Below are positions 1-64,000 of a stretch of 64,000 nucleotides of DNA, piece by piece. The position numbers were made by a program, and so were the translations under genes. Positions within the stretch are counted from its first letter, which is position 1; each line of letters starts with the position of its first letter. The DNA is from Arthrobacter ruber (GTDB taxonomy: Bacteria; Actinomycetota; Actinomycetes; Actinomycetales; Micrococcaceae): contig NZ_PPTH01000014.1 in NCBI RefSeq assembly GCF_002954225.1, positions 1-64,000 on the forward strand, in the 5' to 3' direction. The notes under the pieces were generated by a model, which did no database searches, was not told where the DNA came from, and worked only from the letters and a program-made list of their open reading frames with translations.

Positions 1-435
1 CCCGTTCAGCAGACCGCCGTCCAGCAGCCCGCCCTGGGCCGGCGCGGGAGCCGGTGCAGGAGCTGTGCCGCCGGTCGAACCGGTCGCACCGGACCCGCCA
101 GTCGAGGACGAATCCCCGATCACCGACACCGAGTTACCTGACACATTCACCGGCACCACGGCCTCGGGCGAGACCACATTCCCGATGAGCAGACCGCCAT
201 CCAACAGCCCGCCGTCGAGCAGCCCGCCGTCGAGCGACACCACGGTCTCCTCGATGATCGAACTGCTCGTGGTACCGGACGCCAGGGGTGCGGTGATGAT
301 GGTTCCGAGACCCGATCCGAGCTCGATTTCGGCTGCTGCCGACAGGTCCGCGGCTGATGCCGACCCTGCTCCGAGGGCCACGACGCCCCCGGCTAGAAGG
401 ACCCCGTAGAGCCCTCGCTGAACGCATGTACGCAT
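1..435 (-). CDS. Secreted chaplin-like repeat protein (C-terminus beyond the left edge)
   Basis: The gene starts at the ATG ending at 435, behind an AGGAGA Shine-Dalgarno, and stays open to base 1, giving at least 145 codons. Residues 1-28 form a Sec signal peptide ending GSASA. A low-complexity stretch follows with the unit LDGG repeated three times, then a chaplin-like core (VVPVNVSGNSVSVIGDS), a Gly/Ser/Thr linker, an Ala-Pro run and another GGLLDGGLL copy. Chaplins are short amphipathic proteins that coat aerial structures of Streptomyces; the core here resembles them, while the LDGG repeats do not. I infer a secreted surface protein. The lack of the C-terminus prevents a check for an anchoring signal. 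Confidence 0.7.
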   Translation of the reverse strand, partial: MRTCVQRGLYGVLLAGGVVALGAGSASAADLSAAAEIELGSGLGTIITAPLASGTTSSSIIEETVVSLDGGLLDGGLLDGGLLIGNVVSPEAVVPVNVSGNSVSVIGDSSSTGGSGATGSTGGTAPAPAPAPAQGGLLDGGLLNG

Positions 436-492
436 GATGTTCTCCTGTAGATCGAAGTGGTGTGGAGGTGCCCTAGGCACCAGAAGCCCTCA

Positions 493-512
493 GCCGCGCG
501 CAGGAGCGCGGC
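493..512 (-). terminator. Hairpin downstream of the Val/Pro-rich gene
   Basis: GCCGCGC at 493-499 pairs with GCGCGGC at 506-512 across a 6-base loop. It lies about 10 bases past the stop of the 523-1641 gene and upstream of the chaplin-like gene. There is no clear U-tract, which is common in high-GC actinobacteria. Confidence 0.4.
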
Positions 513-522
513 GGGGCCACCA

Positions 523-1641
523 CTAGTCAGGAGACGAGCCGGGATCGAAGCTGGGAGCTGCCGGAAGACCTGCCGCCGCAGCGCGGGCGGCCTGGTCCAT
601 GAGAGGGACGAAGAGGAGAAGGGCCGCTGCGCCGAGTGCGGCGAGCGGCGCTGCGGCCCCGCCACTGGTCATGGACGCGAGGGCCGACGACGAGGATGCG
701 AAGGGCGCAGCGGGGGGTTCCGGTGCCTCGGGAGCGAGCTGCGCGAGTGCCGCCGCTGCGGCCGGCGCGAAGGCGTCGAAGAAGGAGTCGGCACGCACCG
801 ACAGGAGCGTCACGGCCTCGACCCCAGAACCACGGCCGGCCTCGGACACCCCGCCGAGCGAGGGCACCATGGCATCCTGCGCAGGAACGGCGTCAGCGAC
901 GGCGTCCGAAAGGTCGGAGGCGTCGGCGTCGGACCGCACTGCGGGCCGGTCGGAATCCCCTGCCGAGGAAGCGGTGGGCGCCACCTCGACGCCGGGAGCG
1001 GCGTCGGCCACGGTCGGCGGAACCGGCACGGCCACAGGAACAACCACCTCAGGAGCAGCGACCTCAGGAGCAGCGGCTTCCGGAGCGACGAGCTCCGGAA
1101 GGGGGACGACGACGTCGACCACGGGATCGACGACGTTCGTCACGGGCTCCACGACCTCGAGCACAGGCGCCGTGACGACGCCCGCGGCTCCATCGACGAC
1201 GCCGACGACCGGTGCGGTCACTCCTGTGACGGTCCCCTCGGGCACGACTGAGCGGACGATCGGCACCTGCGCGACCAGCCCGTCGACCGCGGAGGTCACC
1301 GGGACGAGAACCGTCCCGGCCGGCTGCGCCACGAGCTGGGGCACCTGGGCCACCAGGTCGGGAACGACGGGGAGCTGGAGGGACGGGGGCGCGACCGACG
1401 CCGACGAGGCGGGGAGGATCGCGGCCGGAAGCGGATCGGCGACGGCACCCACCGCGGACACCGCGGGTGCGCTCACTGAGCTGACGATGCCCACCGCCGA
1501 ATCGAGAAGACCGGCCTCACGGGGTGTTTCCGCAGCTGAGGCGCCTGTCGCGCCCAGCGCCATCCAGCCGAGGGCGCCGGCACCGGCGAGGAAGGAAAGG
1601 CGCACTGAAGTGGCGAGAGACCGATGCATTGGCATCTTCAT
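523..1641 (-). CDS. Secreted Val/Pro/Ala-rich surface protein with C-terminal membrane segment
   Basis: The protein has 372 aa. I chose the ATG at 1641 (MKMPMHRSLATSVRLS) because a classical signal peptide follows directly, ending GASA about residue 36. The middle (about residues 50-200) is made of irregular Val-Pro-rich segments such as VPDLVAQVPQLVAQP and VVGVVDGAAGVVTAPV. The later part is rich in Ala, Pro and Ser. Near the C-terminus a hydrophobic run (LAALGAAALLLFVPLMDQAA) could anchor it in the membrane. There is no LPXTG motif. I do not recognise a family. With the neighbouring chaplin-like gene it suggests a pair of surface-layer proteins; function is not known. Confidence 0.6.
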   Translation of the reverse strand: MKMPMHRSLATSVRLSFLAGAGALGWMALGATGASAAETPREAGLLDSAVGIVSSVSAPAVSAVGAVADPLPAAILPASSASVAPPSLQLPVVPDLVAQVPQLVAQPAGTVLVPVTSAVDGLVAQVPIVRSVVPEGTVTGVTAPVVGVVDGAAGVVTAPVLEVVEPVTNVVDPVVDVVVPLPELVAPEAAAPEVAAPEVVVPVAVPVPPTVADAAPGVEVAPTASSAGDSDRPAVRSDADASDLSDAVADAVPAQDAMVPSLGGVSEAGRGSGVEAVTLLSVRADSFFDAFAPAAAAALAQLAPEAPEPPAAPFASSSSALASMTSGGAAAPLAALGAAALLLFVPLMDQAARAAAAGLPAAPSFDPGSSPD

Positions 1642-1652
1642 CGCGAAACCAC

Positions 1653-1672
1653 CCCCAGGCTGAGACCTGGGG
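1653..1672 (-). promoter_or_regulatory. Leader hairpin next to the start codon, with candidate promoter
   Basis: On the minus strand CCCCAGG and CCTGGGG form a 7-bp stem with a 6-base loop. The G-run that would serve as ribosome binding site lies in the 3' arm, 11 bases before the ATG at 1641. About 30-60 bases further upstream are TTTACA and ATTATG boxes 16 bases apart, a plausible promoter that would put the hairpin at the 5' end of the mRNA. Translational control is an inference. Confidence 0.35.
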
Positions 1673-1717
1673 CAACCATAATCCGGCGCGAGCGCGGATG
1701 TAAAGAGCAATCCTTAA

Positions 1718-1763
1718 ATGGAGGAACCGGTGTACCGCCGCGGCGGTACACCGGTTCCTCCAT
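1718..1763. terminator. 46-base perfect palindrome downstream of icd
   Basis: Two 23-base arms meet without a loop, with the centre between 1740 and 1741 (GCCG|CGGC). The element begins 7 bases past the icd stop, and on the minus strand it is followed by ATTTAAGG. It is best read as a strong intrinsic terminator for icd. Its perfect symmetry could also make it a protein-binding site ahead of the 523-1641 gene. Confidence 0.6.
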
Positions 1764-1769
1764 GCGGTG

Positions 1770-4178
<2,409 letters not shown>

Positions 4179-5777
4179 TCAGTGGAAGAAGTGCCGCGCG
4201 CCCGTCAGGTACAGGGTCACGCCGGCGGCGTTCGCGGCGTCGATGACCTCCTGGTCGCGCACCGACCCGCCCGGCTGGACGACGGCGCGCACACCGGCGT
4301 CGAGCAGGATCTGCAGTCCGTCGGCGAAGGGGAAGAAGGCGTCCGACGCCGCGACGGACCCGCGGGCCCGCTCTGTGTCGGCGAGCGTGTTGGCCCGCTC
4401 CACGGCGAGGCGGCACGAGTCCACGCGGTTGACCTGGCCCATGCCCACGCCCACCGACGCACCGTCCTTCGCCAGGAGGATCGCGTTCGACTTCGCGGCC
4501 CGGCAGGCCGTCCAGGCGAACCGGAGGTCGGCGAGCGTGGCGTCGTCGGCGGCGTCACCCGCGGCGAGTGTCCAGCCCGCCGGGTCGTCCCCGTCGGCGT
4601 CGAGCGTGTCCGCGACCTGCATGAGCACTCCCCCGGACACCTGGCGGAGCTCCACCGGGTTCCGCCCGTAGCCCTCGGGGAGGGTCAGGAGCCGGATGTT
4701 CTTCTTCTGCGAGAGGATCTCCACCGCCTCGGCGGAGAACGACGGCGCGATCACCACCTCCGTGAAGATGTCCTTCACGGTCCCCGCCATGCGGGCGGTG
4801 ACCTCGCGGTTCGCGGCGATCACCCCGCCGAAGGCGGAGACGGGGTCGCAGGCGTGCGCCTTGGCGTGGGCGTCGGCGATCGGGTCCTCGGCGTCGGCCG
4901 ATCCGACGGCGACGCCGCACGGGTTGGCGTGCTTGATGATCGCGACGGCGGGCTCGTCGAAGTCGAAGGCCGCGCGGAGGGCGGCATCGGCGTCGACGAA
5001 GTTGTTGTAGCTCATGGCCTTGCCGTGGAGCTGGTCCGCCTGGGCTATGCCCGGCGTGGCGCTCTTGTCCACGTAGAGGGCCGCCTGCTGGTGCGGGTTC
5101 TCGCCGTAGCGGAGCACCTCGGAGCGCTCGAGCGCGAGGCCCGCGTACCCGGGCCAGGAGAAGTCGTCGTCGGTGTCGAACTGCTCGGCGGTCCAGGAGG
5201 CGACGGCGGCGTCGTACGCAGCGGTGTGCGCGAAGGCGAGCGCGGCGAGGCGTCGTCGTGCGGTGAGGTCGAATCCGCCCTCGGCCGCAGCCGTGACGAC
5301 GTCCCCGTAGCGGGCCGGATCGACGACGACGGCGACCGACGGGTGGTTCTTGGCGGCGGACCGGACCATCGCGGGGCCACCGATGTCGATCTGCTCGACG
5401 ACGGCGTCCGGCTCCGCACCGGAACGCACCGTCTCGACGAACGGGTAGAGGTTCACGACCACGAGGTCGAAGGCCTCGATGTCGAGTTCGGCCAGCTGGT
5501 CCACGTGCTCCTGGCGGCGGCGGTCGGCGAGGATGCCGGCGTGGACCTTCGGGTGCAGGGTCTTGACGCGTCCGTCGAGGGTCTCCTGGAAGCCGGTCAC
5601 CTCGGAGACCTCGGTGACGGGGACGCCGGTGGCGGCGATGCGCTGCGCCGTCGACCCGGTGGAGACGATCGAGACGCCCGCGCTGTGCAGGCCCTGCGCC
5701 AACTCCTCCAGCCCGGTCTTGTCGAACACCGAGATCAGTGCTCGGCGGAGGGGGACACGGTCGAGGTGGGGGCTCAC
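4179..5777 (-). CDS. purH: Bifunctional AICAR formyltransferase / IMP cyclohydrolase
   Basis: PurH carries out the last two steps of de novo IMP synthesis. The 532-aa length fits the family. The N-terminal IMP cyclohydrolase domain is marked by [34 protein letters not shown] and VVNLYPF. The C-terminal formyltransferase domain is marked by [37 protein letters not shown] and the end TGARHFFH. I chose the GTG at 5777 because GGAGAA lies 4 bases before it; an ATG 12 codons upstream has weaker support. The MFS gene is divergent across 168 bases. purN lies about 2.7 kb away, separated by the MFS and corA genes. Confidence 0.96.
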
Positions 5778-5945
5778 GCAGTTCTCCGTCGGTTCAGGGG
5801 TGGGGTCGCGCACCATTCTATAGGGGCGGGACGCGGCGCCCCTCGGCGGGCGACGACGCACCCCGGCGGACACCTGCCGCAGGGATCCGGCGGGGTGCCT
5901 GCCGTAAAGTTCTCCCAGTACCCGGTCCCCTTCCACGAAGGCATC

Positions 5946-7298
5946 ATGAGCATCGACACGCAACTCCCCACCGGCGACCAGGTGGTGCAGGACCTCCCCT
6001 GGCGCTGGAAGGTGCAGGGGAAGATCTTCCTCATCGGCGGCCTCGGCTTCATGTTCGACGCCTGGGACGTCACCCTCAACGCGTACCTGATCCCCCTCCT
6101 GATCGACGACTGGAGCCTCTCCTCCGGCCAGGCGGCATGGGTCGCGACGTCGAACCTGATCGGCATGGCCGTCGGGGCGTTCGCCTGGGGCTCGGTGGCG
6201 GACATCATCGGCCGCAAGCGGGCGTTCACCCTCACCCTGCTCGTCTTCTCGCTCTTCACGGTGCTGGGGGCGTTCTCCCCCGACATCGTCTGGTTCTGCG
6301 TGTTCCGCTTCCTCGCCGGCTTCGGACTGGGCGGGTGCATCCCCGTGGACTACGCCCTCGTGGGCGAGTTCACCCCCCGCCGCCAGCGCGGCCGCGTGCT
6401 CACGGCGATGGATGCCTGGTGGCCCATCGGCGCGTTCCTGTGCGGGGTGGTCACGACGGCGATCGTGGCGCAGACCGGCAGTTGGCGCTTGACCATGCTC
6501 GTCATGGTGCTCCCGGCGCTCCTCGTGTTCTGGGTGCGGCGCGGTGTCCCCGAGTCGCCGCTCTACCTCGTGCAGCGCGGACGCCGAGAGGAGGCGCGTG
6601 CGGTCATCGACAGCCTGGTGGAGCGCACCGGCGCAACGCGGCGGCAGTGGCGCCTGCCGGTCCCCGAAGAGACCCCGCGCCTGTCCCTCGGCAGCATCTC
6701 GGGGCAGCTCACAGGGCTGTGGCGCTACAACTGGCGGATCACGCTGACCGCGTGGAGCCTCTTCCTCACCATCCTGCTCGTGTACTACGGCGCACTGACG
6801 TGGATGCCGCGCATCCTCATCGCCTCCGGCTACGGGCAGTCGGTCGCGTTCATCACCACCACGTTCATGACCGGCGTCGGCTTCCTCGGCGTGATCGCCG
6901 CCGCCCTGCTCGTGGAGCGCGTGGGCCGCAAGTGGCTCCTCGCGATCACGGGACCAGGGTCCGCCGTGCTCCTCGTGGTCTTCGCCCTGACCCTGGACCT
7001 TCCCGCGGTCGCCACGGCCTGGCTGCTGGGCTTCGGCTTCGTGGTGCAGGTGGCCATCCCCGTGCTCTACACGTACGTCTCCGAGCTGTACCCCACGGAG
7101 CTCCGGGGCAGCGGCTTCGGCTGGGCGTCGACCATCTCCCGGGTGGGCGCGGGCCTGGTGCCGCTCATCTTCGGCACCCTGCTGTGGCCCCTCCTCGGCC
7201 TGCCGCTCACCTTCGCCCTTACGGGCGGACTCGTGGTCCTCGCCGTCGTCTTCATGGCCTTCAACGCACCCGAGACGAGGAACGCCCGGCTGCACTGA
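5946..7298 (+). CDS. MFS transporter, sugar-porter/aromatic-acid symporter type
   Basis: The 450-aa protein has about 12 hydrophobic segments. It carries MFS signatures: a loop 2-3 motif in [13 protein letters not shown], a helix-5-type [20 protein letters not shown], the PESPLYL motif at the start of the central cytoplasmic loop, and a second-half copy ERVGRKWL. These place it with the sugar-porter/AAHS-like carriers that move organic acids, sugars or niacin-like compounds with protons. The substrate cannot be read from sequence. GAAGG precedes the ATG at 5946. It is divergent from purH, convergent with corA, and interrupts the purN-purH neighbourhood seen in other actinobacteria. Confidence 0.85.
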
Positions 7299-7426
7299 CG
7301 GTGGGGGTCCCGTGACGTCCGCCTTACGACCATCGGGCGCGTGGATCGCCTCGCGCCGGGCTCGGGCCGAGCGTCCGCACGCCACGGCGACCGATGTACC
7401 CCGGCCGCCGTCGTGTCGTGCGCGTC

Positions 7427-8452
7427 CTACAGCCAGCCCTTGCGCTTGAACGCCAGGTACAGGCCGAACCCCATACCGACCATGAGGAACAGGGCGAACG
7501 GGTACCCGAGGTGCCAGTGCAGCTCCGGCATGGCGTCGAAGTTCATGCCGTAGATCGAGGCGATCAGGGTCGGTGCGAAGAGGATCGCCGCCCAGGAGGA
7601 GATGCGCTTGACCTCCTCGCCCTGCGTCAGCGATGTCTCGGTGAGCCGCGTCATCTCCTCGTTCTGCCGCTGCGCCACGAGCGTCGCGTGCACCGTCAGG
7701 GCGTTCTCCAGCAGGGTGCGGAACGTATTGACGCGCTCGACGACGCGGATCACGTGGTCCTGCACGTCGCGGAGGTTCCGGGACAGCTCGGGATCCATCC
7801 GGTACTTCTCGGAGCCGCGCAGGAGGTCGTCCATCATGGCTTCCAGGGGGTGCGTGGCGCGCTGGAACTCGATGACCTCGCGGTGCAGTTCGTAGATCCG
7901 CCGCGAGACGTCGGGGGCGCCGCTGAACAGCTCGTCCTCGATCTCGTCGATGTCGTTCTCGAGCCCCCGCACCACGGGACCGTACTCGTCCACCACCTGG
8001 TCCAGCAGGGCGTAGAGCACGGCCTGCGGCCCGGTGCAGAGCAGCGCGGGGTCTGCCTCGAGCCTGCGCCGTACGATCCCGAGGTCGGGCGACTCGGCGT
8101 GCCGGATGGTCACCACGAAGTCGTGCCCGATGAAGATGTGGACCTCGCCGAACTCCACCTTCTCCTCGACGTCGACATAGCGGGCGGGCCGCAGCACCAC
8201 GAAGAGGGTGTCTCCGTACCGCTCGAGCTTCGCGCGCTGGTGCCCGTTCGTGGCGTCCTCGACGGCGAGGGGGTGCAGCCCGAACTCCGTCTCGACGGCG
8301 CCGAGCTCCGCGTGGTCGGGCCGGTACAGGCCGATCCAGCCCATACCGCCGCTCTCACGCATGAGTTCGAACGTCCGGTCCAGGTTCTCGGGGTTGATGC
8401 GCTTCTTGCCGTCGACATAGACGGCGTTCGCCACGAGGGGCACGTCAGGCAC
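7427..8452 (-). CDS. corA: CorA-type magnesium/cobalt transporter
   Basis: The protein has about 341 aa. A long acidic and helical cytoplasmic domain is followed by two C-terminal membrane helices ([22 protein letters not shown] and [19 protein letters not shown]). The YGMNF sequence at the end of TM1 is the CorA selectivity signature, and the basic tail KRKGWL is typical. CorA forms a pentameric channel for Mg2+ or Co2+. I prefer the GTG at 8452, which overlaps the purN stop by 8 bases and suggests coupling; an in-frame ATG at 8491 would add 13 Pro/Gly-rich residues overlapping purN. The Shine-Dalgarno is weak. Confidence 0.9.
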
Positions 8453-9053
8453 CCGCCCGTGTGCCGTCGGCCCTGGACCCGGCGCCGGCATCCGCCGACG
8501 CGAGCCCCGCGAGGGTCTCGATCAGCAGCCGGCGTTCCTCGACCTTGACGCGTTCGTGCAGGGTCTCCTCGGTGTCTCCGGGCAGGACGACGACCGGAGC
8601 CTGAGCGAGGATGGGCCCGGTGTCCACACCGGCGTCGGCGATCATCACGGTGCAGCCGGTGACCTTCACGCCGTGGGCCAGGGCGTCGCGGACGCCGTGG
8701 GCGCCGGGGAAGCTCGGCAGCAGCGCCGGATGGGTGTTGAGGTAGCGGCCGGGGAAGCGGTCGAGGAAGTGCTGGTCGACGATGCGCATGAAGCCGGAGG
8801 ACACCACCCAGTCCGGCTCGTGGGCGGCGACGGCGTCGGTCAGCGCTGCGTTCCACACGGCCCGGTCCGGGTACTGCCGGAAGTCCACCTCGAAGGTGGC
8901 GATCCCGGCCTCGGCCGCGCGCCGCACCCCTCCGGTGCCGGGGCGGTCCGCACCGACGGCGGCGATGGTCAGGGGCAGGGTGCCGTCGGCGACGGCGTCC
9001 ATCACGGCCTGGAGGTTGGACCCGGTCCCGGACACGAGTACTACGATGCGCAT
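8445..9053 (-). CDS. purN: Phosphoribosylglycinamide formyltransferase 1
   Basis: PurN transfers a formyl group from 10-formyl-THF to GAR in de novo purine synthesis. The 202-aa length matches the family. The N-terminal VVLVSGTGSNLQAVMD is the nucleotide/phosphate loop. The catalytic Asn-His-Asp set appears in LNTHPALLPSFPGAHGVRDAL (Asn, His) and DAGVDTGPIL (Asp). The corA gene follows with a small overlap. A PerM-like gene lies upstream on the same strand, an arrangement also known in mycobacteria (Rv0955 to Rv0957). Confidence 0.96.
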   Translation of the reverse strand: MRIVVLVSGTGSNLQAVMDAVADGTLPLTIAAVGADRPGTGGVRRAAEAGIATFEVDFRQYPDRAVWNAALTDAVAAHEPDWVVSSGFMRIVDQHFLDRFPGRYLNTHPALLPSFPGAHGVRDALAHGVKVTGCTVMIADAGVDTGPILAQAPVVVLPGDTEETLHERVKVEERRLLIETLAGLASADAGAGSRADGTRAGA

Positions 9054-9108
9054 GAATCCACCTTAGGTCGCTCCTCGCCTAGGGTTGAACCATGCCGAAG
9101 GAGAAGCG

Positions 9109-9546
9109 ATGAGCCAGCAGGGCGCCGGACGGGGTGGGCCGGCCACCGCCGGGACCGGGCGGAACGGGCCGGATGACACCGCCGCGCGGGCCGCCTCGGC
9201 GCGTACGTGGCTGCGCCTGTTCCTGCTGGGGCTGCTCTTCGCCCTGCTGACGAGCAGCCTGGTGCTGCCGTGGAAGGTGCTCACGCTCGTGCTGGGGCTC
9301 CTCGCGCTGGCGGCCGGCGTCGTCGCGCTCGTGAAGGCGATCAGCGCGAAGCTCCCCCGGCTCGTGCTGCTCGCCACCGCACTGGGCCTCGCGGCGACGC
9401 TCTTCCTCGTGACGGGCACGGCCGCGTCGGTGCTGCTCTGGGGCGTCACCCGGACCTACGAGGACTGCATGTCCCGCGCCCTGACCCTGCAGGCGCAGGG
9501 CGAGTGCGAGGAGGGGCTCCGGCAGCTGGAGGGACTGGGCGGCTGA
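9109..9546 (+). CDS. Small membrane protein, two to three helices, unknown function
   Basis: The 145-aa protein starts at an ATG preceded by AAGGAGA. An in-frame TTG at 9085 is less likely because the Shine-Dalgarno sits between the two. Residues 1-35 are Gly/Ala/Arg-rich and probably cytoplasmic. Hydrophobic helices follow (WLRLFLLGLLFALLTSSLVL; a Leu/Ala/Val segment; LATALGLAATLFLV). The tail RTYEDCMSRALTLQAQGECEEGL contains two Cys and may face outside. I do not recognise a named family. It is convergent with the PerM-like gene, with 17 bases between stops. Confidence 0.6.
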   Translation: MSQQGAGRGGPATAGTGRNGPDDTAARAASARTWLRLFLLGLLFALLTSSLVLPWKVLTLVLGLLALAAGVVALVKAISAKLPRLVLLATALGLAATLFLVTGTAASVLLWGVTRTYEDCMSRALTLQAQGECEEGLRQLEGLGG

Positions 9547-9563
9547 TCCGGTCGGGCCGCTGC

Positions 9564-10820
9564 TCAGCGGCGGCGCGGCTCCCGCTCGATCAGCGGTCCG
9601 ACGGCGTGCCCGAGGAGTGCCCCGACGGCTACCTCGGCGGCCAGCCACAGCCCCACCGCGAGTGGGTCCGGCCCGAGGTCGGTGAACCGGCCCAGGCCCA
9701 GCGAGGCACGCGAGACGAGGGCGACGGCGGCGCCGGCGAGACCCGCGGTGATGCCGATCAGCCCCGCGAGCGCGAGCGTCGACGCCGTCGAGGTGAGCCA
9801 CCGCCGCGGGCTGTGCAGGACGAGCCACTCGTCGAAGTGGTTCTCCCCCTCGCGGAAGAACCACCAGCCGGCGAGGAGCCCGGCGAGGACGGGGATGGCC
9901 AGCGCGGCGTAGCCGTACTCGAGCGTGCCGGCCGGCAGGGCACCGAGGACGGGCAGGGCGGGCAGGGGGCCCACGGTGCTGGCCAGCGGAGTCAGGGAAC
10001 TGCCCGTGCCGAGTGCGAAACCGGCGCCCGTGGACCAGGCCATGGTCCAGACCGCGAGATTGGGCAGGAATCCGAGCTGGAGCAGGGTCACCACGGAGGC
10101 ACCGGCGATCCCGCCGTCGATCCGCTCGTAGATCGCACTGATGCCGGCCCAGTTGAGCCCGATCGCCACGGCGAGCAGCGCGGCCGAGAGGCACAGGGCC
10201 ACCATCACGGCGAGGAAGCCCGAGCGGAGGATCGACCACGCGTAGGACCCAGCCCAGCGGGAGTGCTGGCTCGTACGGCCCACCCAGGCGGCGAAGTCCA
10301 CCCCGACCAGGCGGCTCCAGGCCCCTGCCTCCCGGTAGGCGCCAGTGATGAGCCCGATGCCGGCCGAGACCGGGGGGATCAGCGCCCCCGCCACGAGGGG
10401 CGCCGCGGTATCGGGGCCCGTGGAGAGGTAGGCCACGGCCGCGCCGATCAGCGCGTAGGTGAGCAGGGCTCCGAGCAGGGCCTGCCACAGCTGGTCGGTG
10501 TAGGAGGCGCGCGCGAGGCGCCTACCCGCACGCCACGCGAGCAGCAGCGGGACGAGGATCAGCCCGAGCGGGATCCCGTGCAGCAGGCCCGTGCCGTGCG
10601 CCACCGGGACCCCGTGCATGACGAGCCACCCCTGACCGGCGAGCCGGGCCGCCGATTCCGGCGAGCCGTCCGCGAATCCGCCCGTGAGCCAGACCGCCGC
10701 AACCGGCAGGACCACGAGCAACGCCGAGATCAGGGCGGCCTGGCCGAGTTCGAACACCCCCTGCAGCCACAGGGGCATGGGAAGGGCACGGGGTTTGGTG
10801 GGGAGTTTCATCCCTTCCAT
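9564..10820 (-). CDS. PerM-like integral membrane protein (DUF6350)
   Basis: The protein has about 418 aa with a dozen hydrophobic segments, beginning MEGMKLPTKPRALPMPLWLQ and including LVMHGVPVAHGTGLLHGIPLG and WSTGAGFALGTGSSLTPLAS. It matches DUF6350, whose mycobacterial member PerM (Rv0955) is linked to cell-division persistence and sits next to purN. The same gene order is kept here. The ATG at 10820 has only a weak GGTGG site. An in-frame GTG at 10895 overlaps the TauE stop by four bases (GTGA), so coupled initiation there is possible. The role in division is from the family, not from this sequence. Confidence 0.8.
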   Translation of the reverse strand: MEGMKLPTKPRALPMPLWLQGVFELGQAALISALLVVLPVAAVWLTGGFADGSPESAARLAGQGWLVMHGVPVAHGTGLLHGIPLGLILVPLLLAWRAGRRLARASYTDQLWQALLGALLTYALIGAAVAYLSTGPDTAAPLVAGALIPPVSAGIGLITGAYREAGAWSRLVGVDFAAWVGRTSQHSRWAGSYAWSILRSGFLAVMVALCLSAALLAVAIGLNWAGISAIYERIDGGIAGASVVTLLQLGFLPNLAVWTMAWSTGAGFALGTGSSLTPLASTVGPLPALPVLGALPAGTLEYGYAALAIPVLAGLLAGWWFFREGENHFDEWLVLHSPRRWLTSTASTLALAGLIGITAGLAGAAVALVSRASLGLGRFTDLGPDPLAVGLWLAAEVAVGALLGHAVGPLIEREPRRR

Positions 10821-10891
10821 GGTGCCACCGGCGGCGGCCGCGGGAACCGAGCGACGCGGACGCGCGGGCCGTCGGTGTGCCGTGGCGCGCG

Positions 10892-11644
10892 TCACCCCAG
10901 GAGGTCGAGCACACCCTTCACGACGGCGAACGTCGCGCCGACGAACGCGATCACGATGACGAACAGCCGCGCCTGGTCGTCGCGGACGAACCGGCCGAGC
11001 TTCTCACCCGCGTAGATGCCGGCGACGATGGCCAGCCCGATCGCGATCCACATCCACGGCGCGAGGACCGGGGCCTGGGACGGGTCGAGGAGCAGCTTGG
11101 CCACCAGCGTCACGAGACCGATGCAGACGAAGAACGGCTGGAGGGTCGCGGCGAACGGGCGTTGCGGCCAGCGGGACAGTACGGCGTACGCGCTGACCGC
11201 CGGGCCGCCCACCCCTGCCATGGAATTGGTGAGACCCGCGGTGAAGCCCGCGATCACCTTCGGCGGGTTGCCACGCACCACGACGTCGGACCGCTGGAGC
11301 ACGAGGGAGACGGTCAGGGCCACGAGGACGATGCCGCCGACCGTCACCGACAGGGGCGCTGACGGCACCACCACGGCGAGGAAGGATCCGGGGATGGAGC
11401 CGAAGACCGAGGGCACCACGAGCCAGCGGAACGCGCTCCAGTCGATGTCCTTCCACACGCGGCCCACGATGATGGCCGAGGACACCACGCCGCAGATGTT
11501 CACGAGCAGCACGCCGGCGTGGGGGCCGAGGATGATCACGAGGAACGGCGCGATCAGCAGCGCGAACCCGAGGCCCGCGATACGCTGCGCGACGGCCCCC
11601 ACGAGGATGGAGGCCAGCACGATGCAGAAGATGCCGAGGGTCAC
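10892..11644 (-). CDS. TauE/SafE family sulfite or organic-anion exporter
   Basis: The 250-aa protein has about eight hydrophobic segments in two repeats, each with the typical PFLVIILGPHAGVLLVN- and TNSMAGVGGPAVSAY-like motifs of TauE/SafE (DUF81) proteins. These are membrane carriers implicated in export of sulfite, sulfoacetate or similar anions; the substrate here is not known. The start is a GTG at 11644 without a Shine-Dalgarno. TACTGT lies a few bases upstream, so the mRNA may be leaderless. The PerM-like gene follows directly on the same strand. Confidence 0.85.
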   Translation of the reverse strand: MTLGIFCIVLASILVGAVAQRIAGLGFALLIAPFLVIILGPHAGVLLVNICGVVSSAIIVGRVWKDIDWSAFRWLVVPSVFGSIPGSFLAVVVPSAPLSVTVGGIVLVALTVSLVLQRSDVVVRGNPPKVIAGFTAGLTNSMAGVGGPAVSAYAVLSRWPQRPFAATLQPFFVCIGLVTLVAKLLLDPSQAPVLAPWMWIAIGLAIVAGIYAGEKLGRFVRDDQARLFVIVIAFVGATFAVVKGVLDLLG

Positions 11645-11731
11645 CCCGCTACAGTACGCCGGGGCAACCAGCGCGTCCTGCCCGTCCTGCCCGTCCTGCG
11701 GGAGGACGCGCGCCGGAGGTAGCCTGACTCC

Positions 11732-12367
11732 ATGACGGCCCTCACCACCGCCCTAGCCACGGCTGACTGGCGCCGGCGCGTCTTCGGCCTCTACGACGAC
11801 GTGCGCGGGTCCGCCGCCGCGGAGTCGCCCGAAGCCGCCCACGGTCTGTGGCGGCGCGGCCGCGACGAACTCTTCCGCACCCACCCCGCGTCGGCGCTCG
11901 CCGACCGCGCGAAGGCGTCCTTCCCCGGACTCGCCGTCGCCCCCTACGATCCGGCCTTCCGCTTCGAGGCGCTGCTGGACGACGACGGCGCGGGCCAGGT
12001 GATGGATGTCGAGACCGGGACCGACGGCGTCGTGCCGTTCCGGCGCCTGGGCACCCTCGCGCTGCCGGGACTCGGGAAGCTCGCGCTGTGGAAGCTCGCC
12101 TCCTACGGCGGCGGCCTCTTCCTGCCGCTGAGGGACGGCACGGCGGGAACACCGGGCGGCACCTACGGCGGCGGTCGCTACGTCCTGGACACCGTCAAGG
12201 GTGCGCACCTCGGCGAGGGGCGCGCGCCCGGCAGCCTCGTGGTGGATCTCAACTTCGCGTACAACCCGTCCTGCGCCTACGACGAGGCGTGGGCGTGCCC
12301 CCTGCCCGGGCCCGACAACCGGCTCGCCGGCGACGTCCCCGTGGGCGAGCTCTACCGCGAGTACTGA
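11732..12367 (+). CDS. DUF1684 family protein
   Basis: The 211-aa soluble protein matches DUF1684. It shows a helical N-terminus, RTHPASALADRAKASFPGL and PYDPAFRFEALLDDD, the glycine-rich GTYGGGRYVLDTVKGA, the strand VVDLNFAYNPSCAYDEAWAC and PGPDNRLAGDVPVGE near the end. The family is widespread in bacteria and its biochemical role is unclear. GGAGGT lies about 10 bases before the ATG. It is divergent from tauE and followed 48 bases later by a potassium channel gene on the same strand. Confidence 0.85.
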   Translation: MTALTTALATADWRRRVFGLYDDVRGSAAAESPEAAHGLWRRGRDELFRTHPASALADRAKASFPGLAVAPYDPAFRFEALLDDDGAGQVMDVETGTDGVVPFRRLGTLALPGLGKLALWKLASYGGGLFLPLRDGTAGTPGGTYGGGRYVLDTVKGAHLGEGRAPGSLVVDLNFAYNPSCAYDEAWACPLPGPDNRLAGDVPVGELYREY

Positions 12368-12414
12368 GCGGTCGGGCATGCGGCCTGCGCCGACGCGCGA
12401 TAGTACGTAGGCTT

Positions 12415-13251
12415 ATGAAATCCGGGGCCCGCCGGACCAGGAAGCCTACGGAAGATACGGACGTGCCGATGGAGCCCATGGAGCCGACGAAGCAGGCGCA
12501 GTGGCGCCGCCGCTCCGAGATACCGCTCATGGTCGCCGCCGTCGTGTACCTCGCGGCGTACTCGGTCCAGGTCACGAGCGAACCCGATCCGATGACGGCC
12601 CGGCTCCTCGAGGCCGTCATCTGGGCCGTGTGGGCGCTCTTCCTCCTCGACTACCTCGTGAGCCTGGTGCTGGCGCCGGCCCGGGGCCGCTGGTTCGTCC
12701 GGCACCTGCACGAACTCGTCATCCTCCTGCTGCCCATGCTGCGCCCGCTCCGGCTGCTGCGGCTCATCCCCCTGCTGCGCGTCCTCAACCGGTCCGGCGG
12801 GGACGCCCTGCGCGGGCACATCGTCCTCTACGTAATCTCGGCCATGACGGTGCTCGGCTATGCCGGGGCGCTCGCAGTGCTCGACGTCGAACAGGACGCC
12901 CCGGACGCCACCATCCTCACCCTCCCGGACGCCCTCTGGTGGGCCCTGACCACCGTCACCTCGGTGGGCTACGGCGACTACTACCCCGTCACCGCCGCCG
13001 GACGGCTCGTGGCGGCCGGCCTCATGCTCGGCGGGATCGGGGTGCTCAGCGCGGTCACGGCGGCGTTCGCCTCCTGGCTCGTGGAGAACGTGGCGACGGC
13101 GCGAGCGGCGGAGGAGCAGGCGGCCGGGGCGGGATCGGAGAGTCAGGTCCAGGACCAGCTGAGGAGCGTCAGCCTGCAGATCGACACCCTGACCCGTCAG
13201 CTCGCCCACGGTTCCCACAGCGGACAGGGCGGGCACAGCGGGCAGGAGTAG
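12415..13251 (+). CDS. Potassium channel, voltage-gated-like (Kv type)
   Basis: The 278-aa protein shows the selectivity filter TVTSVGYGDYYPVT between two hydrophobic helices. Upstream, an S4-like segment (LRPLRLLRLIPLLRVLNRSG) carries regularly spaced arginines. About six membrane helices lie between residues 35 and 230. The C-terminus forms a short coiled coil followed by repeats of HSGQGGHSGQE. This is the architecture of bacterial Kv-like channels for K+ flux. The ATG at 12415 has only AGG as a ribosome site. An internal ATG (MEPMEPTKQ) about 18 codons later is an alternative. Confidence 0.85.
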   Translation: MKSGARRTRKPTEDTDVPMEPMEPTKQAQWRRRSEIPLMVAAVVYLAAYSVQVTSEPDPMTARLLEAVIWAVWALFLLDYLVSLVLAPARGRWFVRHLHELVILLLPMLRPLRLLRLIPLLRVLNRSGGDALRGHIVLYVISAMTVLGYAGALAVLDVEQDAPDATILTLPDALWWALTTVTSVGYGDYYPVTAAGRLVAAGLMLGGIGVLSAVTAAFASWLVENVATARAAEEQAAGAGSESQVQDQLRSVSLQIDTLTRQLAHGSHSGQGGHSGQE

Positions 13252-13339
13252 CCGCGGCCGGCGGCGAGTTCTCCCGCCGTTCACCCGGGTTCCATGCGGT
13301 GGTGGCCCGCTCTCCGCCTCCGCGCGCGACGGTTGAGGG

Positions 13340-14512
13340 GTGAGGATCGCCGTAGTCGCAGAATCTTTCCTGCCCCACATGAACGGGGTCACCCACTCGC
13401 TGCTCAAGGTGCTCGCGCATCTGCGCAGCCGCGGGGACGAGGTGCTGGTGATCGCGCCGTCGTCGTCCTGGCTCGACGACGAGGCACCCGCCTCGGTGGA
13501 GGGCTTCCCCGTCCACTGCCTGCCGTCCATGCCGCTCTCCGGCTACTCCTCCGTGCGCCTGGCCGCGGGGACCGTGGCCCGCGTGCGCCGGATCCTCGCG
13601 GAGTTCGAACCTGACGTCGTCCACATCGCCTCCCCGTTCGTGCTCGGCTGGCGGGCCGTGCAGGCCTCCGCCCAGCTCGGTGTCCCCACGGTGTCCGTCT
13701 ACCAGACGGAGGTGCCCGCGTACGCCTCCCGCTACGGGTTCCCCTGGCTGGAGTCCCTGCTGTGGCAGCGCGTGGAGAACATCCACGACGCCTCGACGCT
13801 CACGCTGGTCCCCTCCTCCTTCGCCCTGGCGCAGCTGCGCTCCCACGGCATCCAGCGGCTCAACCTGTGGCGTCGGGGCGTGGACACGTCACGCTTCTCC
13901 CCCACCCGGTACGACGCGGGCTGGCGGGCCACCGTCGCGGAGCCCGGCGAGCGCATCATCGGCTACGTGGGCCGCCTCGCAGCGGAGAAGCAGGTCGAGG
14001 ACCTCGCCGTCCTCGATGCCCTCCCGGGGACGCGGCTCGTGATCATCGGCTCCGGACCGCAGAAGGAGAGCCTGCGCGCACGGTTGCCCCGGGCGCACTT
14101 CGCGGGCTTCCAGACCGGGCTGGACCTCGCGCGCATGGTCGCGACGTTCGACGTCTTCGTGCATCCGGGCGAGTCCGAGACCTTCTGCCAGACCATCCAG
14201 GAGGCCATGGCCTCCGGGGTCCCCGTGGTCGCCGTCGGCCGGGGCGGGCCCCTGGACCTCGTGGACTCCTCGCGGACGGGATGGCTCTACGAGCCCGGCG
14301 ACCTCGAGGGACTGCGTGCAGCCGTCGCGGACCTGGCCGGCGACGACGCCAAGCGCCGCGCGTTCGGCCGCGCCGCCCACGCCTCGGTGCAGGGGCGCAC
14401 CTGGCCGGTGCTGTGCGAGCAGCTCGTCGCCTACTACGCGAAGGCCATCGCGGTACAGGCGCGCCGGGCCGAGGTGGCCTCGGGCGTGCGTCAGGTCCCG
14501 CCGCAATCCTGA
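13340..14512 (+). CDS. Glycosyltransferase family 4, mannosyltransferase-like
   Basis: The 390-aa protein has two Rossmann domains of the GT-B fold. The N-terminus (MRIAVVAESFLPHMNGVTHS) contains the acceptor-site motif of PimB/MgtA-like mannosyltransferases. The donor-binding half has YVGRLAAEKQVEDL, the EX7E-type block HPGESETFCQTIQEAMASG and PVVAVGRGGPLDLV. It most resembles GDP-mannose-dependent alpha-mannosyltransferases of the MgtA type used for membrane-anchored glycolipids. The GTG start has GAGGG immediately before it. A Stealth-type sugar-phosphate transferase follows 45 bases later, suggesting joint work on a surface glycan. Confidence 0.88.
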   Translation: MRIAVVAESFLPHMNGVTHSLLKVLAHLRSRGDEVLVIAPSSSWLDDEAPASVEGFPVHCLPSMPLSGYSSVRLAAGTVARVRRILAEFEPDVVHIASPFVLGWRAVQASAQLGVPTVSVYQTEVPAYASRYGFPWLESLLWQRVENIHDASTLTLVPSSFALAQLRSHGIQRLNLWRRGVDTSRFSPTRYDAGWRATVAEPGERIIGYVGRLAAEKQVEDLAVLDALPGTRLVIIGSGPQKESLRARLPRAHFAGFQTGLDLARMVATFDVFVHPGESETFCQTIQEAMASGVPVVAVGRGGPLDLVDSSRTGWLYEPGDLEGLRAAVADLAGDDAKRRAFGRAAHASVQGRTWPVLCEQLVAYYAKAIAVQARRAEVASGVRQVPPQS

Positions 14513-14557
14513 ACCGACCGGCCAGGGCTCTGGACCGCGGCACCGGAAGGCGGTAGG

Positions 14558-16225
14558 GTGCGCGATCGCACCTGTGCCGCCCGGCAGGCCCTATCATGGG
14601 AGCAATCCCACCCACCTCCGGAGGTTCCGATTACAGACACGGCTGCCCAACACGACGTCTACTTCGGCGCGCCGGAGCCGGAGAACGAGGCCGAGATCCT
14701 CGAGTCGGCGTCCCGGGCGGCGGTAGCCCGGTTCGACGGCCGCTCCGACATCACCACGGTCAAGCGGCGCTTCACCCTCATCAACCAGGACCGCACCCCG
14801 CATCAGGCCATGGTGGAGGACCTGCTCTTCATCCGCGAGGCCCTCGATCGTGCGGGCATCGAGTTCCTCCTGGTGCGCGGCAACGACGAGCGGCCCGTCA
14901 TCGCCGTCGACCTCGCCGACCGCGGCAGGCTGCGCGCCGCGCTCGTCGAGGCCTGCCGTGACGAGCCCTTCTACTCCCGGACGGTCGACACCAAGCGCCG
15001 CACCACACTCCTGGTCGGCGACGGCGAGCTGTCCAAGAGCAGGAACGCGCGCATCTTCCGCCTGTTCCGCCCGCGCATCGAACCCCTCGGGGGTCTGGCC
15101 TACGGTCCGTCCGCCGGCGTGCAGATCGAGCTCTGGACCCTCGGCGAGACGGCGATCGAACTGCCCGTCGAGAACTCCCTGACGCGCCGCACCCTGCCTG
15201 CCGCCGAGGTGGTGCGTGGCGAGGTCAAGCGCCACGGCCTCGTCTGGCCCACCATCGACAACATGTTCGCGGACCACGCGACGGACATCGACTTCGAGAT
15301 CGACCTCGTCTTCTCCTGGGTGGACGGCAGCAGCCCCGAGTTCCAGGCGGCCCGGGCGGCCCGCATGCAGGGCGTCGTCGTGGGTGAGGGCGACGACCAC
15401 GAGGCCCGCTTCCGCCAGATCGACGAGCTCAAGTACGCGCTGCGCTCGGTCTACATGTTCGCGCCGTGGGTGCGCCGCATCTTCATCGCCACCGACTCCG
15501 ACCGACCCGCCTGGCTCGCCGAGCACCCCTCCGTGACGCTCGTGCGCTCGGAGGAGCACTTCAGGGACCCTTCCGTCCTGCCGACGCACAACTCGCAGGC
15601 CGTCGAGTCCCAGCTGCAGCACATCCCCGGCCTGTCCGAGTACTTCCTCTACTCCAACGACGACATGTTCTTCGGGCGCCCCGTGGCACCCGACATGTTC
15701 TTCTCCCCCGGCGGGATCACCAAGTTCATCCAGGCGGACACGCGCATCGGGCTCGGCGAGAACGACGCCGAGCGCAGCGGGTTCGAGAACGCGGCCCGCG
15801 TCAACCGGCGCCTGCTGCACGAACGCTTCGGCCGTATCACCACGAGGCACCTCGAGCACACCGCCGCTCCCCTGCGCAAGAGCGTCCTGCACGAGATGGA
15901 GGCGGAGTTCGCCGCGGAGTTCCAGGCCACCGCGGCATCGCGCTTCCGTGCGAAGGACAACATCTCCGTCACCAACTCGCTCTACCACTACTACGCGCTG
16001 CTGACCGGCCGGGCCGTGACGCAGGAGATGGCCCGCGTGAAGTACGTGGACACCACCATGCGCTCGGGGCTCAAGAGTCTCAACAAGATGCTCGACAAGC
16101 GCAACCAGGACTTCTTCTGCCTCAACGACGGCAGCTTCCCCGAGGTCCCGGCGGACGAGCGGGCGCGGCTCGTGACGGACTTCCTCGAGAAGTACTTCCC
16201 GGTCAAGGCTCCCTGGGAGATCTAG
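14558..16225 (+). CDS. Stealth family sugar-phosphotransferase
   Basis: Stealth proteins transfer hexose-1-phosphate to build phosphoglycan capsules. All four conserved regions are visible: CR1 (IDLVFSWVDGSSPEF), CR2 (LKYALRSVYMFAPWVRRIFI through YLYSNDDMFFGRPV-like FLYSNDDMFFGRPV), CR3 (HTAAPLRKSVLHEMEAEF with RFRAKDNISVTNSLYHYYAL) and CR4 (FFCLNDGSFPEVP). The N-terminal 210 residues form an extra domain common in actinobacterial members. I report the GTG at 14558 (555 aa). However, a strong GGAGG stands just before an in-frame ATT codon at 14630, reading ITDTAAQHDVYFG, which looks like the real N-terminus. It follows the GT4 gene. Confidence 0.9.
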   Translation: MRDRTCAARQALSWEQSHPPPEVPITDTAAQHDVYFGAPEPENEAEILESASRAAVARFDGRSDITTVKRRFTLINQDRTPHQAMVEDLLFIREALDRAGIEFLLVRGNDERPVIAVDLADRGRLRAALVEACRDEPFYSRTVDTKRRTTLLVGDGELSKSRNARIFRLFRPRIEPLGGLAYGPSAGVQIELWTLGETAIELPVENSLTRRTLPAAEVVRGEVKRHGLVWPTIDNMFADHATDIDFEIDLVFSWVDGSSPEFQAARAARMQGVVVGEGDDHEARFRQIDELKYALRSVYMFAPWVRRIFIATDSDRPAWLAEHPSVTLVRSEEHFRDPSVLPTHNSQAVESQLQHIPGLSEYFLYSNDDMFFGRPVAPDMFFSPGGITKFIQADTRIGLGENDAERSGFENAARVNRRLLHERFGRITTRHLEHTAAPLRKSVLHEMEAEFAAEFQATAASRFRAKDNISVTNSLYHYYALLTGRAVTQEMARVKYVDTTMRSGLKSLNKMLDKRNQDFFCLNDGSFPEVPADERARLVTDFLEKYFPVKAPWEI

Positions 16226-16267
16226 GGCGCCCCGTGGCGCGTCGGCGCCGCGTGCAAGACTGGCGCC

Positions 16268-17068
16268 ATGCAGACCTTCCTGCCGTATCCCGACTTCGCG
16301 GCCAGTGCCCGCGTGCTCGACCAGGCGCGGCTGGGCAAGCAGCGCGTCGAGACCCTGCAGGCCCTGCGCGCCCTCGTGATTCCCGACTACGGGTGGCGGC
16401 AGCACCCGGCCATCCGGATGTGGATGGGCTACGTCCCGGCCCTGACCGTGTACGGCCTGGCGATGGTCTCCGAGTGGGTGTCACGCGGCCACGCCGACTC
16501 GACGCATCGACAGATCCTGGAGTTCGCCCCGCACGTGCTCGATGACCCGGACGTGCCCATGCCGCCGTGGCTGGGGAAGTCCGAGTTCCATGTGAGCCAC
16601 CGGTCCAACCTGATCCAGAAGGCGCCGGAGATCTACCGCAGCAGGTTCCCCGGAATCCCCGAGGACCTCCCCTACTACTGGCCGGAACCCGAGCAGGAGC
16701 GGATCCCCACGGAGCCGACGGGTCGGCGCCTGTGGGTGTGGCGGGCCGCGTCCCAGCCTCCCGCGGGGGACGCGGTGCTGCTCATGCCGCCCGAGCCGCC
16801 CGGTGGCAAGGCGGCACCGAAGTGGGAGCGGCAGCTCCACGTGTTCGAGGAGGCCGTGGCCGACGGCGACGCCGTGGCGATCGCCGATCCCGACGGCGAG
16901 CACTTCCGTACCGGCCGGGTGGGCCCCGTCCTCATGCACGAGGACGGGCTGATGCGGCCGGCGGACCTGCACGGCTGGCTGCGCAGATCCGACTTCGATC
17001 CGCCCGCGCTGCTGCAGGACCCCCGGACGCTGTTCAGCGTGGGCCTGCCGGACGCCCTGACCGCCTGA
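16268..17068 (+). CDS. MSMEG_6728 family protein (pyrimidine-dimer-glycosylase-like)
   Basis: The 266-aa protein begins MQTFLPYPDFAASARVLD, followed by LGKQRVETLQAL and HPAIRMWMGY, the signature of the MSMEG_6728 family related to the Pyr_excise/DUF1722-like DNA-glycosylase fold. WLGKSEFHVSHRSNLIQK is also conserved. The second half (from about residue 150) is less typical. A nucleic-acid role is assumed for the fold, but I know of no tested function for this family. It lies 43 bases after the Stealth gene and converges on the phosphoesterase gene. Confidence 0.75.
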   Translation: MQTFLPYPDFAASARVLDQARLGKQRVETLQALRALVIPDYGWRQHPAIRMWMGYVPALTVYGLAMVSEWVSRGHADSTHRQILEFAPHVLDDPDVPMPPWLGKSEFHVSHRSNLIQKAPEIYRSRFPGIPEDLPYYWPEPEQERIPTEPTGRRLWVWRAASQPPAGDAVLLMPPEPPGGKAAPKWERQLHVFEEAVADGDAVAIADPDGEHFRTGRVGPVLMHEDGLMRPADLHGWLRRSDFDPPALLQDPRTLFSVGLPDALTA

Positions 17069-17089
17069 GCCTGCCGGGACCTTCCCCTG

Positions 17090-18007
17090 TCAGGCGGATG
17101 CGAGCGCTCGCGCGTGACGCCCGTCCGCGATCGTCACCCCCGAGGCCTCGAGCCGGCGCCGGGTCTCCTCGCGCGGCACCACCTCGCCCACGGACGCGTG
17201 GCGGCCCGCCGGCACCACCGAGTGCACGATCGTCTCCTCGTACACGTGCACGAGGTTGTAGGACTGCGCGCCGTCCCGTCCCCGGGCGCCGCCGTCGTAC
17301 AGCAGGTCCTGCGTGTAGCAGGTGGCGCTCGCCACCGAGACCGGCACGCCGGCGAACATCGCCGTCGTCGAGTAGTGCAGGTGCCCGGCGAGGATGGTGC
17401 GGACCTCGGAGCCGCGGACGACGTCGGCGAGTGAGCGCTGGTCGCGCAGCTCCACGAGCACCGCGAGGTCCTGGACGCTGGGTACGGGCGGGTGGTGAAG
17501 GGCGAGGATGGTCCCGTGGGGAGCCGGGACGCTCAGCTCGCGGGCGAGCCAGTGGAGCTGCCCGGGCGTGAACTCCCCGTGATGATGGCCCGGCACGGTG
17601 GAATCCAGGGTGATGATCCTCAGCCCGTCCACGAAGTGCACGGCGTCGACCGGCGCCTGGGGTCCGTCCGCGGCAGGGTCATCGAGCAGGCCGGCCCGGA
17701 AGGCGGCGCGGTCGTCGTGGTTGCCCATGGCCCAGATGACCTCGGCGCCCAGCCGGGCGGCGGCCGGGTCGACGATCGCCCGGAGCTTCGCGTACGCCCC
17801 GGGCTCCCCCTTGTCGGCGAGGTCGCCGGTGAAGACGATGGCCTGCGGCCGCGCACCGGAGGCCTCGAGATCGTCGAACACCTCACGGAGCCGCTGTTCG
17901 CTGTCCACGGCGCCGTACAGCGGACCGTCGCCGGCGAGGAGGTGGGTGTCGCTCATGTGCAGGATGAAGTGCTGCGGCCGAGGGTGTTCTGCTGTCCGGG
18001 GGACCAT
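17090..18007 (-). CDS. Calcineurin-like phosphoesterase, CpdA type
   Basis: The 305-aa protein has the metal-binding blocks of class III cyclic-nucleotide phosphodiesterases: HMSDTHLL (D-x-H), [12 protein letters not shown] (GD), [12 protein letters not shown] (GNHD), ALHHPPVP and [12 protein letters not shown] (GHxH). Such enzymes use a dinuclear Fe/Mn centre to hydrolyse cAMP or phospholipid diesters; the substrate is not determined. I chose the ATG at 18007, behind GGAGTAGG, rather than a start 66 codons upstream. It is divergent from a small membrane protein gene. Confidence 0.88.
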
Positions 18008-18203
18008 GGAACCTACTCCGATAGCTGATGGGACTTCGCTGGCGTGCCCCCATCCAATCAGGGGCTCCTGCGGACTTCGTGAACGCGCCACGGCACGTCG
18101 AGAAACATTGAGGAAACAGGCCCGCCGGCGGAGGGGCTGGCGGGGCGGCACCACGCGCCGTAGGCTCACAGGCGACGACGTTCCCCCACCGAAAGGCACG
18201 ACC

Positions 18204-18614
18204 ATGGGATTCCGCCTCAGTCACATCCCCCTCCGCCTCGCCACGGGGGCGTTCATCCTCAACTCCGGTCTGGGGAAGACCGCCCTGGACGAGGGCTCGG
18301 CGGCCTACCTGCAGGCGATGGCCTCCAGGGCCTTCCCGCAGATCAGCCAGCTCGAGCCGCAGCAGTTCGGCAAGGCCCTGGCGGCCTGCGAGATCACCCT
18401 CGGCTCGGCCCTGCTGGCACCCTTCGTCCCGAGCAGGGTCGCCGCCCTCGGCCTCCTCGCGTTCTCGGCGGGGATGATGACCATGTACCTGCGGACCCCG
18501 GAGCTCACCATGGAGGACGGCATCCGCCCCACCCAGGACGGCGTGGCCACCGCGAAGGACAGCTGGATGCTGGGGATCGCCCTGTCGCTCCTGCTCGACC
18601 GCAAGAAGAAGTAG
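18204..18614 (+). CDS. Small membrane protein, possibly DoxX-like
   Basis: The 136-aa protein starts [22 protein letters not shown] behind GAAAGG. Hydrophobic stretches follow around residues 10-28, 60-75 ([16 protein letters not shown]), 80-95 and 118-130, ending in DRKKK. The N-terminal [14 protein letters not shown] and the overall size recall DoxX-type quinol-associated membrane proteins, but no decisive motif is visible. It is divergent from the phosphoesterase and 20 bases upstream of the SRAP gene, so the two are probably cotranscribed. Confidence 0.6.
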
Positions 18615-18634
18615 GAGCCGGAGGACCCTGCCCC

Positions 18635-19360
18635 ATGTGCGGACGCTTCGTCATCGCCGGCAACAAGGCCGACCTCATCGACGCCTTCGAGGTGGACGAG
18701 TCCGTCGAGGACGAGGTGGAACCCTCGTGGAACGTGGCTCCCACCAGCACCGTGCAGATCGTCGTCGAGCGGGTGGACCCGGAGACCGGGGAGCTGACGC
18801 GGCGGCTCGAGCTCGCCCGCTGGGGCCTCATCCCGTCGTGGGCGAAGTCGGCGTCCGTCGGCGCCCGCATGATCAACGCCCGAAGCGAGACCGTGCTGGA
18901 GAAGCCGTCCTTCCGGGCCGCCGCCCTCAAGCGCCGCGCGATCGTGCCTGCTGACGGGTACTACGAGTGGCGGAAGAACGCGGACGGGTCCAAGACCCCC
19001 ATCTACCTGCACGGCCCCGACGGCTCGCACCTGGGCTTCGCCGGGCTGTACGAGTTCTGGCGCGACCCCTCGACGGCGTCCGGCGAGAACCCGCCGGGAT
19101 CCTGGGTGGTCAGCTGCACCATCATCACGCGGACGGCGAGCGACGCCCTCGGGGAGATCCATGACCGCACGCCCGTGATCGTGCCACCGGACCTGCGCGG
19201 GGACTGGCTCGATCCGCGGAACGACACCCGCCCGGCCGTCCAGGGACTGCTCGACGCCATCCCCGACCCGGAGCTGGTCCCGCGCCTGGTCGGTAGCCGC
19301 GTGGGCTCGGTGCGCAACGACGGACCGGACCTCATCGAGCCCCTGCCGGAGCACGCCTAG
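18635..19360 (+). CDS. SOS response-associated peptidase (SRAP, YedK/HMCES)
   Basis: SRAP proteins form a covalent thiazolidine link to abasic sites in single-stranded DNA through the N-terminal cysteine. Here MCGRFVI supplies Cys2 after methionine removal. Other family residues are PSWNVAPTS, MINARSETV, the DGYYEWRK glutamate and the GEIHDRTPVI histidine. The 241-aa length is typical. It probably protects replication forks from abasic-site damage. It follows the small membrane protein gene and converges with the alpha/beta hydrolase. Confidence 0.95.
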   Translation: MCGRFVIAGNKADLIDAFEVDESVEDEVEPSWNVAPTSTVQIVVERVDPETGELTRRLELARWGLIPSWAKSASVGARMINARSETVLEKPSFRAAALKRRAIVPADGYYEWRKNADGSKTPIYLHGPDGSHLGFAGLYEFWRDPSTASGENPPGSWVVSCTIITRTASDALGEIHDRTPVIVPPDLRGDWLDPRNDTRPAVQGLLDAIPDPELVPRLVGSRVGSVRNDGPDLIEPLPEHA

Positions 19361-19406
19361 GTGTACTGGCCGGATCCGGCTGCTCCCTTCCGGTCGTCCC
19401 TGCAGT

Positions 19407-20147
19407 TCAATCGGTTCGAGAAGCCGCTGACCGGATGGCCTCGGCGAGGTCGCGGGGGCGGCTCCACATCGGCCAGTGCCCCGTCGGGAGGTCGATGACG
19501 TCGAGGTGCTCGAGATGCGCGACTTCGGCGAACACGGCATGGCCTGCATGGGCCAGCTCCAGCACCTGCGCGCTCGGGATCGAGCAGCACACCAGGGTGG
19601 TCCGGACCTTACGGCGGGCATCGTTCGTGAGCTCGACGGGCTGACGGAGCACGGGGCCGGGCTCAGGGACGGCCCGGGCGCGGAAACGCTCGAGAACCTC
19701 TGCGCTCAGGCCCTCGAGACTCGCCTGCTGGGCGAGGACGTCGAAGGACGGCAGCGGGAACTCCCCCGATCCCTCGGGGAGGCCCGGTGCGACGACGCTT
19801 CCCGTCGCCACAGGGCCGGAGTCGATCCAGACCACCCGATCCACAAGCTCGGGGTGCCGGTCGAGGACGAGGCTGACGGGTGCATTCGCCCCACTGTGAG
19901 CGACGAGAGTCGCGGTCCGACCCTCCGGGACTCCGAGTCGGGCGAGGACGTCCAGGACCGCTGCGGCTTGATCGTCGAGAGTCCGCGCCGCACGCTCAGG
20001 ATCGTTTCCGTCGAGACCAGGGAGCGTCATCGCGATTGTCCGGGAGCGGTCGGTTCCGAGGTGTTCGAGGACTTCATCCCATGCCCAGGCACCCAGCCAG
20101 TGGCCGGCGATGAGAAGAATGGTCGGGCTGCTCGTCGTGGTTGTCAT
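19407..20147 (-). CDS. Alpha/beta hydrolase
   Basis: The 246-aa protein has the oxyanion-region start LLIAGHWLGAWAWDEVL and LPGLDGNDPE, the nucleophile elbow VAHSGAN (Ser about residue 106) and a C-terminal LPTGHWPMWSRP supplying the catalytic His. It belongs to the EstC/pheromone-shutdown-like branch of alpha/beta hydrolases; ester or lactone hydrolysis is likely but the substrate is unknown. It is divergent from a WYL-domain regulator across a 73-base gap, which makes local regulation likely. Confidence 0.88.
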   Translation of the reverse strand: MTTTTSSPTILLIAGHWLGAWAWDEVLEHLGTDRSRTIAMTLPGLDGNDPERAARTLDDQAAAVLDVLARLGVPEGRTATLVAHSGANAPVSLVLDRHPELVDRVVWIDSGPVATGSVVAPGLPEGSGEFPLPSFDVLAQQASLEGLSAEVLERFRARAVPEPGPVLRQPVELTNDARRKVRTTLVCCSIPSAQVLELAHAGHAVFAEVAHLEHLDVIDLPTGHWPMWSRPRDLAEAIRSAASRTD

Positions 20148-20220
20148 GTCACCACCTTCCTGGGCGCTGCGGGCAGCTGTGTGTCACCATTTATGTCATG
20201 AATTCGATGCGTGCTGAACG
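20148..20220. promoter_or_regulatory. Divergent promoter region with TGTCAY repeats
   Basis: The hydrolase and WYL-regulator genes diverge from this gap. Four TGTCAC/TGTCAT hexamers lie in or beside it: 20142-20147, 20147-20152, 20182-20187 and 20194-20199. Repeats of this sort could be operator half-sites for the regulator. This is a pattern only, with no proof of binding. Confidence 0.3.
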
Positions 20221-20919
20221 GTGAAGCGAGCAGAACGGCTTCATGCCCTGTCCGAGATGCTGCGCCGCAGCGGCTCCCGGGGCTCCTCCGCCGAGCGGCT
20301 GGCCAGGGAGTTCGGCGTGTCCGTGCGCACGGTCAAGAGAGACCTCGCTGCGCTCGAGAACAGCGGCGCGCCTATTTGGTCGCGGCCCGGTCCTGGCGGT
20401 GGCTACGGCTTGGCCGCGGGCGCGTCCCTGCCGCCCGTGAGCCTGTCCCCGGCGCAGGCCGTCGCGCTCCTGGCGGCGGTGTCGGCTGCACCCGATGCAC
20501 CCTATGGCGATCTGGCAGCAGCTGGGATCCGGAAGATCCTGGACGTCCTCGATCCCAGGACCCGTGCACGAGCCGATGAGCTGGCCGGCCGCGTCTGGGT
20601 CGACGCGCTCCCGTCCTCGTCGCGCGTGATCAGGTCGGCACTGGAGGAGGCGATGGCCGAGCAGCGGGTGATCCGCATCCGCTACACATCGGGAGACGGG
20701 GTCACGACCACCCGCGACGTCGAACCCGTGCTGTTCGCCTCCAGGAACGGCCAGTGGTACCTCGTCGGGTGGTGCCGACTGCGCGATGCGATCCGATGGT
20801 TCGCCGTGTCGCGGATCGAGCGAGCCGGCGTCACCAGGACGGCATGCGGCGGCCATACCGTCCACGAGGTCGGAGAACCCCCGGTGAATGCCAGGCCCGT
20901 GCACGGTCGGGACGAGTGA
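20221..20919 (+). CDS. WYL-domain transcriptional regulator (YafY/DeoR-HTH type)
   Basis: The 232-aa protein has an N-terminal winged helix-turn-helix (AERLAREFGVSVRTVKRDLA, about residues 23-42), the wing GAPIWSRPGPGGGYGL, and a WYL domain (VIRIRYTSGDG, then NGQWYLVGWCRLRDAIRWF). WYL regulators sense small ligands or nucleic acids and often control neighbouring hydrolase or oxidoreductase genes. The GTG start at 20221 lacks a Shine-Dalgarno and may be leaderless. It is divergent from the alpha/beta hydrolase. Confidence 0.9.
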   Translation: MKRAERLHALSEMLRRSGSRGSSAERLAREFGVSVRTVKRDLAALENSGAPIWSRPGPGGGYGLAAGASLPPVSLSPAQAVALLAAVSAAPDAPYGDLAAAGIRKILDVLDPRTRARADELAGRVWVDALPSSSRVIRSALEEAMAEQRVIRIRYTSGDGVTTTRDVEPVLFASRNGQWYLVGWCRLRDAIRWFAVSRIERAGVTRTACGGHTVHEVGEPPVNARPVHGRDE

Positions 20920-21239
20920 GTACCTCGATCAACCACTCCGTTCGTCGCCCCTGGGCCTCGGGCTACTCCGTGTCGCCGTATGGGGCGCGCGGGGCGGGCG
21001 GCGACTCCGCGCACGTACGGCGCTGCTGCTCCTGCTGGTTCACGCCCATCGAGGATCCGTGCCTTCCGGGGACCACCGGCGCCTGCCGGAGGGGTACGCC
21101 GTCGATCCCTGTCCCCGTGACCGTCCACCGTAACGGTGCCCGATGCCGATGGGAAGCCGCCGGGAGGTACGCCCGGCCCCTTGTCCCGGCGCACTCCGGG
21201 TGCCTAGGGTCGGTGCAGGTCACGAGCGCAGGGAGAGGC
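20920..21239. other. Gene-free stretch between the WYL regulator and the metallo-hydrolase
   Basis: These 320 bases hold no reading frame I can support on either strand. Frames that cross it are extensions of neighbouring genes with Arg/Gly/Pro-rich, non-protein-like composition. Base composition is close to the flanks. The last 30 bases carry the leader and the GGGAGAGG ribosome site of the next gene. No hairpin or repeat stood out. Confidence 0.5.
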
Positions 21240-21983
21240 ATGATCAGGACGGACATCGCCCCGGGGATCCACTTCATCGAACACGCCAGGACCAACGTCT
21301 ACCTCGTCGAGGACGACGACGGCCTGCTGCTGGTGGACACGGGCCTGCCCCGGTCCAAGACCCTGCTGCTCGAGGCGCTCAGCCGGATCGGCCGGTCCGT
21401 GCAGGACATCCGCGCCGTGATCCTCACGCACGGGCACTTCGACCACGTGGGCACCGCCGAGCATCTGCGCTCGCGCTACGGCATCCCCGTGTACTGCCAC
21501 CCCGACGACGCCTTCATCGCGGCGCACCCCTACCGCTACGAGCGGGAACGGACCCCCTTCGTCTACCCGCTGCGCCACGCGCGGTCCGTCCCGGGCCTGC
21601 TGCACATGGCCGTCGCCGGCGCCGTCGCCGTCAAGGGTGTGGAGGACACGCTCCCGCTGACGCCCGAGGCCGCCGCGGCCCTGCCCGGCGCACCCCTGCT
21701 GGTCCCGACGCCGGGCCACACCAAGGGCCACTGCGGCCTGCACTTCCCGGACCGCGATGCCGTGATCAGCGGCGACGCCCTCGTGACGCGCGACCCCTAC
21801 ACGGGCCGCCCCGGACCGCAGGTCGTGGCGATGGCCGCGACCGCGGACTTCGACACGGCCCTGCGTTCGCTCGAGGCGCTGCGTTCCACCGCCGCGGGCA
21901 CGGTCCTGCCGGGGCACGGTTTCCCCTGGCTCGCCGGCGTGGACTCAGCGGTGGCCCAGGCCGCCGAGGTGGGCCGCCACTAG
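21240..21983 (+). CDS. Metallo-beta-lactamase fold hydrolase
   Basis: The 247-aa protein carries the zinc-binding pattern THGHFDHVG (HxHxDH), PTPGHTKGH, SGDALVT (Asp) and a late LPGHGFPW. This is the glyoxalase II/lactonase-like branch, and substrates range from thioesters to lactones. GGGAGAGG is followed immediately by the ATG at 21240. A short hydrophobic segment, LLHMAVAGAVAVKG, sits in the middle. The phospholipase D family gene follows after 50 bases. Confidence 0.9.
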   Translation: MIRTDIAPGIHFIEHARTNVYLVEDDDGLLLVDTGLPRSKTLLLEALSRIGRSVQDIRAVILTHGHFDHVGTAEHLRSRYGIPVYCHPDDAFIAAHPYRYERERTPFVYPLRHARSVPGLLHMAVAGAVAVKGVEDTLPLTPEAAAALPGAPLLVPTPGHTKGHCGLHFPDRDAVISGDALVTRDPYTGRPGPQVVAMAATADFDTALRSLEALRSTAAGTVLPGHGFPWLAGVDSAVAQAAEVGRH

Positions 21984-22033
21984 GACCAGCACGGGTCGCC
22001 GGCCGGGTGCACACGGGGCGATACGCTGGGCTC

Positions 22034-23290
22034 ATGAGCTGGAGCAAGCGTCGGACCGTCATGGGATTCGCCCGCGTCACGGTGAAGCGGGCGGTGATCT
22101 CGGTGGTCGCGGCGCAGGCCGTGGTGATCGGCGGGCTCGTGGGCGTGGACACCTACCAGAAGCGCCGGCGCACCCGGCGTCCCGGCTTCCCCCAGCCGGG
22201 GACCTTCTCCACCAGGATCGGCACCACGGACACCACGGTGTACACGTTCGGTGAGGACCTCTTCGAGGCGATGATCGCCGCCATCGACGGCGCCCGGCAC
22301 CAGGTGCTGCTCGAGACGTACATCTGGAAGGGCGACGACGTCGGTGCACGGTTCCGCGATGCGGTGAACCGGGCCGCCGAGCGGGGCGTGAAGGTCTTCG
22401 TCATCTACGACGGCTTCGCGAACCTCGTGGTCAACCCGTTCTTCTACTCCTTCCACCCCCTCGTCAACGTCTACCGCTTCCCCGTCCTCCGCCCCTCGAT
22501 CATCTTCACCAACATCCGCGGCACGGGCTTCGACCACCGCAAGGTACTCGTGGTCGACGACGAGGTGGGCTTCGTGGGCGGGTACAACATCGGCTCGCTC
22601 TACGCGACGAAGTGGCGTGACACGCACCTCGAGCTCCGCGGCCCGTCGGTCTGGGAGCTCCGCGAGGCGTTCGTCAGCCTCTGGAACCTGCGCAGCTTCC
22701 CGCGCCGGCCGGAGCTGCCCGACCTCAGCGCGTCGTTCTGGGAACCCCGCATCCGCGCGGTCAACAACATCCCGGCCAACCTGGTGTTCCCCATCCGGGG
22801 CGTGTACCTCGATGCGATCAACCGTGCCCAGAAGCACATCTTCATCACCACCGCGTACTTCATCCCCGACCGGCAGATCCACGAGGCCCTGCTGCGGGCG
22901 AGCCGCCGGGGTGTGGACGTCCGCGTGATCCTCCCCGAGGACTCCAACCACGTGGTCTCCGACTGGCTGTCCCGCGGGTTCTACTCCTCGCTGATCGGCG
23001 CCGGTGTGCAGATCCTGCTGTACCAGAACTCGATGATCCACGCGAAGACCGCGACGATCGACGGCGAGTGGAGCACGGTGGGCACGGCCAACATCGACCG
23101 TCTGAGCCTCACCGGCAACTACGAGATCAACCTCGAGATCTTCGACCGCGACCTCGCGGCCACGATGGAGAGGATCTTCGAGGTGGACTCCTCCAACAGC
23201 CGCGTGCTGACCCGGGAGGAATGGGACAGCCGACACCTCGTGGCCCGCGCCAGCGAGGCGATCATCGCGCCGCTGCGTCCGTTCCTGTAG
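22034..23290 (+). CDS. Phospholipase D family protein, cardiolipin synthase-like
   Basis: The 418-aa protein has one N-terminal membrane helix (VISVVAAQAVVIGGLVGV, about residues 19-36) and two phosphatidyltransferase domains. The first HKD motif is DHRKVLVVDDEVGFVGG, and the second is IHAKTATIDGEWSTVGTANID. Cardiolipin synthases join two phosphatidylglycerols; PLD-type lipid hydrolases share the fold, so the exact reaction is open. The two domains and the single N-terminal helix fit a ClsB/C-like enzyme. It ends 29 bases inside the convergent GntR gene. Confidence 0.88.
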   Translation: MSWSKRRTVMGFARVTVKRAVISVVAAQAVVIGGLVGVDTYQKRRRTRRPGFPQPGTFSTRIGTTDTTVYTFGEDLFEAMIAAIDGARHQVLLETYIWKGDDVGARFRDAVNRAAERGVKVFVIYDGFANLVVNPFFYSFHPLVNVYRFPVLRPSIIFTNIRGTGFDHRKVLVVDDEVGFVGGYNIGSLYATKWRDTHLELRGPSVWELREAFVSLWNLRSFPRRPELPDLSASFWEPRIRAVNNIPANLVFPIRGVYLDAINRAQKHIFITTAYFIPDRQIHEALLRASRRGVDVRVILPEDSNHVVSDWLSRGFYSSLIGAGVQILLYQNSMIHAKTATIDGEWSTVGTANIDRLSLTGNYEINLEIFDRDLAATMERIFEVDSSNSRVLTREEWDSRHLVARASEAIIAPLRPFL

Positions 23291-23984
23291 GGCCCGGGGT
23301 GAAGCGCTCGAGGTAGCCACGCTGCGAGGAGAGCACGTGCCCGGCCATCAGGCGCTCGGCCTCGGCCTCGTCCCCGGCGTCGATCGCCCCGAGGATCAGG
23401 CGGTGCTCGCCCCACGAGTGCCTGCCGCGGCTGTCCACGTCGGCCGCGTAGAGCCACTCGATCTTGCCGGAGATCTGCCGCAGCAGGGCTGCGAGGGACG
23501 CGCTGCCGCTGAGCGACGCGACGCCCAGATGGAAGCGGTTGTTCAGCTCGGGCAGGTCCGCGAGGGCGTCCGCCGCTACGGCGCGATCGCCGTCGTCCAG
23601 GACGCCGGCCAGGGTCCTGCGCGCCTCCCACCACCCGCGTCCGGGCGGCTGGCCGGCGGAGTGCGTCGCCGCCCGCCGGGCCGCGCGGCGGGCGATGGTG
23701 GCCTCGATGATGCCGCGGACGGCGAAGAGGTCCTCGGCGTCGTCGAGCGGGATCTCCGCCACGGTGGAGCCGGCGTAGGGCCTGGACTCGACGAACCCCT
23801 CCGCCTCCAGCGCACGCAGCGCCTCCCGCACCGGCACGCGCGAGACACCGTACGCGGTGGACAGCGCCGCCTCCGTCACGCGGGCGCCGGGCCGCAGGGC
23901 ACCGAGGATGATGTCCCGCCGGATGGCGTCGAGGACGCGCTGCGGCGCCGGGTCCTGTCCGGGCTGCGGCGCCGGGTCAGCCAT
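23262..23984 (-). CDS. GntR family transcriptional regulator, FCD type
   Basis: The 240-aa protein has a GntR winged helix (ILGALRPGARVTEAALSTAYGVSRVPVREALRAL region, about residues 24-60) and an all-helical FCD ligand domain with Asp/His residues such as LNNRFHLGVASL and WGEHRLILGAID. Such regulators respond to organic acids or amino-acid-derived metabolites. Its ATG overlaps the stop of the gamma-glutamyltransferase gene (TGATG), so the two are translationally coupled. It probably controls that gene through the GTATAC sites upstream of it. Confidence 0.92.
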   Translation of the reverse strand: MADPAPQPGQDPAPQRVLDAIRRDIILGALRPGARVTEAALSTAYGVSRVPVREALRALEAEGFVESRPYAGSTVAEIPLDDAEDLFAVRGIIEATIARRAARRAATHSAGQPPGRGWWEARRTLAGVLDDGDRAVAADALADLPELNNRFHLGVASLSGSASLAALLRQISGKIEWLYAADVDSRGRHSWGEHRLILGAIDAGDEAEAERLMAGHVLSSQRGYLERFTPGPTGTDAAAR

Positions 23985-25789
23985 CAGCGTCCCGCAGCAT
24001 AGCCCTGTGCTCCTCGCGGGTTGGCGGCCGCGGAGAGCACGCCGGTCCCGTGGTCCTTCGTCACCGAGGACAGCCTTCCGAGCGACCAGTCCCCCGCGCG
24101 CGTGACGACATGGCCCCGGCGTTCGAGCTCCGCGATGACGTCCTCGCCGAGCCGGTCCTCCACCACGGCGCCCCCGGGCTCCCAGGTGCGCGGCCAGAAG
24201 GAGCCGGGGATGGAGGTGGTGTGCAGTGACGGCGCGTCGATGGCCTGCTGCGGCGTGTATCCGCCCACGATGGTGCGGAGGATGTAGAGCAGCTGCCACT
24301 GGTCCTGCTGGTCGCCGCCCGGCGAGCCGAGAGCCACGACGGTCTTGCCGTCCTCGAGGATCAGCGTGGGCGTGAGGGTGGTGCGGGGGCGCTTGCCGGC
24401 CGTCAGGGTGGACGGGCCGCCGTCCTCCAGCCAGGTCATCTGCAGCCGCGAGCCGAGGCAGAAGCCCAGCTCGGGGATGGTCGGGGAGGACTGCAGCCAC
24501 CCGCCGCTGGGCGTCGCGGACACCATGTTGCCGTGCGCGTCGACCACGTCGATGTGGCACGTGTCGCCGCGCGTCTCGCCGCTGCTGGACACCGTGGGCT
24601 CACCCACTCCGGCGAAACCGCCGCCGCCCACGAGGGCGGGCGGCGTGTACTCGGTGCGCAGCGGCGGGATGAACGGCTCGACGCCGGGCACGGTCCCGGG
24701 CCGGAAGTCCAGGGACGCCTCGTCGGTGATCAGGGCGCGGCGCTCGGCGGCGTACTCGGCCGAGAGCAGGTACTCCAGGGGCACCTCGGCGTCACCGTAG
24801 TACGCCTCGCGGTCCGCGATGGCGAGTTTCTGCGCCTCGAGGATGGTGTGTGCGCCGAGGGCGGTGGACGGGTCGAGCCGTTCGTCGTCGAACCCGTCGA
24901 GGATCGCGAGGGTCTGCAGCAGCGCCGGTCCCTGGCCCCACGGGCCCGTCTTGGCGATGGTGTGACCACGGAACTCGAGGGTGGCCGCTTCCTCGTAACC
25001 CGCCTCGAAGGCGGCGAAGTCCTCGACCGTGATGACGCCGGCGTGGTCGAGCCCGGAGGAGTGCCGGTGCGGCACGGCCACGAACGCGGCGGAGGCCTGC
25101 GCCACGAGCCCCGTGCGCCACTCGCGCCGTGCGGCGTCGATGCGCTCCTCGCGGCTGGCACCGTCGGCGGCCGCGCCGACGAGTGACTCGAGGACGCGCG
25201 CGTAGGCCTCGTTGCGGATCACCTCGCCCTCGCGCGGCGGCCTGCCCTCGGGCATCCAGAGGGCCGCCGACGTAGGCCAGTGCTCCGTGAAGAGGTCCGC
25301 GACTGCGGCGATGGTCGCCCCGACGCGCCCCACGACCGGGTGGCCGTCCCGCGCGTACCCGATCGCGAAGTCGAGCACCTCCCCCACCTCCCACGTCCCG
25401 TGGTCACGCAGCAGGAGGAGCCAGGCGTCCACGGCGGCGGGGACGGCGGCGGCGAGGGCGCCGGCACCCGGGACGAGCTCGAGACCCTCGGCGAGGTAGT
25501 GCTCCCGCGTGGCGGCGGCCGGTGCCGGGCCCTGGCCCATGAGGACGGTCGCCCGGCCGGGATCCGCGGCGGTCGCGAACACGCCGGTCATGTCGCCCCC
25601 GGGTCCGTTGAGGTGCGGTTCGACGACGTGCAGCACGAACGCCCCGGCGACGGCGGCGTCGAAGGCGTTGCCGTCGCGCTCGAGCACGGCCTGGGCGGAG
25701 GCGGTGGCCAGCCAGTGCGTGGACGCGCTCATGCCGAAGGTGCCCTGGAGCGTGGGCCGTGTGGTGAAGGTGGGAGGGGGGGTATACAC
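23984..25789 (-). CDS. Gamma-glutamyltransferase family protein
   Basis: The 601-aa protein has the GGT family N-terminus (LQGTFGMSASTHWLA, NAFDAAVAGAFVLHVVEPHL, GPGGDMTGVF) and the small-subunit start with the autoprocessing Thr in RGDTCHIDVVDAHGNMVSAT. SPGGDQQDQWQLLYIL is the glycine-rich substrate loop. GGT enzymes cleave gamma-glutamyl bonds or act as cephalosporin-acylase-like hydrolases. No signal peptide is seen, so it is probably cytoplasmic, as in the YwrD-like branch. The GTG at 25789 lacks a Shine-Dalgarno. The FCD regulator gene is coupled downstream. Confidence 0.9.
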   Translation of the reverse strand: MYTPPPTFTTRPTLQGTFGMSASTHWLATASAQAVLERDGNAFDAAVAGAFVLHVVEPHLNGPGGDMTGVFATAADPGRATVLMGQGPAPAAATREHYLAEGLELVPGAGALAAAVPAAVDAWLLLLRDHGTWEVGEVLDFAIGYARDGHPVVGRVGATIAAVADLFTEHWPTSAALWMPEGRPPREGEVIRNEAYARVLESLVGAAADGASREERIDAARREWRTGLVAQASAAFVAVPHRHSSGLDHAGVITVEDFAAFEAGYEEAATLEFRGHTIAKTGPWGQGPALLQTLAILDGFDDERLDPSTALGAHTILEAQKLAIADREAYYGDAEVPLEYLLSAEYAAERRALITDEASLDFRPGTVPGVEPFIPPLRTEYTPPALVGGGGFAGVGEPTVSSSGETRGDTCHIDVVDAHGNMVSATPSGGWLQSSPTIPELGFCLGSRLQMTWLEDGGPSTLTAGKRPRTTLTPTLILEDGKTVVALGSPGGDQQDQWQLLYILRTIVGGYTPQQAIDAPSLHTTSIPGSFWPRTWEPGGAVVEDRLGEDVIAELERRGHVVTRAGDWSLGRLSSVTKDHGTGVLSAAANPRGAQGYAAGR

Positions 25790-25813
25790 GGTACGACGAT
25801 ATGCTTCGTATAC
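25782..25813. promoter_or_regulatory. Paired GTATAC sites, putative GntR/FCD operators
   Basis: GTATAC palindromes lie at 25782-25787 and 25808-25813, centres 26 bases apart, in the divergent region between the gamma-glutamyltransferase and DUF1275 genes. GTATAC cores are common in operators of FCD regulators, and the coupled FCD gene is the natural candidate. The first site touches the GTG start of the transferase. Confidence 0.5.
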
Positions 25814-25840
25814 ATTCGCGGCAAGGGACCGAGGGAGATC

Positions 25841-26566
25841 ATGGCGAAGAAGAACCGGGTGGACACGGACCGCCTCCACCTGTGGCTCATGCTCGTGCTG
25901 ACGTTCTCGACGGGGGTGATCGACGCCGTCGGCTACCTGGGGCTCGACCGCGTCTTCACGGGCAACATGACCGGCAACGTGGTGCTCCTCGGCATGGCGT
26001 TCGCAGGCGGCGACGGACTCCCGATCCTCCGGCCGGCGCTCGCCCTCGTGTTCTTCATGGTGGGGGCGGCCCTCGCCGGACGGGTGCTGCGGAAGGGTCC
26101 CGAGGGCTGGTCCGGGCGTACCTCGAGCACCCTCCTCGCGGTGACCGCGGGTCTGACGGCCCTCGCCGTCTACGTCGCGCTGGTCGACGTGCACGCCGAC
26201 GAGGTGCTGGGCAGCATCACGACGTCGGTGCTCGCCACGGTGATGGGCATCCAGGCCGCGACGGCCAAGCGCCTGAAGGTCGCCGAGATCACCACGGTGG
26301 TGGTGACGTCGACCATCACGGGCCTCGCCTCGGACTCGCGCCTCGCCGGCGGCACGAGCATCCACTGGGCCCGCCGCGCCTCGGCCATCGCGCTCATCAT
26401 GGCCGGCGCCGTCGTGGGCGCCCTGGCCCTGACGGTGGGGCTCTGGCTCGGGGTGGCGGTCTCCGCGGCGCTGTCCGCCGTCGTCACCCTCCTCGGGCAC
26501 CTGCGCCACCGCCGGGACAAGGAGGAGATGATCGCAGGGAGCGCCAAGGTAGCCGCACTACGGTAG
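25841..26566 (+). CDS. DUF1275 (YoaK) family membrane protein
   Basis: The 241-aa protein has six hydrophobic segments. It begins with the typical LMLVLTFSTGVIDAVGYLGL and FTGNMTGNVVLLGMA, then shows VMGIQAATAKRLKVAEITTVVVT, all hallmarks of DUF1275. Members are integral membrane proteins of unclear transport function. GAGGGAG precedes the ATG. It is divergent from the gamma-glutamyltransferase and shares its control region. The CPBP gene starts 5 bases after its stop. Confidence 0.92.
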   Translation: MAKKNRVDTDRLHLWLMLVLTFSTGVIDAVGYLGLDRVFTGNMTGNVVLLGMAFAGGDGLPILRPALALVFFMVGAALAGRVLRKGPEGWSGRTSSTLLAVTAGLTALAVYVALVDVHADEVLGSITTSVLATVMGIQAATAKRLKVAEITTVVVTSTITGLASDSRLAGGTSIHWARRASAIALIMAGAVVGALALTVGLWLGVAVSAALSAVVTLLGHLRHRRDKEEMIAGSAKVAALR

Positions 26567-26570
26567 GACC

Positions 26571-27932
26571 ATGGAACAGGTCGACCGGCAGTACGAATTC
26601 CACCGCCTCGCTCTTGCGTGGCCGCAGCACCGCTGGTGGAGGCCGCTGCTCACGGCGCTGCTCGGGTTCGTGTTCTACACCGTCTTCGTGCTGGTGGTCC
26701 TGGTGACCGGCGTGGTCCTCGCCGCCCTCTCCCCCACCGGCATCGAGCCCTATTCCGACGCCCTGACCGTGCTGGACCTCGGCAACCCGGTGACGTTCGC
26801 CTTCACCCTGGTGTCGCTGATCCTGATGATCCCGGCCCTGGCGCTCGCCGTGCTGATCACGGGACCGCGGCCCATCGGCCTGCTCTCCTCCGTGGCCGGG
26901 CGCATCCGCTGGCGCTGGCTCGCCGTCTGTGCCGGCGCCGCGCTGGCGGTGTCCCTGGCGGGTCTCGCGGTCTCGGTCGGGATCGGTCTCCTGTTCCCTG
27001 CGGAGGCGGCGCCCGAACCCGTCCAGCAGGACACCACGTATCTGCCCCTCATGCTGGCCCTGACCCTTCTGGCCGTTCCGTTCCAGGCTGCCGCGGAGGA
27101 GTACGTGTTCCGGGGCTTCCTCATGCAGGCCATCGGCACCTGGCTGCGGCACCCCGCCTTCGCGATCCTGCTCCCGGTGCCGCTCTTCGTCCTCGGCCAC
27201 ACCTACGATCCGTTCGGCCAGATCACCGTCGCGCTCTTCGCCGTCGTCTTCGGATGGCTCAGCTGGCGCACCGGGGGGTTGGAGGCGGCGATCGCAGCCC
27301 ACGCGATCAACAACATGACCGTCTTCGGGCTCGGCGCCCTGGGACTGGTGGACGTGAACTCCTCCGAGGGCTCGGTGGGCGGGCTCGTCGTGTCGGCACT
27401 CACCATGGGTGCGACGGCCGCCGTCATCGTGCGGCTCGCGGACCGCCGCGGGATCGAGCGCACGCGCACGGTGGCACCGCAGCCGCTGCTGCAGCCGGTC
27501 GGTCCGTCGCCGGTGTACGCACAGGCCGGGGTGGGAGGCCAGGGACCGGCATGGGCCCCGTTCCAGGTCCCGGCCACGTCTTGGTCCGGTGCCTACGATT
27601 CGTCGCAGTACGACTCCTCACGCTATGCGCCCGCACCAGGAACGGCACCGGCACCGTCGTACGCACGCCCGACGGCGCCGCCGGAACCGCAACCGGAACC
27701 GCAACCGCAACCGCAACCGCAACCGCAACCGCAACCGCAACCATATCGCCAGCCGAAGCCCCAGCCGACCGCAGGTGCGCACGCACCCGCTGCGCCCGGG
27801 ACCGGACGGGACCACAGCACCGACCGCCACCCCTCCGGTCCGGCGCACCCGGCGGGTCCCGGCCATCCCTCCGGCACCCCACACCCCGCCGGACCGGGCC
27901 ACCCCGGGGCTGCGGGCCACCGGGCGGACTGA
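26571..27932 (+). CDS. CPBP family intramembrane metalloprotease with Pro/Gln-rich tail
   Basis: The 453-aa protein has about eight membrane helices in its first 300 residues. The CPBP catalytic motifs are present: AEEYVFRGF (EExxxR), FVLGHTYD (FxxxH) and AHAINN (HxxxN). The family includes Abi proteins and type II CAAX-prenyl-protease relatives. The C-terminal 150 residues are unlike the family core: a (PQ)n run coded by CCGCAA hexamers, then His/Pro/Gly repeats. The last 20 codons plus stop lie in a 62-base tandem duplication. The tail is probably cytoplasmic and disordered. Confidence 0.88.
   Translation: MEQVDRQYEFHRLALAWPQHRWWRPLLTALLGFVFYTVFVLVVLVTGVVLAALSPTGIEPYSDALTVLDLGNPVTFAFTLVSLILMIPALALAVLITGPRPIGLLSSVAGRIRWRWLAVCAGAALAVSLAGLAVSVGIGLLFPAEAAPEPVQQDTTYLPLMLALTLLAVPFQAAAEEYVFRGFLMQAIGTWLRHPAFAILLPVPLFVLGHTYDPFGQITVALFAVVFGWLSWRTGGLEAAIAAHAINNMTVFGLGALGLVDVNSSEGSVGGLVVSALTMGATAAVIVRLADRRGIERTRTVAPQPLLQPVGPSPVYAQAGVGGQGPAWAPFQVPATSWSGAYDSSQYDSSRYAPAPGTAPAPSYARPTAPPEPQPEPQPQPQPQPQPQPQPYRQPKPQPTAGAHAPAAPGTGRDHSTDRHPSGPAHPAGPGHPSGTPHPAGPGHPGAAGHRAD
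27681..27743. repeat. CCGCAA hexanucleotide repeat inside the CPBP gene
   Basis: About ten near-perfect CCG(C/G)AA units code for alternating Pro and Gln/Glu. Such runs change length readily by slippage without breaking the frame, because each unit is two codons. Confidence 0.75.
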
Positions 27933-27994
27933 CCGGCACCCCGCACCCCGCCGGACCGAGCCACCCCGGGGCTGCGGGCCACCGGGCGGACTGA
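27871..27994. repeat. 62-base tandem duplication across the CPBP stop codon
   Basis: Unit 1 (27871-27932) includes the last codons and TGA stop of the CPBP gene. Unit 2 (27933-27994) repeats it with two visible differences, and the first 10 bases of a third copy follow. Since 62 is not a multiple of three, the copy is outside the frame and untranslated. Confidence 0.85.
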
Positions 27995-28018
27995 CCGGCA
28001 CCCGGACACGCCGGGCGT

Positions 28019-28690
28019 TCAGCCCTCGACCCGCAGGCCCATGCTCTCCGCGAGGAAGGGCGCCAGCAGCTGCAGCTGGTACTCGTCGACCGTCACACCC
28101 CGCAGGCCGTCGATCCCCTGGATACCCCGGAAGCTGCTGGTACGCAGGTCGGTGTCCCTGAGCTGCGCACCGTCGAGGGTGAGCGTCCCGATGGTGCAGT
28201 CCGTCAGGGCCAGGCGCGTAGCGCGTACGCCCGTGAGGTCCAGCTCGCCGATGATGCAGCCGCTCACCAGGACATCCGTGAGCCGGGCAGCGCGGAGATT
28301 GACGTAGTCGAGCTTCCCGCCGTCGAGGTGGACGCCGTCGAGCGTGCTGTCGTACAGCTCCGCGGAGCCCCACCGCGTACTGCGCAGCGACGTCTCGCGC
28401 CAGCTGCTGCGCGGGGCCCGGAAGACCGGGGCGAAGAGGTCCTGGAACGCGCACTCGATGAAGCGGGCTCCGCGCAGGTCCGTGTCGTTCAGGGACACGC
28501 CCTCGAGGACGCACTCCTGCAGAGTGATGCCGGCGAGCTCCCCACCGTCCAGATCCGCGCGCTCGTAGCGCTCACCTTCGCGATGGTCGCCGTCGAGCAG
28601 GCGGGGCTCCGCCACGAGGGTCGCACCCCGCGGAGCCCTGAGGGACAGGCGCGGTGCGGTGGTCGTGCTGCGTGCTGGTGGCCGTGGCAT
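28019..28690 (-). CDS. Pentapeptide-repeat protein
   Basis: The 223-aa protein has a right-handed beta-helix pattern A(D/N)LxG from about residue 45 onward (YERADLDGGEL, SLNDTDLRGARFIECAF, HLDGGKLDYVNLRAARLTD, QLRDTDLRTSSFRG). Pentapeptide-repeat proteins act as DNA-gyrase protectors, scaffolds or membrane-associated structural proteins; no function can be assigned. I chose the ATG at 28690 (MPRPPARSTTTAP), because the codons upstream are much poorer in GC at the third position. It is divergent from the APC permease gene. Confidence 0.8.
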   Translation of the reverse strand: MPRPPARSTTTAPRLSLRAPRGATLVAEPRLLDGDHREGERYERADLDGGELAGITLQECVLEGVSLNDTDLRGARFIECAFQDLFAPVFRAPRSSWRETSLRSTRWGSAELYDSTLDGVHLDGGKLDYVNLRAARLTDVLVSGCIIGELDLTGVRATRLALTDCTIGTLTLDGAQLRDTDLRTSSFRGIQGIDGLRGVTVDEYQLQLLAPFLAESMGLRVEG

Positions 28691-28788
28691 TACTTCATCA
28701 AACCATCCGCCGGAGTCGAACGGTTCACCTTCCATCATCCATCCCCTACAGTGGGCACCCCCTGTACCGCACGAGGATGGGAGTCGCC

Positions 28789-30240
28789 ATGAAGACATCG
28801 GACAGCACGCCGGGCCCCGAGGGCGGACAGGAGGCCTCCCTCCTCAAGGTCCTGGGGAACTGGGATGCCCTCGCCCTCGGGTTCGGAGCGATGATCGGCT
28901 TCGGGTGGGTGGTCCTCACCGGCGGCTGGATCGCTTCCGCGGGTACCGGCGGCGCCGTCCTCGCGATGATCACCGGCGGCGTGATCATGGGCGTCGTCGG
29001 CCTGACCTACGCGGAGCTGACGGCGGCGATGCCGAAGGCGGGCGGTGAGCACAACTTCCTGCTCAGGGGCATGGGCCCGCACTGGTCCTTCATCGGATCC
29101 TGGGCCATCACCGGCGGCTACGTGACGATCGTCGCCTTCGAGGCCGTGGCGCTGCCGCGAACCGCCGAATACATCTTCCCGGGCCTCAGCCGCATTCCCC
29201 TCTGGACCGTCGCCGGGGACGAGGTACACCTCACCTGGGCGCTCATCGGCGCCGTCGCGGCCGTCGTGATCACGCTGATCAACATCCGCGGCGTCAAGAT
29301 CGCCGGCACCGCGCAGACCTTCGTGGTCGTGTTCCTGCTGGTCATCGGGCTGATCCTGGTCGTCGGCAGCTTCACGGGTGGTTCGACGGCGAACATGCAG
29401 CCCTTCTTCACGGGCGGGTCCGCGGGCTTCTTCGCCGTCCTCGTGGTGGTGCCGTTCCTGTTCGTCGGTTTCGACGTCATCCCGCAGTCCGCGGAGGAGG
29501 TGGACATCCCCGCCCGGCAGATCGGCCGGCTCGTGGTCGTCGCCGTCGTCCTCGCGACCATCTGGTACGTGATGACCATTCTGACGACGTCCTCCGCCAT
29601 GCCCGCGGACGAGCTCGCCACCGCGGACATCGCGACCGCGGACGCCATGGGTGCTATGTTCGGCACCGACATCATGGCGAACATCCTCATAGCAGGCGGG
29701 ATCGCGGGAATCCTCACCTCCTGGAACTCGCTGCTGCTGGGCGCGTCCCGCCTCATGTACTCCATGTCCCGCTCCGGGATGCTCCCCCGCTGGTTCGGTG
29801 TGCTGCACCCCCGTTACCGGACGCCGGTGAACGCCCTGATCTTCATCGGCGCCCTGTCGTTCGCGGCCCCGTTCTTCGGCACGCAGATGCTCGGCTGGCT
29901 GGTGGACTCCGGCGCACCGAGCATCGTGCTCGCCTACATCCTCGTGGCGCTCGTCTTCGTGATCCTCCGCCGGCGCGAACCGAACATGGACCGTCCCCTG
30001 CGCGTCGGCGGAGCAGGCAGCGGAGGGACCGTGATCGGCTGGATCGCCGTGGTTCTCTGCGTGGGGCTGCTGAGCCTCTACCTGCCGGGGATGCCCGCGG
30101 CCCTGACACCGCCCCCGTGGATCCTGTTCGGCCTGTGGTGGGTCCTCGGGATCGTGTTCCTGCTGCGCATCCCGCGCGGGGTGGCACCGGGGCACGACGC
30201 CGAGGAGCGGCTGCTCGACCGTCTCGCGCAGCGCCGCTGA
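28789..30240 (+). CDS. APC superfamily amino acid permease
   Basis: The 483-aa protein has 12 hydrophobic segments. The N-terminal region NWDALALGFGAMIGFGWVVL contains the unwound glycine motif (GxG in TM1) of APC carriers. Later come LTYAELTAAMPKAGGEHNF, VGFDVIPQSAEEVDIPARQI (TM6 and the following loop) and WNSLLLGASRLMYSMSRSGM. It imports amino acids or related amines by proton or sodium coupling; the substrate is unknown. GGGAG at 5-base spacing supports the ATG at 28789. Confidence 0.92.
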   Translation: MKTSDSTPGPEGGQEASLLKVLGNWDALALGFGAMIGFGWVVLTGGWIASAGTGGAVLAMITGGVIMGVVGLTYAELTAAMPKAGGEHNFLLRGMGPHWSFIGSWAITGGYVTIVAFEAVALPRTAEYIFPGLSRIPLWTVAGDEVHLTWALIGAVAAVVITLINIRGVKIAGTAQTFVVVFLLVIGLILVVGSFTGGSTANMQPFFTGGSAGFFAVLVVVPFLFVGFDVIPQSAEEVDIPARQIGRLVVVAVVLATIWYVMTILTTSSAMPADELATADIATADAMGAMFGTDIMANILIAGGIAGILTSWNSLLLGASRLMYSMSRSGMLPRWFGVLHPRYRTPVNALIFIGALSFAAPFFGTQMLGWLVDSGAPSIVLAYILVALVFVILRRREPNMDRPLRVGGAGSGGTVIGWIAVVLCVGLLSLYLPGMPAALTPPPWILFGLWWVLGIVFLLRIPRGVAPGHDAEERLLDRLAQRR

Positions 30241-30315
30241 CGGCCCGACCATCGGAGGATCGCCCCGGACACCGTGGTTTACTGGGGAGCAGTTCAGCCA
30301 GGGGGAGGAGAACCG

Positions 30316-30813
30316 ATGAGCAGTGATCGCCTGCAGTCCACCTACGACCCGCGCTACGACGGCATCTACCAGCGCGGCGGCGGCGCGGAGACGTCCCCGG
30401 CGTCCCCGGCGTCCCCGGCGTCCCCGGCGTCGCACCGGGTGGAGCCTGCGGCACCGCAGGCTCCCGCCCTGCCGGTGCCGGAGGCGGCCGCGGACCCCTC
30501 GGCGATCCGCGAGGTGGTCCCGGAAACCCCCACGAGGCAGGATCACCGGGCTCCGCGCAACCCCTACGACCGGTGGGTATGGATCCTCGCAGGCGTCCTC
30601 GTGGCGTCCGGGATGTTCTTCCTCCTGGCTCCCATCCTGTACGAGCGGCAGTACCTGGAAGCCATGAACACCGCGCAGACGGGTGGCGGCTACGTCAACC
30701 CCTGGTACAACTACACGAGCCTGGCCGCCCCGGTCCTGCTGCTCCTCGGCGTCTCCACCGCCGTCGCCCAGCTCTTCGTGCTGTCGATCCGCCACACGCT
30801 CGGCCACCGCTGA
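30316..30813 (+). CDS. Small two-helix membrane protein with Ser-Pro-Ala repeats
   Basis: The 165-aa protein starts behind GGGAGGAGAACCG. The N-terminus has four copies of S-P-A, from a tandem TCCCCGGCG repeat, in a disordered Pro/Ala-rich cytoplasmic stretch to about residue 80. Two membrane helices follow (WVWILAGVLVASGMFFLLAP; LAAPVLLLLGVSTAVAQLFV), separated by an outer loop with Tyr/Trp (GGGYVNPWYNYTS). I do not recognise a family. The glutaminase gene starts 42 bases later on the same strand. Confidence 0.65.
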   Translation: MSSDRLQSTYDPRYDGIYQRGGGAETSPASPASPASPASHRVEPAAPQAPALPVPEAAADPSAIREVVPETPTRQDHRAPRNPYDRWVWILAGVLVASGMFFLLAPILYERQYLEAMNTAQTGGGYVNPWYNYTSLAAPVLLLLGVSTAVAQLFVLSIRHTLGHR

Positions 30814-30855
30814 CCGACGATTCCCGCCACCCTCCCGCCCCGTAGGGTGGAGAGC

Positions 30856-32670
30856 ATGGAATCACCGATCGAGAGCTACCTGCGGACCATCCACCGGGAG
30901 ATCTCCGATCTCAGGGACGGCAAGCCCTACAGCACCATCCCCGCCATGGCGAACGTCGACCCCGACAACTTCGGCATCTGCCTGACTACCGTGGACGGAT
31001 ACATGTACGAGGTGGGTGACACGCGCGAGGAATTCACCATCCAGTCCATCTCCAAGCCCTTCACGTACGGGCTGGCGCTCGCCGATCTCGGCATGGAGGC
31101 CGTGGACGCGAAGGTGGACGTGGAACCCTCCGGGGACACCTTCAACGAGATCTCGCTCGCACCCGGCAGCGGCCGTCCCTCCAACGCGATGATCAACGCC
31201 GGCGCGCTCACGGCCACCTCCCTCGTCCGGTCGCGCGGCGGCAACACGCGCTTCAAGCGCATCCTCGGCACCTACTCGCAGTTCGCGGGACGCCAGCTCG
31301 GCGTCGACGAGGAGATCTTCCGCTCGGAACTGGAGCACGGGCACCGCAACCGCGCACTGGCGTACCTGCTGCGGTCCTTCGACATCATCGAGGACGATCC
31401 CACCCCGGTGATCGAGGACTACTTCCGGCAGTGCTCCGTGAAGGTCAACTGCATCGACCTCTCGGTCATGGCGGCCACGCTCGCGAACTCCGGGCGCAAC
31501 CCGCTCACCGGCGTGGAGGTGATGGACCTGCTCGCCGTCGAACGGGTGCTGTCCGTGATGACCACGTGCGGGATGTACGACGACGCCGGCTCCTGGATCA
31601 GCACCGTGGGCATGCCCGCCAAGAGCGGCGTGGGCGGCGGGACCATCGCGGTCCTGCCGGGCCAGGTGGGCCTCGCCATCTACTCGCCGCCCCTGGACGA
31701 GCACGGCAGCAGCGTGCGCGGGATGGCCGCGAGCCAGCGCCTGTCCCGGGACATGGAGCTGCACTTCGTGCGGGCCGCCCGGGCCGGGAAGTCGGCCATC
31801 CGCGCCACCTACGACATCCTCGCGGCGCCGTCGGGCATCCGGCGGACCGACGAGGCCATGGACGTCCTGCGTGAGCACGGGCACCAGGCCATGGTGATCG
31901 AGCTCAACGGCGACCTCCTGTTCGCGGGCACCGAGTCCATGGTGCGCGAGCTGAGCGGGCTCGACGACGACGTCGACTTCGTGATCCTCGACCTGCGCCG
32001 CGTCGACGAGGTGGCCGACGTCTCCCTGCGACTGCTGGGCGAGGTGCGCGAGAACCTGTCCGTCGTGGACTGCGACCTCGTGCTCATCGACGGCGAGGGC
32101 ACCCTCGCGGAGACCTTCAAGGACGTCGACCGGCCCGTGCCCACCTTCGACACGCGCACCGCCGCCGTCGAATGGTGCGAGAACGAACTCATCACCCGCT
32201 ACGGCGGGGACATCATGCTCCCCGCGGAGGTCGAGGTGGCGCAGTGCCCGGCCCTCGGCCCCCTCACGGACGAGGACGTGGCAGCCCTGACGCTGCGGAT
32301 GGAGGACCGCAGCTACGAGAAGGGTCACGTGGTGCGGCGCGTGGGGCAGAGCTTCGGCGGCGTGTACTTCATCCTCTCCGGCAGGATCGTCACGTCGGTG
32401 CCCGGGCCCACCGGCGAGCGCCTCAAGCTGACCACCCTGAGCGCCGGCATGACGTTCGGCGAGCTGGCCCTCGGCAGCGACAACCGCCAGGAGACCACGG
32501 TGAAGGCCCTCGAGGACGTGCACGTGAAGGTGCTGACGGCGCGGGCCATCGAGACGATCGAGCGGGAGGACCCGCGGCTCGGCGTCGAACTGTGGAAGGC
32601 GCTGACGCGGGATGCCTACACGCGCGTGGACCTGTACCTGCGGGAGACCGCGGTGCGGATCCGCGACTAG
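30856..32670 (+). CDS. glsA: Glutaminase fused to STAS and cyclic-nucleotide-binding domains
   Basis: The 604-aa protein begins with a serine-type glutaminase domain (about residues 20-305) that hydrolyses glutamine to glutamate and ammonia. The S-x-x-K nucleophile motif is QSISKPFTYG (Ser64, Lys67), with PSNAMINAGAL and MPAKSGVGGG downstream. A STAS domain (about 325-435: MVIELNGDLLFAGTESMVRE) and a cNMP-binding fold (about 455-590: GGVYFILSGRIVTSV, GMTFGELALGSDNRQE) follow. Usual glutaminases are about 310 aa, and the C-terminal half suggests regulation. GGAGA favours the ATG at 30856 over a GTG three codons earlier. Confidence 0.93.
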   Translation: MESPIESYLRTIHREISDLRDGKPYSTIPAMANVDPDNFGICLTTVDGYMYEVGDTREEFTIQSISKPFTYGLALADLGMEAVDAKVDVEPSGDTFNEISLAPGSGRPSNAMINAGALTATSLVRSRGGNTRFKRILGTYSQFAGRQLGVDEEIFRSELEHGHRNRALAYLLRSFDIIEDDPTPVIEDYFRQCSVKVNCIDLSVMAATLANSGRNPLTGVEVMDLLAVERVLSVMTTCGMYDDAGSWISTVGMPAKSGVGGGTIAVLPGQVGLAIYSPPLDEHGSSVRGMAASQRLSRDMELHFVRAARAGKSAIRATYDILAAPSGIRRTDEAMDVLREHGHQAMVIELNGDLLFAGTESMVRELSGLDDDVDFVILDLRRVDEVADVSLRLLGEVRENLSVVDCDLVLIDGEGTLAETFKDVDRPVPTFDTRTAAVEWCENELITRYGGDIMLPAEVEVAQCPALGPLTDEDVAALTLRMEDRSYEKGHVVRRVGQSFGGVYFILSGRIVTSVPGPTGERLKLTTLSAGMTFGELALGSDNRQETTVKALEDVHVKVLTARAIETIEREDPRLGVELWKALTRDAYTRVDLYLRETAVRIRD

Positions 32671-32740
32671 CGGGGACCCCGCCGCCCATAGACTGGCGAC
32701 GGACGTGGCCGATCGGGCCGCCGGGAGGACGGGAGCCGCG

Positions 32741-33586
32741 ATGACGGTGCTGATAGCGGGCTGCGGCGACCTCGGGACCGAGGTGGGACTGCGGCTGGCC
32801 GCCCGCGGCGAGCGCGTGGTCGGTTGGCGCCGCTCCCCCGGGCGCCTGCCGGAGGGCATCGAGGGCGTGGCCGCGGACCTGACGCAGCAGCTGCCGGCCG
32901 TGCCGCGGGACACCGACGTCGTCGTGATCGCCACCGCGGCCGGGGAGCGCAGCGAGGCCGCGTACCGCAGCGCCTACGTGGACGCGACACGCAACGTGCT
33001 CGACGCCCTCGAGCGCGACGGCGTCTCCCCGCGGCGGGTCCTGTTCGTCTCCTCCACCGCGGTGTACGGCGACTTCGGCGGCGCCCTCGTCACCGAGGGG
33101 TCACCGGCGGAGAGCAGCGCACCGACCGCGCGCCTGATCCGCGAGGCCGAGCAGGTGCTCCTGGACCGCTCGGAGCACGGCATCGTCCTGAGGCTCTCCG
33201 GGATCTACGGGCCGGGACGGACGCGCCTGATCGACCAGGTGACCTCCGGTACCGCGGTGCTGCCGGCGGCTCCGCAGTGGACCAACAGGATCCATCGCGA
33301 CGATGCCGCGGCGGCGATCGTGCATCTCGTGACCGCGGTCGGGTCCCCCGCCCCCATCTACCTCGGCAGCGACGAACTGCCGGTGGACCTCGCGGAGGTG
33401 CTGGCGTTCCTCGCCGCCGAACTCGGGCTGCCCGAGCCGCCGCGTGGCGAGGCCGGCTCCACGCGCGGCGGCGCGCGCCGCATGGACAGCGGCCTGCTGC
33501 GCTCCACGGGGTTCTCCTTCACCTACCCGACGTACCGGGAGGGGTACCGGGCCGTCCTCGCGGGGAAGGGCGTCAGGCACCCGTAG
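32741..33586 (+). CDS. NAD(P)-dependent epimerase/dehydratase-like protein (YeeZ type)
   Basis: The 281-aa protein has the nucleotide loop MTVLIAGCGDLGTEVGLRLA, where the GCGDLG variant is typical of the atypical-SDR YeeZ branch. VVVIATAAG and VLFVSSTAVYGDFGG follow, then VLRLSGIYGPGR and a C-terminal YPTYREGYRAVL. The catalytic YxxxK is not seen, so redox activity is doubtful. The ATG at 32741 follows GGGAG. The 3' end overlaps the convergent GT87 gene by 14 bases. Confidence 0.85.
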   Translation: MTVLIAGCGDLGTEVGLRLAARGERVVGWRRSPGRLPEGIEGVAADLTQQLPAVPRDTDVVVIATAAGERSEAAYRSAYVDATRNVLDALERDGVSPRRVLFVSSTAVYGDFGGALVTEGSPAESSAPTARLIREAEQVLLDRSEHGIVLRLSGIYGPGRTRLIDQVTSGTAVLPAAPQWTNRIHRDDAAAAIVHLVTAVGSPAPIYLGSDELPVDLAEVLAFLAAELGLPEPPRGEAGSTRGGARRMDSGLLRSTGFSFTYPTYREGYRAVLAGKGVRHP

Positions 33587-34823
33587 CTGCGACGGCGGTG
33601 CGGGCCCGGGCCGTCAGGCGCCCCAGCCGCACGAGCGACCAGACGAAGATGCTCACCACGAGCAGGTTGCGCAGCGTGAGCAGGACGGCGACGGCGGGGC
33701 TGAGCTCGTAGCGCAGGGCGTCGTAGAACACGGGGTACACGAGGGTGGTGAGGCCGGCGGTCGCCAGCATCGCGAGCGCCGGGTAGCGCCACTCGGCTGC
33801 CCGGTCGAGCACGAGGCCCGCGGCGATCACGGCCGCGATCCACAGCATGAACTGCGGGGAGCCCACCTTGTTGAACACCACGAGGGTGCTCACGAGGGCG
33901 AGTGATCCCGCGGCCAGCAGGGCGCCGGCCTGCGCGCCGCGATGCAGCGCGATCGCGAGGAACGCGGCGACCAGCACCACGGTGAGCACCAGTAGCGGCG
34001 TCATCAGGTCCCCCACGAGCCCGCTCAGCGCACCCCGGACCTCCATGGTGTTGATGACCTCGTCCTCGAAGAAGTAGGCGCCCGACTTCCCCGTGATCGC
34101 CTGCCACACCCCCGGTGTGCTGAGCGGCGCCTCGAGCTGCATGCCGCGCGCCCCCTGGGCGCTGAGGAAACCCGTGAGGTTGCGGAGGTCGCCGAAGACC
34201 GCGACCACGCCTGCGATCCCGGCGGTGAGGGCTGCCCCGGCGCCGAGGATGCGCAGTCTCCCCGTCCGGACGACCACGAGCGCCGCGAGCACGACGGCGG
34301 CCGGCCACACCTTCATCCACGTGGCGGCGCTGAGGAGGAGGGACGCGGCGAACGGGCGCGCGCCGACCAGCAGCAGCGCCGTGATGACCAGCGGCGCCGT
34401 CAGGCCGTCGATCCTGCCCACGGCCACCGGCCCGAGCAGCGCCGTGGCCGCCAGCCACCAGTAGGCGGCGGTGAACGACGACGGCGTCCCGCGCCGCACC
34501 AGGGCGGCCGTGCCGACGGCGTTGAGCCCGGCGAAGAGCAGGAACCAGGTGAACTGGTAGAGGGAGGGGCCGAACACGGTGGCGAGGACCATGGGGGCCA
34601 GCGCACCCACCGGGTACACCCAGGCCGTGTCGATGCCTTGCCAGGTGCCGCCGTCGAGGGCGAGGTACGCCCATTCCCGGTAGAAGCGGACGTCGCTGAG
34701 CACGCCGCCGCCGAGGATGAAGGGCACCAGCCGCGCGAGGAACCCGACGTGGACGAGGCCGTAGAACAACCAGACCGAGCGGGCAGTGTTGCGCGTCTCC
34801 GGTCGGGGCAGGCGGATGCGCAC
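33573..34823 (-). CDS. Glycosyltransferase family 87-like polytopic mannosyltransferase (DUF2029)
   Basis: The 416-aa protein has about 11 hydrophobic segments. The first loop carries SDVRFYREWAYLALDGGTW, the acidic loop typical of GT-C enzymes, and there is a WVYPVGALAPM block. Later loops include VGRIDGLTAPL and WMKVWPAAVVL. GT87 enzymes use polyprenyl-phosphate mannose to elongate lipoarabinomannan-like or arabinan glycans outside the membrane. The precise linkage is not known. AGGAG precedes the GTG start at 34823. Confidence 0.82.
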   Translation of the reverse strand: MRIRLPRPETRNTARSVWLFYGLVHVGFLARLVPFILGGGVLSDVRFYREWAYLALDGGTWQGIDTAWVYPVGALAPMVLATVFGPSLYQFTWFLLFAGLNAVGTAALVRRGTPSSFTAAYWWLAATALLGPVAVGRIDGLTAPLVITALLLVGARPFAASLLLSAATWMKVWPAAVVLAALVVVRTGRLRILGAGAALTAGIAGVVAVFGDLRNLTGFLSAQGARGMQLEAPLSTPGVWQAITGKSGAYFFEDEVINTMEVRGALSGLVGDLMTPLLVLTVVLVAAFLAIALHRGAQAGALLAAGSLALVSTLVVFNKVGSPQFMLWIAAVIAAGLVLDRAAEWRYPALAMLATAGLTTLVYPVFYDALRYELSPAVAVLLTLRNLLVVSIFVWSLVRLGRLTARARTAVAATGA

Positions 34824-34895
34824 GGGTGGCTCCTGGTCGGCGTGGATGGCGGCAGCCGCCAGTGTCTCACCCGTCGCGCGGCGGGCGCCAATTCC

Positions 34896-35612
34896 CTAGG
34901 GTGCCCCGGGCTCCGCGCCGGCCAGGACCTCCCGGGCGTGAGCGACGTCCTCGGCGAGCGCTGCGGCCTCCGTCGCGCCGACCAGGGACTCGGCGCGCTC
35001 GAGGGCGGCCCGGGCGAGTGCGTGGTCGCCGAGTCGGGCCAGGAGCTCCGCGCGGTACAGCCCGGCCCGTACCCGATCGGCGGCGGGCGCCTCGGGGTGG
35101 CGGGCGAGACCGCGGTCGAGGACGTCGAGGGCCACGCGATGGTCCCCGCGGGCGTCCCCCTGCCGGGCGGCCACCTCCAGGACCCGGGCCAGGCCCGTGA
35201 CCCGCTCGGGTCCGTCGTCCTCGGTGTCGCCGATCCGTGAGATGCGCAGCCAGTTGCCGCCGACGTCGACCACGCTGAACCCGCTCGTGGTCCCCTGTTT
35301 GCGCCGGGGGCGCAGCAGGCGCGGGATGCCCGCGGAGGGGATCCGCCCGCGGGTGCGTCGGAGCCCGTCGGCGAACGTCCGATACAGGGCCTCCGCGTCC
35401 GGGACGGTGATGATCACGCTGCCCAGGGACGCGGCGGGGTCGATGCCGGGCACCGCGGAGAGGTGGATGCCGATGTCCTCGAGTTCGACGACGGCGTGCG
35501 GATTCGGGCGCACCTGCCGGTAGGTGCGCCGGAAGCCCAGGTCCTCGTAGAACCGGATGGCCTCGTCGAGGTCGGGGACCGTCAGGATCGGGTACATGCG
35601 TTCGCCGGCCAC
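34896..35612 (-). CDS. VOC family protein with helical (TPR-like) C-terminal extension
   Basis: The 238-aa protein has one VOC (glyoxalase/bleomycin-resistance) module in residues 1-125 (MYPILTVPDLDEAIRFYEDLGF, SVIITVPDAEALYRTFADGL, FSVVDVGGNWLRI). Residues 135-235 are helical and Ala/Arg/Leu-rich with a pattern resembling two or three TPR units (GDARGDHRVALDVLDRGLA, LGDHALARAALERAESLVG). Such fusions occur in actinobacteria with no established role. The start may be the GTG at 35612 or the ATG five codons later. It is divergent from another VOC gene. Confidence 0.8.
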   Translation of the reverse strand: MAGERMYPILTVPDLDEAIRFYEDLGFRRTYRQVRPNPHAVVELEDIGIHLSAVPGIDPAASLGSVIITVPDAEALYRTFADGLRRTRGRIPSAGIPRLLRPRRKQGTTSGFSVVDVGGNWLRISRIGDTEDDGPERVTGLARVLEVAARQGDARGDHRVALDVLDRGLARHPEAPAADRVRAGLYRAELLARLGDHALARAALERAESLVGATEAAALAEDVAHAREVLAGAEPGAP

Positions 35613-35665
35613 GCATCAATGCTGCACCCCGAGGGGCCCGCGGTCCATGGGCGTAGCCTGAAGCG

Positions 35666-36055
35666 ATGCTGCGACGCGAGGTGTTCCCGATCATCAACTG
35701 CAGCGGGCTGGCGCGGACGGTCGCCTTCTACGAGCGCGTGTTCTCGGCCACCGAGCTCTACCGCTTCCCCGAGGAGGGAGAAGCGGTGTACGTGACGCTG
35801 CGGATCGGGGACGGCCAGCTCGCCCTGGGCTCCGGCACCGAGCCGGCGCTGTACGGCGCGACGCCCCGGCCCGCCACCGGCCACGCAGTGGACGTGTGCC
35901 TGTACGTGGACGACCTCCCCGCCGTCGTCTCCGCAGCCCGGGAGGCGGGTGCGGAGGTACCGTTGCAGCCGGCGCCGATGCCGTGGGGCGAGACCGTGGC
36001 GTACGTCCGCGACCCCGAGGGCACGATGCTGCTCGTCATCCAGGCTCCCGCGTAG
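35666..36055 (+). CDS. VOC family protein (glyoxalase-like)
   Basis: The 129-aa single-domain protein has two beta-alpha-beta-beta-beta modules: PIINCSGLARTVAFYERVF with VYVTLRIGDGQLALG, and HAVDVCLYVDDLPAVVSAARE with YVRDPEGTMLLVIQAPA. The length and the final DPEGxxLxVIQ are typical of small VOC dimers that bind metal or toxins. No substrate can be inferred. It is divergent from the VOC-TPR gene, 53 bases apart, suggesting a local pair. Confidence 0.85.
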   Translation: MLRREVFPIINCSGLARTVAFYERVFSATELYRFPEEGEAVYVTLRIGDGQLALGSGTEPALYGATPRPATGHAVDVCLYVDDLPAVVSAAREAGAEVPLQPAPMPWGETVAYVRDPEGTMLLVIQAPA

Positions 36056-36060
36056 GCGGA

Positions 36061-37032
36061 TCAGCCGTTCGAGGGTACGTACCCCAGCGCCTTGTCGACG
36101 ACGCCGGGCAGCGGCCGCCCGTCCAGCCACAGCAGGAGGTTCCGCTCGAACTGGGCCGCGAGGTCGTCCGGCCAGGAGTCGGCGTTGCTGGCCATGTGGG
36201 GCGTGACGAGCACCGAGGGCAGCGACCACAGCGGGTGCTCCCGCGGCAGCGGCTCGACGGCGAACGTGTCCAGCACCGCCCCGGCGAGCGTCCCGGCGCT
36301 GAGGCGGGCCACGAGGGCGGCCTCGTCCACGAGCCGCCCGCGCCCGGCGTTGATGAGCACGGCCCCGGCCTTCAGCGCGCCGATGACCTCGGCGCTCACG
36401 AGGTTCTCGGTGGCGGGCGTCAGCGGGGCCAGGAGGATGACGTAGTCGAACGCGCCGGCCACGCGTGCCAGGTCCGCGGCCGCGTGCACCCGCCCGAAGT
36501 CGTCGTCGTCCTCCCGTGCAGTGCGCCCGGCGCCCTCCACGCGCACCCCGACGGCCCGCAGGAGCCGCGCCGTGCAGCGGCCGATGCTGCCGGTCCCCAC
36601 CACCAGGGCGGTGCTGCCGGCGATGTTGCGGCCCTCCCGCCAGGCCCAGCGCGCCTCGAGCTGCTGGTCCCTCAAGGGGCCGAACCCCTTGGCGGAGTAC
36701 AGCATGGCGCCCAGCACGTACTCGGCCATCGGCCGGTCGAAGACACCGTGCGCGTTGGTCACGACGACGTCGGAGGCCGCCAGCGCGGGGAACAGCAGTT
36801 TGTCCACGCCCGCGGCGGCGACGTGGAGCCAGCGCAGTGAGCCGGCGGCGTGCCACGCGGCGGGCAGTGCGCCGGAGAAGTAGTCCCACAGGTAAAGGAC
36901 CTCCGCGCCGTCGAGCGCCGCGGCGAGCCCGTCCGCCTGCGTCACCCGCACCTCGGCCAGTTCCTCGATCCGCTCGAGCCCCCGCACGGGCCGGGTCCCC
37001 TCGAGCACGGCGATCACGGGGCGCCTAGTCAC
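36061..37032 (-). CDS. D-2-hydroxyacid dehydrogenase family protein
   Basis: The 323-aa protein has the Rossmann motif ALVVGTGSIGRCTARLL (GxGxxG) and the catalytic trio of the family: Arg in LINAGRGRLVDE, Glu in DTFAVEPLPREHPLW and His in VTPHMASNAD. It resembles glyoxylate/hydroxypyruvate reductase-like members that reduce 2-ketoacids with NAD(P)H. The GTG start overlaps the AI-2E permease stop by 8 bases, so translation is probably coupled. GGAG at 7-base spacing supports it. Confidence 0.9.
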   Translation of the reverse strand: MTRRPVIAVLEGTRPVRGLERIEELAEVRVTQADGLAAALDGAEVLYLWDYFSGALPAAWHAAGSLRWLHVAAAGVDKLLFPALAASDVVVTNAHGVFDRPMAEYVLGAMLYSAKGFGPLRDQQLEARWAWREGRNIAGSTALVVGTGSIGRCTARLLRAVGVRVEGAGRTAREDDDDFGRVHAAADLARVAGAFDYVILLAPLTPATENLVSAEVIGALKAGAVLINAGRGRLVDEAALVARLSAGTLAGAVLDTFAVEPLPREHPLWSLPSVLVTPHMASNADSWPDDLAAQFERNLLLWLDGRPLPGVVDKALGYVPSNG

Positions 37033-38335
37033 CGGGCTGCTCCGCCCGGTGGCCCACGGGTCCGGGTTCGGCAGGTGCGTCCGTGGCCGCTCCGTCGGTT
37101 CCCCCGGCAGCGGCGGCCCCGGCCGGTACCGCCTCGGGGTTGCCGGAGGCCACGCCGGTCTCCGGGCGGTTCTCGATGGACAGGTCCCGCAGGTAGCGCA
37201 GGAGCACGATCGCCACGGCCGTCGTCGGCACGGCGAGGAACGCTCCGATGACGCCGAAGAGCGTACCGCCCACGGTGACGGATGCCAGGACGACGGCGGG
37301 GTGGATCTCGAGCGTGCGGCCCACGAGCAGGGGCTGGATGAAGTTGCTCTCGAGCTGTTGCACGAGCACCACCAGGCCGAGGACGATCAGAGCCGTCACC
37401 CAGCCGTAGGCGAGGAACGCGACGAGCGTCGCCACGAGCCCGGACACGATGGCCCCGACCACGGGGATGAATGCGGAGAAGAACACGAGCACGGCCAGGG
37501 GGATGGCGAGCGGGATGTCCAGCAGCACGAGGCCCAGACCGATGAACACGGCGTCCACGAGCGCCACGGTGGCCTGCGCGAAGATGTAGGAGGACAGCGT
37601 CTTCCAGGTGCCCCCGGCGATCGTCGAGGCGTGGGCGAACGCGGCGGAGTTGGTCCAGCGGGACGCCCACGGCAGGAAGCGGTCGCCGTCCTTCAGGCAG
37701 AAGAACGTGAAGACCAGTGCGAGCAGCACCACGACGGTCCCCGAGGTCAGCTCGCCCAGTCCCGCCGTGATACCGGAGACGACGTTCCCGACGTTCGCCT
37801 GCAGCTGGGCCAGGCCCGTATCCACGATGCCGTCGAGGTTCGCCGCGTCGAGGTTCAGCGGCGGACCGGCCACGAAGGCCGCCAGGTCCGCGACGTTGTC
37901 CCGTGCCAGGCTCGAGAGGTCTGCGACGCCGCTCGCGATGGCCGGGACGGTCAGCGCGCCGATCCCGGCGACGGCTCCGAGGAATCCGAACAGCGTCACG
38001 AGGGCGGCGAGCACCTTCGGCAGCCCTCTGCGCAGGAACCGGTTGACCGGCCAGAGGACCGAGGCGAGGAGCAGCGCGAACAGCGTGGGCAGGACGATGG
38101 ACCACAGCATCCCGGTCACGTACCAGAGGATGACGAGCCCTGCGAGGACGATGATGCTGCGGGCCGTCCACACCGCGCTCACCCTGAGTCCGTCGGCGAA
38201 GGCGTGCGGCCGGAACCGGCGGGCCACCGAGGAGCCGTGCGGCTGCGCGGCCGGGACCGCCCGGGGCCGCCACCGCTTCCCGGGACGTGCGGCGGAGGTC
38301 TGGTCGTCCGGATTGCCGGACTCTTCGCGTGTCAC
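37025..38335 (-). CDS. AI-2E family (PerM/TqsA superfamily) transporter
   Basis: The 436-aa protein has about eight membrane segments. AI-2E family features include IVLAGLVILWYVTGML, the periplasmic region with FVAGPPLNLDAANLDGIVDT, and the conserved C-terminal block VALVDAVFIGLGLVLLDIPL, GAIVSGLVATLVAFLAYG and QQLESNFIQPLLVGRTLEIHP. The family includes TqsA and a Na+/H+ antiporter, so the name does not prove autoinducer transport. It is divergent from a ScbR-like regulator across 60 bases, which is suggestive of signal-linked control. The dehydrogenase gene is coupled downstream. Confidence 0.88.
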   Translation of the reverse strand: MTREESGNPDDQTSAARPGKRWRPRAVPAAQPHGSSVARRFRPHAFADGLRVSAVWTARSIIVLAGLVILWYVTGMLWSIVLPTLFALLLASVLWPVNRFLRRGLPKVLAALVTLFGFLGAVAGIGALTVPAIASGVADLSSLARDNVADLAAFVAGPPLNLDAANLDGIVDTGLAQLQANVGNVVSGITAGLGELTSGTVVVLLALVFTFFCLKDGDRFLPWASRWTNSAAFAHASTIAGGTWKTLSSYIFAQATVALVDAVFIGLGLVLLDIPLAIPLAVLVFFSAFIPVVGAIVSGLVATLVAFLAYGWVTALIVLGLVVLVQQLESNFIQPLLVGRTLEIHPAVVLASVTVGGTLFGVIGAFLAVPTTAVAIVLLRYLRDLSIENRPETGVASGNPEAVPAGAAAAGGTDGAATDAPAEPGPVGHRAEQPGD

Positions 38336-38395
38336 ACAGCCATCCTGCCCTAGTCTTCAGGGCATGAGTTGCGCATCCCGACCCGGGGGACACTG

Positions 38396-39040
38396 ATGGT
38401 GCAGCAGGAGCGCGCCCGGTCCACACGCGCGGCCATCATCGGCGCCGCCTCACGGATCTTCGAGGAGAACGGCTACGGAGGAACCGCGCTGGCGGCGGTC
38501 GCCACGAGTGCGGGGGTCACCAAGGGTGCGCTGTACTTCCATTTCCCGGCCAAGGACGCCCTCGCCGTGGCCGTCATCGAGGAACAGCACGCCATCGCCT
38601 CCGCGGACGGCGAGCGGGTGCTGGCCCTGGGCCGGCCCGCCCTGGAGACACTGGTCCTCATCAGCCGGGGCTTCGCCGTGCAGCTCGTCGAGCAGCCCGT
38701 CACGCGGGCCGGCATCCGCCTGACCTTCGAGGCCTCCGCCTTCGGGCATGACGTCCGGAAGCCCTACCTCGACTGGTCGGAGCGCTCCGCCGCGCTCGCG
38801 CGGTCGGCGCAGGACGACGGCGACCTGCGCCCGGACCTGGATCCCGAGGCGTTCGCCCGCCTGGTCGTGGGCTGCTACACGGGCGTCCAGATGGTCTCCG
38901 GGATCCTCACGGGCCGGCAGGACGTGCTCGCCCGGCTCGGTGACTTGTGGGCGATGCTGCTGCCCGGCGTGGTGGCCGCGGACCGGCAGGAGCTCGCGCC
39001 CCGCCTCTCGCACCTCTTCCTGCACGGGACGACGACATGA
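38396..39040 (+). CDS. TetR-family regulator of the ScbR/ArpA (gamma-butyrolactone receptor) type
   Basis: The 214-aa protein has a TetR HTH (AAIIGAASRIFEENGYGGT, VATSAGVTKGALYFHFPAKD, about residues 12-50). KGALYFHF(P/A)xKDALAxAVIEEQ is characteristic of autoregulator-receptor-like TetR proteins such as ScbR and ArpA. The C-terminal ligand domain includes GIRLTFEASAF, RPDLDPEAFARLVVGCYTGVQ. No butyrolactone synthase (AfsA) is seen in the window, so it may sense another ligand. GGGGGA precedes the ATG at 38396. It is divergent from the AI-2E permease, a likely target. Confidence 0.88.
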   Translation: MVQQERARSTRAAIIGAASRIFEENGYGGTALAAVATSAGVTKGALYFHFPAKDALAVAVIEEQHAIASADGERVLALGRPALETLVLISRGFAVQLVEQPVTRAGIRLTFEASAFGHDVRKPYLDWSERSAALARSAQDDGDLRPDLDPEAFARLVVGCYTGVQMVSGILTGRQDVLARLGDLWAMLLPGVVAADRQELAPRLSHLFLHGTTT

Positions 39041-39237
39041 GGGGGTGAAACCGGTCGTGTGGTTTGTTTTTGCCGCCGGCCCGGCTACTGTGATTCCTGG
39101 CACTGCAGGGGCTCCGTGGGGGAAGCCCTCTGCCTGACCTGCGAGGGTCGTGCCTGCGGGCGCCCGCGGTTGCGAACGGCCCGGCGGGGCGCCCGCTCCT
39201 CCTCCGCTCGAGGCCGGCCCTGACTAGAGTGGCACCC

Positions 39238-40212
39238 ATGCACTACGTGAAACTCGGATCCACAGGCCTCGACATCTCGCCGATCGCCCTCGGCTGCATG
39301 AGCTACGGCACCCCGGACCGGGGGAACCACGCCTGGACGCTGCCCGAGGAGGAGAGCCGCCCCCTGATCCGCGCCGCCGTGGACGCCGGTATCAACTTCT
39401 TCGACACCGCGAACGTCTACTCGGACGGCTCGAGCGAGGAGATCGTGGGCCGGGCGTTGGCCGAGTTCACGCGGCGCGAGGAGACGGTGATCGCCACGAA
39501 GGTCCACGGGCGCATGCACGAGGGGCCCAACGGGGCGGGCCTGTCCCGCAAGGTGATCCTCGCGGAACTCGACAACAGCCTCCGCCGGCTCGGCACGGAC
39601 TACGTCGACCTCTACCAGATCCACCGCTTCGACCCGGTGACCCCGTTCGAGGAGACCCTCGAGGCGCTGCACGACGTCGTGAAGGCCGGCAAGGTCCGCT
39701 ACATCGGTGCGTCGTCCATGTACGCCTGGCAGTTCTCGAAGGCGCTCTACCTGCAGCGCATGAACGGCTGGACCCGCTTCGTGACGATGCAGGATCACTA
39801 CAACCTCATCAACCGCGAGGAGGAACGCGAGATGTACGGCCTCTGCGCGGACCAGGGCGTCGGCGTCCTCCCCTGGAGCCCGCTCGCCCGCGGCAAGCTC
39901 GCCCGCGCCTGGGACGAGACGACGTCGCGCTCCGAGACCGACCAGTTCGGCAAGACCCTCTACGGCACCCTCGACGCCGACCGGCGCGTCTCCGAGGCCG
40001 TCGGCGTCGTGGCGGAGTCCCGGGGCGTGACCCGCGCCCAGGTGGCCCTCGCCTGGGTGTCCCGCAACCCCGTGGTGTCGGCGCCCATCGTCGGGGTCGG
40101 CAAGCCGCACCACCTCGAGGACGCCCTCGCCTCCCTGGACCTCGAGCTGACGCCGGACGAGATCGCCGCCCTCGAGGAGCACTACGTGCCGCACGCCGTC
40201 GTCGGCTTCTGA
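39238..40212 (+). CDS. Aldo/keto reductase
   Basis: The 324-aa protein is a full-length AKR TIM barrel. The tetrad is visible: Asp in GINFFDTANVYSDG, Tyr in the same block, Lys in VIATKVHG and His in YQIHRFDP. The C-terminal coenzyme loop is PIVGVGKPHHLEDAL. The MHYVKLGSTGLDISPIALG start is typical of the YajO-like AKR12/AKR11 group, which reduces sugars, aldehydes or ketones with NADPH. The ATG at 39238 has no Shine-Dalgarno. A possible promoter (TTGTTT/TACTGT) lies about 150 bases upstream. Confidence 0.92.
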   Translation: MHYVKLGSTGLDISPIALGCMSYGTPDRGNHAWTLPEEESRPLIRAAVDAGINFFDTANVYSDGSSEEIVGRALAEFTRREETVIATKVHGRMHEGPNGAGLSRKVILAELDNSLRRLGTDYVDLYQIHRFDPVTPFEETLEALHDVVKAGKVRYIGASSMYAWQFSKALYLQRMNGWTRFVTMQDHYNLINREEEREMYGLCADQGVGVLPWSPLARGKLARAWDETTSRSETDQFGKTLYGTLDADRRVSEAVGVVAESRGVTRAQVALAWVSRNPVVSAPIVGVGKPHHLEDALASLDLELTPDEIAALEEHYVPHAVVGF

Positions 40213-40316
40213 CGCCCGCGGAGCGCCCTACCGTCATCGCCGCCGGGTAGCAAGGGCCTTCGCCCTGTGGGCGGTGTGTTGTACGTTGTGACCACCCTCA
40301 CCCGGAAGGCACAACC

Positions 40317-41627
40317 ATGACCATCTCCAGACGGCAGATCCTCGGCGGCGCAGGCTTCCTCGCAGCGGCAGCAGCACTCAACGGCTGTGCCGGTTTCTCG
40401 GGCAGCGGCGGTAACGACAGCGGCGGCGACGGCGACCAGAACACCCTCACGTTCACCACCTGGGGCAGCCCGGCCGAGGAGGAGGGCTTCCGGAAGGGCA
40501 TCGCCGCCTTCGAAGCCGCCAATTCCGGCACGAAGGTGGAGCTCAACCTCGTCCCGTACGAACAGATCTTCACGAACATCGACGCGCAGCTGCAGGCCGG
40601 CACCGCACCGGATCTCTTCCGCGTGGACTACGGCACCATCGGCGCCTACAGCAGCCAGGACCAGCTCCTCGACCTCAGCAGCTACTTCGACACCGCGGCC
40701 GCCGAGGAGTTCCTCCCCGCGATGTGGCAGGCGGTGCAGTTCGACGGCAAGCCGTACGGCGTCCCCCACCAGACCGACACCTCGGCCCTGGTGTACCGCA
40801 CCGATCTCTTCGAACAGGCCGGGATCACGAGCGTCCCCGACAGCCTCGACTCCGCCTGGACATGGGACGAGTTCCGACAGGTGGCCGAGCAGCTGCGCGG
40901 CTCCATCCCCGGCGACCTCTACCCCTTCGTGTACAACTGGCAGCTCGGCGGCTCCACCCGGTGGCTGAGCTGGCTGTTCCAGGCGGGCGGACGACTCTTC
41001 GACGAGGACCTCACCGGCTCGGCCATCGAGTCCGACGCCGGCAGGAAGGCGCTCGAGTTCACGCAGGGCTTCTTCACCGACGGCCTCGTGCCGCCGAGCA
41101 GTTCGGTGAAGTCCTCGACCTACGCCGACGACGCCTTCTCCGCGGGCACGACGGCGATGGCCTTCGTCGGGAACTTCGTGCTGCCCGGTCTCGAGGAGAA
41201 CATCAAGGGCTTCGAGTGGGGCGCCACCTACCTCCCGCGCGACGAGCGCGGCGCGTGCGACCTCGGCGGGAATGCCCTCGTCGCCACCAAGAGCGCCCGC
41301 AATCCCGAGCTCGCGGCCGACTTCCTGAAGTTCATGACGCAGCCCGACCAGATGTCCGACTTCTGCGCCCGCGCCATGGAGCTGCCCACCCTGAACAGCC
41401 TCGTCGGCACCGAGCTGGACTACCAGACGCGGCCCGACATCGCGGGCATCTTCGTGGAGCAGGCCACCACCCTGGAGCCGGGCGACGTCCAGCAGCTCAC
41501 CTCGCCGGCCATGGCGGCCATCAACCCGAAGCTGCGGGACGAGCTCGAGCTCGCCTTCACCCAGGGCCAGCCGGTGGAGCAGACACTCGCGAACATCGCC
41601 GCCGCCGTCGACGCAGCAGCCGGCTGA
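40317..41627 (+). CDS. ABC sugar transporter, substrate-binding lipoprotein
   Basis: The 436-aa protein has a twin-arginine-like start (MTISRRQILGGAGFLAAAAA) and a lipobox LNGC, so it is a membrane-anchored lipoprotein. The mature part is a family 1 solute-binding protein: LTFTTWGSPAEEEGFRKGI, PDLFRVDYGTI, YGVPHQTDTSALVYRTDLFE and FLKFMTQPDQM. This family binds oligosaccharides or glycosides. It is the first gene of a three-gene importer (binding protein plus two permeases) without its own ATPase, so a shared MsiK-type ATPase is likely. GGAAGG precedes the ATG. Confidence 0.94.
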   Translation: MTISRRQILGGAGFLAAAAALNGCAGFSGSGGNDSGGDGDQNTLTFTTWGSPAEEEGFRKGIAAFEAANSGTKVELNLVPYEQIFTNIDAQLQAGTAPDLFRVDYGTIGAYSSQDQLLDLSSYFDTAAAEEFLPAMWQAVQFDGKPYGVPHQTDTSALVYRTDLFEQAGITSVPDSLDSAWTWDEFRQVAEQLRGSIPGDLYPFVYNWQLGGSTRWLSWLFQAGGRLFDEDLTGSAIESDAGRKALEFTQGFFTDGLVPPSSSVKSSTYADDAFSAGTTAMAFVGNFVLPGLEENIKGFEWGATYLPRDERGACDLGGNALVATKSARNPELAADFLKFMTQPDQMSDFCARAMELPTLNSLVGTELDYQTRPDIAGIFVEQATTLEPGDVQQLTSPAMAAINPKLRDELELAFTQGQPVEQTLANIAAAVDAAAG

Positions 41628-42595
41628 TGTCCGCCGACACCTCGGCCCGCGAGGAGTCGACCGGCAGCACCGGCCCGCCACCGTCCCCCGCGGCGACCTA
41701 TGCGGCGGGACCGGCCAGGGCCTCGCGGCAGCAGCGCTCCACCGGCGCCGCCGCGGGGTTCCTCGGCCCCAACATGATCCTGCTCGGCCTCTTCCTCTTC
41801 CTCCCGCTGGGCTGGGCGTTCCTCATCAGCTTCCAGGAGTCCAACGGCTTCGGGGCCAGCGGCTGGGTGGGCCTCGAGAACTACCGGCGCCTCGTCACGG
41901 ACCCCACGTTCTGGCAGTCGGCGCTCAACACGGCCGTCTTCACCCTCATCACCGTGCCGTTGAGCCTGGCCCTCGGGCTCGGCCTCGCGGTGCTCATGAA
42001 CTCGGTCCTGCCGGGCCGGAAGCTGTTCCGCACCCTGATCTACCTGCCGATGGTCATCTCCGGGATCGCCACAGCCCTCATGGGGGTCCTCCTGTTCGAC
42101 GAGGCCACGGGCATCGTCAACAAGCTTCTCCGCGAGGGCGGGCTCGCCACCATCCCGTGGCAGTCGCAGGGCACGGCGGCCTTCGCCTCGATCGTCCTCG
42201 TGACCCTGTGGATCCGGGTGGGCTTCAACATGGTCATCTACCTGGCCGGCCTGCAGGGCATCTCCCCCGAGCTGTACGAGGCAGCCCGCCTCGAGGGGGC
42301 CAGCTCCTGGCAGCAGTTCCGCTACCTCACCGTGCCACTCGTCGGCCCGTCCACGTTCTTCCTGCTGATCATGGACGTCATCTACTCGTTCCAGGTCTTC
42401 GACACCATCTTCGTGATGACGGGCGGGGGCCCCGGCCGGTCAACGTCGGTCCTCGTCACCTACGCCTACGAGAACGGCTTCGTGACCCGCGACCAGAGCT
42501 ACGCCGCGGCCATCGGGATCGTGATCTTCCTGATCACGCTCGTCTTCACGGCGATCCAGTGGAAGGGCAACCGGTCGAGGGACACGGTCGGCTAG
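41627..42595 (+). CDS. ABC sugar transporter permease (MalF type)
   Basis: The 322-aa protein starts in the TGATG overlap with the binding-protein gene. After a 45-residue Ala/Ser/Pro-rich cytoplasmic head it has six membrane helices. The EAA loop that docks the ATPase is YEAARLEGASSWQQFRYLTVP, and IYSFQVFDTIFVMTGGGPG is a hallmark of sugar permeases. It pairs with the next gene to form the channel. Confidence 0.93.
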   Translation: MSADTSAREESTGSTGPPPSPAATYAAGPARASRQQRSTGAAAGFLGPNMILLGLFLFLPLGWAFLISFQESNGFGASGWVGLENYRRLVTDPTFWQSALNTAVFTLITVPLSLALGLGLAVLMNSVLPGRKLFRTLIYLPMVISGIATALMGVLLFDEATGIVNKLLREGGLATIPWQSQGTAAFASIVLVTLWIRVGFNMVIYLAGLQGISPELYEAARLEGASSWQQFRYLTVPLVGPSTFFLLIMDVIYSFQVFDTIFVMTGGGPGRSTSVLVTYAYENGFVTRDQSYAAAIGIVIFLITLVFTAIQWKGNRSRDTVG

Positions 42596-42644
42596 TGGCA
42601 GGACCATCGGACGGTTCCCGGAACCCCATCAGACAAGGATCACC

Positions 42645-43520
42645 ATGGCTCATCCACTGACCACCCAGGGCGGCGCGGCGACCCGCGTCCGGCGCGTGTC
42701 ACCGGCCGAACGCGTGTCCACGATCGTCCGGCTGGTGACCGCCGTCGTCGTCGGCCTGGTGATGATGTTCCCGCTGTACTGGATGATCACCATCGCCTTC
42801 TCGCCGAGCGCCGACGTCGTCAGCCGTGAGCTGCACATCTGGCCGTCGGAGTGGACCCTCGAGAACTTCCGGACCATCTTCGGGAACTTCCCCACGGTCA
42901 CCTGGTTCGGCAACTCCGTCGTGGTCACGGCGATCATCACGGCGCTCACCGTCTCGGTGAACCTGCTCGCCGGCTATGCCTTCGCCAAGCTCGACTTCAA
43001 GGGGAAGGGGTTCGTGTTCCTGCTGGTGCTCAGCACCATGATGGTGCCCGTCCAGGTGCTGATGGTGGCTCAGTTCCGCCTCGTGACCCAGCTCGGGATC
43101 TACGGCACGTTCTGGGCGGTCATCTTCCCGTCGGCGGCGTCGGCCTTCGGGATCTTCCTCGCCCGGCAGTTCATCATCGCCATCCCCGACGAACTCCTGG
43201 AAGCGGCCAAGATGGACGGCGCGGGGACCATCCGCATCTTCCTGCAGATCATCCTTCCCCTCTGCAAACCGCTCATCGCGGTTCTGGTGCTGCTCACCGT
43301 GATGTACCAGTGGAACGACTTCGCGTGGCCGCTCATCGCCCTGAAGGACGCCGAACTGTTCACCCTGCCCATCGGGCTGCTGTACCTGCAGGGTCAGTAC
43401 GGGGCCGACTACGGCGCCATCATGGCACTGGCCCTGCTCTCCATCACGCCGATCATCATCATGTTCCTCGCGTTCCAGAAGTACTTCGTGCAGGGCCTCG
43501 CGCGCAGCGGCATCCGCTGA
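42645..43520 (+). CDS. ABC sugar transporter permease (MalG type)
   Basis: The 291-aa protein has six membrane helices, the EAA loop ELLEAAKMDGAGTIRIFLQI, the helix MMFPLYWMITIAFSP and the end KYFVQGLARSGIR, typical of MalG-like subunits. AAGGATCACC precedes the ATG. It ends the importer operon, as no ATPase gene follows. The SDR gene converges from downstream. Confidence 0.93.
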   Translation: MAHPLTTQGGAATRVRRVSPAERVSTIVRLVTAVVVGLVMMFPLYWMITIAFSPSADVVSRELHIWPSEWTLENFRTIFGNFPTVTWFGNSVVVTAIITALTVSVNLLAGYAFAKLDFKGKGFVFLLVLSTMMVPVQVLMVAQFRLVTQLGIYGTFWAVIFPSAASAFGIFLARQFIIAIPDELLEAAKMDGAGTIRIFLQIILPLCKPLIAVLVLLTVMYQWNDFAWPLIALKDAELFTLPIGLLYLQGQYGADYGAIMALALLSITPIIIMFLAFQKYFVQGLARSGIR

Positions 43521-43537
43521 CCATGGAGGAGGAAGCC

Positions 43538-44344
43538 TCACCAGCGGCGGAAGCCGCCCTCCGTGCTCAGCACCTGGCCCACCATCCACCGGCCCTCGTC
43601 GCCCAGCAGCCATGTGATGAGCCGTGCAGGGTCGTCGGGTTCACCGAAGCGCCCCGACGGGCAGTGCGCGAGAACGTCCTGCAGGGTCTCGAGCCGGCGG
43701 TCCGCCGTGGCGTCGTCGAGGTACCCCGTGTTCACAGGCCCGGGGTTCACGGTGTTGAGCAGGATGCGCCGGTCCACGAGGTGGTCGGCGACCGACGCCG
43801 TCAACCCGGCGAGCGCCGCCTTGGACGCGGCGTAGGCGATCTCCCCTGTCATCGGGCCGGCGACCTGCCCGGACGTCATCCAGATCACGCGCCCGCCCTC
43901 CCGTCCGTCGTGCTGCTCGGCGAAGTGTTTCGTCGCCAGGATGGTGGAACGCGTATTGACCTGCCAGTGGGCGTCCAGGTCCTTCCAGGAGATCTCGTCG
44001 AGCCGCCCGTCGCCCCCGCTCCTCGCGTGGTTGCAGACCAGTCCGTCGAGATGGCCGAGCGCGGAGCGCGCCTCGACGACGAGCCGCTCTGCACCGTCGT
44101 GCTGCGCGAGGTCGATGCTCGCATCGGCGAGTGGGGCGCCGTCCCGCAGCCGACCGCGGAGGGAGGCGACGACGTCGTCGACGCTGTCCGCGCCCCACGG
44201 CTGGTCGGCGTCGTGCGGGGCGTAGTGGTGCAGGAAGAGGCCGGCACCGAGGTCGGCGAGGCGCGCGGCGACGGCGTAACCGATGCCCCTGCGCCGGCTG
44301 ACCCCGGTGACCACGAACGTGCGCCCTGCCAGGGAGGGTTCCAT
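43538..44344 (-). CDS. Short-chain dehydrogenase/reductase
   Basis: The 268-aa protein has TFVVTGVSRRRGIGYAVA (a TGxxxxxGI cofactor loop with two extra residues), VCNHAR (NxxA variant), MTSGQ with the catalytic Ser, AYAASKAALAGLT (YxxxK) and VNPGPVNTGYLDD. This is a classical SDR such as 3-oxoacyl reductase or sugar dehydrogenase-like; the substrate is unknown. I chose the ATG at 44344 (MEPSLAGRTF). It is convergent with the sugar importer operon and divergent from a lipoprotein gene. Confidence 0.9.
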   Translation of the reverse strand: MEPSLAGRTFVVTGVSRRRGIGYAVAARLADLGAGLFLHHYAPHDADQPWGADSVDDVVASLRGRLRDGAPLADASIDLAQHDGAERLVVEARSALGHLDGLVCNHARSGGDGRLDEISWKDLDAHWQVNTRSTILATKHFAEQHDGREGGRVIWMTSGQVAGPMTGEIAYAASKAALAGLTASVADHLVDRRILLNTVNPGPVNTGYLDDATADRRLETLQDVLAHCPSGRFGEPDDPARLITWLLGDEGRWMVGQVLSTEGGFRRW

Positions 44345-44416
44345 GCCCACCACCCTAGGACGCCGCACCTCGCTGGGCTGGAACCGCCACCGACCGTCCG
44401 CCTCCCGAGGAGATCC

Positions 44417-44863
44417 GTGCGCCGCCCGACGTCCCGCGTCCTCCTCCTGGCGGCCTGGAGCAGCGCGGTCCTCGCGCTCACGGCGTGCGCGGGTCCGGTG
44501 CTCGGCGTGCTCGATGAGGAGCAGGCGCAACAGGACGTCCTGACCATCCAGACGGACCTCGACGGCATCGACCTCGCCAGCACCCGTTTCCTGGCCGAGC
44601 GCGACGGCGTCGAGTACTTCGCGGCCACCCCTCTGGACGGCACGGGCGCTCAGGGCACCGTCTGCCTCCTCGTCGAGGAGGGTATCGGGGTGGGGCTGGA
44701 ATGCACTCCGCTCGTGCGCGGTGCGGCCGGCGCCACGATCCGCGACAGCAGGGTCACCGCGGTGCTGCTCCCGGACGAGTTCGACAGGGACGCCCTGACG
44801 GCGGACGGCTTCGAACTGCCGCACCCCAATCTCGCGCTGCGCCCGGCGGATGCCGGCGCCTAG
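44417..44863 (+). CDS. Small lipoprotein, unknown function
   Basis: The 148-aa protein starts at a GTG behind GAGGAGA. The signal RVLLLAAWSSAVLALTACAG ends in the lipobox LTAC, so it should be attached to the outer face of the membrane. The mature part begins with a helix (DEEQAQQDVLTIQ) and contains two Cys (GTVCLLVEEGIGVGLECTP), which may form a disulfide. It is unlike any family I recognise. It is divergent from the SDR gene. Confidence 0.75.
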   Translation: MRRPTSRVLLLAAWSSAVLALTACAGPVLGVLDEEQAQQDVLTIQTDLDGIDLASTRFLAERDGVEYFAATPLDGTGAQGTVCLLVEEGIGVGLECTPLVRGAAGATIRDSRVTAVLLPDEFDRDALTADGFELPHPNLALRPADAGA

Positions 44864-44896
44864 CATGGGAGATGCAGGAGGACTCTAGGAGGAGCC

Positions 44897-45124
44897 ATGG
44901 CCATTGCAGAGGACGACGGCGGCGAACTGATCGTCGGGGACGTCACGCGGACCGGGGGGCGGGCGCTCGCCGTCGGGCTGTCCCACACCGCGGACGGGCA
45001 GGGACGGCCGATGGTCAGCGTCGGCTGGGTGGAGCAGGACCAGCACCTCGAGATCACGGTGGACGAGGCCCGGGCGCTGCGGGACGAGCTGTCGCGCATC
45101 ATCGAGGATGCGGACGACGCCTAG
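44897..45124 (+). CDS. Small acidic protein, unknown function
   Basis: The 75-aa protein starts behind AGGAGGAGCC, a strong ribosome site. It is acidic, with beta-rich sequence in the first 50 residues and a final helix (VDEARALRDELSRIIEDADDA). There is no signal or membrane segment, so it should be cytoplasmic. I recognise no family. The stop overlaps the convergent zinc-ribbon gene by 4 bases. Confidence 0.65.
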   Translation: MAIAEDDGGELIVGDVTRTGGRALAVGLSHTADGQGRPMVSVGWVEQDQHLEITVDEARALRDELSRIIEDADDA

Positions 45125-45276
45125 GCCGAGACCTGCGTCTGTCCCACGGTGACGCGGTGGTTCTGCTCGCACTGGAAGACGGCGATCGTCCCGGCCGGGA
45201 CAGGCCCTTCGGCCGGCCACTGGTCCTCGTCGAGTTCGATCAGGGCCGACCCGCAGCTGGGGCATCGGGTTTCCAT
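45121..45276 (-). CDS. Small zinc-ribbon-like protein
   Basis: The 51-aa protein starts METRCPSCGSALIELDEDQW. CPSC and a later QCEQNH may supply zinc ligands (C-x2-C, then C and H). The ATG at 45276 follows AGGAGAGG. Such micro-proteins are often nucleic-acid or protein adapters; no function can be assigned. Confidence 0.6.
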   Translation of the reverse strand: METRCPSCGSALIELDEDQWPAEGPVPAGTIAVFQCEQNHRVTVGQTQVSA

Positions 45277-45399
45277 CGGGTACGTCCTCTCCTGGCAGGG
45301 CGGCGGCTGGAGGCCGCTGCGTCCAGTACACACCGCACCGCCGTCACGGACCACCCGGCACCGTCCTGACCTGCAGCTGGACCGGCGCCCTCCCCCGCG

Positions 45400-46209
45400 C
45401 TAGTCGGCGCGGTGCGCCGTCCACCGTGCGCCCACGACCACGAGGCCTGCGCCCGCCGCGCACAGTGCAGCCGTCCCCCAGGGGAACGGCTGCGCACCGG
45501 CGATCAGGCGCGTGGAGGGGTCCTCGCCGGAGCGCATGATGGGTAGCAGTTCGACGGCGTGCGAGGCGTCGGCGAGCACCGAGCTGATCCGGTGGAGTGC
45601 GGGCACTGCCGGGCCGTCGGCGCCGAGGAGCGCCCGGTCCACGAGGTCGCGGCACCGATCGAGGACCGACAGCGGGAGGGCTGCTGCGACATTGCCCGGG
45701 GGCCGTCGCGTGACGACGGGGTGGGCGCGCGTCGGGGCGATCCGCCGCACCAGTTCCCACAGCACGCCCAGGACCTGCAGCTCCCGGCGGCCGACACGAG
45801 CCTGGAGCCGAGGGAAGAGGGCGTCCTCCTCGTCGCGGACGTCGTCGTCGAGCACCTCCGTGAGGCGGCCGAGCACCTGGGCGCGCTCGGGTGATCCGCC
45901 GTCGAGCCCTTCGAGCTTCTTCACCAGCTCGTTGACCTCCTGGTGCTCGCGCTCCACCTCGAGGGTCAGCTCCTCGCCGTCGGGCAGGACACGACGCAGC
46001 ACGGGCCACAGCACGGACTCCTCCGCGAAGGCATGGGGGAACACCAGACGGTAGATGTCCAGCAGGACCGCGGCCTGGTCCTCGCCGGTGCTCCCCTTAA
46101 GCCGCTCCATGAGCGCACTCAGCCTCACGTGGTCCCGCTTCTGCCGCACGAGCACGCTGAGGGGGCCGCCGAGCTGATCGGTGGTCTGGTCTGCTACCGA
46201 GGTGTACAA
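45400..46209 (-). CDS. Hemerythrin domain protein with C-terminal membrane helix
   Basis: The protein has about 269 aa. Residues 20-150 form a hemerythrin HHE domain with metal-ligand candidates in KRDHVRLSALM (His27), FPHAFAEESVLWPVL and EREHQEVNEL, and a final acidic DDVRDEEDALFPRL where some members have His. This fold binds diiron and senses O2, NO or redox. A C-terminal hydrophobic run (GTAALCAAGAGLVVVGARW) may anchor it. I chose a TTG start at 46209 because AGGAGA lies 4 bases upstream; a longer start lacks support. Confidence 0.85.
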   Translation of the reverse strand: MYTSVADQTTDQLGGPLSVLVRQKRDHVRLSALMERLKGSTGEDQAAVLLDIYRLVFPHAFAEESVLWPVLRRVLPDGEELTLEVEREHQEVNELVKKLEGLDGGSPERAQVLGRLTEVLDDDVRDEEDALFPRLQARVGRRELQVLGVLWELVRRIAPTRAHPVVTRRPPGNVAAALPLSVLDRCRDLVDRALLGADGPAVPALHRISSVLADASHAVELLPIMRSGEDPSTRLIAGAQPFPWGTAALCAAGAGLVVVGARWTAHRAD

Positions 46210-46337
46210 GAGATCTCCTGGAACGGGTGGGACATCGGAACGGTGCCGGGCGCCTCTTCCATCTGTACCCGTCGGCGGACGATCCACACAGGCCGGATTG
46301 TTGTGGTCCCCCGAGGCATCGGTGCCTATAATCGGGC

Positions 46338-46637
46338 GTGCTCACCGCAGGAGTGGACCTTGCCGCCGCGTCGAAGGGCACAGCCCTTGCCGTCCTGGAC
46401 CGGGAGATCACCGGGCGGTGGCCGCTGAGCGTCGCCACGGACCGGCTGGGGCTGACCGCGATGCACTGCGCTGTCCTGCTCGACACGATCGGCGACGAAC
46501 TGGGAATCCCTGTGGATCGCTCGGGAGGCGGTACCGCCATCGAGGTGGACGAGCCCGCCCGACACCACGACCAGGCGCGCCGGGAGGGATGGATCGCACT
46601 GCCCGTGGGACGGTTGGGGGACCTCGCTCCCCGGTGA
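46338..46637 (+). pseudogene. Shrunken DUF429 gene (N-, central and C-terminal blocks joined)
   Basis: This 99-aa frame aligns by eye with three separate blocks of the usual ~250-aa DUF429 protein, a predicted nuclease. It opens with the family N-terminus TAGVDLAAASKGTALAVLD. It then jumps to the central TGRWPLSVATDRLGLTAM and VDRSGGG, and then to the C-terminal ARREGWIALP. About two thirds of the protein between these blocks is missing, yet the frame is intact. I read it as a gene eroded by in-frame deletions, although a functional mini-protein cannot be excluded. Confidence 0.6.
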
Positions 46638-46674
46638 GGAGTGCCGAGCATGCCGACGGAAGGACACAGCACCC

Positions 46675-47556
46675 ATGGACCTCGCGGAACAGGCGGCTAC
46701 CCTCTACGTCCTGCCGCTCGACGAGTTCACCGACGCCCGGAACGCCGCCGCGAAGGAGGCAGCCCAGGCGGGTGACAGGGACCTCGCCGCCGCGCTGCGC
46801 AAGCTCCCCAAACCGGCGTCGGCCGCGTGGCTCGTCAACCTGCTCGTCAGCCGCCGCCGGGACGAGGTGCAGCAGGTCCTGGAACTCGGCGCCTCCCTCA
46901 AGGAGGCGCAGGCCGGTCTGGACAGGGCGCAGCTCCACGCGCTCGGCCAGCAGCGCCAGCGGCTCCTGGCCGCCGTCGCCCGGCAGTCCCTCGAGGCGGC
47001 GGCGGAAGTGGGGTACGACGTCGGATCCGGTGCCCTGCCCGGCGTCGAACAGACGCTGCGTGCCGCCCTCGCGGACCCGGCGGCAGCCGCGGCGGTGCTG
47101 ACAGGGCGGCTCGTCCGCACCCTGGAGGCGTCGGGCTGGGACCCGGTGGACCTGACGGGCGCCGTGGGTGGCCCGTTCACCGCGCCCGGGCAGGAGGGCG
47201 ACGGCGGGGACGACGCGACCTCGGACCGCGGGCGGAGCCCGAGGAAGCCGGGGGCCCACGAGCGCAGGGAGGCCGAGGCACGTGTTGCAGCGGCACGTGA
47301 CGCACTCGCGGAGGCCGAGGACTCCGCCGCGGACCTGCGGCGGAGGTCGCAGCGTCTGGCGGTGCGGCGTGACGGGGTGGCCGCGTCGATCGAGGATCTC
47401 GAGGAGAGGCTGGAGGCGCTGCGCAGGGAACACGCCGACATCGACTCGGAGGCGGCCGATCTGGAACGGGCAGCCCGCGAGGCGGACGCAATTGTCCAGG
47501 GGGCGCAGGAGGAAATGGACCACGCCGCGGCGGACCGCGCAACCCTCGGTGACTGA
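46675..47556 (+). CDS. Coiled-coil protein of unknown function
   Basis: The 293-aa protein starts MDLAEQAATLYVLPLDEFT behind GGAAGG. Residues 20-160 are helical with KLPKPASAAWLVNLLV, a motif recurring in uncharacterised actinobacterial proteins. A Gly/Asp-rich linker follows (about 168-195). Residues 195-290 form a long heptad coiled coil (EDSAADLRRRSQRLAVRRDG and IEDLEERLEALRREHADID). There is no membrane segment. It probably forms an elongated cytoplasmic dimer. Confidence 0.8.
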   Translation: MDLAEQAATLYVLPLDEFTDARNAAAKEAAQAGDRDLAAALRKLPKPASAAWLVNLLVSRRRDEVQQVLELGASLKEAQAGLDRAQLHALGQQRQRLLAAVARQSLEAAAEVGYDVGSGALPGVEQTLRAALADPAAAAAVLTGRLVRTLEASGWDPVDLTGAVGGPFTAPGQEGDGGDDATSDRGRSPRKPGAHERREAEARVAAARDALAEAEDSAADLRRRSQRLAVRRDGVAASIEDLEERLEALRREHADIDSEAADLERAAREADAIVQGAQEEMDHAAADRATLGD

Positions 47557-47587
47557 GCCGGGCGGGGCACGCGCAGGACCCGCACTG

Positions 47588-47938
47588 GCCCACCTATCTC
47601 GGCAGGCTCGACACGGGCGCGTCCGGTCGATCCTCGGGGTCCCCATGAACCTCGGGGACGAAAGGCAGGCGGCGTTGAACGTCCATGCGGCCCAGCCCCG
47701 TGCCTTCGACCGCGCGGGTATCGAGGCGGCCGAGGCGCGCGCAGGGTCCGCCTCAGCCTCCCTGCGGTTCGCCGTGCGCGCAGCGTACCTGGACGACCGG
47801 CAGAAGGACCTCGAGACGGCCCTGACCTCACGCCGCGTCATCACCACCGCCGTCGGCATCATCATGTTCCAGAGAAACGTGAACTCCCCCGCTTCCCAGG
47901 CTGATGTCACCCGGCCCGCCTTGCGACGGGCCGGGTGA
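47588..47938 (+). pseudogene. GAF-ANTAR regulator remnant
   Basis: The frame reads as the end of a GAF domain (GRVRSILGVPMNLGDERQAA) joined to the first helix of an ANTAR RNA-binding domain (DLETALTSRRVITTAVGIIM). It then loses similarity after MFQRN and ends in a short tail. Intact GAF-ANTAR proteins are about 230-250 aa and have a full three-helix ANTAR with a conserved second helix, which is missing here. There is no credible start upstream. It is truncated on both sides. Confidence 0.65.
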
Positions 47939-47942
47939 CATC
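47903..47942. terminator. Strong hairpin shared with the LLM-oxidoreductase stop codon
   Basis: A perfect 16-bp stem (arms 47903-47918 and 47927-47942) with an 8-base loop encloses most of the stop codon of the minus-strand oxidoreductase. It probably terminates that transcript. There is no U-tract. It also marks the point where the ANTAR remnant stops. Confidence 0.6.
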
Positions 47943-48960
47943 AGCGCAGACCGGCTGCCGGGCCCACCAGCCTGACGATGTTCCCCAGGAGCGCTGCGTT
48001 GAACTCGACGCCGAGCTGGTTGGGGATCGTCACCAGCAGCGTGTCGGCGGCCTGCACCGCTGCGTCTGCCGCGAGCTGGTCGGCGATGACGTCGGGGGGC
48101 CCGATGTAGCTTCGTCCGAAGCGGGACCGTGCACCGTCGAGGATCCCCACCTGGTCCGTCGACTCCCGCTGGGCGCGGACACCGAAGTAGTACTCGTCCG
48201 TCTCGCTGACGATGGGCAGGATACTGCGGCTCACGGAGACCCTTCCCGTCCCCTTGTGGCCTGCCTGCGCCCACGCCTTCCGGAAGACGTCGATCTGCTC
48301 GGCCTGCAGTTCGTCGAACGGCACGCCCGTGTCCTCGGTCAGCAGCGTCGAGCTCATCAGGTTCATACCCTGCTCCCCCGTCCACCGCGCCGTCGCCCTG
48401 GTGCCGGAGCCCCACCAGATGCGCTCGGAGAGTCCGGGCGAGAGCGGGTCGACGGGCAGCTTCCCGGTGCTGCCCGTCATGCGGGGGTTGGCCTCCGCGA
48501 TACCGTGCCCGGCGATCGCGGCGCGGAACAGGGCCGTCTTGTCACGGGCGAGATCGGCGTCGGTGGAGCCGTCCCCGGGTACGTAGCCGAAGCTGCGGAA
48601 GCCCTCGAGGGCCGTCTCGGGCGAGCCGCGGCTGATACCGAGCTGCAGCCGCCTGTTGCTGATGAGGTCGGTGACCGCGGCTTCCTCGGCCATGTAGAGC
48701 GGGTTCTCATACCGCATGTCGATCACGCCGGTGCCGAGCTCGATCGTCTTCGTCCGTGCGGCCATCGCCGCCAGCAGCGGGAAGGGCGCTGAGTACTGCG
48801 GGGCGAAGTGGTGCACGCGCATGTAGGCGCCGTCGACGCCGAGCTCCTCCGCGGCCACGGCGAGTTCCACCGCCTGGACGAGGGCCTCGCGGGCCGTGGG
48901 GACGAGGGAGCCGCGCACGTCCTGGTAGTGGCCGAAGGACAGGAATCCGATCTTCTTCAT
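47941..48960 (-). CDS. LLM class flavin-dependent oxidoreductase
   Basis: The 339-aa protein is luciferase-like (TIM barrel, FMN or F420 binding). It begins MKKIGFLSFGHYQD and shows AEELGVDGAYMRVHHFAP, LGTGVIDMRYENPLYMAEEA, QLGISRGSPETALEGF and SRFGRSYIGPPDVIADQL. The substrate is unknown. AGGGGG precedes the ATG at 48960. It follows the GH18 gene of the glycan locus on the same strand after 65 bases, so it may be its last gene or independent. Confidence 0.9.
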   Translation of the reverse strand: MKKIGFLSFGHYQDVRGSLVPTAREALVQAVELAVAAEELGVDGAYMRVHHFAPQYSAPFPLLAAMAARTKTIELGTGVIDMRYENPLYMAEEAAVTDLISNRRLQLGISRGSPETALEGFRSFGYVPGDGSTDADLARDKTALFRAAIAGHGIAEANPRMTGSTGKLPVDPLSPGLSERIWWGSGTRATARWTGEQGMNLMSSTLLTEDTGVPFDELQAEQIDVFRKAWAQAGHKGTGRVSVSRSILPIVSETDEYYFGVRAQRESTDQVGILDGARSRFGRSYIGPPDVIADQLAADAAVQAADTLLVTIPNQLGVEFNAALLGNIVRLVGPAAGLR

Positions 48961-49025
48961 GCCCCCTGTAGCACTGGGGAGCGTGCCCCCATTCCCGGGA
49001 CCGGTGACTGCCCCTGCCGCAGCGT

Positions 49026-50195
49026 TCACGCGGGTGGATGCGGCGCGGCAGGGTCCGGGACGGCTGGCTCTCTCGCGGCGTCGGGCAGCGTCAGTCGCTG
49101 GCCAGGGCGCAGGCCCTCGGGCTCGACGTCGTCGTTGAGATCGGCGATCTCCTTCCAGTCGGCGATGCCGAGCCGCGTCGCGATACCGGACAGGGTGTCC
49201 CCCGCGACCACGGTGTGGATACGCCGCGGGGTGGGCAGCGGAATCGGGAAGACGGGCGGCAGGGTGGCCACCGGAGCACCGAGCCTCACGAGCGGGCCGA
49301 TGTCGGTTGCGAACGGCCAGCCCAGGCTCTCGTCGATGGCCACGTTCCAGTTGAACGCACCCCGGAGTCCGGGATGGCGGGCTGCCACGGTCTTCCATGC
49401 GCCCTCGACGACGGCACTGGTGGAGTAGTTTGCCGCGTTGCTCAGGCCGAACCCGACGCCGACACGGCCGGCGTCGCCCATCCGCACCACCCATTCGTCG
49501 ACGGACCGCACGATGTAGTTCTCGGCGGCAAGGTCGGGACCGTCGTAGTACTGCGGGTTGACCATGTCCAGGACACCCGCGTCGATCATCGCCCTGCAGT
49601 GCGCCATGTCGACCGCACGCCAGGGCGCGGGTGGACTGGTGATCGCGAAGTCCTGCCCGTACAGGGTCTTGAGCTGCTGGGAGACCCAGATCATCTGCTC
49701 GGTGTTGGGTTGCTGGTCGCCCTCGTAGTTGTTCCAGTCGAGCCCGTCGAAGCCGCCGAGCTCCCCGTAGATGCGCTCGATGCTGTCCAGGAAGGCCTGG
49801 GCACGCGCGCGTGTAGAGATGTCCACGTTCGCCTGTGCGCCCCCGACCGTGAGGATCGCCGTCCGTGTCCTGCGGAACTCGGCCAGGTCCGCCGTGAAGT
49901 GGGTGGCCGCTCCGCGTCCGTCGCCGGGATCGTTCCACTGCACGGCACCGGTGGTACCTGGCGCGCCGCCGACGGGAGTCGCGTAGAACAGGAAGACGGT
50001 GTTGTAGTGCGCGGGGACGTCCCTGAGACGCACCGGCGACCCCCAATGGGTCCAGTAGCCCGCGACCACGCGGTTCGGCAGTGGGGTCATGACCTTGCTC
50101 CTGGGTGTCGGGAGGGGCTTGTCGTAGGGGTGGGTGAGGGTCGGGAGCGCGGCAGCCCAGGCTGCTCCGACGACGAACGAGCGGCGGGTGATCAT
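49026..50195 (-). CDS. Secreted GH18 (chitinase-like) protein with C-terminal LysM
   Basis: The 389-aa protein begins MITRRSFVVGAAWAAALP, a twin-arginine-like signal. The GH18 barrel includes RVVAGYWTHWGSPVRL, AILTVGGAQANVD and the active-site strand GGFDGLDWNNYEG (Asp150, Asp153, Glu158). The classical motif is DxxDxDxE; here the second-last Asp is Asn155 and the Glu sits one place later. Residues 340-385 form a LysM (HTVVAGDTLSGIATRLG) for binding GlcNAc polymers. It is the last clear gene of the glycan locus. Confidence 0.85.
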   Translation of the reverse strand: MITRRSFVVGAAWAAALPTLTHPYDKPLPTPRSKVMTPLPNRVVAGYWTHWGSPVRLRDVPAHYNTVFLFYATPVGGAPGTTGAVQWNDPGDGRGAATHFTADLAEFRRTRTAILTVGGAQANVDISTRARAQAFLDSIERIYGELGGFDGLDWNNYEGDQQPNTEQMIWVSQQLKTLYGQDFAITSPPAPWRAVDMAHCRAMIDAGVLDMVNPQYYDGPDLAAENYIVRSVDEWVVRMGDAGRVGVGFGLSNAANYSTSAVVEGAWKTVAARHPGLRGAFNWNVAIDESLGWPFATDIGPLVRLGAPVATLPPVFPIPLPTPRRIHTVVAGDTLSGIATRLGIADWKEIADLNDDVEPEGLRPGQRLTLPDAAREPAVPDPAAPHPPA

Positions 50196-50245
50196 GTCCT
50201 GCCTCCCCGCCGCTCGTCCGTGTGGTCGTCCTGCCTGTCGTCGTC

Positions 50246-50776
50246 CTACTTGGCGTCGTCCCCCGCGCCGCAGGCGATGCCGTCCCCGTTGGAGTCGAGC
50301 CCGAGCGGGTCCTCCTCCGTGGCCAGGCCGTCGGGGATCAGCGCCCGGACATCCTCGCAGGTGTAGAACATGGCCATCTCCGGCCCGTCCATCCCTGCAT
50401 GTCCTGCATGCTCCGCCGCCAGCCGGGGCGGAACGGGCGGGAGGCACCCCCCGTCCGTGCCGTAGCCCGGGACGCAGCCGCCGGCCAGTGCCGTGTCGGA
50501 CACATCACCCGCTTCCAGGCCCTTGACCGTGTCGGAGGTCATCGTGATGCCCTCAGCCTGCTCGGGCCCGGGCTCGTTGACGTCCGCGGCCTCGGGGGCG
50601 ACGTCCGCGATCGGGACCTTGGCCTCGGGGATCTGCGCATCCGGGCGGGCGTCCGCCGCCTGTACCGGGGGCGCCTCCACACCCGGGGCGCCCGGCGCGC
50701 CCACGGCGGGCTCGAGTGCGCACCCGCTGAGCAGCAGCAGTCCTGCTGCGGCGGCTGCCATGATCTTTGCTCTCAT
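50246..50776 (-). CDS. Excalibur-like calcium-binding lipoprotein
   Basis: The 176-aa protein has a signal peptide ending in LLLLSGCALE (lipobox Cys19). An Ala/Pro/Glu/Asp-rich spacer follows (residues 25-95), then a Cys-containing segment (GGCVPGYGTDGGCLP). The C-terminal Excalibur-like motif is YTCEDVRALIPDG with LDSNGDGIACG, a loop of DxDxDGxxC type that binds calcium. Its ATG overlaps the copper-radical oxidase stop in ATGA, so it is coupled to that gene. It may anchor or dock the glycan machinery at the cell surface. Confidence 0.85.
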   Translation of the reverse strand: MRAKIMAAAAAGLLLLSGCALEPAVGAPGAPGVEAPPVQAADARPDAQIPEAKVPIADVAPEAADVNEPGPEQAEGITMTSDTVKGLEAGDVSDTALAGGCVPGYGTDGGCLPPVPPRLAAEHAGHAGMDGPEMAMFYTCEDVRALIPDGLATEEDPLGLDSNGDGIACGAGDDAK

Positions 50777-53529
50777 CGGACGTTCACCATCCTGGCGACG
50801 GAGGGGACACCGCTGGCATCAAGGACCGTGAGCATGTACGGGCCGGGCGGCAGCAGCGCGGAGTTGGACGGCACGGATGCACGACGCGTCGTGCCGGTGC
50901 CGGTGATGGGCAGGTCGACCAGGCGGGCATTGGTGTCCGTCTGGTGGGTGGCCGACCCGACGGCGGTGAGCGAGGCGCTGACCACGTCGCCGGTGACGCC
51001 GAGGTCGAGGCCCGCACCGTAGGTGGTGGACCCCGGAGCTGCCGTGATCGTCGGGCGGGTGCCCTTGAACAGGTAGCCCGGTTCGTAGACCGACACGCGC
51101 ATCTCGAACGAGCCGTCGGCCGGGTTGGAACCGAAGACCGCCACGCGGCCGTCCATCAGCACCAGCGAGGAGGAGTGGTAGTTGCGGCCCACCGGGTCCG
51201 CCGCCACCGTGGTCCAGGCGTTGGTCGCGGGGTTGTACGTCGCCGCCCGCAGCACGTTGCCCGCACGGGGTCCGCTGCTGCCGTTGGAGGCCAGGACGGT
51301 GCGGTCGGGCAGCGTCGTGAGGTTCACGTACATCCGGCCTTCCGGCCCGGGCAGCGCCGGTCCGGCAGTCCAGGCGGGGTTGGCCGAGTTGAGGTTGATC
51401 AGGTCGACGCTGTTGGTCGCCCCGCCCCGGTCGGTCGAGCCGCCACCGGCGATCATGAAGGTCTGGTTCTGCGCCGGAGGGAGCAGGACCGAGCTGGCCT
51501 GGTCACGCAGCTGCCGGTCCCGCAGTCCGGGGACGTCGCCGCTGGTGGCGTTGCGCCAGTTGTGGATGACCGATCCCGTGGCCGACGGCGAGTTGCCGAA
51601 GGTGTAGCCACCCGTGAAGAACAGGTTGCCGTTGGCCATGAGGAAGAAGTGCGGGTAGGTACCCCAGTACCGGTTGGTCTGGGGGGTGGCCGCACGGGAC
51701 TGCCACTGGTTGGTCGTGGCGTTGAACATCTCCACGGCCGTCGATCCCTTGGCCACGCCGTCGCGGTTGTCGTAACCGCCGACCGACCAGATGTTGCCGT
51801 TCTCGAGCTTGGTCAGCGTCGGGTACCAGTGTCCCTCGATGGTGTCGTTGACCTTCGTGTAGCTGTCGGTGCCCGGGTCGAAGATGTAGGACTGCTTGGA
51901 CCCCACGTACCCGACCGCGTTCTTGTGACCGGCATAGCCCTCCGTGCCACCGCTGATGAGCACCCGGCCGTCCGGCAGGGTGACGTGCCCCGCGCAGAAC
52001 ATGTCGTAGGGCACCCGGATCTCCTTGAACGCCCCGGTGGAAGGGTTCCACACGGCGCTCTTGAAGGTGCCGGCGTCGAAGTCCCCGGTGTTGTTGCCGG
52101 AGCCCGCGAGCAGCAGGACCCTGCCGTCACGCAGCAGCGTGGAGTGGATCGCCCGGGCGGGCAGTGGGGCATTCGCGATGCTCCAGCGCCCTGTCGCCGC
52201 CAGGCCGGTGGCCGGGGGCGGGGTGGTGGGTGGCGGCGTCGTGGGCGTCGTCGTCGGTGGCGGCGTACCGCCCGGCAGGGTGACCGTCGCACCGACCGGC
52301 GCGTTGAGTTCCAGCCAGCGCTCTGACTCGCCGTGGCCGGACAGGACGTACCCTCCGCTGGGAATGGCCATGCCGGGCTGGCGCCTGCTGATCGTGGCGA
52401 CCTTGCCGTCGGCTCCGACCGCGACTTCGAAGCCCCACATGTTGGCCGGGCTCGCGGTGCCGGTGTAGCGCACCAGGAAGTCGGCCTCGCGCGCCACGTT
52501 GGTGCCGTTCAGGACGTGCTTCGCCGTCCCGATCTGGATCTCGTTGGCAGCCGGCGGCGGCGTCGTGGGCGTCGTCGGCGATGGCGTCGGCGTCGGCGTC
52601 GGCGTCGGTGTCGGGGTGGGTGTCGGGGTGGGTGTCGGCGTCGTCGTTCCACCACCCACCTGGACCGTCGCCCCGACCGGGGCGTTGGCATCCAACCAGG
52701 CAGCGGATGCCTCGTGCCCGGACAGCACGTAGCCCCCCGCCGGGATGGCCATGCCGGGCTGGTAGCGCGAGACGGCCGTCACCTTGTTGTCAGGTCCGAC
52801 GGCCACCTCCACGCCGTACTGGTTGGCCGGGCTCCGGGTGCCGGTGTAGCGCACGAAGGCGCCCGCCGCGCGGTAGATGTTCGTGCCAGTCAGGGTGCGG
52901 ACGGCGGAGCCGATCCGTACCTCGTTGGCGGCCGGCGGGGTCGTCGTCGGCGGTGGGGTCGTCGTCGGCGGTGGGGTGGTGGTGCCACCGAAGTTGATGG
53001 TGACATTGGCCGCGGGACTGCGGCCGGGGGGCCCGCCCCAGGTGCGCACCCACTCCTCGTCGAGCACGTGCGCCTCGATGGAGTACCCGGCCGTATTCGG
53101 CAGGGTGTAGGTACGGGTGCCCGGCAGTTCGTAGGCTCCGTCCCTGGTGGTCATCCGGTTGGCGACGACCCAGGAATTACGCCAGGTGCCGTCCGTGCGG
53201 GTGCCTGCGGCCGGCGCGGTCGCCTCGGCGAGCAGGATCTTGCCCTCACCGTTCTCGGGGACCTGCCGGGTGAAGTCGGGGTGGTAGAGCCACCACTCGA
53301 CCTTGACGATCGCACCGCGCGCGGGCTGGGTGACCCGCGCGGTCGCCTCCAGCGGCACGGTGCCGCTGAGGGTTGCCCCGGAGGCGGGTGCGGACATGCT
53401 GACGGCGACGCACTGCGTCCCCCAGACACACGGTGCGGCGCTCGCGGGAGAGACACCGACCAGGCCGACCAGGAGCACGGTGGTCAGCACGGCCAGGCCC
53501 CGGACGCGTAGAGCCCGTAGAGCGTTCAT
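50773..53529 (-). CDS. Secreted copper-radical oxidase (GlxA/galactose oxidase-like) with duplicated domain
   Basis: The 918-aa protein has a signal peptide (to about residue 32), an Ig-like N-terminal domain, and two about 92-residue repeats (about 201-292, 327-420) joined by Pro/Thr linkers. A Kelch propeller with a galactose-oxidase-type C-terminal domain follows. Copper and radical residues are all seen: Cys512 in DMFCAGHVTLPDG, Tyr569 in GHWYPTLTKLENG, Tyr784-His785 in NYHSSSLVLMDG and His862 in GSATHQTDTNAR. Such enzymes oxidise alcohols or aldehydes of sugars and make H2O2. GAAAGG precedes the ATG at 53529, which I prefer to one seven codons upstream. The following gene is coupled. Confidence 0.9.
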   Translation of the reverse strand: MNALRALRVRGLAVLTTVLLVGLVGVSPASAAPCVWGTQCVAVSMSAPASGATLSGTVPLEATARVTQPARGAIVKVEWWLYHPDFTRQVPENGEGKILLAEATAPAAGTRTDGTWRNSWVVANRMTTRDGAYELPGTRTYTLPNTAGYSIEAHVLDEEWVRTWGGPPGRSPAANVTINFGGTTTPPPTTTPPPTTTPPAANEVRIGSAVRTLTGTNIYRAAGAFVRYTGTRSPANQYGVEVAVGPDNKVTAVSRYQPGMAIPAGGYVLSGHEASAAWLDANAPVGATVQVGGGTTTPTPTPTPTPTPTPTPTPTPSPTTPTTPPPAANEIQIGTAKHVLNGTNVAREADFLVRYTGTASPANMWGFEVAVGADGKVATISRRQPGMAIPSGGYVLSGHGESERWLELNAPVGATVTLPGGTPPPTTTPTTPPPTTPPPATGLAATGRWSIANAPLPARAIHSTLLRDGRVLLLAGSGNNTGDFDAGTFKSAVWNPSTGAFKEIRVPYDMFCAGHVTLPDGRVLISGGTEGYAGHKNAVGYVGSKQSYIFDPGTDSYTKVNDTIEGHWYPTLTKLENGNIWSVGGYDNRDGVAKGSTAVEMFNATTNQWQSRAATPQTNRYWGTYPHFFLMANGNLFFTGGYTFGNSPSATGSVIHNWRNATSGDVPGLRDRQLRDQASSVLLPPAQNQTFMIAGGGSTDRGGATNSVDLINLNSANPAWTAGPALPGPEGRMYVNLTTLPDRTVLASNGSSGPRAGNVLRAATYNPATNAWTTVAADPVGRNYHSSSLVLMDGRVAVFGSNPADGSFEMRVSVYEPGYLFKGTRPTITAAPGSTTYGAGLDLGVTGDVVSASLTAVGSATHQTDTNARLVDLPITGTGTTRRASVPSNSALLPPGPYMLTVLDASGVPSVARMVNVR
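52583..52650. repeat. Thr-Pro codon repeat in the oxidase linker
   Basis: On the minus strand this stretch codes for about ten alternating Thr-Pro residues between the two duplicated domains. The repeated hexamer (ACGCCG and variants) can vary in length without breaking the frame. Confidence 0.7.
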
Positions 53530-53556
53530 TCGATCCCTTTCTTTCCCCATGACGGA

Positions 53557-55023
53557 TCAGCCACGGGTGTAGATGAGCCAGTTGTCGCCCGGGGCGGGCG
53601 ACGCAGGGAATGGCTCGAAGGCCAGGGAATAGGCGGAGCTCTCCTCGAGGGCATCGAGGAGCACGGCCTGTGCGGCGTCCTGCTCGGGGTTGCCCAGAGT
53701 GGAGCTGCGGAGGATCACCGCCTGGTAGCGCTCGTCGTCGACGGCCGAGCGGATGCTGCCCTCGCCCTCGAAGTAGAGCTCGAACGTCGTCTCCCAGGCC
53801 ACACCCGGGAGGTCGCTCGTGTGGTAGTCGAGGGCGTCGGTGGATGAACTGATGTACAGCCCCTCCCGAGGGTCGGACTCGATCGCCGTCACCACGCTCT
53901 GGACGTTGGTCCAGCGGTACATGGCATCGGCACGCACCAGGGGGAACAGCGCCATGATCATCACCGTGATCACGACGGGGGTGACCATCAGCGGGTAACG
54001 GGAGATGCGCGCGAGGCCCCATCCGACGGGGAGCGCGAGAAGCATGACCGAGTAGGCCAGGTGCTTCTCGAACGAGACCGCCTCACCCAGGATCATCTGC
54101 CCGATGGGCAGTGCCATCGAGGCGAGCACCAGGCCCGAGCCCAGGATCGGCAGCCGCCGGTCCCCGGCTCGGAACATGAGCACCAGTGACACCGCTGCGA
54201 GCAGCAGGACGACGATCAGGTGGTCACCGGCCAGACCCAGGAGCGCTCCCGTGGTGGTCGGGGACAGGGCGGTCCGATCGGTGGTGGTGAAGGCGACGTC
54301 CCGGGCGATGCTCTCCCCCCATACCGCCCACAGGGTGGCCAGGATGCCGAGCGCCACTCCGGCGGCGACGAGTGCCCGGCGCGCTCCGAGAACGCCCAGG
54401 ACGAGCGTCGCAGCGAGCACGACCGGTACGAAGATGCCGGCCGTGTACTTGGTCATGGCGGCCAGGGCCAGCACGGCGCCGAGGAGGACGGCCGAAGGGT
54501 AGCCCTTCCGGGTGAGGCCGATCCACAGACCCGAAGCGAGCAGGAAGATCACCGGGGCATCGAAGGTGCCGAGCCAGCCGGTGAAGATCACCGGGCCGGA
54601 CAGCATGAAGGTGGCCGCGGCCAGCAGGCCTGCGCGCTTGCCCCACAGGTGCCGCGCCGTGCCGTAGAGGGCCATCGCCGTGCCGAGTACGCACAGCAGG
54701 CTGAACGCCCGCACGAGGTAGAGGCCCCCCACGGAGTCCAGCAGCGCTGCCAGCACGGGATAGAGCGCGGGCAGGCCCGAGAAGAAGGCACCGGCGTCTC
54801 CGAGTGGACGGCCCTCGGACCAGTAGTCGAGGTAGGCGTTGCCGGCATTGATGTACAGCGCCTCGTCGATGAAGGCGGTGTTGCGCAGGCGGACCGCGAG
54901 CGCGACGCCGTAGGCGAGGACGAGGCCCAGGAGCAGCCATTGCCTCTTCGCACGGCTCATGGGCGGGCGGGCCGCGGGAGTGATCTGCGATGCTTCGGAA
55001 CGCATCAGGGTCGCTGTGGTCAT
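53557..55023 (-). CDS. GT39/ArnT-like polytopic glycosyltransferase
   Basis: The 488-aa protein has about 11 membrane helices. The first outer loop holds AFIDEALYINAGNAYLDYW with the acidic residues typical of GT-C enzymes (PMT/ArnT family), and SGLPALYPVLAALLDSVGG follows. The C-terminal 100 residues form a soluble outer domain. GT39-like enzymes transfer sugars from polyprenyl-phosphate donors to proteins or glycans outside the membrane. Its start overlaps the deacetylase stop (ATGA). The oxidase follows 27 bases later. Confidence 0.85.
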   Translation of the reverse strand: MTTATLMRSEASQITPAARPPMSRAKRQWLLLGLVLAYGVALAVRLRNTAFIDEALYINAGNAYLDYWSEGRPLGDAGAFFSGLPALYPVLAALLDSVGGLYLVRAFSLLCVLGTAMALYGTARHLWGKRAGLLAAATFMLSGPVIFTGWLGTFDAPVIFLLASGLWIGLTRKGYPSAVLLGAVLALAAMTKYTAGIFVPVVLAATLVLGVLGARRALVAAGVALGILATLWAVWGESIARDVAFTTTDRTALSPTTTGALLGLAGDHLIVVLLLAAVSLVLMFRAGDRRLPILGSGLVLASMALPIGQMILGEAVSFEKHLAYSVMLLALPVGWGLARISRYPLMVTPVVITVMIMALFPLVRADAMYRWTNVQSVVTAIESDPREGLYISSSTDALDYHTSDLPGVAWETTFELYFEGEGSIRSAVDDERYQAVILRSSTLGNPEQDAAQAVLLDALEESSAYSLAFEPFPASPAPGDNWLIYTRG

Positions 55024-55808
55024 GGCTCCTGCTTGCTTGCTCGTGCCCGGTGGGTCAAGCCGAACCAGGCAGTGGGAAGTTCGATGTCAGCGGTGACGAC
55101 CTGGCCGAAGCACAGGTTCTGCGCCCAGTAGTGCTCGATGATCAGGGGCAGCGCATCCACGGTGAGGGCCTTGCCGTCGTGCAGCAGGAGGATCCCGCCG
55201 TCCGTCATGCCCTTGGATTGCTCGGCGACCTGCTCCGCGGTCGCGGCCTCGAAGTCCTTGGAGTCGACGGTCCACAGGACCTCGATCATTCCCCGGCTCT
55301 CGACGGCTGCCCTGAGTTCCGGGCTGGTATTGCCGAACGGCGGGCGGAACATCGTCGGAGGTTCGTGCCCGAGGTCGCGGTGCACGACCGTCGACGCGTC
55401 GATGTCGGCGAGGGCCGCCTCCAGGTCCATGGACAGCAGGTCGGGGTGGGTCATGCTGTGGTTGCCCAGCTGATGACCCGCCGCCTTCGTGCGCTCCACT
55501 TCGCGGGGGCGTGCCCGCTCCTGGACGCCGTTGTTAAAGAACACCGCAGGGACCTTGTAGTGGTCGAGCACGGCCAGGAGGTCGGAGGTGAACTCCGTGG
55601 GGCCGTCGTCGAACGTCAGCGCCACGTATCCGGCGCAGGCGGTGGGAGCCGTCAGTACCGGCAGGTGACTCATGTCCGCCGCGTCGACCGCATTCTCGGC
55701 CCGGGGGATCGGTGTGGGTGGCAGAGGTTCTTGACTCGCGCAGCCCGTGAGGCCCAGTAGGAGCACCGCGACGGCGGCCCTGACGCGCAGGGCCGCCGTG
55801 CGGCTCAA
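55020..55808 (-). CDS. Polysaccharide deacetylase lipoprotein (NodB fold)
   Basis: The 262-aa protein has a lipobox (LLLGLTGCASQ, Cys23). The NodB motifs are YVALTFDDGPTEF (Asp67, Asp68), LGNHSMTHPDL (His117, His121), FRPPFGNTS and ILLLHDGK (late His). These bind a divalent metal and remove N-acetyl groups from chitin-like or poly-GlcNAc chains outside the cell. I chose the TTG at 55808, behind AAGGAGG at 4-base spacing; it overlaps the stop of the LAATG microprotein (TTGA), so both are coupled. Confidence 0.93.
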   Translation of the reverse strand: MSRTAALRVRAAVAVLLLGLTGCASQEPLPPTPIPRAENAVDAADMSHLPVLTAPTACAGYVALTFDDGPTEFTSDLLAVLDHYKVPAVFFNNGVQERARPREVERTKAAGHQLGNHSMTHPDLLSMDLEAALADIDASTVVHRDLGHEPPTMFRPPFGNTSPELRAAVESRGMIEVLWTVDSKDFEAATAEQVAEQSKGMTDGGILLLHDGKALTVDALPLIIEHYWAQNLCFGQVVTADIELPTAWFGLTHRARASKQEP

Positions 55809-55960
55809 AACTCCTCCTTGGGCCGCAGCCGGGTCAGCACGACGCCGGCCATGACGAACGCCACGCCGGAGACGACGATCCAGAACGCATCCAGCCCGGT
55901 GGCTGCCAATGCGGTGGCCGAGGCGCCGGTTGCAGCGAGACTTCCGTTTGCTCCGTACAT
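55805..55960 (-). CDS. LAATG-motif membrane microprotein (51 aa)
   Basis: The short gene starts at an ATG behind GGAGGGAAG and ends in TTGA overlap with the deacetylase. The protein has LAATG at residues 8-12 and again at 18-22, one membrane helix (about 25-42, AFWIVVSGVAFVMAGVVL) and a basic tail with Arg44, Arg46 and Lys48. LAXTG followed by a helix and basic residues is the sorting-signal layout used by class E sortases. It lacks an N-terminal signal peptide. Either it is a stand-alone anchor or a bitopic assembly partner of the synthase. Confidence 0.75.
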   Translation of the reverse strand: MYGANGSLAATGASATALAATGLDAFWIVVSGVAFVMAGVVLTRLRPKEEF

Positions 55961-55976
55961 TAGTTCTTCCCTCCTC

Positions 55977-57128
55977 TCAGGTGATCCAGACGCGCGCCTC
56001 GCGGCGCACGGCTCCTAGCAGGGAACGCCAGTACACGATGAACATGGCGTTGTCATAGAGCCACAGCGGGACGAAGAAGATGGCCGTCCGGATCGACGCC
56101 CTGTCCTTGGTCCGGTATGCGGTGACGATGTTCTCCGCCATGAAGATGGGCAGGAGGAACCAGTAGAACGGGTTGGGGGTGATGTCCCACAGCAGCCAGC
56201 TCAGGACCAGCGCGAGCAGCGCGGCCGGGAAGAGCAGGGACGAGAAGAACGTGAACGCGACCCCGCCCCAGGTGCGGCGGGTGATCTTGTTCCAGCCGTA
56301 GAGCCAGAGCGATTCCATGGCCCCTCGGTACCAGCGCAGGCGCTGGACCTCGAGGTCTCGGATCGTCGGCATGACGTCGGTGATCACCGGGCAGCGCTTG
56401 GTGCTGGTGCAGTCGAAGCCGAGGTGCCTGATCGCGAGGGTCAGCTCGTAGTCCTCGGTCAGGGAGTCCTCCATGTAGACGCTCCCGGGGGCGCCCGGAA
56501 GTGTCTTGCCGCGTGCATCGGCGATAGCCCGGAAGACGTGCACCGGGAACAGCGAGGCGGCACCGGAGAGAACGTGCACCTTGCCGCCCTGGCGCCCCAT
56601 GAGGCGGGTGCCACGTGCGTACTCGATGGCCTGGGCGCGTTCGATGAAGTTGTTGGGAGTGCGGGCGATGATGCAGCCCGACACCCCGCCCAGATTCGGC
56701 TTCACGTCATAGGCCCACAGGGCGTTCTTGACGAAGTCGTTGCTGAGCTCGCCATCCGCGTCCTGGGCCAGGATGTAATCGCCGTCGTCGAGCAGCGGCA
56801 TGACCAGGGCCAGTCCCTGGTTGAGCGCGCCGGCCTTCTTGGCCTTGTTGCCCACGGTCTCCAGCACCTGGGCGCCGGCCTCACGGGCCAGTCGTACGGT
56901 GTCGTCGGTGCAGTTGTCCGCCATGACGATGACCAACGCGGGTCTGATCGTCTGGGCGAACTGGCTGCGGACGGTCTTGACGATGCCGTCCTGCTCGTTG
57001 TGTGCCGGGATGAGTGACACGATGCGGGGCCCCGGCCGGTCCAGGCCGGAGAGGTCCAGGCCGCCGGCGTCGGGGGCGGTGGAGGGCGGGGCGCCCCCGA
57101 CGGAGAACGGGTCTGCGGTCAGTTGCAT
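55977..57128 (-). CDS. Processive GT2 glycan synthase (cellulose/chitin/PNAG synthase-like)
   Basis: The 383-aa protein has the GT2 catalytic core with SLIPAHNEQDG, Asp71 in MADNCTDDT, the DxD in QDADGELSND (123-125), the TED of TEDYELTL (224-226) and QRLRW (262-266), the finger-helix set of processive beta-glycan synthases. Four hydrophobic segments follow (about residues 290-315, 322-340, 348-366). UDP-sugars are polymerised and exported through the membrane. GGAGG precedes the ATG. It opens the glycan operon after a leader ORF that overlaps its first 10 bases. Confidence 0.93.
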   Translation of the reverse strand: MQLTADPFSVGGAPPSTAPDAGGLDLSGLDRPGPRIVSLIPAHNEQDGIVKTVRSQFAQTIRPALVIVMADNCTDDTVRLAREAGAQVLETVGNKAKKAGALNQGLALVMPLLDDGDYILAQDADGELSNDFVKNALWAYDVKPNLGGVSGCIIARTPNNFIERAQAIEYARGTRLMGRQGGKVHVLSGAASLFPVHVFRAIADARGKTLPGAPGSVYMEDSLTEDYELTLAIRHLGFDCTSTKRCPVITDVMPTIRDLEVQRLRWYRGAMESLWLYGWNKITRRTWGGVAFTFFSSLLFPAALLALVLSWLLWDITPNPFYWFLLPIFMAENIVTAYRTKDRASIRTAIFFVPLWLYDNAMFIVYWRSLLGAVRREARVWIT

Positions 57129-57253
57129 GACGGGCCTCCGTGCCGGACCTCGGCGCAGCGGCTGCAGGAGACTCTGGGGCGCTCTTGTTCGGGCCGGGGT
57201 CTCTCCTGCGGTTCAGGGGCCCGGGCGGGGGGCGTGGTGATAGTGGCAGTCAT
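57119..57253 (-). CDS. 44-aa leader ORF overlapping the glycan synthase start
   Basis: The frame starts at an ATG behind GAGGAGCGCAG. It codes for a Pro/Arg/Glu-rich peptide ending SCSRCAEVRHGGPSC, with C-x2-C and a further Cys. Its TGA lies 10 bases inside the synthase gene, a typical layout for translational coupling or a regulatory leader peptide. No homologue is known to me, and coding status is not proven. Confidence 0.5.
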   Translation of the reverse strand: MTATITTPPARAPEPQERPRPEQERPRVSCSRCAEVRHGGPSCN

Positions 57254-58348
57254 GACTGCGCTCCTCTTGAAGTGAGACCACGAGCTCAAAGGCTCGCGAC
57301 GAGACCGAATGCGCTTGTGCGCATGCAGGAAAGCACTTCACGACTGCCCTGTCGACGGCCGGAAGGCAGTTGATCGGACAATTGATTTGCGTTCAGCACA
57401 AAGCTTGTTCCGGTTCTCCGACTCGTTCACGAGTAGGTGCTACTCCACCTTTATCGGGGACTACTTGCCCGGCCGGACCGCTTTACTCAGAACCTCCGGG
57501 ACGGCCGGACAGACGGGCGACCGCCTGTTCCTCGTCATTTCCTGAGGATTCGCCTTGCTACGCCTGACACTTCCTACTCGTGTGCGCGCGGCGAGACCAT
57601 CAACGGACGGAGGGAAATTCCTTGCGGTGTCCGAAGTGGCGTTGATCACAATTAGTACGGAATTCGCGATGAAATGGTGCAGACCATTGCGGGCGTGGAT
57701 GGACGCCGCGCCAGGGTGCGCCACGCGGTGTGACGGGTGTGTCCCACGCGGTCCTTCAGGGACGCGTGACGCCGAGTTGTCCATCACGCTCAATCTGGCA
57801 GACGGCAGTAGTAACGGCCCCCTGACCTGCGCAATCAGTCCTATGCCGGCCCTCGTGGCCATGATGGGAGGGAGTCCGCGGAGCTGTTCCCGGGCCGACT
57901 CCCCTGGTACTCGACGGCTGCTTGGTGACGGGGCGCGGCCTGGAGGGAAGACCGGAGAAGCGGACGGGGGGTACCTGCTCACGGTGTCTGCAATTCGACG
58001 GTCGGCTCTGACGCGACGCAGTGCCCGACCGACTCGGAACTCGCTTACATGTTGTGTCCTGAAAGGGTGTTTCCGTCGGACCGTTCACCGCGAATTGGCC
58101 TTCCATGGATCGGATCCACCATGGATTCCACGACCCCGGCTTCCACCACCTATTGACGGGAAAAGTGACTCTTGCTGATCTCGAGGACTTATCCGAACTG
58201 CGCCATTTGTGCCTCTTAGACTATTGGAAGGGGCGAGGAAGTACCGGACCGGGGGAATTCAATGGGGCCTACGAGTAGTCGGAATTGGTAGACAGGTAGA
58301 TGAACTCCCTGATTTCGAGTATTCCGGTCCGAACTGGAGTGATATCCC
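57254..58348. other. About 1.1 kb gene-free region upstream of the glycan operon
   Basis: The sequence is visibly richer in A and T than its surroundings and no reading frame looks protein-like on either strand. It holds a short inverted repeat (ATGCGC/GCGCAT, 57309-57324) about 60 bases before the leader ORF. Near 58281 there is a 13-base stretch like a tRNA D-arm, but no complete tRNA. It may be a long regulatory region, a 5' leader, or the scar of lost genes. Confidence 0.5.
57309..57324. promoter_or_regulatory. Inverted repeat upstream of the glycan operon
   Basis: ATGCGC and GCGCAT are separated by TTGT. The site lies 56 bases before the leader ORF start, in a position suited to an operator. 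The recognition factor is unknown. Confidence 0.3.
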
Positions 58349-58655
58349 GTGCGGACGACCTCGCACCGGCTCCTCGCACCGTCGATCCGGTCGGACGAAC
58401 GCGCCGGGTTCCTCCGCCCCCGGCGCTCGCTCATGGGCCTGCGTCCTGTGGCGGACGACGTCTTCAGCGAGAACCGAGTGGGGCTCGACCATGTCGCCTT
58501 CGCCGTCGAGGATCGCGACGTCCTCGACGACGCTGCCAGGCAGTTGGACGATCGTCCTCTCACGCCCTGGAGCGAAGGACATCGGCGCGGGCTACATCCC
58601 GGAGTTCCGCGATCCTGACGGCATCGCACTCGAGCTCTGCGCTCCGAAGGCGTAG
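58349..58655 (+). pseudogene. Frameshifted VOC-family remnant
   Basis: Frame one (58349-58618) reads ENRVGLDHVAFAVEDRDVLD, the second half of a VOC domain. Near 58555-58575 the similarity moves to another frame, which ends IGAGYIPEFRDPDGIALELC. No frame covers both parts and the N-terminal half is missing. The last 60 bases are also the antisense of the GAF gene's end. Confidence 0.65.
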
Positions 58656-59281
58656 GTACCGGGTGCGGCCGGTCGGGCGGAGCCCGCGCCGTTGACCTCG
58701 AGCTCGGCTTCGTCCGCCAGACGGCGGAGCTGCGCGAGCCCCTGTCGGTCGAGGTCCCGCGGCTGCGGATCGAGGATGCACATGCTGCCCACGAACCACC
58801 CGCCGGGACCCCGCAGCGGTACACCGGCATAGAAGCGGGTGTAGGGCGCGCCCTTCACGAGGGGGTTGTCCCGGAAGCGCGCGTCAGCGAGGAGGTCGGG
58901 CACCACCAGTGTCCTGTCGCTCTGGATGGTGACGTTACAGAACGCCGCATGACGTTCGACGGCGCGCGGAAAGGGCCCTGCGAACGACTTGAGGTACTGC
59001 CGGTCCTCGGCGATGAGCGAGATGATCGCGGTCGACACCCCGAACCGGGACTGCGCCTGGCGGGTCAGGCGATCGAAGCGTTCCTCATCGCCTGAGTCGA
59101 GGAGCCCGGACCGGTCCAGCGCCCTGAGTCGCTGGCGCTCCATCTCGCGGTTGGTGGTCGATGACGTCGGAAGGTCTGACGGGATCTCCGCACCGGAGGA
59201 CAAAGGCATGGGCAAGAAGGGAATCCGCTCGGCTGGGGGTTGGGAAGGCTGACCGTTCGCTGCGGCAACGGATATACCCAT
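58592..59281 (-). CDS. GAF-domain protein
   Basis: The 229-aa protein has one GAF domain (about residues 45-200). It shows RLRALDRSGLLDSGDEERFD, FGVSTAIISLIAEDRQYLKS, ERHAAFCNVTIQSDRTLVV and GVPLRGPGGWFVGSMCILD, the pattern of sensors that read redox or small-molecule signals. The first 40 residues are irregular, so MERQRL about residue 47 could be the start. The last 20 residues overlap the VOC remnant and look like read-through into it. The signalling partner is not in view. Confidence 0.8.
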   Translation of the reverse strand: MGISVAAANGQPSQPPAERIPFLPMPLSSGAEIPSDLPTSSTTNREMERQRLRALDRSGLLDSGDEERFDRLTRQAQSRFGVSTAIISLIAEDRQYLKSFAGPFPRAVERHAAFCNVTIQSDRTLVVPDLLADARFRDNPLVKGAPYTRFYAGVPLRGPGGWFVGSMCILDPQPRDLDRQGLAQLRRLADEAELEVNGAGSARPAAPGTYAFGAQSSSAMPSGSRNSGM

Positions 59282-59619
59282 ACTGCCTGTCGAATCTCAA
59301 GACGGCGGCCGGGGAGGGGAGCGTGCGGCGAAAGCTTTGGCGAACTTTCCCTGTACTGCGGTGTGCGACAGGAGCTGCCGCTGTACGAGGCGCGGCTGAT
59401 GGGCAGGCCTGTCCGAGGGCTGCACCCACCCCGGGGAAGCGCCCGGTGGTCGGCACAGTCCCGATCAGGACCGCGTCACACGATCAGGCGGCGCACTCCC
59501 CCCGTCCCACCGGTACGCGGCATGGGTGCAACGCCAAGGGGTCATGCTGCGATGGTGCTGCAGCATGACCCCGTGGTGGGTCTCCGGGTCGGCCAGGATG
59601 ACCCCCGGCATGACGGGCG
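59282..59619. other. Gene-free stretch between the GAF and stress-protein genes
   Basis: No frame looks like a protein on either strand. The only clear structure is the hairpin at 59538-59572. The part nearest the GAF gene probably holds its promoter. Confidence 0.45.
59538..59572 (-). terminator. Hairpin downstream of the tct-usp operon
   Basis: GGGGTCATGCTGC (59538-59550) and GCAGCATGACCCC (59560-59572) form a perfect 13-bp stem with a 9-base loop, 47 bases beyond the universal stress protein stop. There is no U-tract. Confidence 0.55.
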
Positions 59620-60015
59620 TCAGGAGAGCTTGACCGCCAGCACGTTGCAGGGTGCGGACAGCAGGATCGTCTGCGCCGTCGAACCCATGATCAGCTTGCC
59701 CACCGGAGTGCGGTGCCGCAGTCCGATCACGATCAGGTCCGCAGCCAGTTCCGCCGCCGTGTCGACCACCTCCTCGGCCGCCGTGGCCTCCGAGATGCTG
59801 TGGCGGATGGAGTAGGGCACCCCTGCCGCGCTGAGTATGCCCTCCAGCTTCGAGACGTCCTCGGAGTCGGCATAGGCCGGGTTGACGAGGCGGTCGGCAC
59901 GGGTGGTGTTGATGACCACCAGCTCGGCATCCCGGCGTCGGGCCTCCTCGACCGCTTCGGCCACGGCGGCCTCCCCCAGTGCGTTGGGCACATAGCCCAC
60001 CACGATGGTGCTCAT
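59620..60015 (-). CDS. Universal stress protein
   Basis: The 131-aa protein has the USP fold: [30 protein letters not shown] and the nucleotide-binding [20 protein letters not shown] (G-2x-G-9x-G-S/T pattern), then CNVLAVK. USPs bind ATP and modulate stress or metabolism. Its ATG overlaps the tctA stop (ATGA), so it belongs to the transporter operon and may couple uptake to energy state. Confidence 0.93.
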
Positions 60016-61721
60016 CGGCCAGTGTCCTTTCGGTCGGATCCGGGCGACGTCGGAGACGACGGCGCCGCGGATGTGGCGGGAGACGACGGTGCAGACGAGG
60101 TCGGTGACCCCGGCGCGGTCACAGAGGGTGCCGTCGTCGACGCATCGGCCCCGGCACCAGCCGTGCCGGCCTCCGATCCGCGGACGACGTCGGCCGCGTC
60201 GGCGTTCGCCGCGACCATGGCCTCGAACTGGCGCTGGCGCCGCTTGAGCAGGAGGGACAGGGCGAAGATCACGATCAGGACCACGTAGATGGTCGCGGCG
60301 ACCGGCGACTGGATCAGCGCCACCGGATCACCCTGGGAGATCGCGAGCGACCGGCGGAGCTGGCTCTCGAAGATCGGACCGAGGATCAGGCCCACCACCA
60401 TCGGCGCGATCGGGTAGCCGAAGCGCCTCATGAAGAAGCCGAGGATACCGACCACCAGCAGGATGATGACATCGATCGGCGTGAAGTTCACCGAGAACGC
60501 ACCGAGGACGGCGAACACCAGGATCCCCGCGTACAGGTAGGGCCGCGGGATCTGGAGGATCTTGACCCAGATGCCCACGAGCGGGAGGTTCAGCACGAGC
60601 AGCATCAGGTTGCCCACGTAGAGGCTCGCGATGAGCGCCCACACCAGTGCACTGTTGGACTCGAAGAGCTGCGGGCCCACGGGGATCTGGTACCGCTGGA
60701 AGGCCACGAGCATCATGGCGGCCGTGGCCGTCGTGGGGATGCCGAGGGTCAGCAGGGGTACGAGCACGCCGGCAGCCGCGGCGTTGTTCGCGGCCTCCGG
60801 ACCTGCAACGCCCTCGATGGCGCCCTTGCCGAACTGCTTCTTGTTCTCACCCTTCGCGAGCTTGCGCTCGGAGGCGTAGGACAGGAAGGTCGCGACGTCG
60901 GCCCCGCCGGCGGGGATGGTGCCCACCGGGAAGCCGATGAACGTCCCGCGGAGCCAGGGCTTCCAGGACCTGCGGAGATCGTCCTTGCGGAGCCAGCTCG
61001 TCCAGCCACCGGTCACCGGGATGACCTTGATGGGCCCGTGCCGCAGGCGGGACGCCACGTAGAGCGCCTCGCCGACGGCGAAGAGCGCCACGGCCACGAG
61101 GACGACGTCGATCCCGTCCGCCAGGAACGGGCTGCCGAAGGTGTAGCGCTGCTGGGCGGTGAGCGCGTCGAACCCGACGAGCGCGATGAACAGCCCGAGT
61201 CCCAGGGAGGCCAGGCCGCGCAGCACCGAGGAGCCGAGCAGGGCGCCCACCGTCAGGAACGCCACCACCATGAGCGCCACGTACTCCACGGGACCGATCT
61301 GCACCGCGAAGGCCGCCACGAACGGGGCCAGGAAGCTCAGCAGGACGGTCGCGATGGTACCGGCGACGAACGAGCCGACCGCGGCCGTCGCGAGCGCCGC
61401 CGCTCCCCTGCCGGCCTTCGCCATCTTGTTGCCCTCGAGGGCCGTGACGATCGAGGAGGACTCACCGGGCGTATTGAGCAGGATCGACGTCGTGGACCCG
61501 CCGTACATGCCGCCGTAGTAGATGCCGGCGAAGACGATGATCGCCGCCGTCGGCTCGAGGCTGTAGGTGATGGGCATGAGCAGGGCCACCGTCATGGCCG
61601 GGCCGATGCCCGGCAGCACGCCGACCGCCGTACCCACGAGCACCCCGCCGAGTGCGAAGAGCAGGTACATGGGCTGCATCGCCGTGGCGAAGCCCTCCAT
61701 GAGCAGGAAGAAGTTATCCAC
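60012..61721 (-). CDS. tctA: Tripartite tricarboxylate transporter, large permease (TctA)
   Basis: The 569-aa protein has 11-12 membrane helices with the TctA signatures [17 protein letters not shown] and [21 protein letters not shown] (twice-repeated core), [24 protein letters not shown] and [20 protein letters not shown]. It imports citrate-like acids by ion coupling. The C-terminal 60 residues are a Ser/Ala/Pro-rich cytoplasmic tail. It starts at a GTG that overlaps the tctB stop by 8 bases. Confidence 0.95.
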
Positions 61722-62256
61722 CGAAGATCCCCAGCCCTTCGAGGAAGCCCGGAGGCAGCGAGACGCCGAGGAGCCCGCCGAAGACGAACTGCAGCACCAG
61801 GGCCAGGACGATCGCGGTCACGAGGTTGCGCCACCAGGGGCGCGCTCCGAGTGACCATGCGGCGCCGAAGAAGAGGATGGCCGCTGCGACGGGCCACCCG
61901 AGCGGCACGATCAGGAACGCGTGCAGCAGGACGAAGCCTGCGAGCTTCCCGACGGTCAACCAGTCCGTCTTCGCCTCGAGGTCCACGTCCTCACCCTCAT
62001 CGGCGGAGCCACGGTGGCCGCGGAGCACCTGGAACACCAGGCCCGCCCCGACTGCCACGAGCAGTGCGGACACGGCGAAGGGGAAGGCACGGGGCCCGAT
62101 GTCACTGGCCGACGGCGGGGTCTGGATCCCCGCGCCGGCCACGAAGCCGACGACGCCGATGCTCACGATGAGCAGTGCGAAGACCAGCTCACCGATCGGC
62201 TTGCCGGGAGCGGCGGCCGTGCCGCTCCCGGGGCTGTTCTGGACCGAGGTACTCAT
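61714..62256 (-). CDS. tctB: Tripartite tricarboxylate transporter, small permease (TctB)
   Basis: The 180-aa protein has four hydrophobic segments ([77 protein letters not shown]), typical of TctB. The motif SDIGPRAFP before the second helix is conserved. It starts 2 bases after tctC and overlaps tctA. Confidence 0.92.
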
Positions 62257-62258
62257 GG

Positions 62259-63266
62259 CTAGAGCAGGCCGATGTCGGTGAGGGTCGTCTTGACGCTGGC
62301 GATGTCCTCGTCGAGGAAGCTCTGGAACTCCTCGCCGGTCAGGAAAGCGTCCGACCAGTTGTTCTCCTCGAGGGTGGCCTTCCAGGTGTCGGTCGCGTGC
62401 AGGTCGGTCACGAGCTGCGTGAGCTTGTCGGCCTGGGCGTCGTCGATGTTCCCGGGGGCGACGACGCCGCGCCAGTTGGTCAGCACGAGGTCCACGCCCT
62501 CCTCGGTGAGGGTCGGGGTGTCGGGCAGCTGCGGGGCGGCTTCCTCACCGGACACCGCGAGCGCCCGGAGCTTGCCGGCATCGACCTGCTCCGCGTACTC
62601 GCCGACGCCGGAGATGCCGGCGTTGACCTTGTTGCCGAGCAGTGCGGCGAGCGATTCGCCACCACCGGAGTAGGGGATGTAGTTGAGGCTGTCCGGGGAG
62701 ATACCGGCCTCCTTCAGGACCGAGCCGGCCAGGATGTGGTCGGCGCCGCCGGCCGAGCCGCCCGTGATGGAGACGCCCTTGCCCTTGGCCTCGATGTCGT
62801 CGAGCAGGTCCTGGATGGTCTGGTACGGCGAATCCGCGGGGACCACGATCACGAGGGGCTCCTCGGTGAGGCGGGCGATCGGGGTGGTGTCCTCGATGCG
62901 GGTGGCGGCGTTGTTGGTCTCCACGGCGCCGACCATCACGTAGCCCATGACCATCAGTGTGTTCGGGTCCGTCTCGGTGGCGAGCTGGGCGAGGCCGTTG
63001 GTGCCGCCGGCACCTCCGACGTTGACCACGGAGGCGTTGCCCACGAGGTCGTTCTCCTTGAGGTCCGTCTCGATGGCCCGGCCGGTCTGGTCCCAGCCTC
63101 CACCGGGATCGGCGGGGACCACGATGTTGAGTTTCTCGATCGTTCCTTCCGCGTCACCCGCGGTGGTGCTCTCCGTCATCGAGCCGCAGGCCGAGAGGGC
63201 CAGTGCGGAGACGAGGGCGAGTGAGGTGAGGGCCGAGCGGCGCGTCGTCGTGCGTTCGATCTTCAT
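62259..63266 (-). CDS. tctC: Tripartite tricarboxylate transporter, substrate-binding lipoprotein (TctC)
   Basis: The 335-aa protein has a lipobox (LALSACGS) after a signal peptide. The mature protein shows the TctC family motifs [35 protein letters not shown] and [19 protein letters not shown]. It captures di- or tricarboxylates for the TctAB permease. It heads the operon, and a CitA-like sensor is divergent. Confidence 0.95.
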
Positions 63267-63284
63267 GGGTGTCTCTTCCTTGAG

Positions 63285-63430
63285 ATGTGATGTGTGTCAC
63301 CACTGCTGTCCTCAGGCTAGGAAGGGGACTGACCGGCGGTAAAGCATGCGGTCGTAGTGCTCGTATTGGTCTTTGTGGTCTCGGGGTACGGTTTGTCCGC
63401 TCCGGTGTGATGCGCCCGGGCGTGTCACAC
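63285..63430. promoter_or_regulatory. Divergent control region of tctC and the sensor kinase
   Basis: TGTGATG and GTGTCAC half-sites occur twice: at 63285-63300 in front of tctC, and at 63406-63429 in front of the kinase, where they sit in a 26-base near-perfect palindrome (63405-63430) around CGCCCGGGCG. On the minus strand TTTACC and TAGCCT, 18 bases apart, may be the tctC promoter. A response regulator of the CitB type is the expected ligand. Confidence 0.45.
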
Positions 63431-63437
63431 TAAGGGA

Positions 63438-64000
63438 ATGATCAGGTCGATGTCGCTTCGATCACAGCTGTTCCTGCTGCAGCTGGCCATCGTTCTGATC
63501 ATCGTTGCCGTCGCCGGCTCGACGGCCGTCGCGATGCAGCGCCAGCAGATCCGGGAGCAGTACGAGGACCGCATGGTCGGTGTCGCCCAGTCGGTGGCCC
63601 AGCTGCCCTCCGTGATCGACGCCTTCGACGAGACGGATCCCAGCAAGACCATCCAGCCCATCGCCGACCTCATCCGCCAGTCCACCGGCGTGACCTATGT
63701 CGTCGTCACCGACGAGGACGGCATCCGCTACTCCCATCCGAATCCCGAGCTCATCGGCGAGATCGTGTCCACCGACCCGTCCATCCCGCTCTCCGGGAAG
63801 ACGTTCGTGGGCACCCAGACCGGCACGCTCGGTAAGTCCTGGCGCGTGAAGGTGCCCATTCTCGACGCCGACGGCAGCATCATCGGCACGGCGTCCGTCG
63901 GCACCCTCGAGTCGGAGCTCGACGCCGACCTCTACGAGGACCTGCCCCGCCTGCTGGCCTGGTTGATCGTGGCCGCGCTCGTCGGGTCCGCGGGGGCCAT
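63438..64000 (+). CDS. Sensor histidine kinase, CitA/DcuS type (C-terminus beyond the right edge)
   Basis: The gene starts at an ATG directly behind AAGGGA and stays open to the last base (187 codons). An N-terminal helix (LFLLQLAIVLIIVAVAGSTA) is followed by an outer PDC/PAS-like sensor domain (IADLIRQSTGVTYVVVTDED and RYSHPNPELIG, the citrate/fumarate sensor motif; VGTQTGTLGKSWRVKVPI). A second helix begins near residue 173 (LLAWLIVAALVGSAG). The kinase core lies outside. It probably senses the acid carried by TctCBA. Confidence 0.9.
   Translation, partial: MIRSMSLRSQLFLLQLAIVLIIVAVAGSTAVAMQRQQIREQYEDRMVGVAQSVAQLPSVIDAFDETDPSKTIQPIADLIRQSTGVTYVVVTDEDGIRYSHPNPELIGEIVSTDPSIPLSGKTFVGTQTGTLGKSWRVKVPILDADGSIIGTASVGTLESELDADLYEDLPRLLAWLIVAALVGSAGA

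Follow-up and report, generated by a model that had tools for sequence, protein, structure and literature searches.

Do the genes that lie side by side on one strand of the Arthrobacter ruber stretch analysed here (the window, 64,000 nucleotides) form a single system that makes and modifies a surface glycan? A preliminary description had listed seven such genes with mostly overlapping or short junctions, and all seven ORFs were indeed found in place on the minus strand (Table 1), with junctions from −4 to +50 nt. The synthase gene (GT2) is separated by 16 nt from that of the LAATG microprotein, which in turn overlaps the deacetylase gene (NodB) by 4 nt (TTGA), as the latter does the GT39 gene (ATGA). 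The GT39 and oxidase genes are 27 nt apart if the oxidase starts at 53529 and 6 nt apart if it starts at 53550; the oxidase and Excalibur genes overlap by 4 nt, and 50 nt separate the Excalibur gene from the GH18 gene. Promoter and terminator scans of the locus gave nothing clearly above shuffles. The right end of the region, 57253, is the start of an eighth ORF (micro0), beyond the seven noted genes, which overlaps the GT2 start by 10 nt. Intact micro0-like ORFs stand at the matching place before GT2 in L111 (39%) and L114 (62%); in L113 a similar stretch (61%) has no ATG, GTG or TTG start, and no micro0-like ORF was detected at that place in L112. Against L111, dN was 0.63 and dS, near saturation, 1.96, a weak purifying signal. 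It is possible that micro0 is a leader or coupling ORF, its status being uncertain.

Table 1. Features of the locus, in window coordinates
Feature	Position	Strand	Evidence
micro0: 44-aa soluble ORF with CxxC	57119..57253	-	ORF list; similar ORFs in relatives
Processive GT2 synthase, 383 aa	55977..57128	-	PF13632, PF00535; motifs
LAATG microprotein, 51 aa, one TM helix	55805..55960	-	16-sequence alignment; GT2 neighbour in relatives
CE4/NodB polysaccharide deacetylase, lipobox-like LTGC	55020..55808	-	PF01522 (3e-29); phmmer (2cc0, 2c1g); motifs TFDDG, NHSMTH, RPPFG, LLLHD
GT39/PMT_2-type GT-C glycosyltransferase, 488 aa	53557..55023	-	PF13231; 11 hydrophobic segments
Secreted radical copper oxidase	50773..53529	-	NF052501; PF09118, galactose-oxidase-like (6e-20); phmmer to GlxA 4unm (9e-81)
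Excalibur-like lipoprotein, lipobox-like LSGC	50246..50776	-	PF05901 weak (14 bits, Pfam cut-off 22); next to oxidase
GH18-fold protein with LysM	49026..50195	-	phmmer to 3ebv (2.8e-11), GH18 not called by Pfam; LysM (2.9e-9)

The gene order is kept in full in Citricoccus (7 of 7) and up to the contig ends (5 of 5) in two Nanopelagicales MAGs, whose synthases share 58-60% identity with that of the window. Because of this order, together with dN/dS values against Citricoccus of ~0.20 for the LAATG gene and ~0.17 for GT2, the gene set is more than a chance assembly; across relatives it is conserved as a unit. A variant without the oxidase, present in three further Micrococcaceae, retains synthase, CE4, GH18 and GT39. 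The locus is rare, a GT2 match at 1e-85 occurring in 5 of 395 family genomes and the full set in two of those five. The combination of synthase, deacetylase, oxidase and mini-protein had been presented as possibly undescribed, and literature searches aimed at it gave no paper.

The synthase contains the motifs of processive GT2 enzymes (DxD, TED and QxxRW, as DAD at 123, TED at 224 and QRLRW at 262) and three C-terminal TM helices, with none at the N-terminus. It has the HAS/Chs/BcsA fold of such enzymes, its predicted model matching HAS and BcsA, a match that does not choose between GlcNAc, glucose and mixed polymers. Against the PNAG synthase family PgaC/IcaA (TIGR03937) it scored 56.9 bits, the cut-off being 422. 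The microprotein beside it displays LAATG at residues 18-22, a TM helix at ~25-43 and the tail RLRPKEEF; L18, A19 and G22 are invariant in the alignment (n = 16). It had been called sortase-like, a label that has to be replaced: with LAXTG, hydrophobic helix and basic tail all present, it resembles the sorting signal of a class E sortase substrate and not a sortase, and it is a synthase-linked one-helix protein. Neither an N-terminal signal peptide nor a passenger domain was found in its 51 residues, in which 25-43 is the single hydrophobic segment, and against NF058583 (LAXTG_small_WW) it reached 33.3 bits (cut-off 65). A small one-helix ORF beside GT2, mostly of 47-90 aa, recurs in relatives class-wide, with no small TM ORF found at 5 of 29 synthases; LAx[TS]G is present in 9 of 24 of these microproteins, the remaining ones retaining place and helix without the motif. 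Such a conserved neighbour may correspond to the small membrane partner that PgaC/IcaA needs for activity. We propose that the LAATG microprotein is a synthase subunit, and such one-helix proteins seem to be regular partners of a synthase family that is widespread in actinobacteria.

For the enzymes predicted to modify the chain, earlier assignments stood to different degrees. The putative deacetylase presents all CE4 catalytic motifs (TFDDG, HxxxxH, RPP and LxHD), and the GT39 assignment is supported by a PMT_2-type family match (6e-7), the protein being 74% identical to that of Citricoccus and 47% to those of L028 and L029. In the oxidase (residues counted from the 53550 start), a signal-like N-terminus and an N-domain whose family is unnamed are accompanied by two repeats of 90 aa each, set on T/P linkers, and by a compact galactose-oxidase core at ~450-925. 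Residues C519, Y539, W575, Y791, H792 and H869 align to 4unm, are kept in 37 of 37 aligned oxidases and are all those expected of a radical copper oxidase of the galactose oxidase type; we take them to be the Cys-Tyr cofactor, the Trp, the axial Tyr and the two His. The enzyme is thus GlxA-like in its copper-radical site, but it is not GlxA itself: it scored 407 bits against the GlxA equivalog NF052501 (cut-off 800), close to three compact relatives (393-408 bits), and its cofactor Tyr and Trp are 36 residues apart, compared with 149 in one canonical copy and 153 in another. Domain 2 of GlxA (aa 143-260; PMC11022532), inserted between these two residues, is absent, placing the window oxidase in a compact subfamily. 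The adjacent Excalibur-like lipoprotein carries a DSNGDGIACG loop, four Cys and a His/Met-rich stretch. A four-Cys domain of this kind is fused to or adjoins the compact oxidase in 27 of 29 loci, and we propose the lipoprotein as the oxidase partner; a GT39-like gene was found in 9 of 10 compact-oxidase clusters examined. In Streptomyces, maturation of GlxA uses Sco and a DyP peroxidase; the DyP profile PF20628 had no match in genomes G000 and G114, and the single Sco match in each of them is borderline and lies far from the locus. The GH18-LysM protein starts with TRRSFV, presumably a Tat-like motif. Its fold and LysM domain agree with the preliminary description, but the cutting attributed to it remains putative because the canonical catalytic Glu is absent: the active site reads DGLDWNNYE in place of the DxxDxDxE of chitinases, with Tyr at the Glu position in alignments to 3ebv and 9ojl. 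Among the matches listed, N stands in place of the third Asp in 99 of 120 homologues, with F/Y and then E.

The operon probably makes a synthase-dependent cell-surface polysaccharide that is deacetylated, decorated and oxidised; the sequence itself shows the gene set and its synteny, the catalytic motifs of GT2, CE4 and oxidase, the lack of synthase helices at the N-terminus and the linkage of the microprotein, whereas the sugar, the order of the steps, the subunit role and the oxidase substrate are what we infer. The GT2 would polymerise and export a chain, most likely containing GlcNAc, with the one-helix subunit supplying the membrane helix missing from the short synthase. A GlcNAc polymer is plausible from the CE4, the GH18 fold and LysM, although the sequence does not fix the sugar. 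Outside the cell, the CE4 lipoprotein would free amines and the GT39 would add a sugar from a polyprenyl-phosphate donor; the secreted oxidase, with its Excalibur-like partner, would turn primary alcohols into aldehydes on the chain or a side group, and at the wall the GH18-LysM protein may bind the polymer or trim it. As a testable module, the operon would encode together, for a single surface glycan, the steps of polymerisation, deacetylation, decoration and copper-radical oxidation, and it may assign a defined polymer to the compact GlxA-like oxidases. The one-helix microprotein, easily missed in annotation, reaches further than this operon; as a synthase subunit it would reduce the IcaD/PgaD/BcsB-anchor idea to its minimum and, if processed by a sortase, it would suggest that sortases and polysaccharide synthesis are linked. 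A wider reading, doubtful when its parts are taken together, holds that an actinobacterial hyaluronan-synthase-like GT2 family lacking N-terminal helices uses a separate one-helix microprotein, that in one subclass this helix doubles as a class E sorting signal whose cleavage ties synthase or product to the wall, and that in this operon CE4 amines and oxidase aldehydes on one polymer lead to self-cross-linking through imines.

Some observations count against the surface polysaccharide: the GT2 is not a PgaC equivalog, no small TM ORF was found at some synthases, the GH18 lacks the canonical Glu, and the DyP, Sco, promoter and terminator searches ended as given above. That the genes are merely same-strand neighbours of unrelated function would fit the missing promoter and terminator evidence and the rarity of the locus, but is highly improbable given the identical order at such synthase divergence and the overlapping ATGA and TTGA junctions. 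A more serious alternative, possible though not the one we prefer, is that the microprotein serves chiefly as a substrate of a class E sortase, which would cut it between Thr and Gly and attach its 21-residue N-terminus to peptidoglycan, either as a wall peptide or as an anchor for glycan. The invariant L18, A19 and G22 would agree with this, as would the sortase gene that follows the microprotein in L178, L180, L182, L194 and L249, that of L194 passing the class E cut-off and that of L180 reaching 140 of 160. Motif and sortase also track each other, LAxTG with GxGHY and LPxTG with GxGHF, and the Tyr of GxGHY is presumably the one that reads the Ala of the motif. A conserved sortase Tyr with this role has been described (PMC5148588). 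Downstream, however, a sortase signature that recovers known cases turned up at none of 29 class-wide loci and at 3 of 17 Streptomyces loci, and none was found in the window's operon. The motif is moreover confined to a minority of class-wide microproteins, its match with the sortase comes from two clades and a tentative mapping of the Tyr, and the protein has neither a signal peptide nor anything else to display.

GT39 and oxidase could also act on secreted proteins and not on a polymer, the GT39 O-glycosylating Thr/Pro linkers such as the oxidase's own. PMT-type enzymes in actinobacteria glycosylate proteins, and these linkers are long in the oxidases of the window and its Citricoccus relative; yet the GT39 is kept in the oxidase-free variant, and in ten Streptomyces/Frankia-like clusters no stretch of 30 oxidase residues contains more than 16 T/P/S, although nine of the ten have a GT39-like gene nearby, which makes this unlikely. 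Similarly unlikely is a CslA/GlxA-type system with a glucose-based chain, in which the oxidase would serve the synthase chiefly as a structural activator. The Streptomyces csl locus (cslA-glxA-cslZ, lpmP) shares a processive GT2, a GlxA-like oxidase, a hydrolase-type gene and a surface glycan, but the window adds CE4, GT39, GH18-LysM, the Excalibur-like partner and the microprotein, and its GT2, whose model matches HAS and BcsA, lacks N-terminal TMs. CE4, GH18 and LysM are not listed for csl in the available part of its description, the synthase stays with CE4 and GH18 when the oxidase is missing, and the oxidase has no GlxA domain 2. Of the GlxA oxidase and GH6 CslZ that characterise csl systems, neither was recognised: by score the oxidase is not GlxA, and a scan of the eight ORFs found no GH6 and no LPMO.

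Parts of the locus also have counterparts in other systems. PNAG loci (icaADBC/pgaABCD) and Streptomyces matAB share the GT2 synthase and CE4 deacetylase, and ica/pga also a small membrane partner (IcaD/PgaD), the putative one here having one helix and 51 aa; the window differs by GT39, oxidase, Excalibur-like protein and GH18, and by a GT2 far below the PgaC cut-off. A small LAxTG protein adjoining GT2 is likewise found in NF058583 and XrtP/R/S-linked loci. L195 carries both with an exosortase-like gene, its GT2 belonging to another branch (27%), whereas no exosortase was found in the window's operon. In the Streptomyces-type and Frankia-like clusters (L228-L237), in which no CE4, microprotein or GH18 was recognised, the compact oxidase, four-Cys Excalibur-like partner, GT39-like gene and a GT2 are shared, but the GT2 is only remotely similar (19-25%) and is accompanied by PPM-synthase-like/GtrA genes and sometimes Sco. 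The presence of sco beside cslA-glxA in Frankia has already been noted (PMC4736821).

The seven genes named in the preliminary description were recovered by ORF and gene calling in a tight, partly overlapping series on a single strand (GC is 70.3% over the 64 kb), and they form a genuine, conserved variant of synthase-dependent glycan systems; no description of it was found in the literature searched. The combination had been put forward as possibly undescribed, and the search agrees; subscription papers being thinly covered, this absence is weak evidence. The proposed gene order has an exact counterpart within the family, GT2-LAATG-NodB-GT39-oxidase-Excalibur-GH18, in Citricoccus sp. SGAir0253. 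Two Nanopelagicales MAG contigs (L028, L029; GT2 58-60%) carry GT2-LAATG-NodB-GT39-oxidase up to the contig end, and three Micrococcaceae genomes (loci L112-L114) show GT2-small TM protein-GT39-NodB-GH18, the oxidase being absent at these loci. A. pityocampae and Arthrobacter sp. L77 each have matches to GT2, LAATG and GH18 on contigs of equal length, taken as linked. With a GT2 relative at E<=1e-85 in 5 of 395 genomes sampled from the family (own included), the locus is rare and patchy, yet one unit.

Coordinates of the operon and of neighbouring features in the window
Feature	Position	Strand	Remark
Seven-gene span	49026-57128	minus	
Oxidase start, gene calling	53529	minus	
Oxidase start, residue numbering	53550	minus	
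Eighth ORF, 44 aa	57253 (start)	minus	10-nt overlap with GT2 start
Upstream region, ~1.3 kb	57254-58591		
90-aa ORF	58349-58618	opposite to operon	sole called ORF of the upstream region
GAF-domain gene	58592-59281		beyond the upstream region

Of the new points, the one-helix partner of the synthase is the most general. A protein search recovered 15 relatives of the 51-aa LAATG microprotein, and all 16 aligned rows share L18, A19 and G22; the upstream LAATG copy at residues 8-12 is not conserved. In class-wide loci picked by GT2 alone, a small one-helix ORF lies directly 3' of the synthase in 24 of 29, against a background of 18 among the 372 other genes of 34 loci, and in Streptomyces in 15 of 17 at a slightly lower hydropathy threshold. 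LAx[TS]G occurs in 9 of the 24 class-wide microproteins; the others have in common the position and the single helix, usually with an xxP[KR] tail. The LAxTG label travels with the synthase, since it requires three changes on the 50-row GT2 tree, some branches of which are long according to the tree tool, against a shuffled mean of 16.9. The window's own genome also holds a second GT2 (41%; L026, contig C16, ~187200-188210) with a different one-helix neighbour devoid of LAxTG, and similar pairs occur in several more genomes of the genus.

Two readings of the microprotein are possible, a synthase subunit in the first place and, within the LAxTG subclass, a sortase substrate in the second. Precedents for a subunit, as far as the consulted portions of the sources go, are IcaA, whose activity is significant only together with IcaD (PMC4322838), and BcsA, for which the membrane anchor of BcsB is by itself enough to give a functional complex (discussion of PMC11022532). 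For a substrate speaks the sortase gene that comes next after the microprotein in L178 (LAATG), L180 (LAMTG), L182 (LPITG), L194 (LPVTG) and L249 (LPVTG); scored against the class E profile, the L194 enzyme lies above the cut-off (180 vs 160 bits) and that of L180 below it (140 vs 160). Motif and enzyme agree, LAxTG with the Tyr of GxGHY (L178, L180) and LPxTG with the Phe of GxGHF (L182, L194, L249), in two clades only. The Tyr of GxGHY is tentatively equated with the conserved sortase tyrosine. That conserved residue recognises the Ala of LAXTG, in the consulted part of PMC5148588. None of the 29 class-wide loci has a match to the sortase signature, which does pick up all six known cases on which it was tried; the microprotein as synthase subunit is kept as the first reading. 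GT2, an LAxTG/LPxTG microprotein and a sortase are three consecutive genes in L178, L180, L182, L194 (=L247), L248 (=L182) and L249. A second kind of association between synthase, sorting-signal microprotein and sorting enzyme is found in L195 (7469-9654), where the LAxTG microprotein is followed by an exosortase-like protein, nearest XrtR/S/P but below cut-off, and an XrtP-type GT2; L150/L197 and L149/L196 resemble this arrangement by eye.

Of the new points, the most specific concerns the compact oxidase and its four-Cys partner. The oxidase had been called GlxA-like, which holds for the core: it aligns with GlxA (4unm, 9e-81), and C519, Y539, W575, Y791, H792 and H869 are present in 37 of 37 aligned oxidases. 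The likeness does not extend to GlxA domain 2 (aa 143-260 according to section 6 of PMC11022532), which the window oxidase lacks: its Tyr-Trp stretch counts 36 residues, where two canonical copies have 149 and 153. Relatives at 1e-50 occur in 60 of 394 class genomes (own included), and those aligning across the full core, at 42-49%, come mostly from two families; several genomes hold a compact copy alongside a canonical-type one. In Frankia sco adjoins cslA-glxA, and Sco and DtpA are required for GlxA maturation, according to the text consulted of PMC4736821. Maturation of the window oxidase may differ, because PF20628 had no match in the window's genome or Citricoccus and Sco gave a single borderline match in each.

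A four-Cys Excalibur-like domain is fused to the oxidase in 12 of the 29 loci fetched and encoded by the next gene in 15, while in the remaining two the available sequence stops after 39 and 289 nt; the pattern, derived partly from the same oxidase loci, occurs in 0 of 648 control windows. The name Excalibur rests on the motif, since Pfam did not call it in L228 or L233, and a search for Excalibur with galactose oxidase, subscription papers thinly covered, returned nothing relevant. Its His/Met-rich stretch makes the window's Excalibur-like lipoprotein a candidate for copper delivery. Streptomyces-type clusters have the order GT2-GT39-PPM-synthase-like/GtrA-oxidase::Excalibur (assigned with Pfam in L228, and from similarity and position in L229 and L231), L230 being without the PPM-synthase-like gene. 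The Frankia-like family has PPM-synthase-like/GtrA-oxidase-four-Cys protein-Sco-GT2-GT39-like (L233, its GT39-like gene matched by blastp only, not Pfam), with a membrane protein of no assigned family in the GT2 position of L235 and L237; L232, L234 and L236 are partial. Given these orders and the remoteness of the L228 and L233 GT2s from that of the window (19-25%), the oxidase, four-Cys partner and GT39-type genes recur with differing synthases. PPM-synthase-like/GtrA and GT39-like genes were observed in L228, L229, L231, L233, L235 and L237, and Sco in the second lineage; no labelled cluster neighbours were found at four more distant oxidase relatives (L238-L241).

The predicted deacetylase is borne out by the CE4 catalytic motifs of NodB, which also has a lipobox-like site, and GT39 is a multi-pass GT-C protein. 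Of the cutting enzyme once proposed, the LysM protein stands, but hydrolysis by its GH18 domain is uncertain, given the motif DGLDWNNYE and a Tyr at the catalytic Glu position in the 3ebv and 9ojl alignments; wall or polymer binding through LysM is as likely. Among 120 listed of 196 homologues, 99 have N for the third Asp, with F/Y then E; Q replaces that E in 10, D is kept in 4 and 7 have no clear motif. This large group, often annotated as chitinase and listed also from myxobacteria and betaproteobacteria, mostly shows DGxDWNx[FY][EQ] in place of DxxDxDxE. GT2 and the microprotein would polymerise and export a chain to be deacetylated by NodB, decorated by GT39, oxidised by the oxidase and its partner and bound or trimmed by GH18-LysM. 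Imine cross-links might then form between amines and aldehydes borne by the same polymer. The closest systems, from the consulted portions of the sources, are csl (PMC11022532, PMC9040799, PMC3543389, PMC4736821) and the matAB/ica PNAG system (PMC5972031, PMC4322838).

At the right end originally assigned to the region an eighth ORF begins, beyond the end of the seven-gene span. A similar intact copy lies at the same place in L111 and L114, but its status as a real gene is doubtful, since the similar stretch of L113 has no start codon and no counterpart was detected before GT2 in L112. The unit probably ends with GH18, because the next gene in Citricoccus is convergent; in the window GH18 is followed, 65 nt further on and on the same strand, by a luciferase-like monooxygenase gene. 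The upstream region is a possible regulatory region. In Citricoccus a GtrA gene lies directly upstream of GT2, in keeping with a polyprenyl-phosphate donor for GT39.
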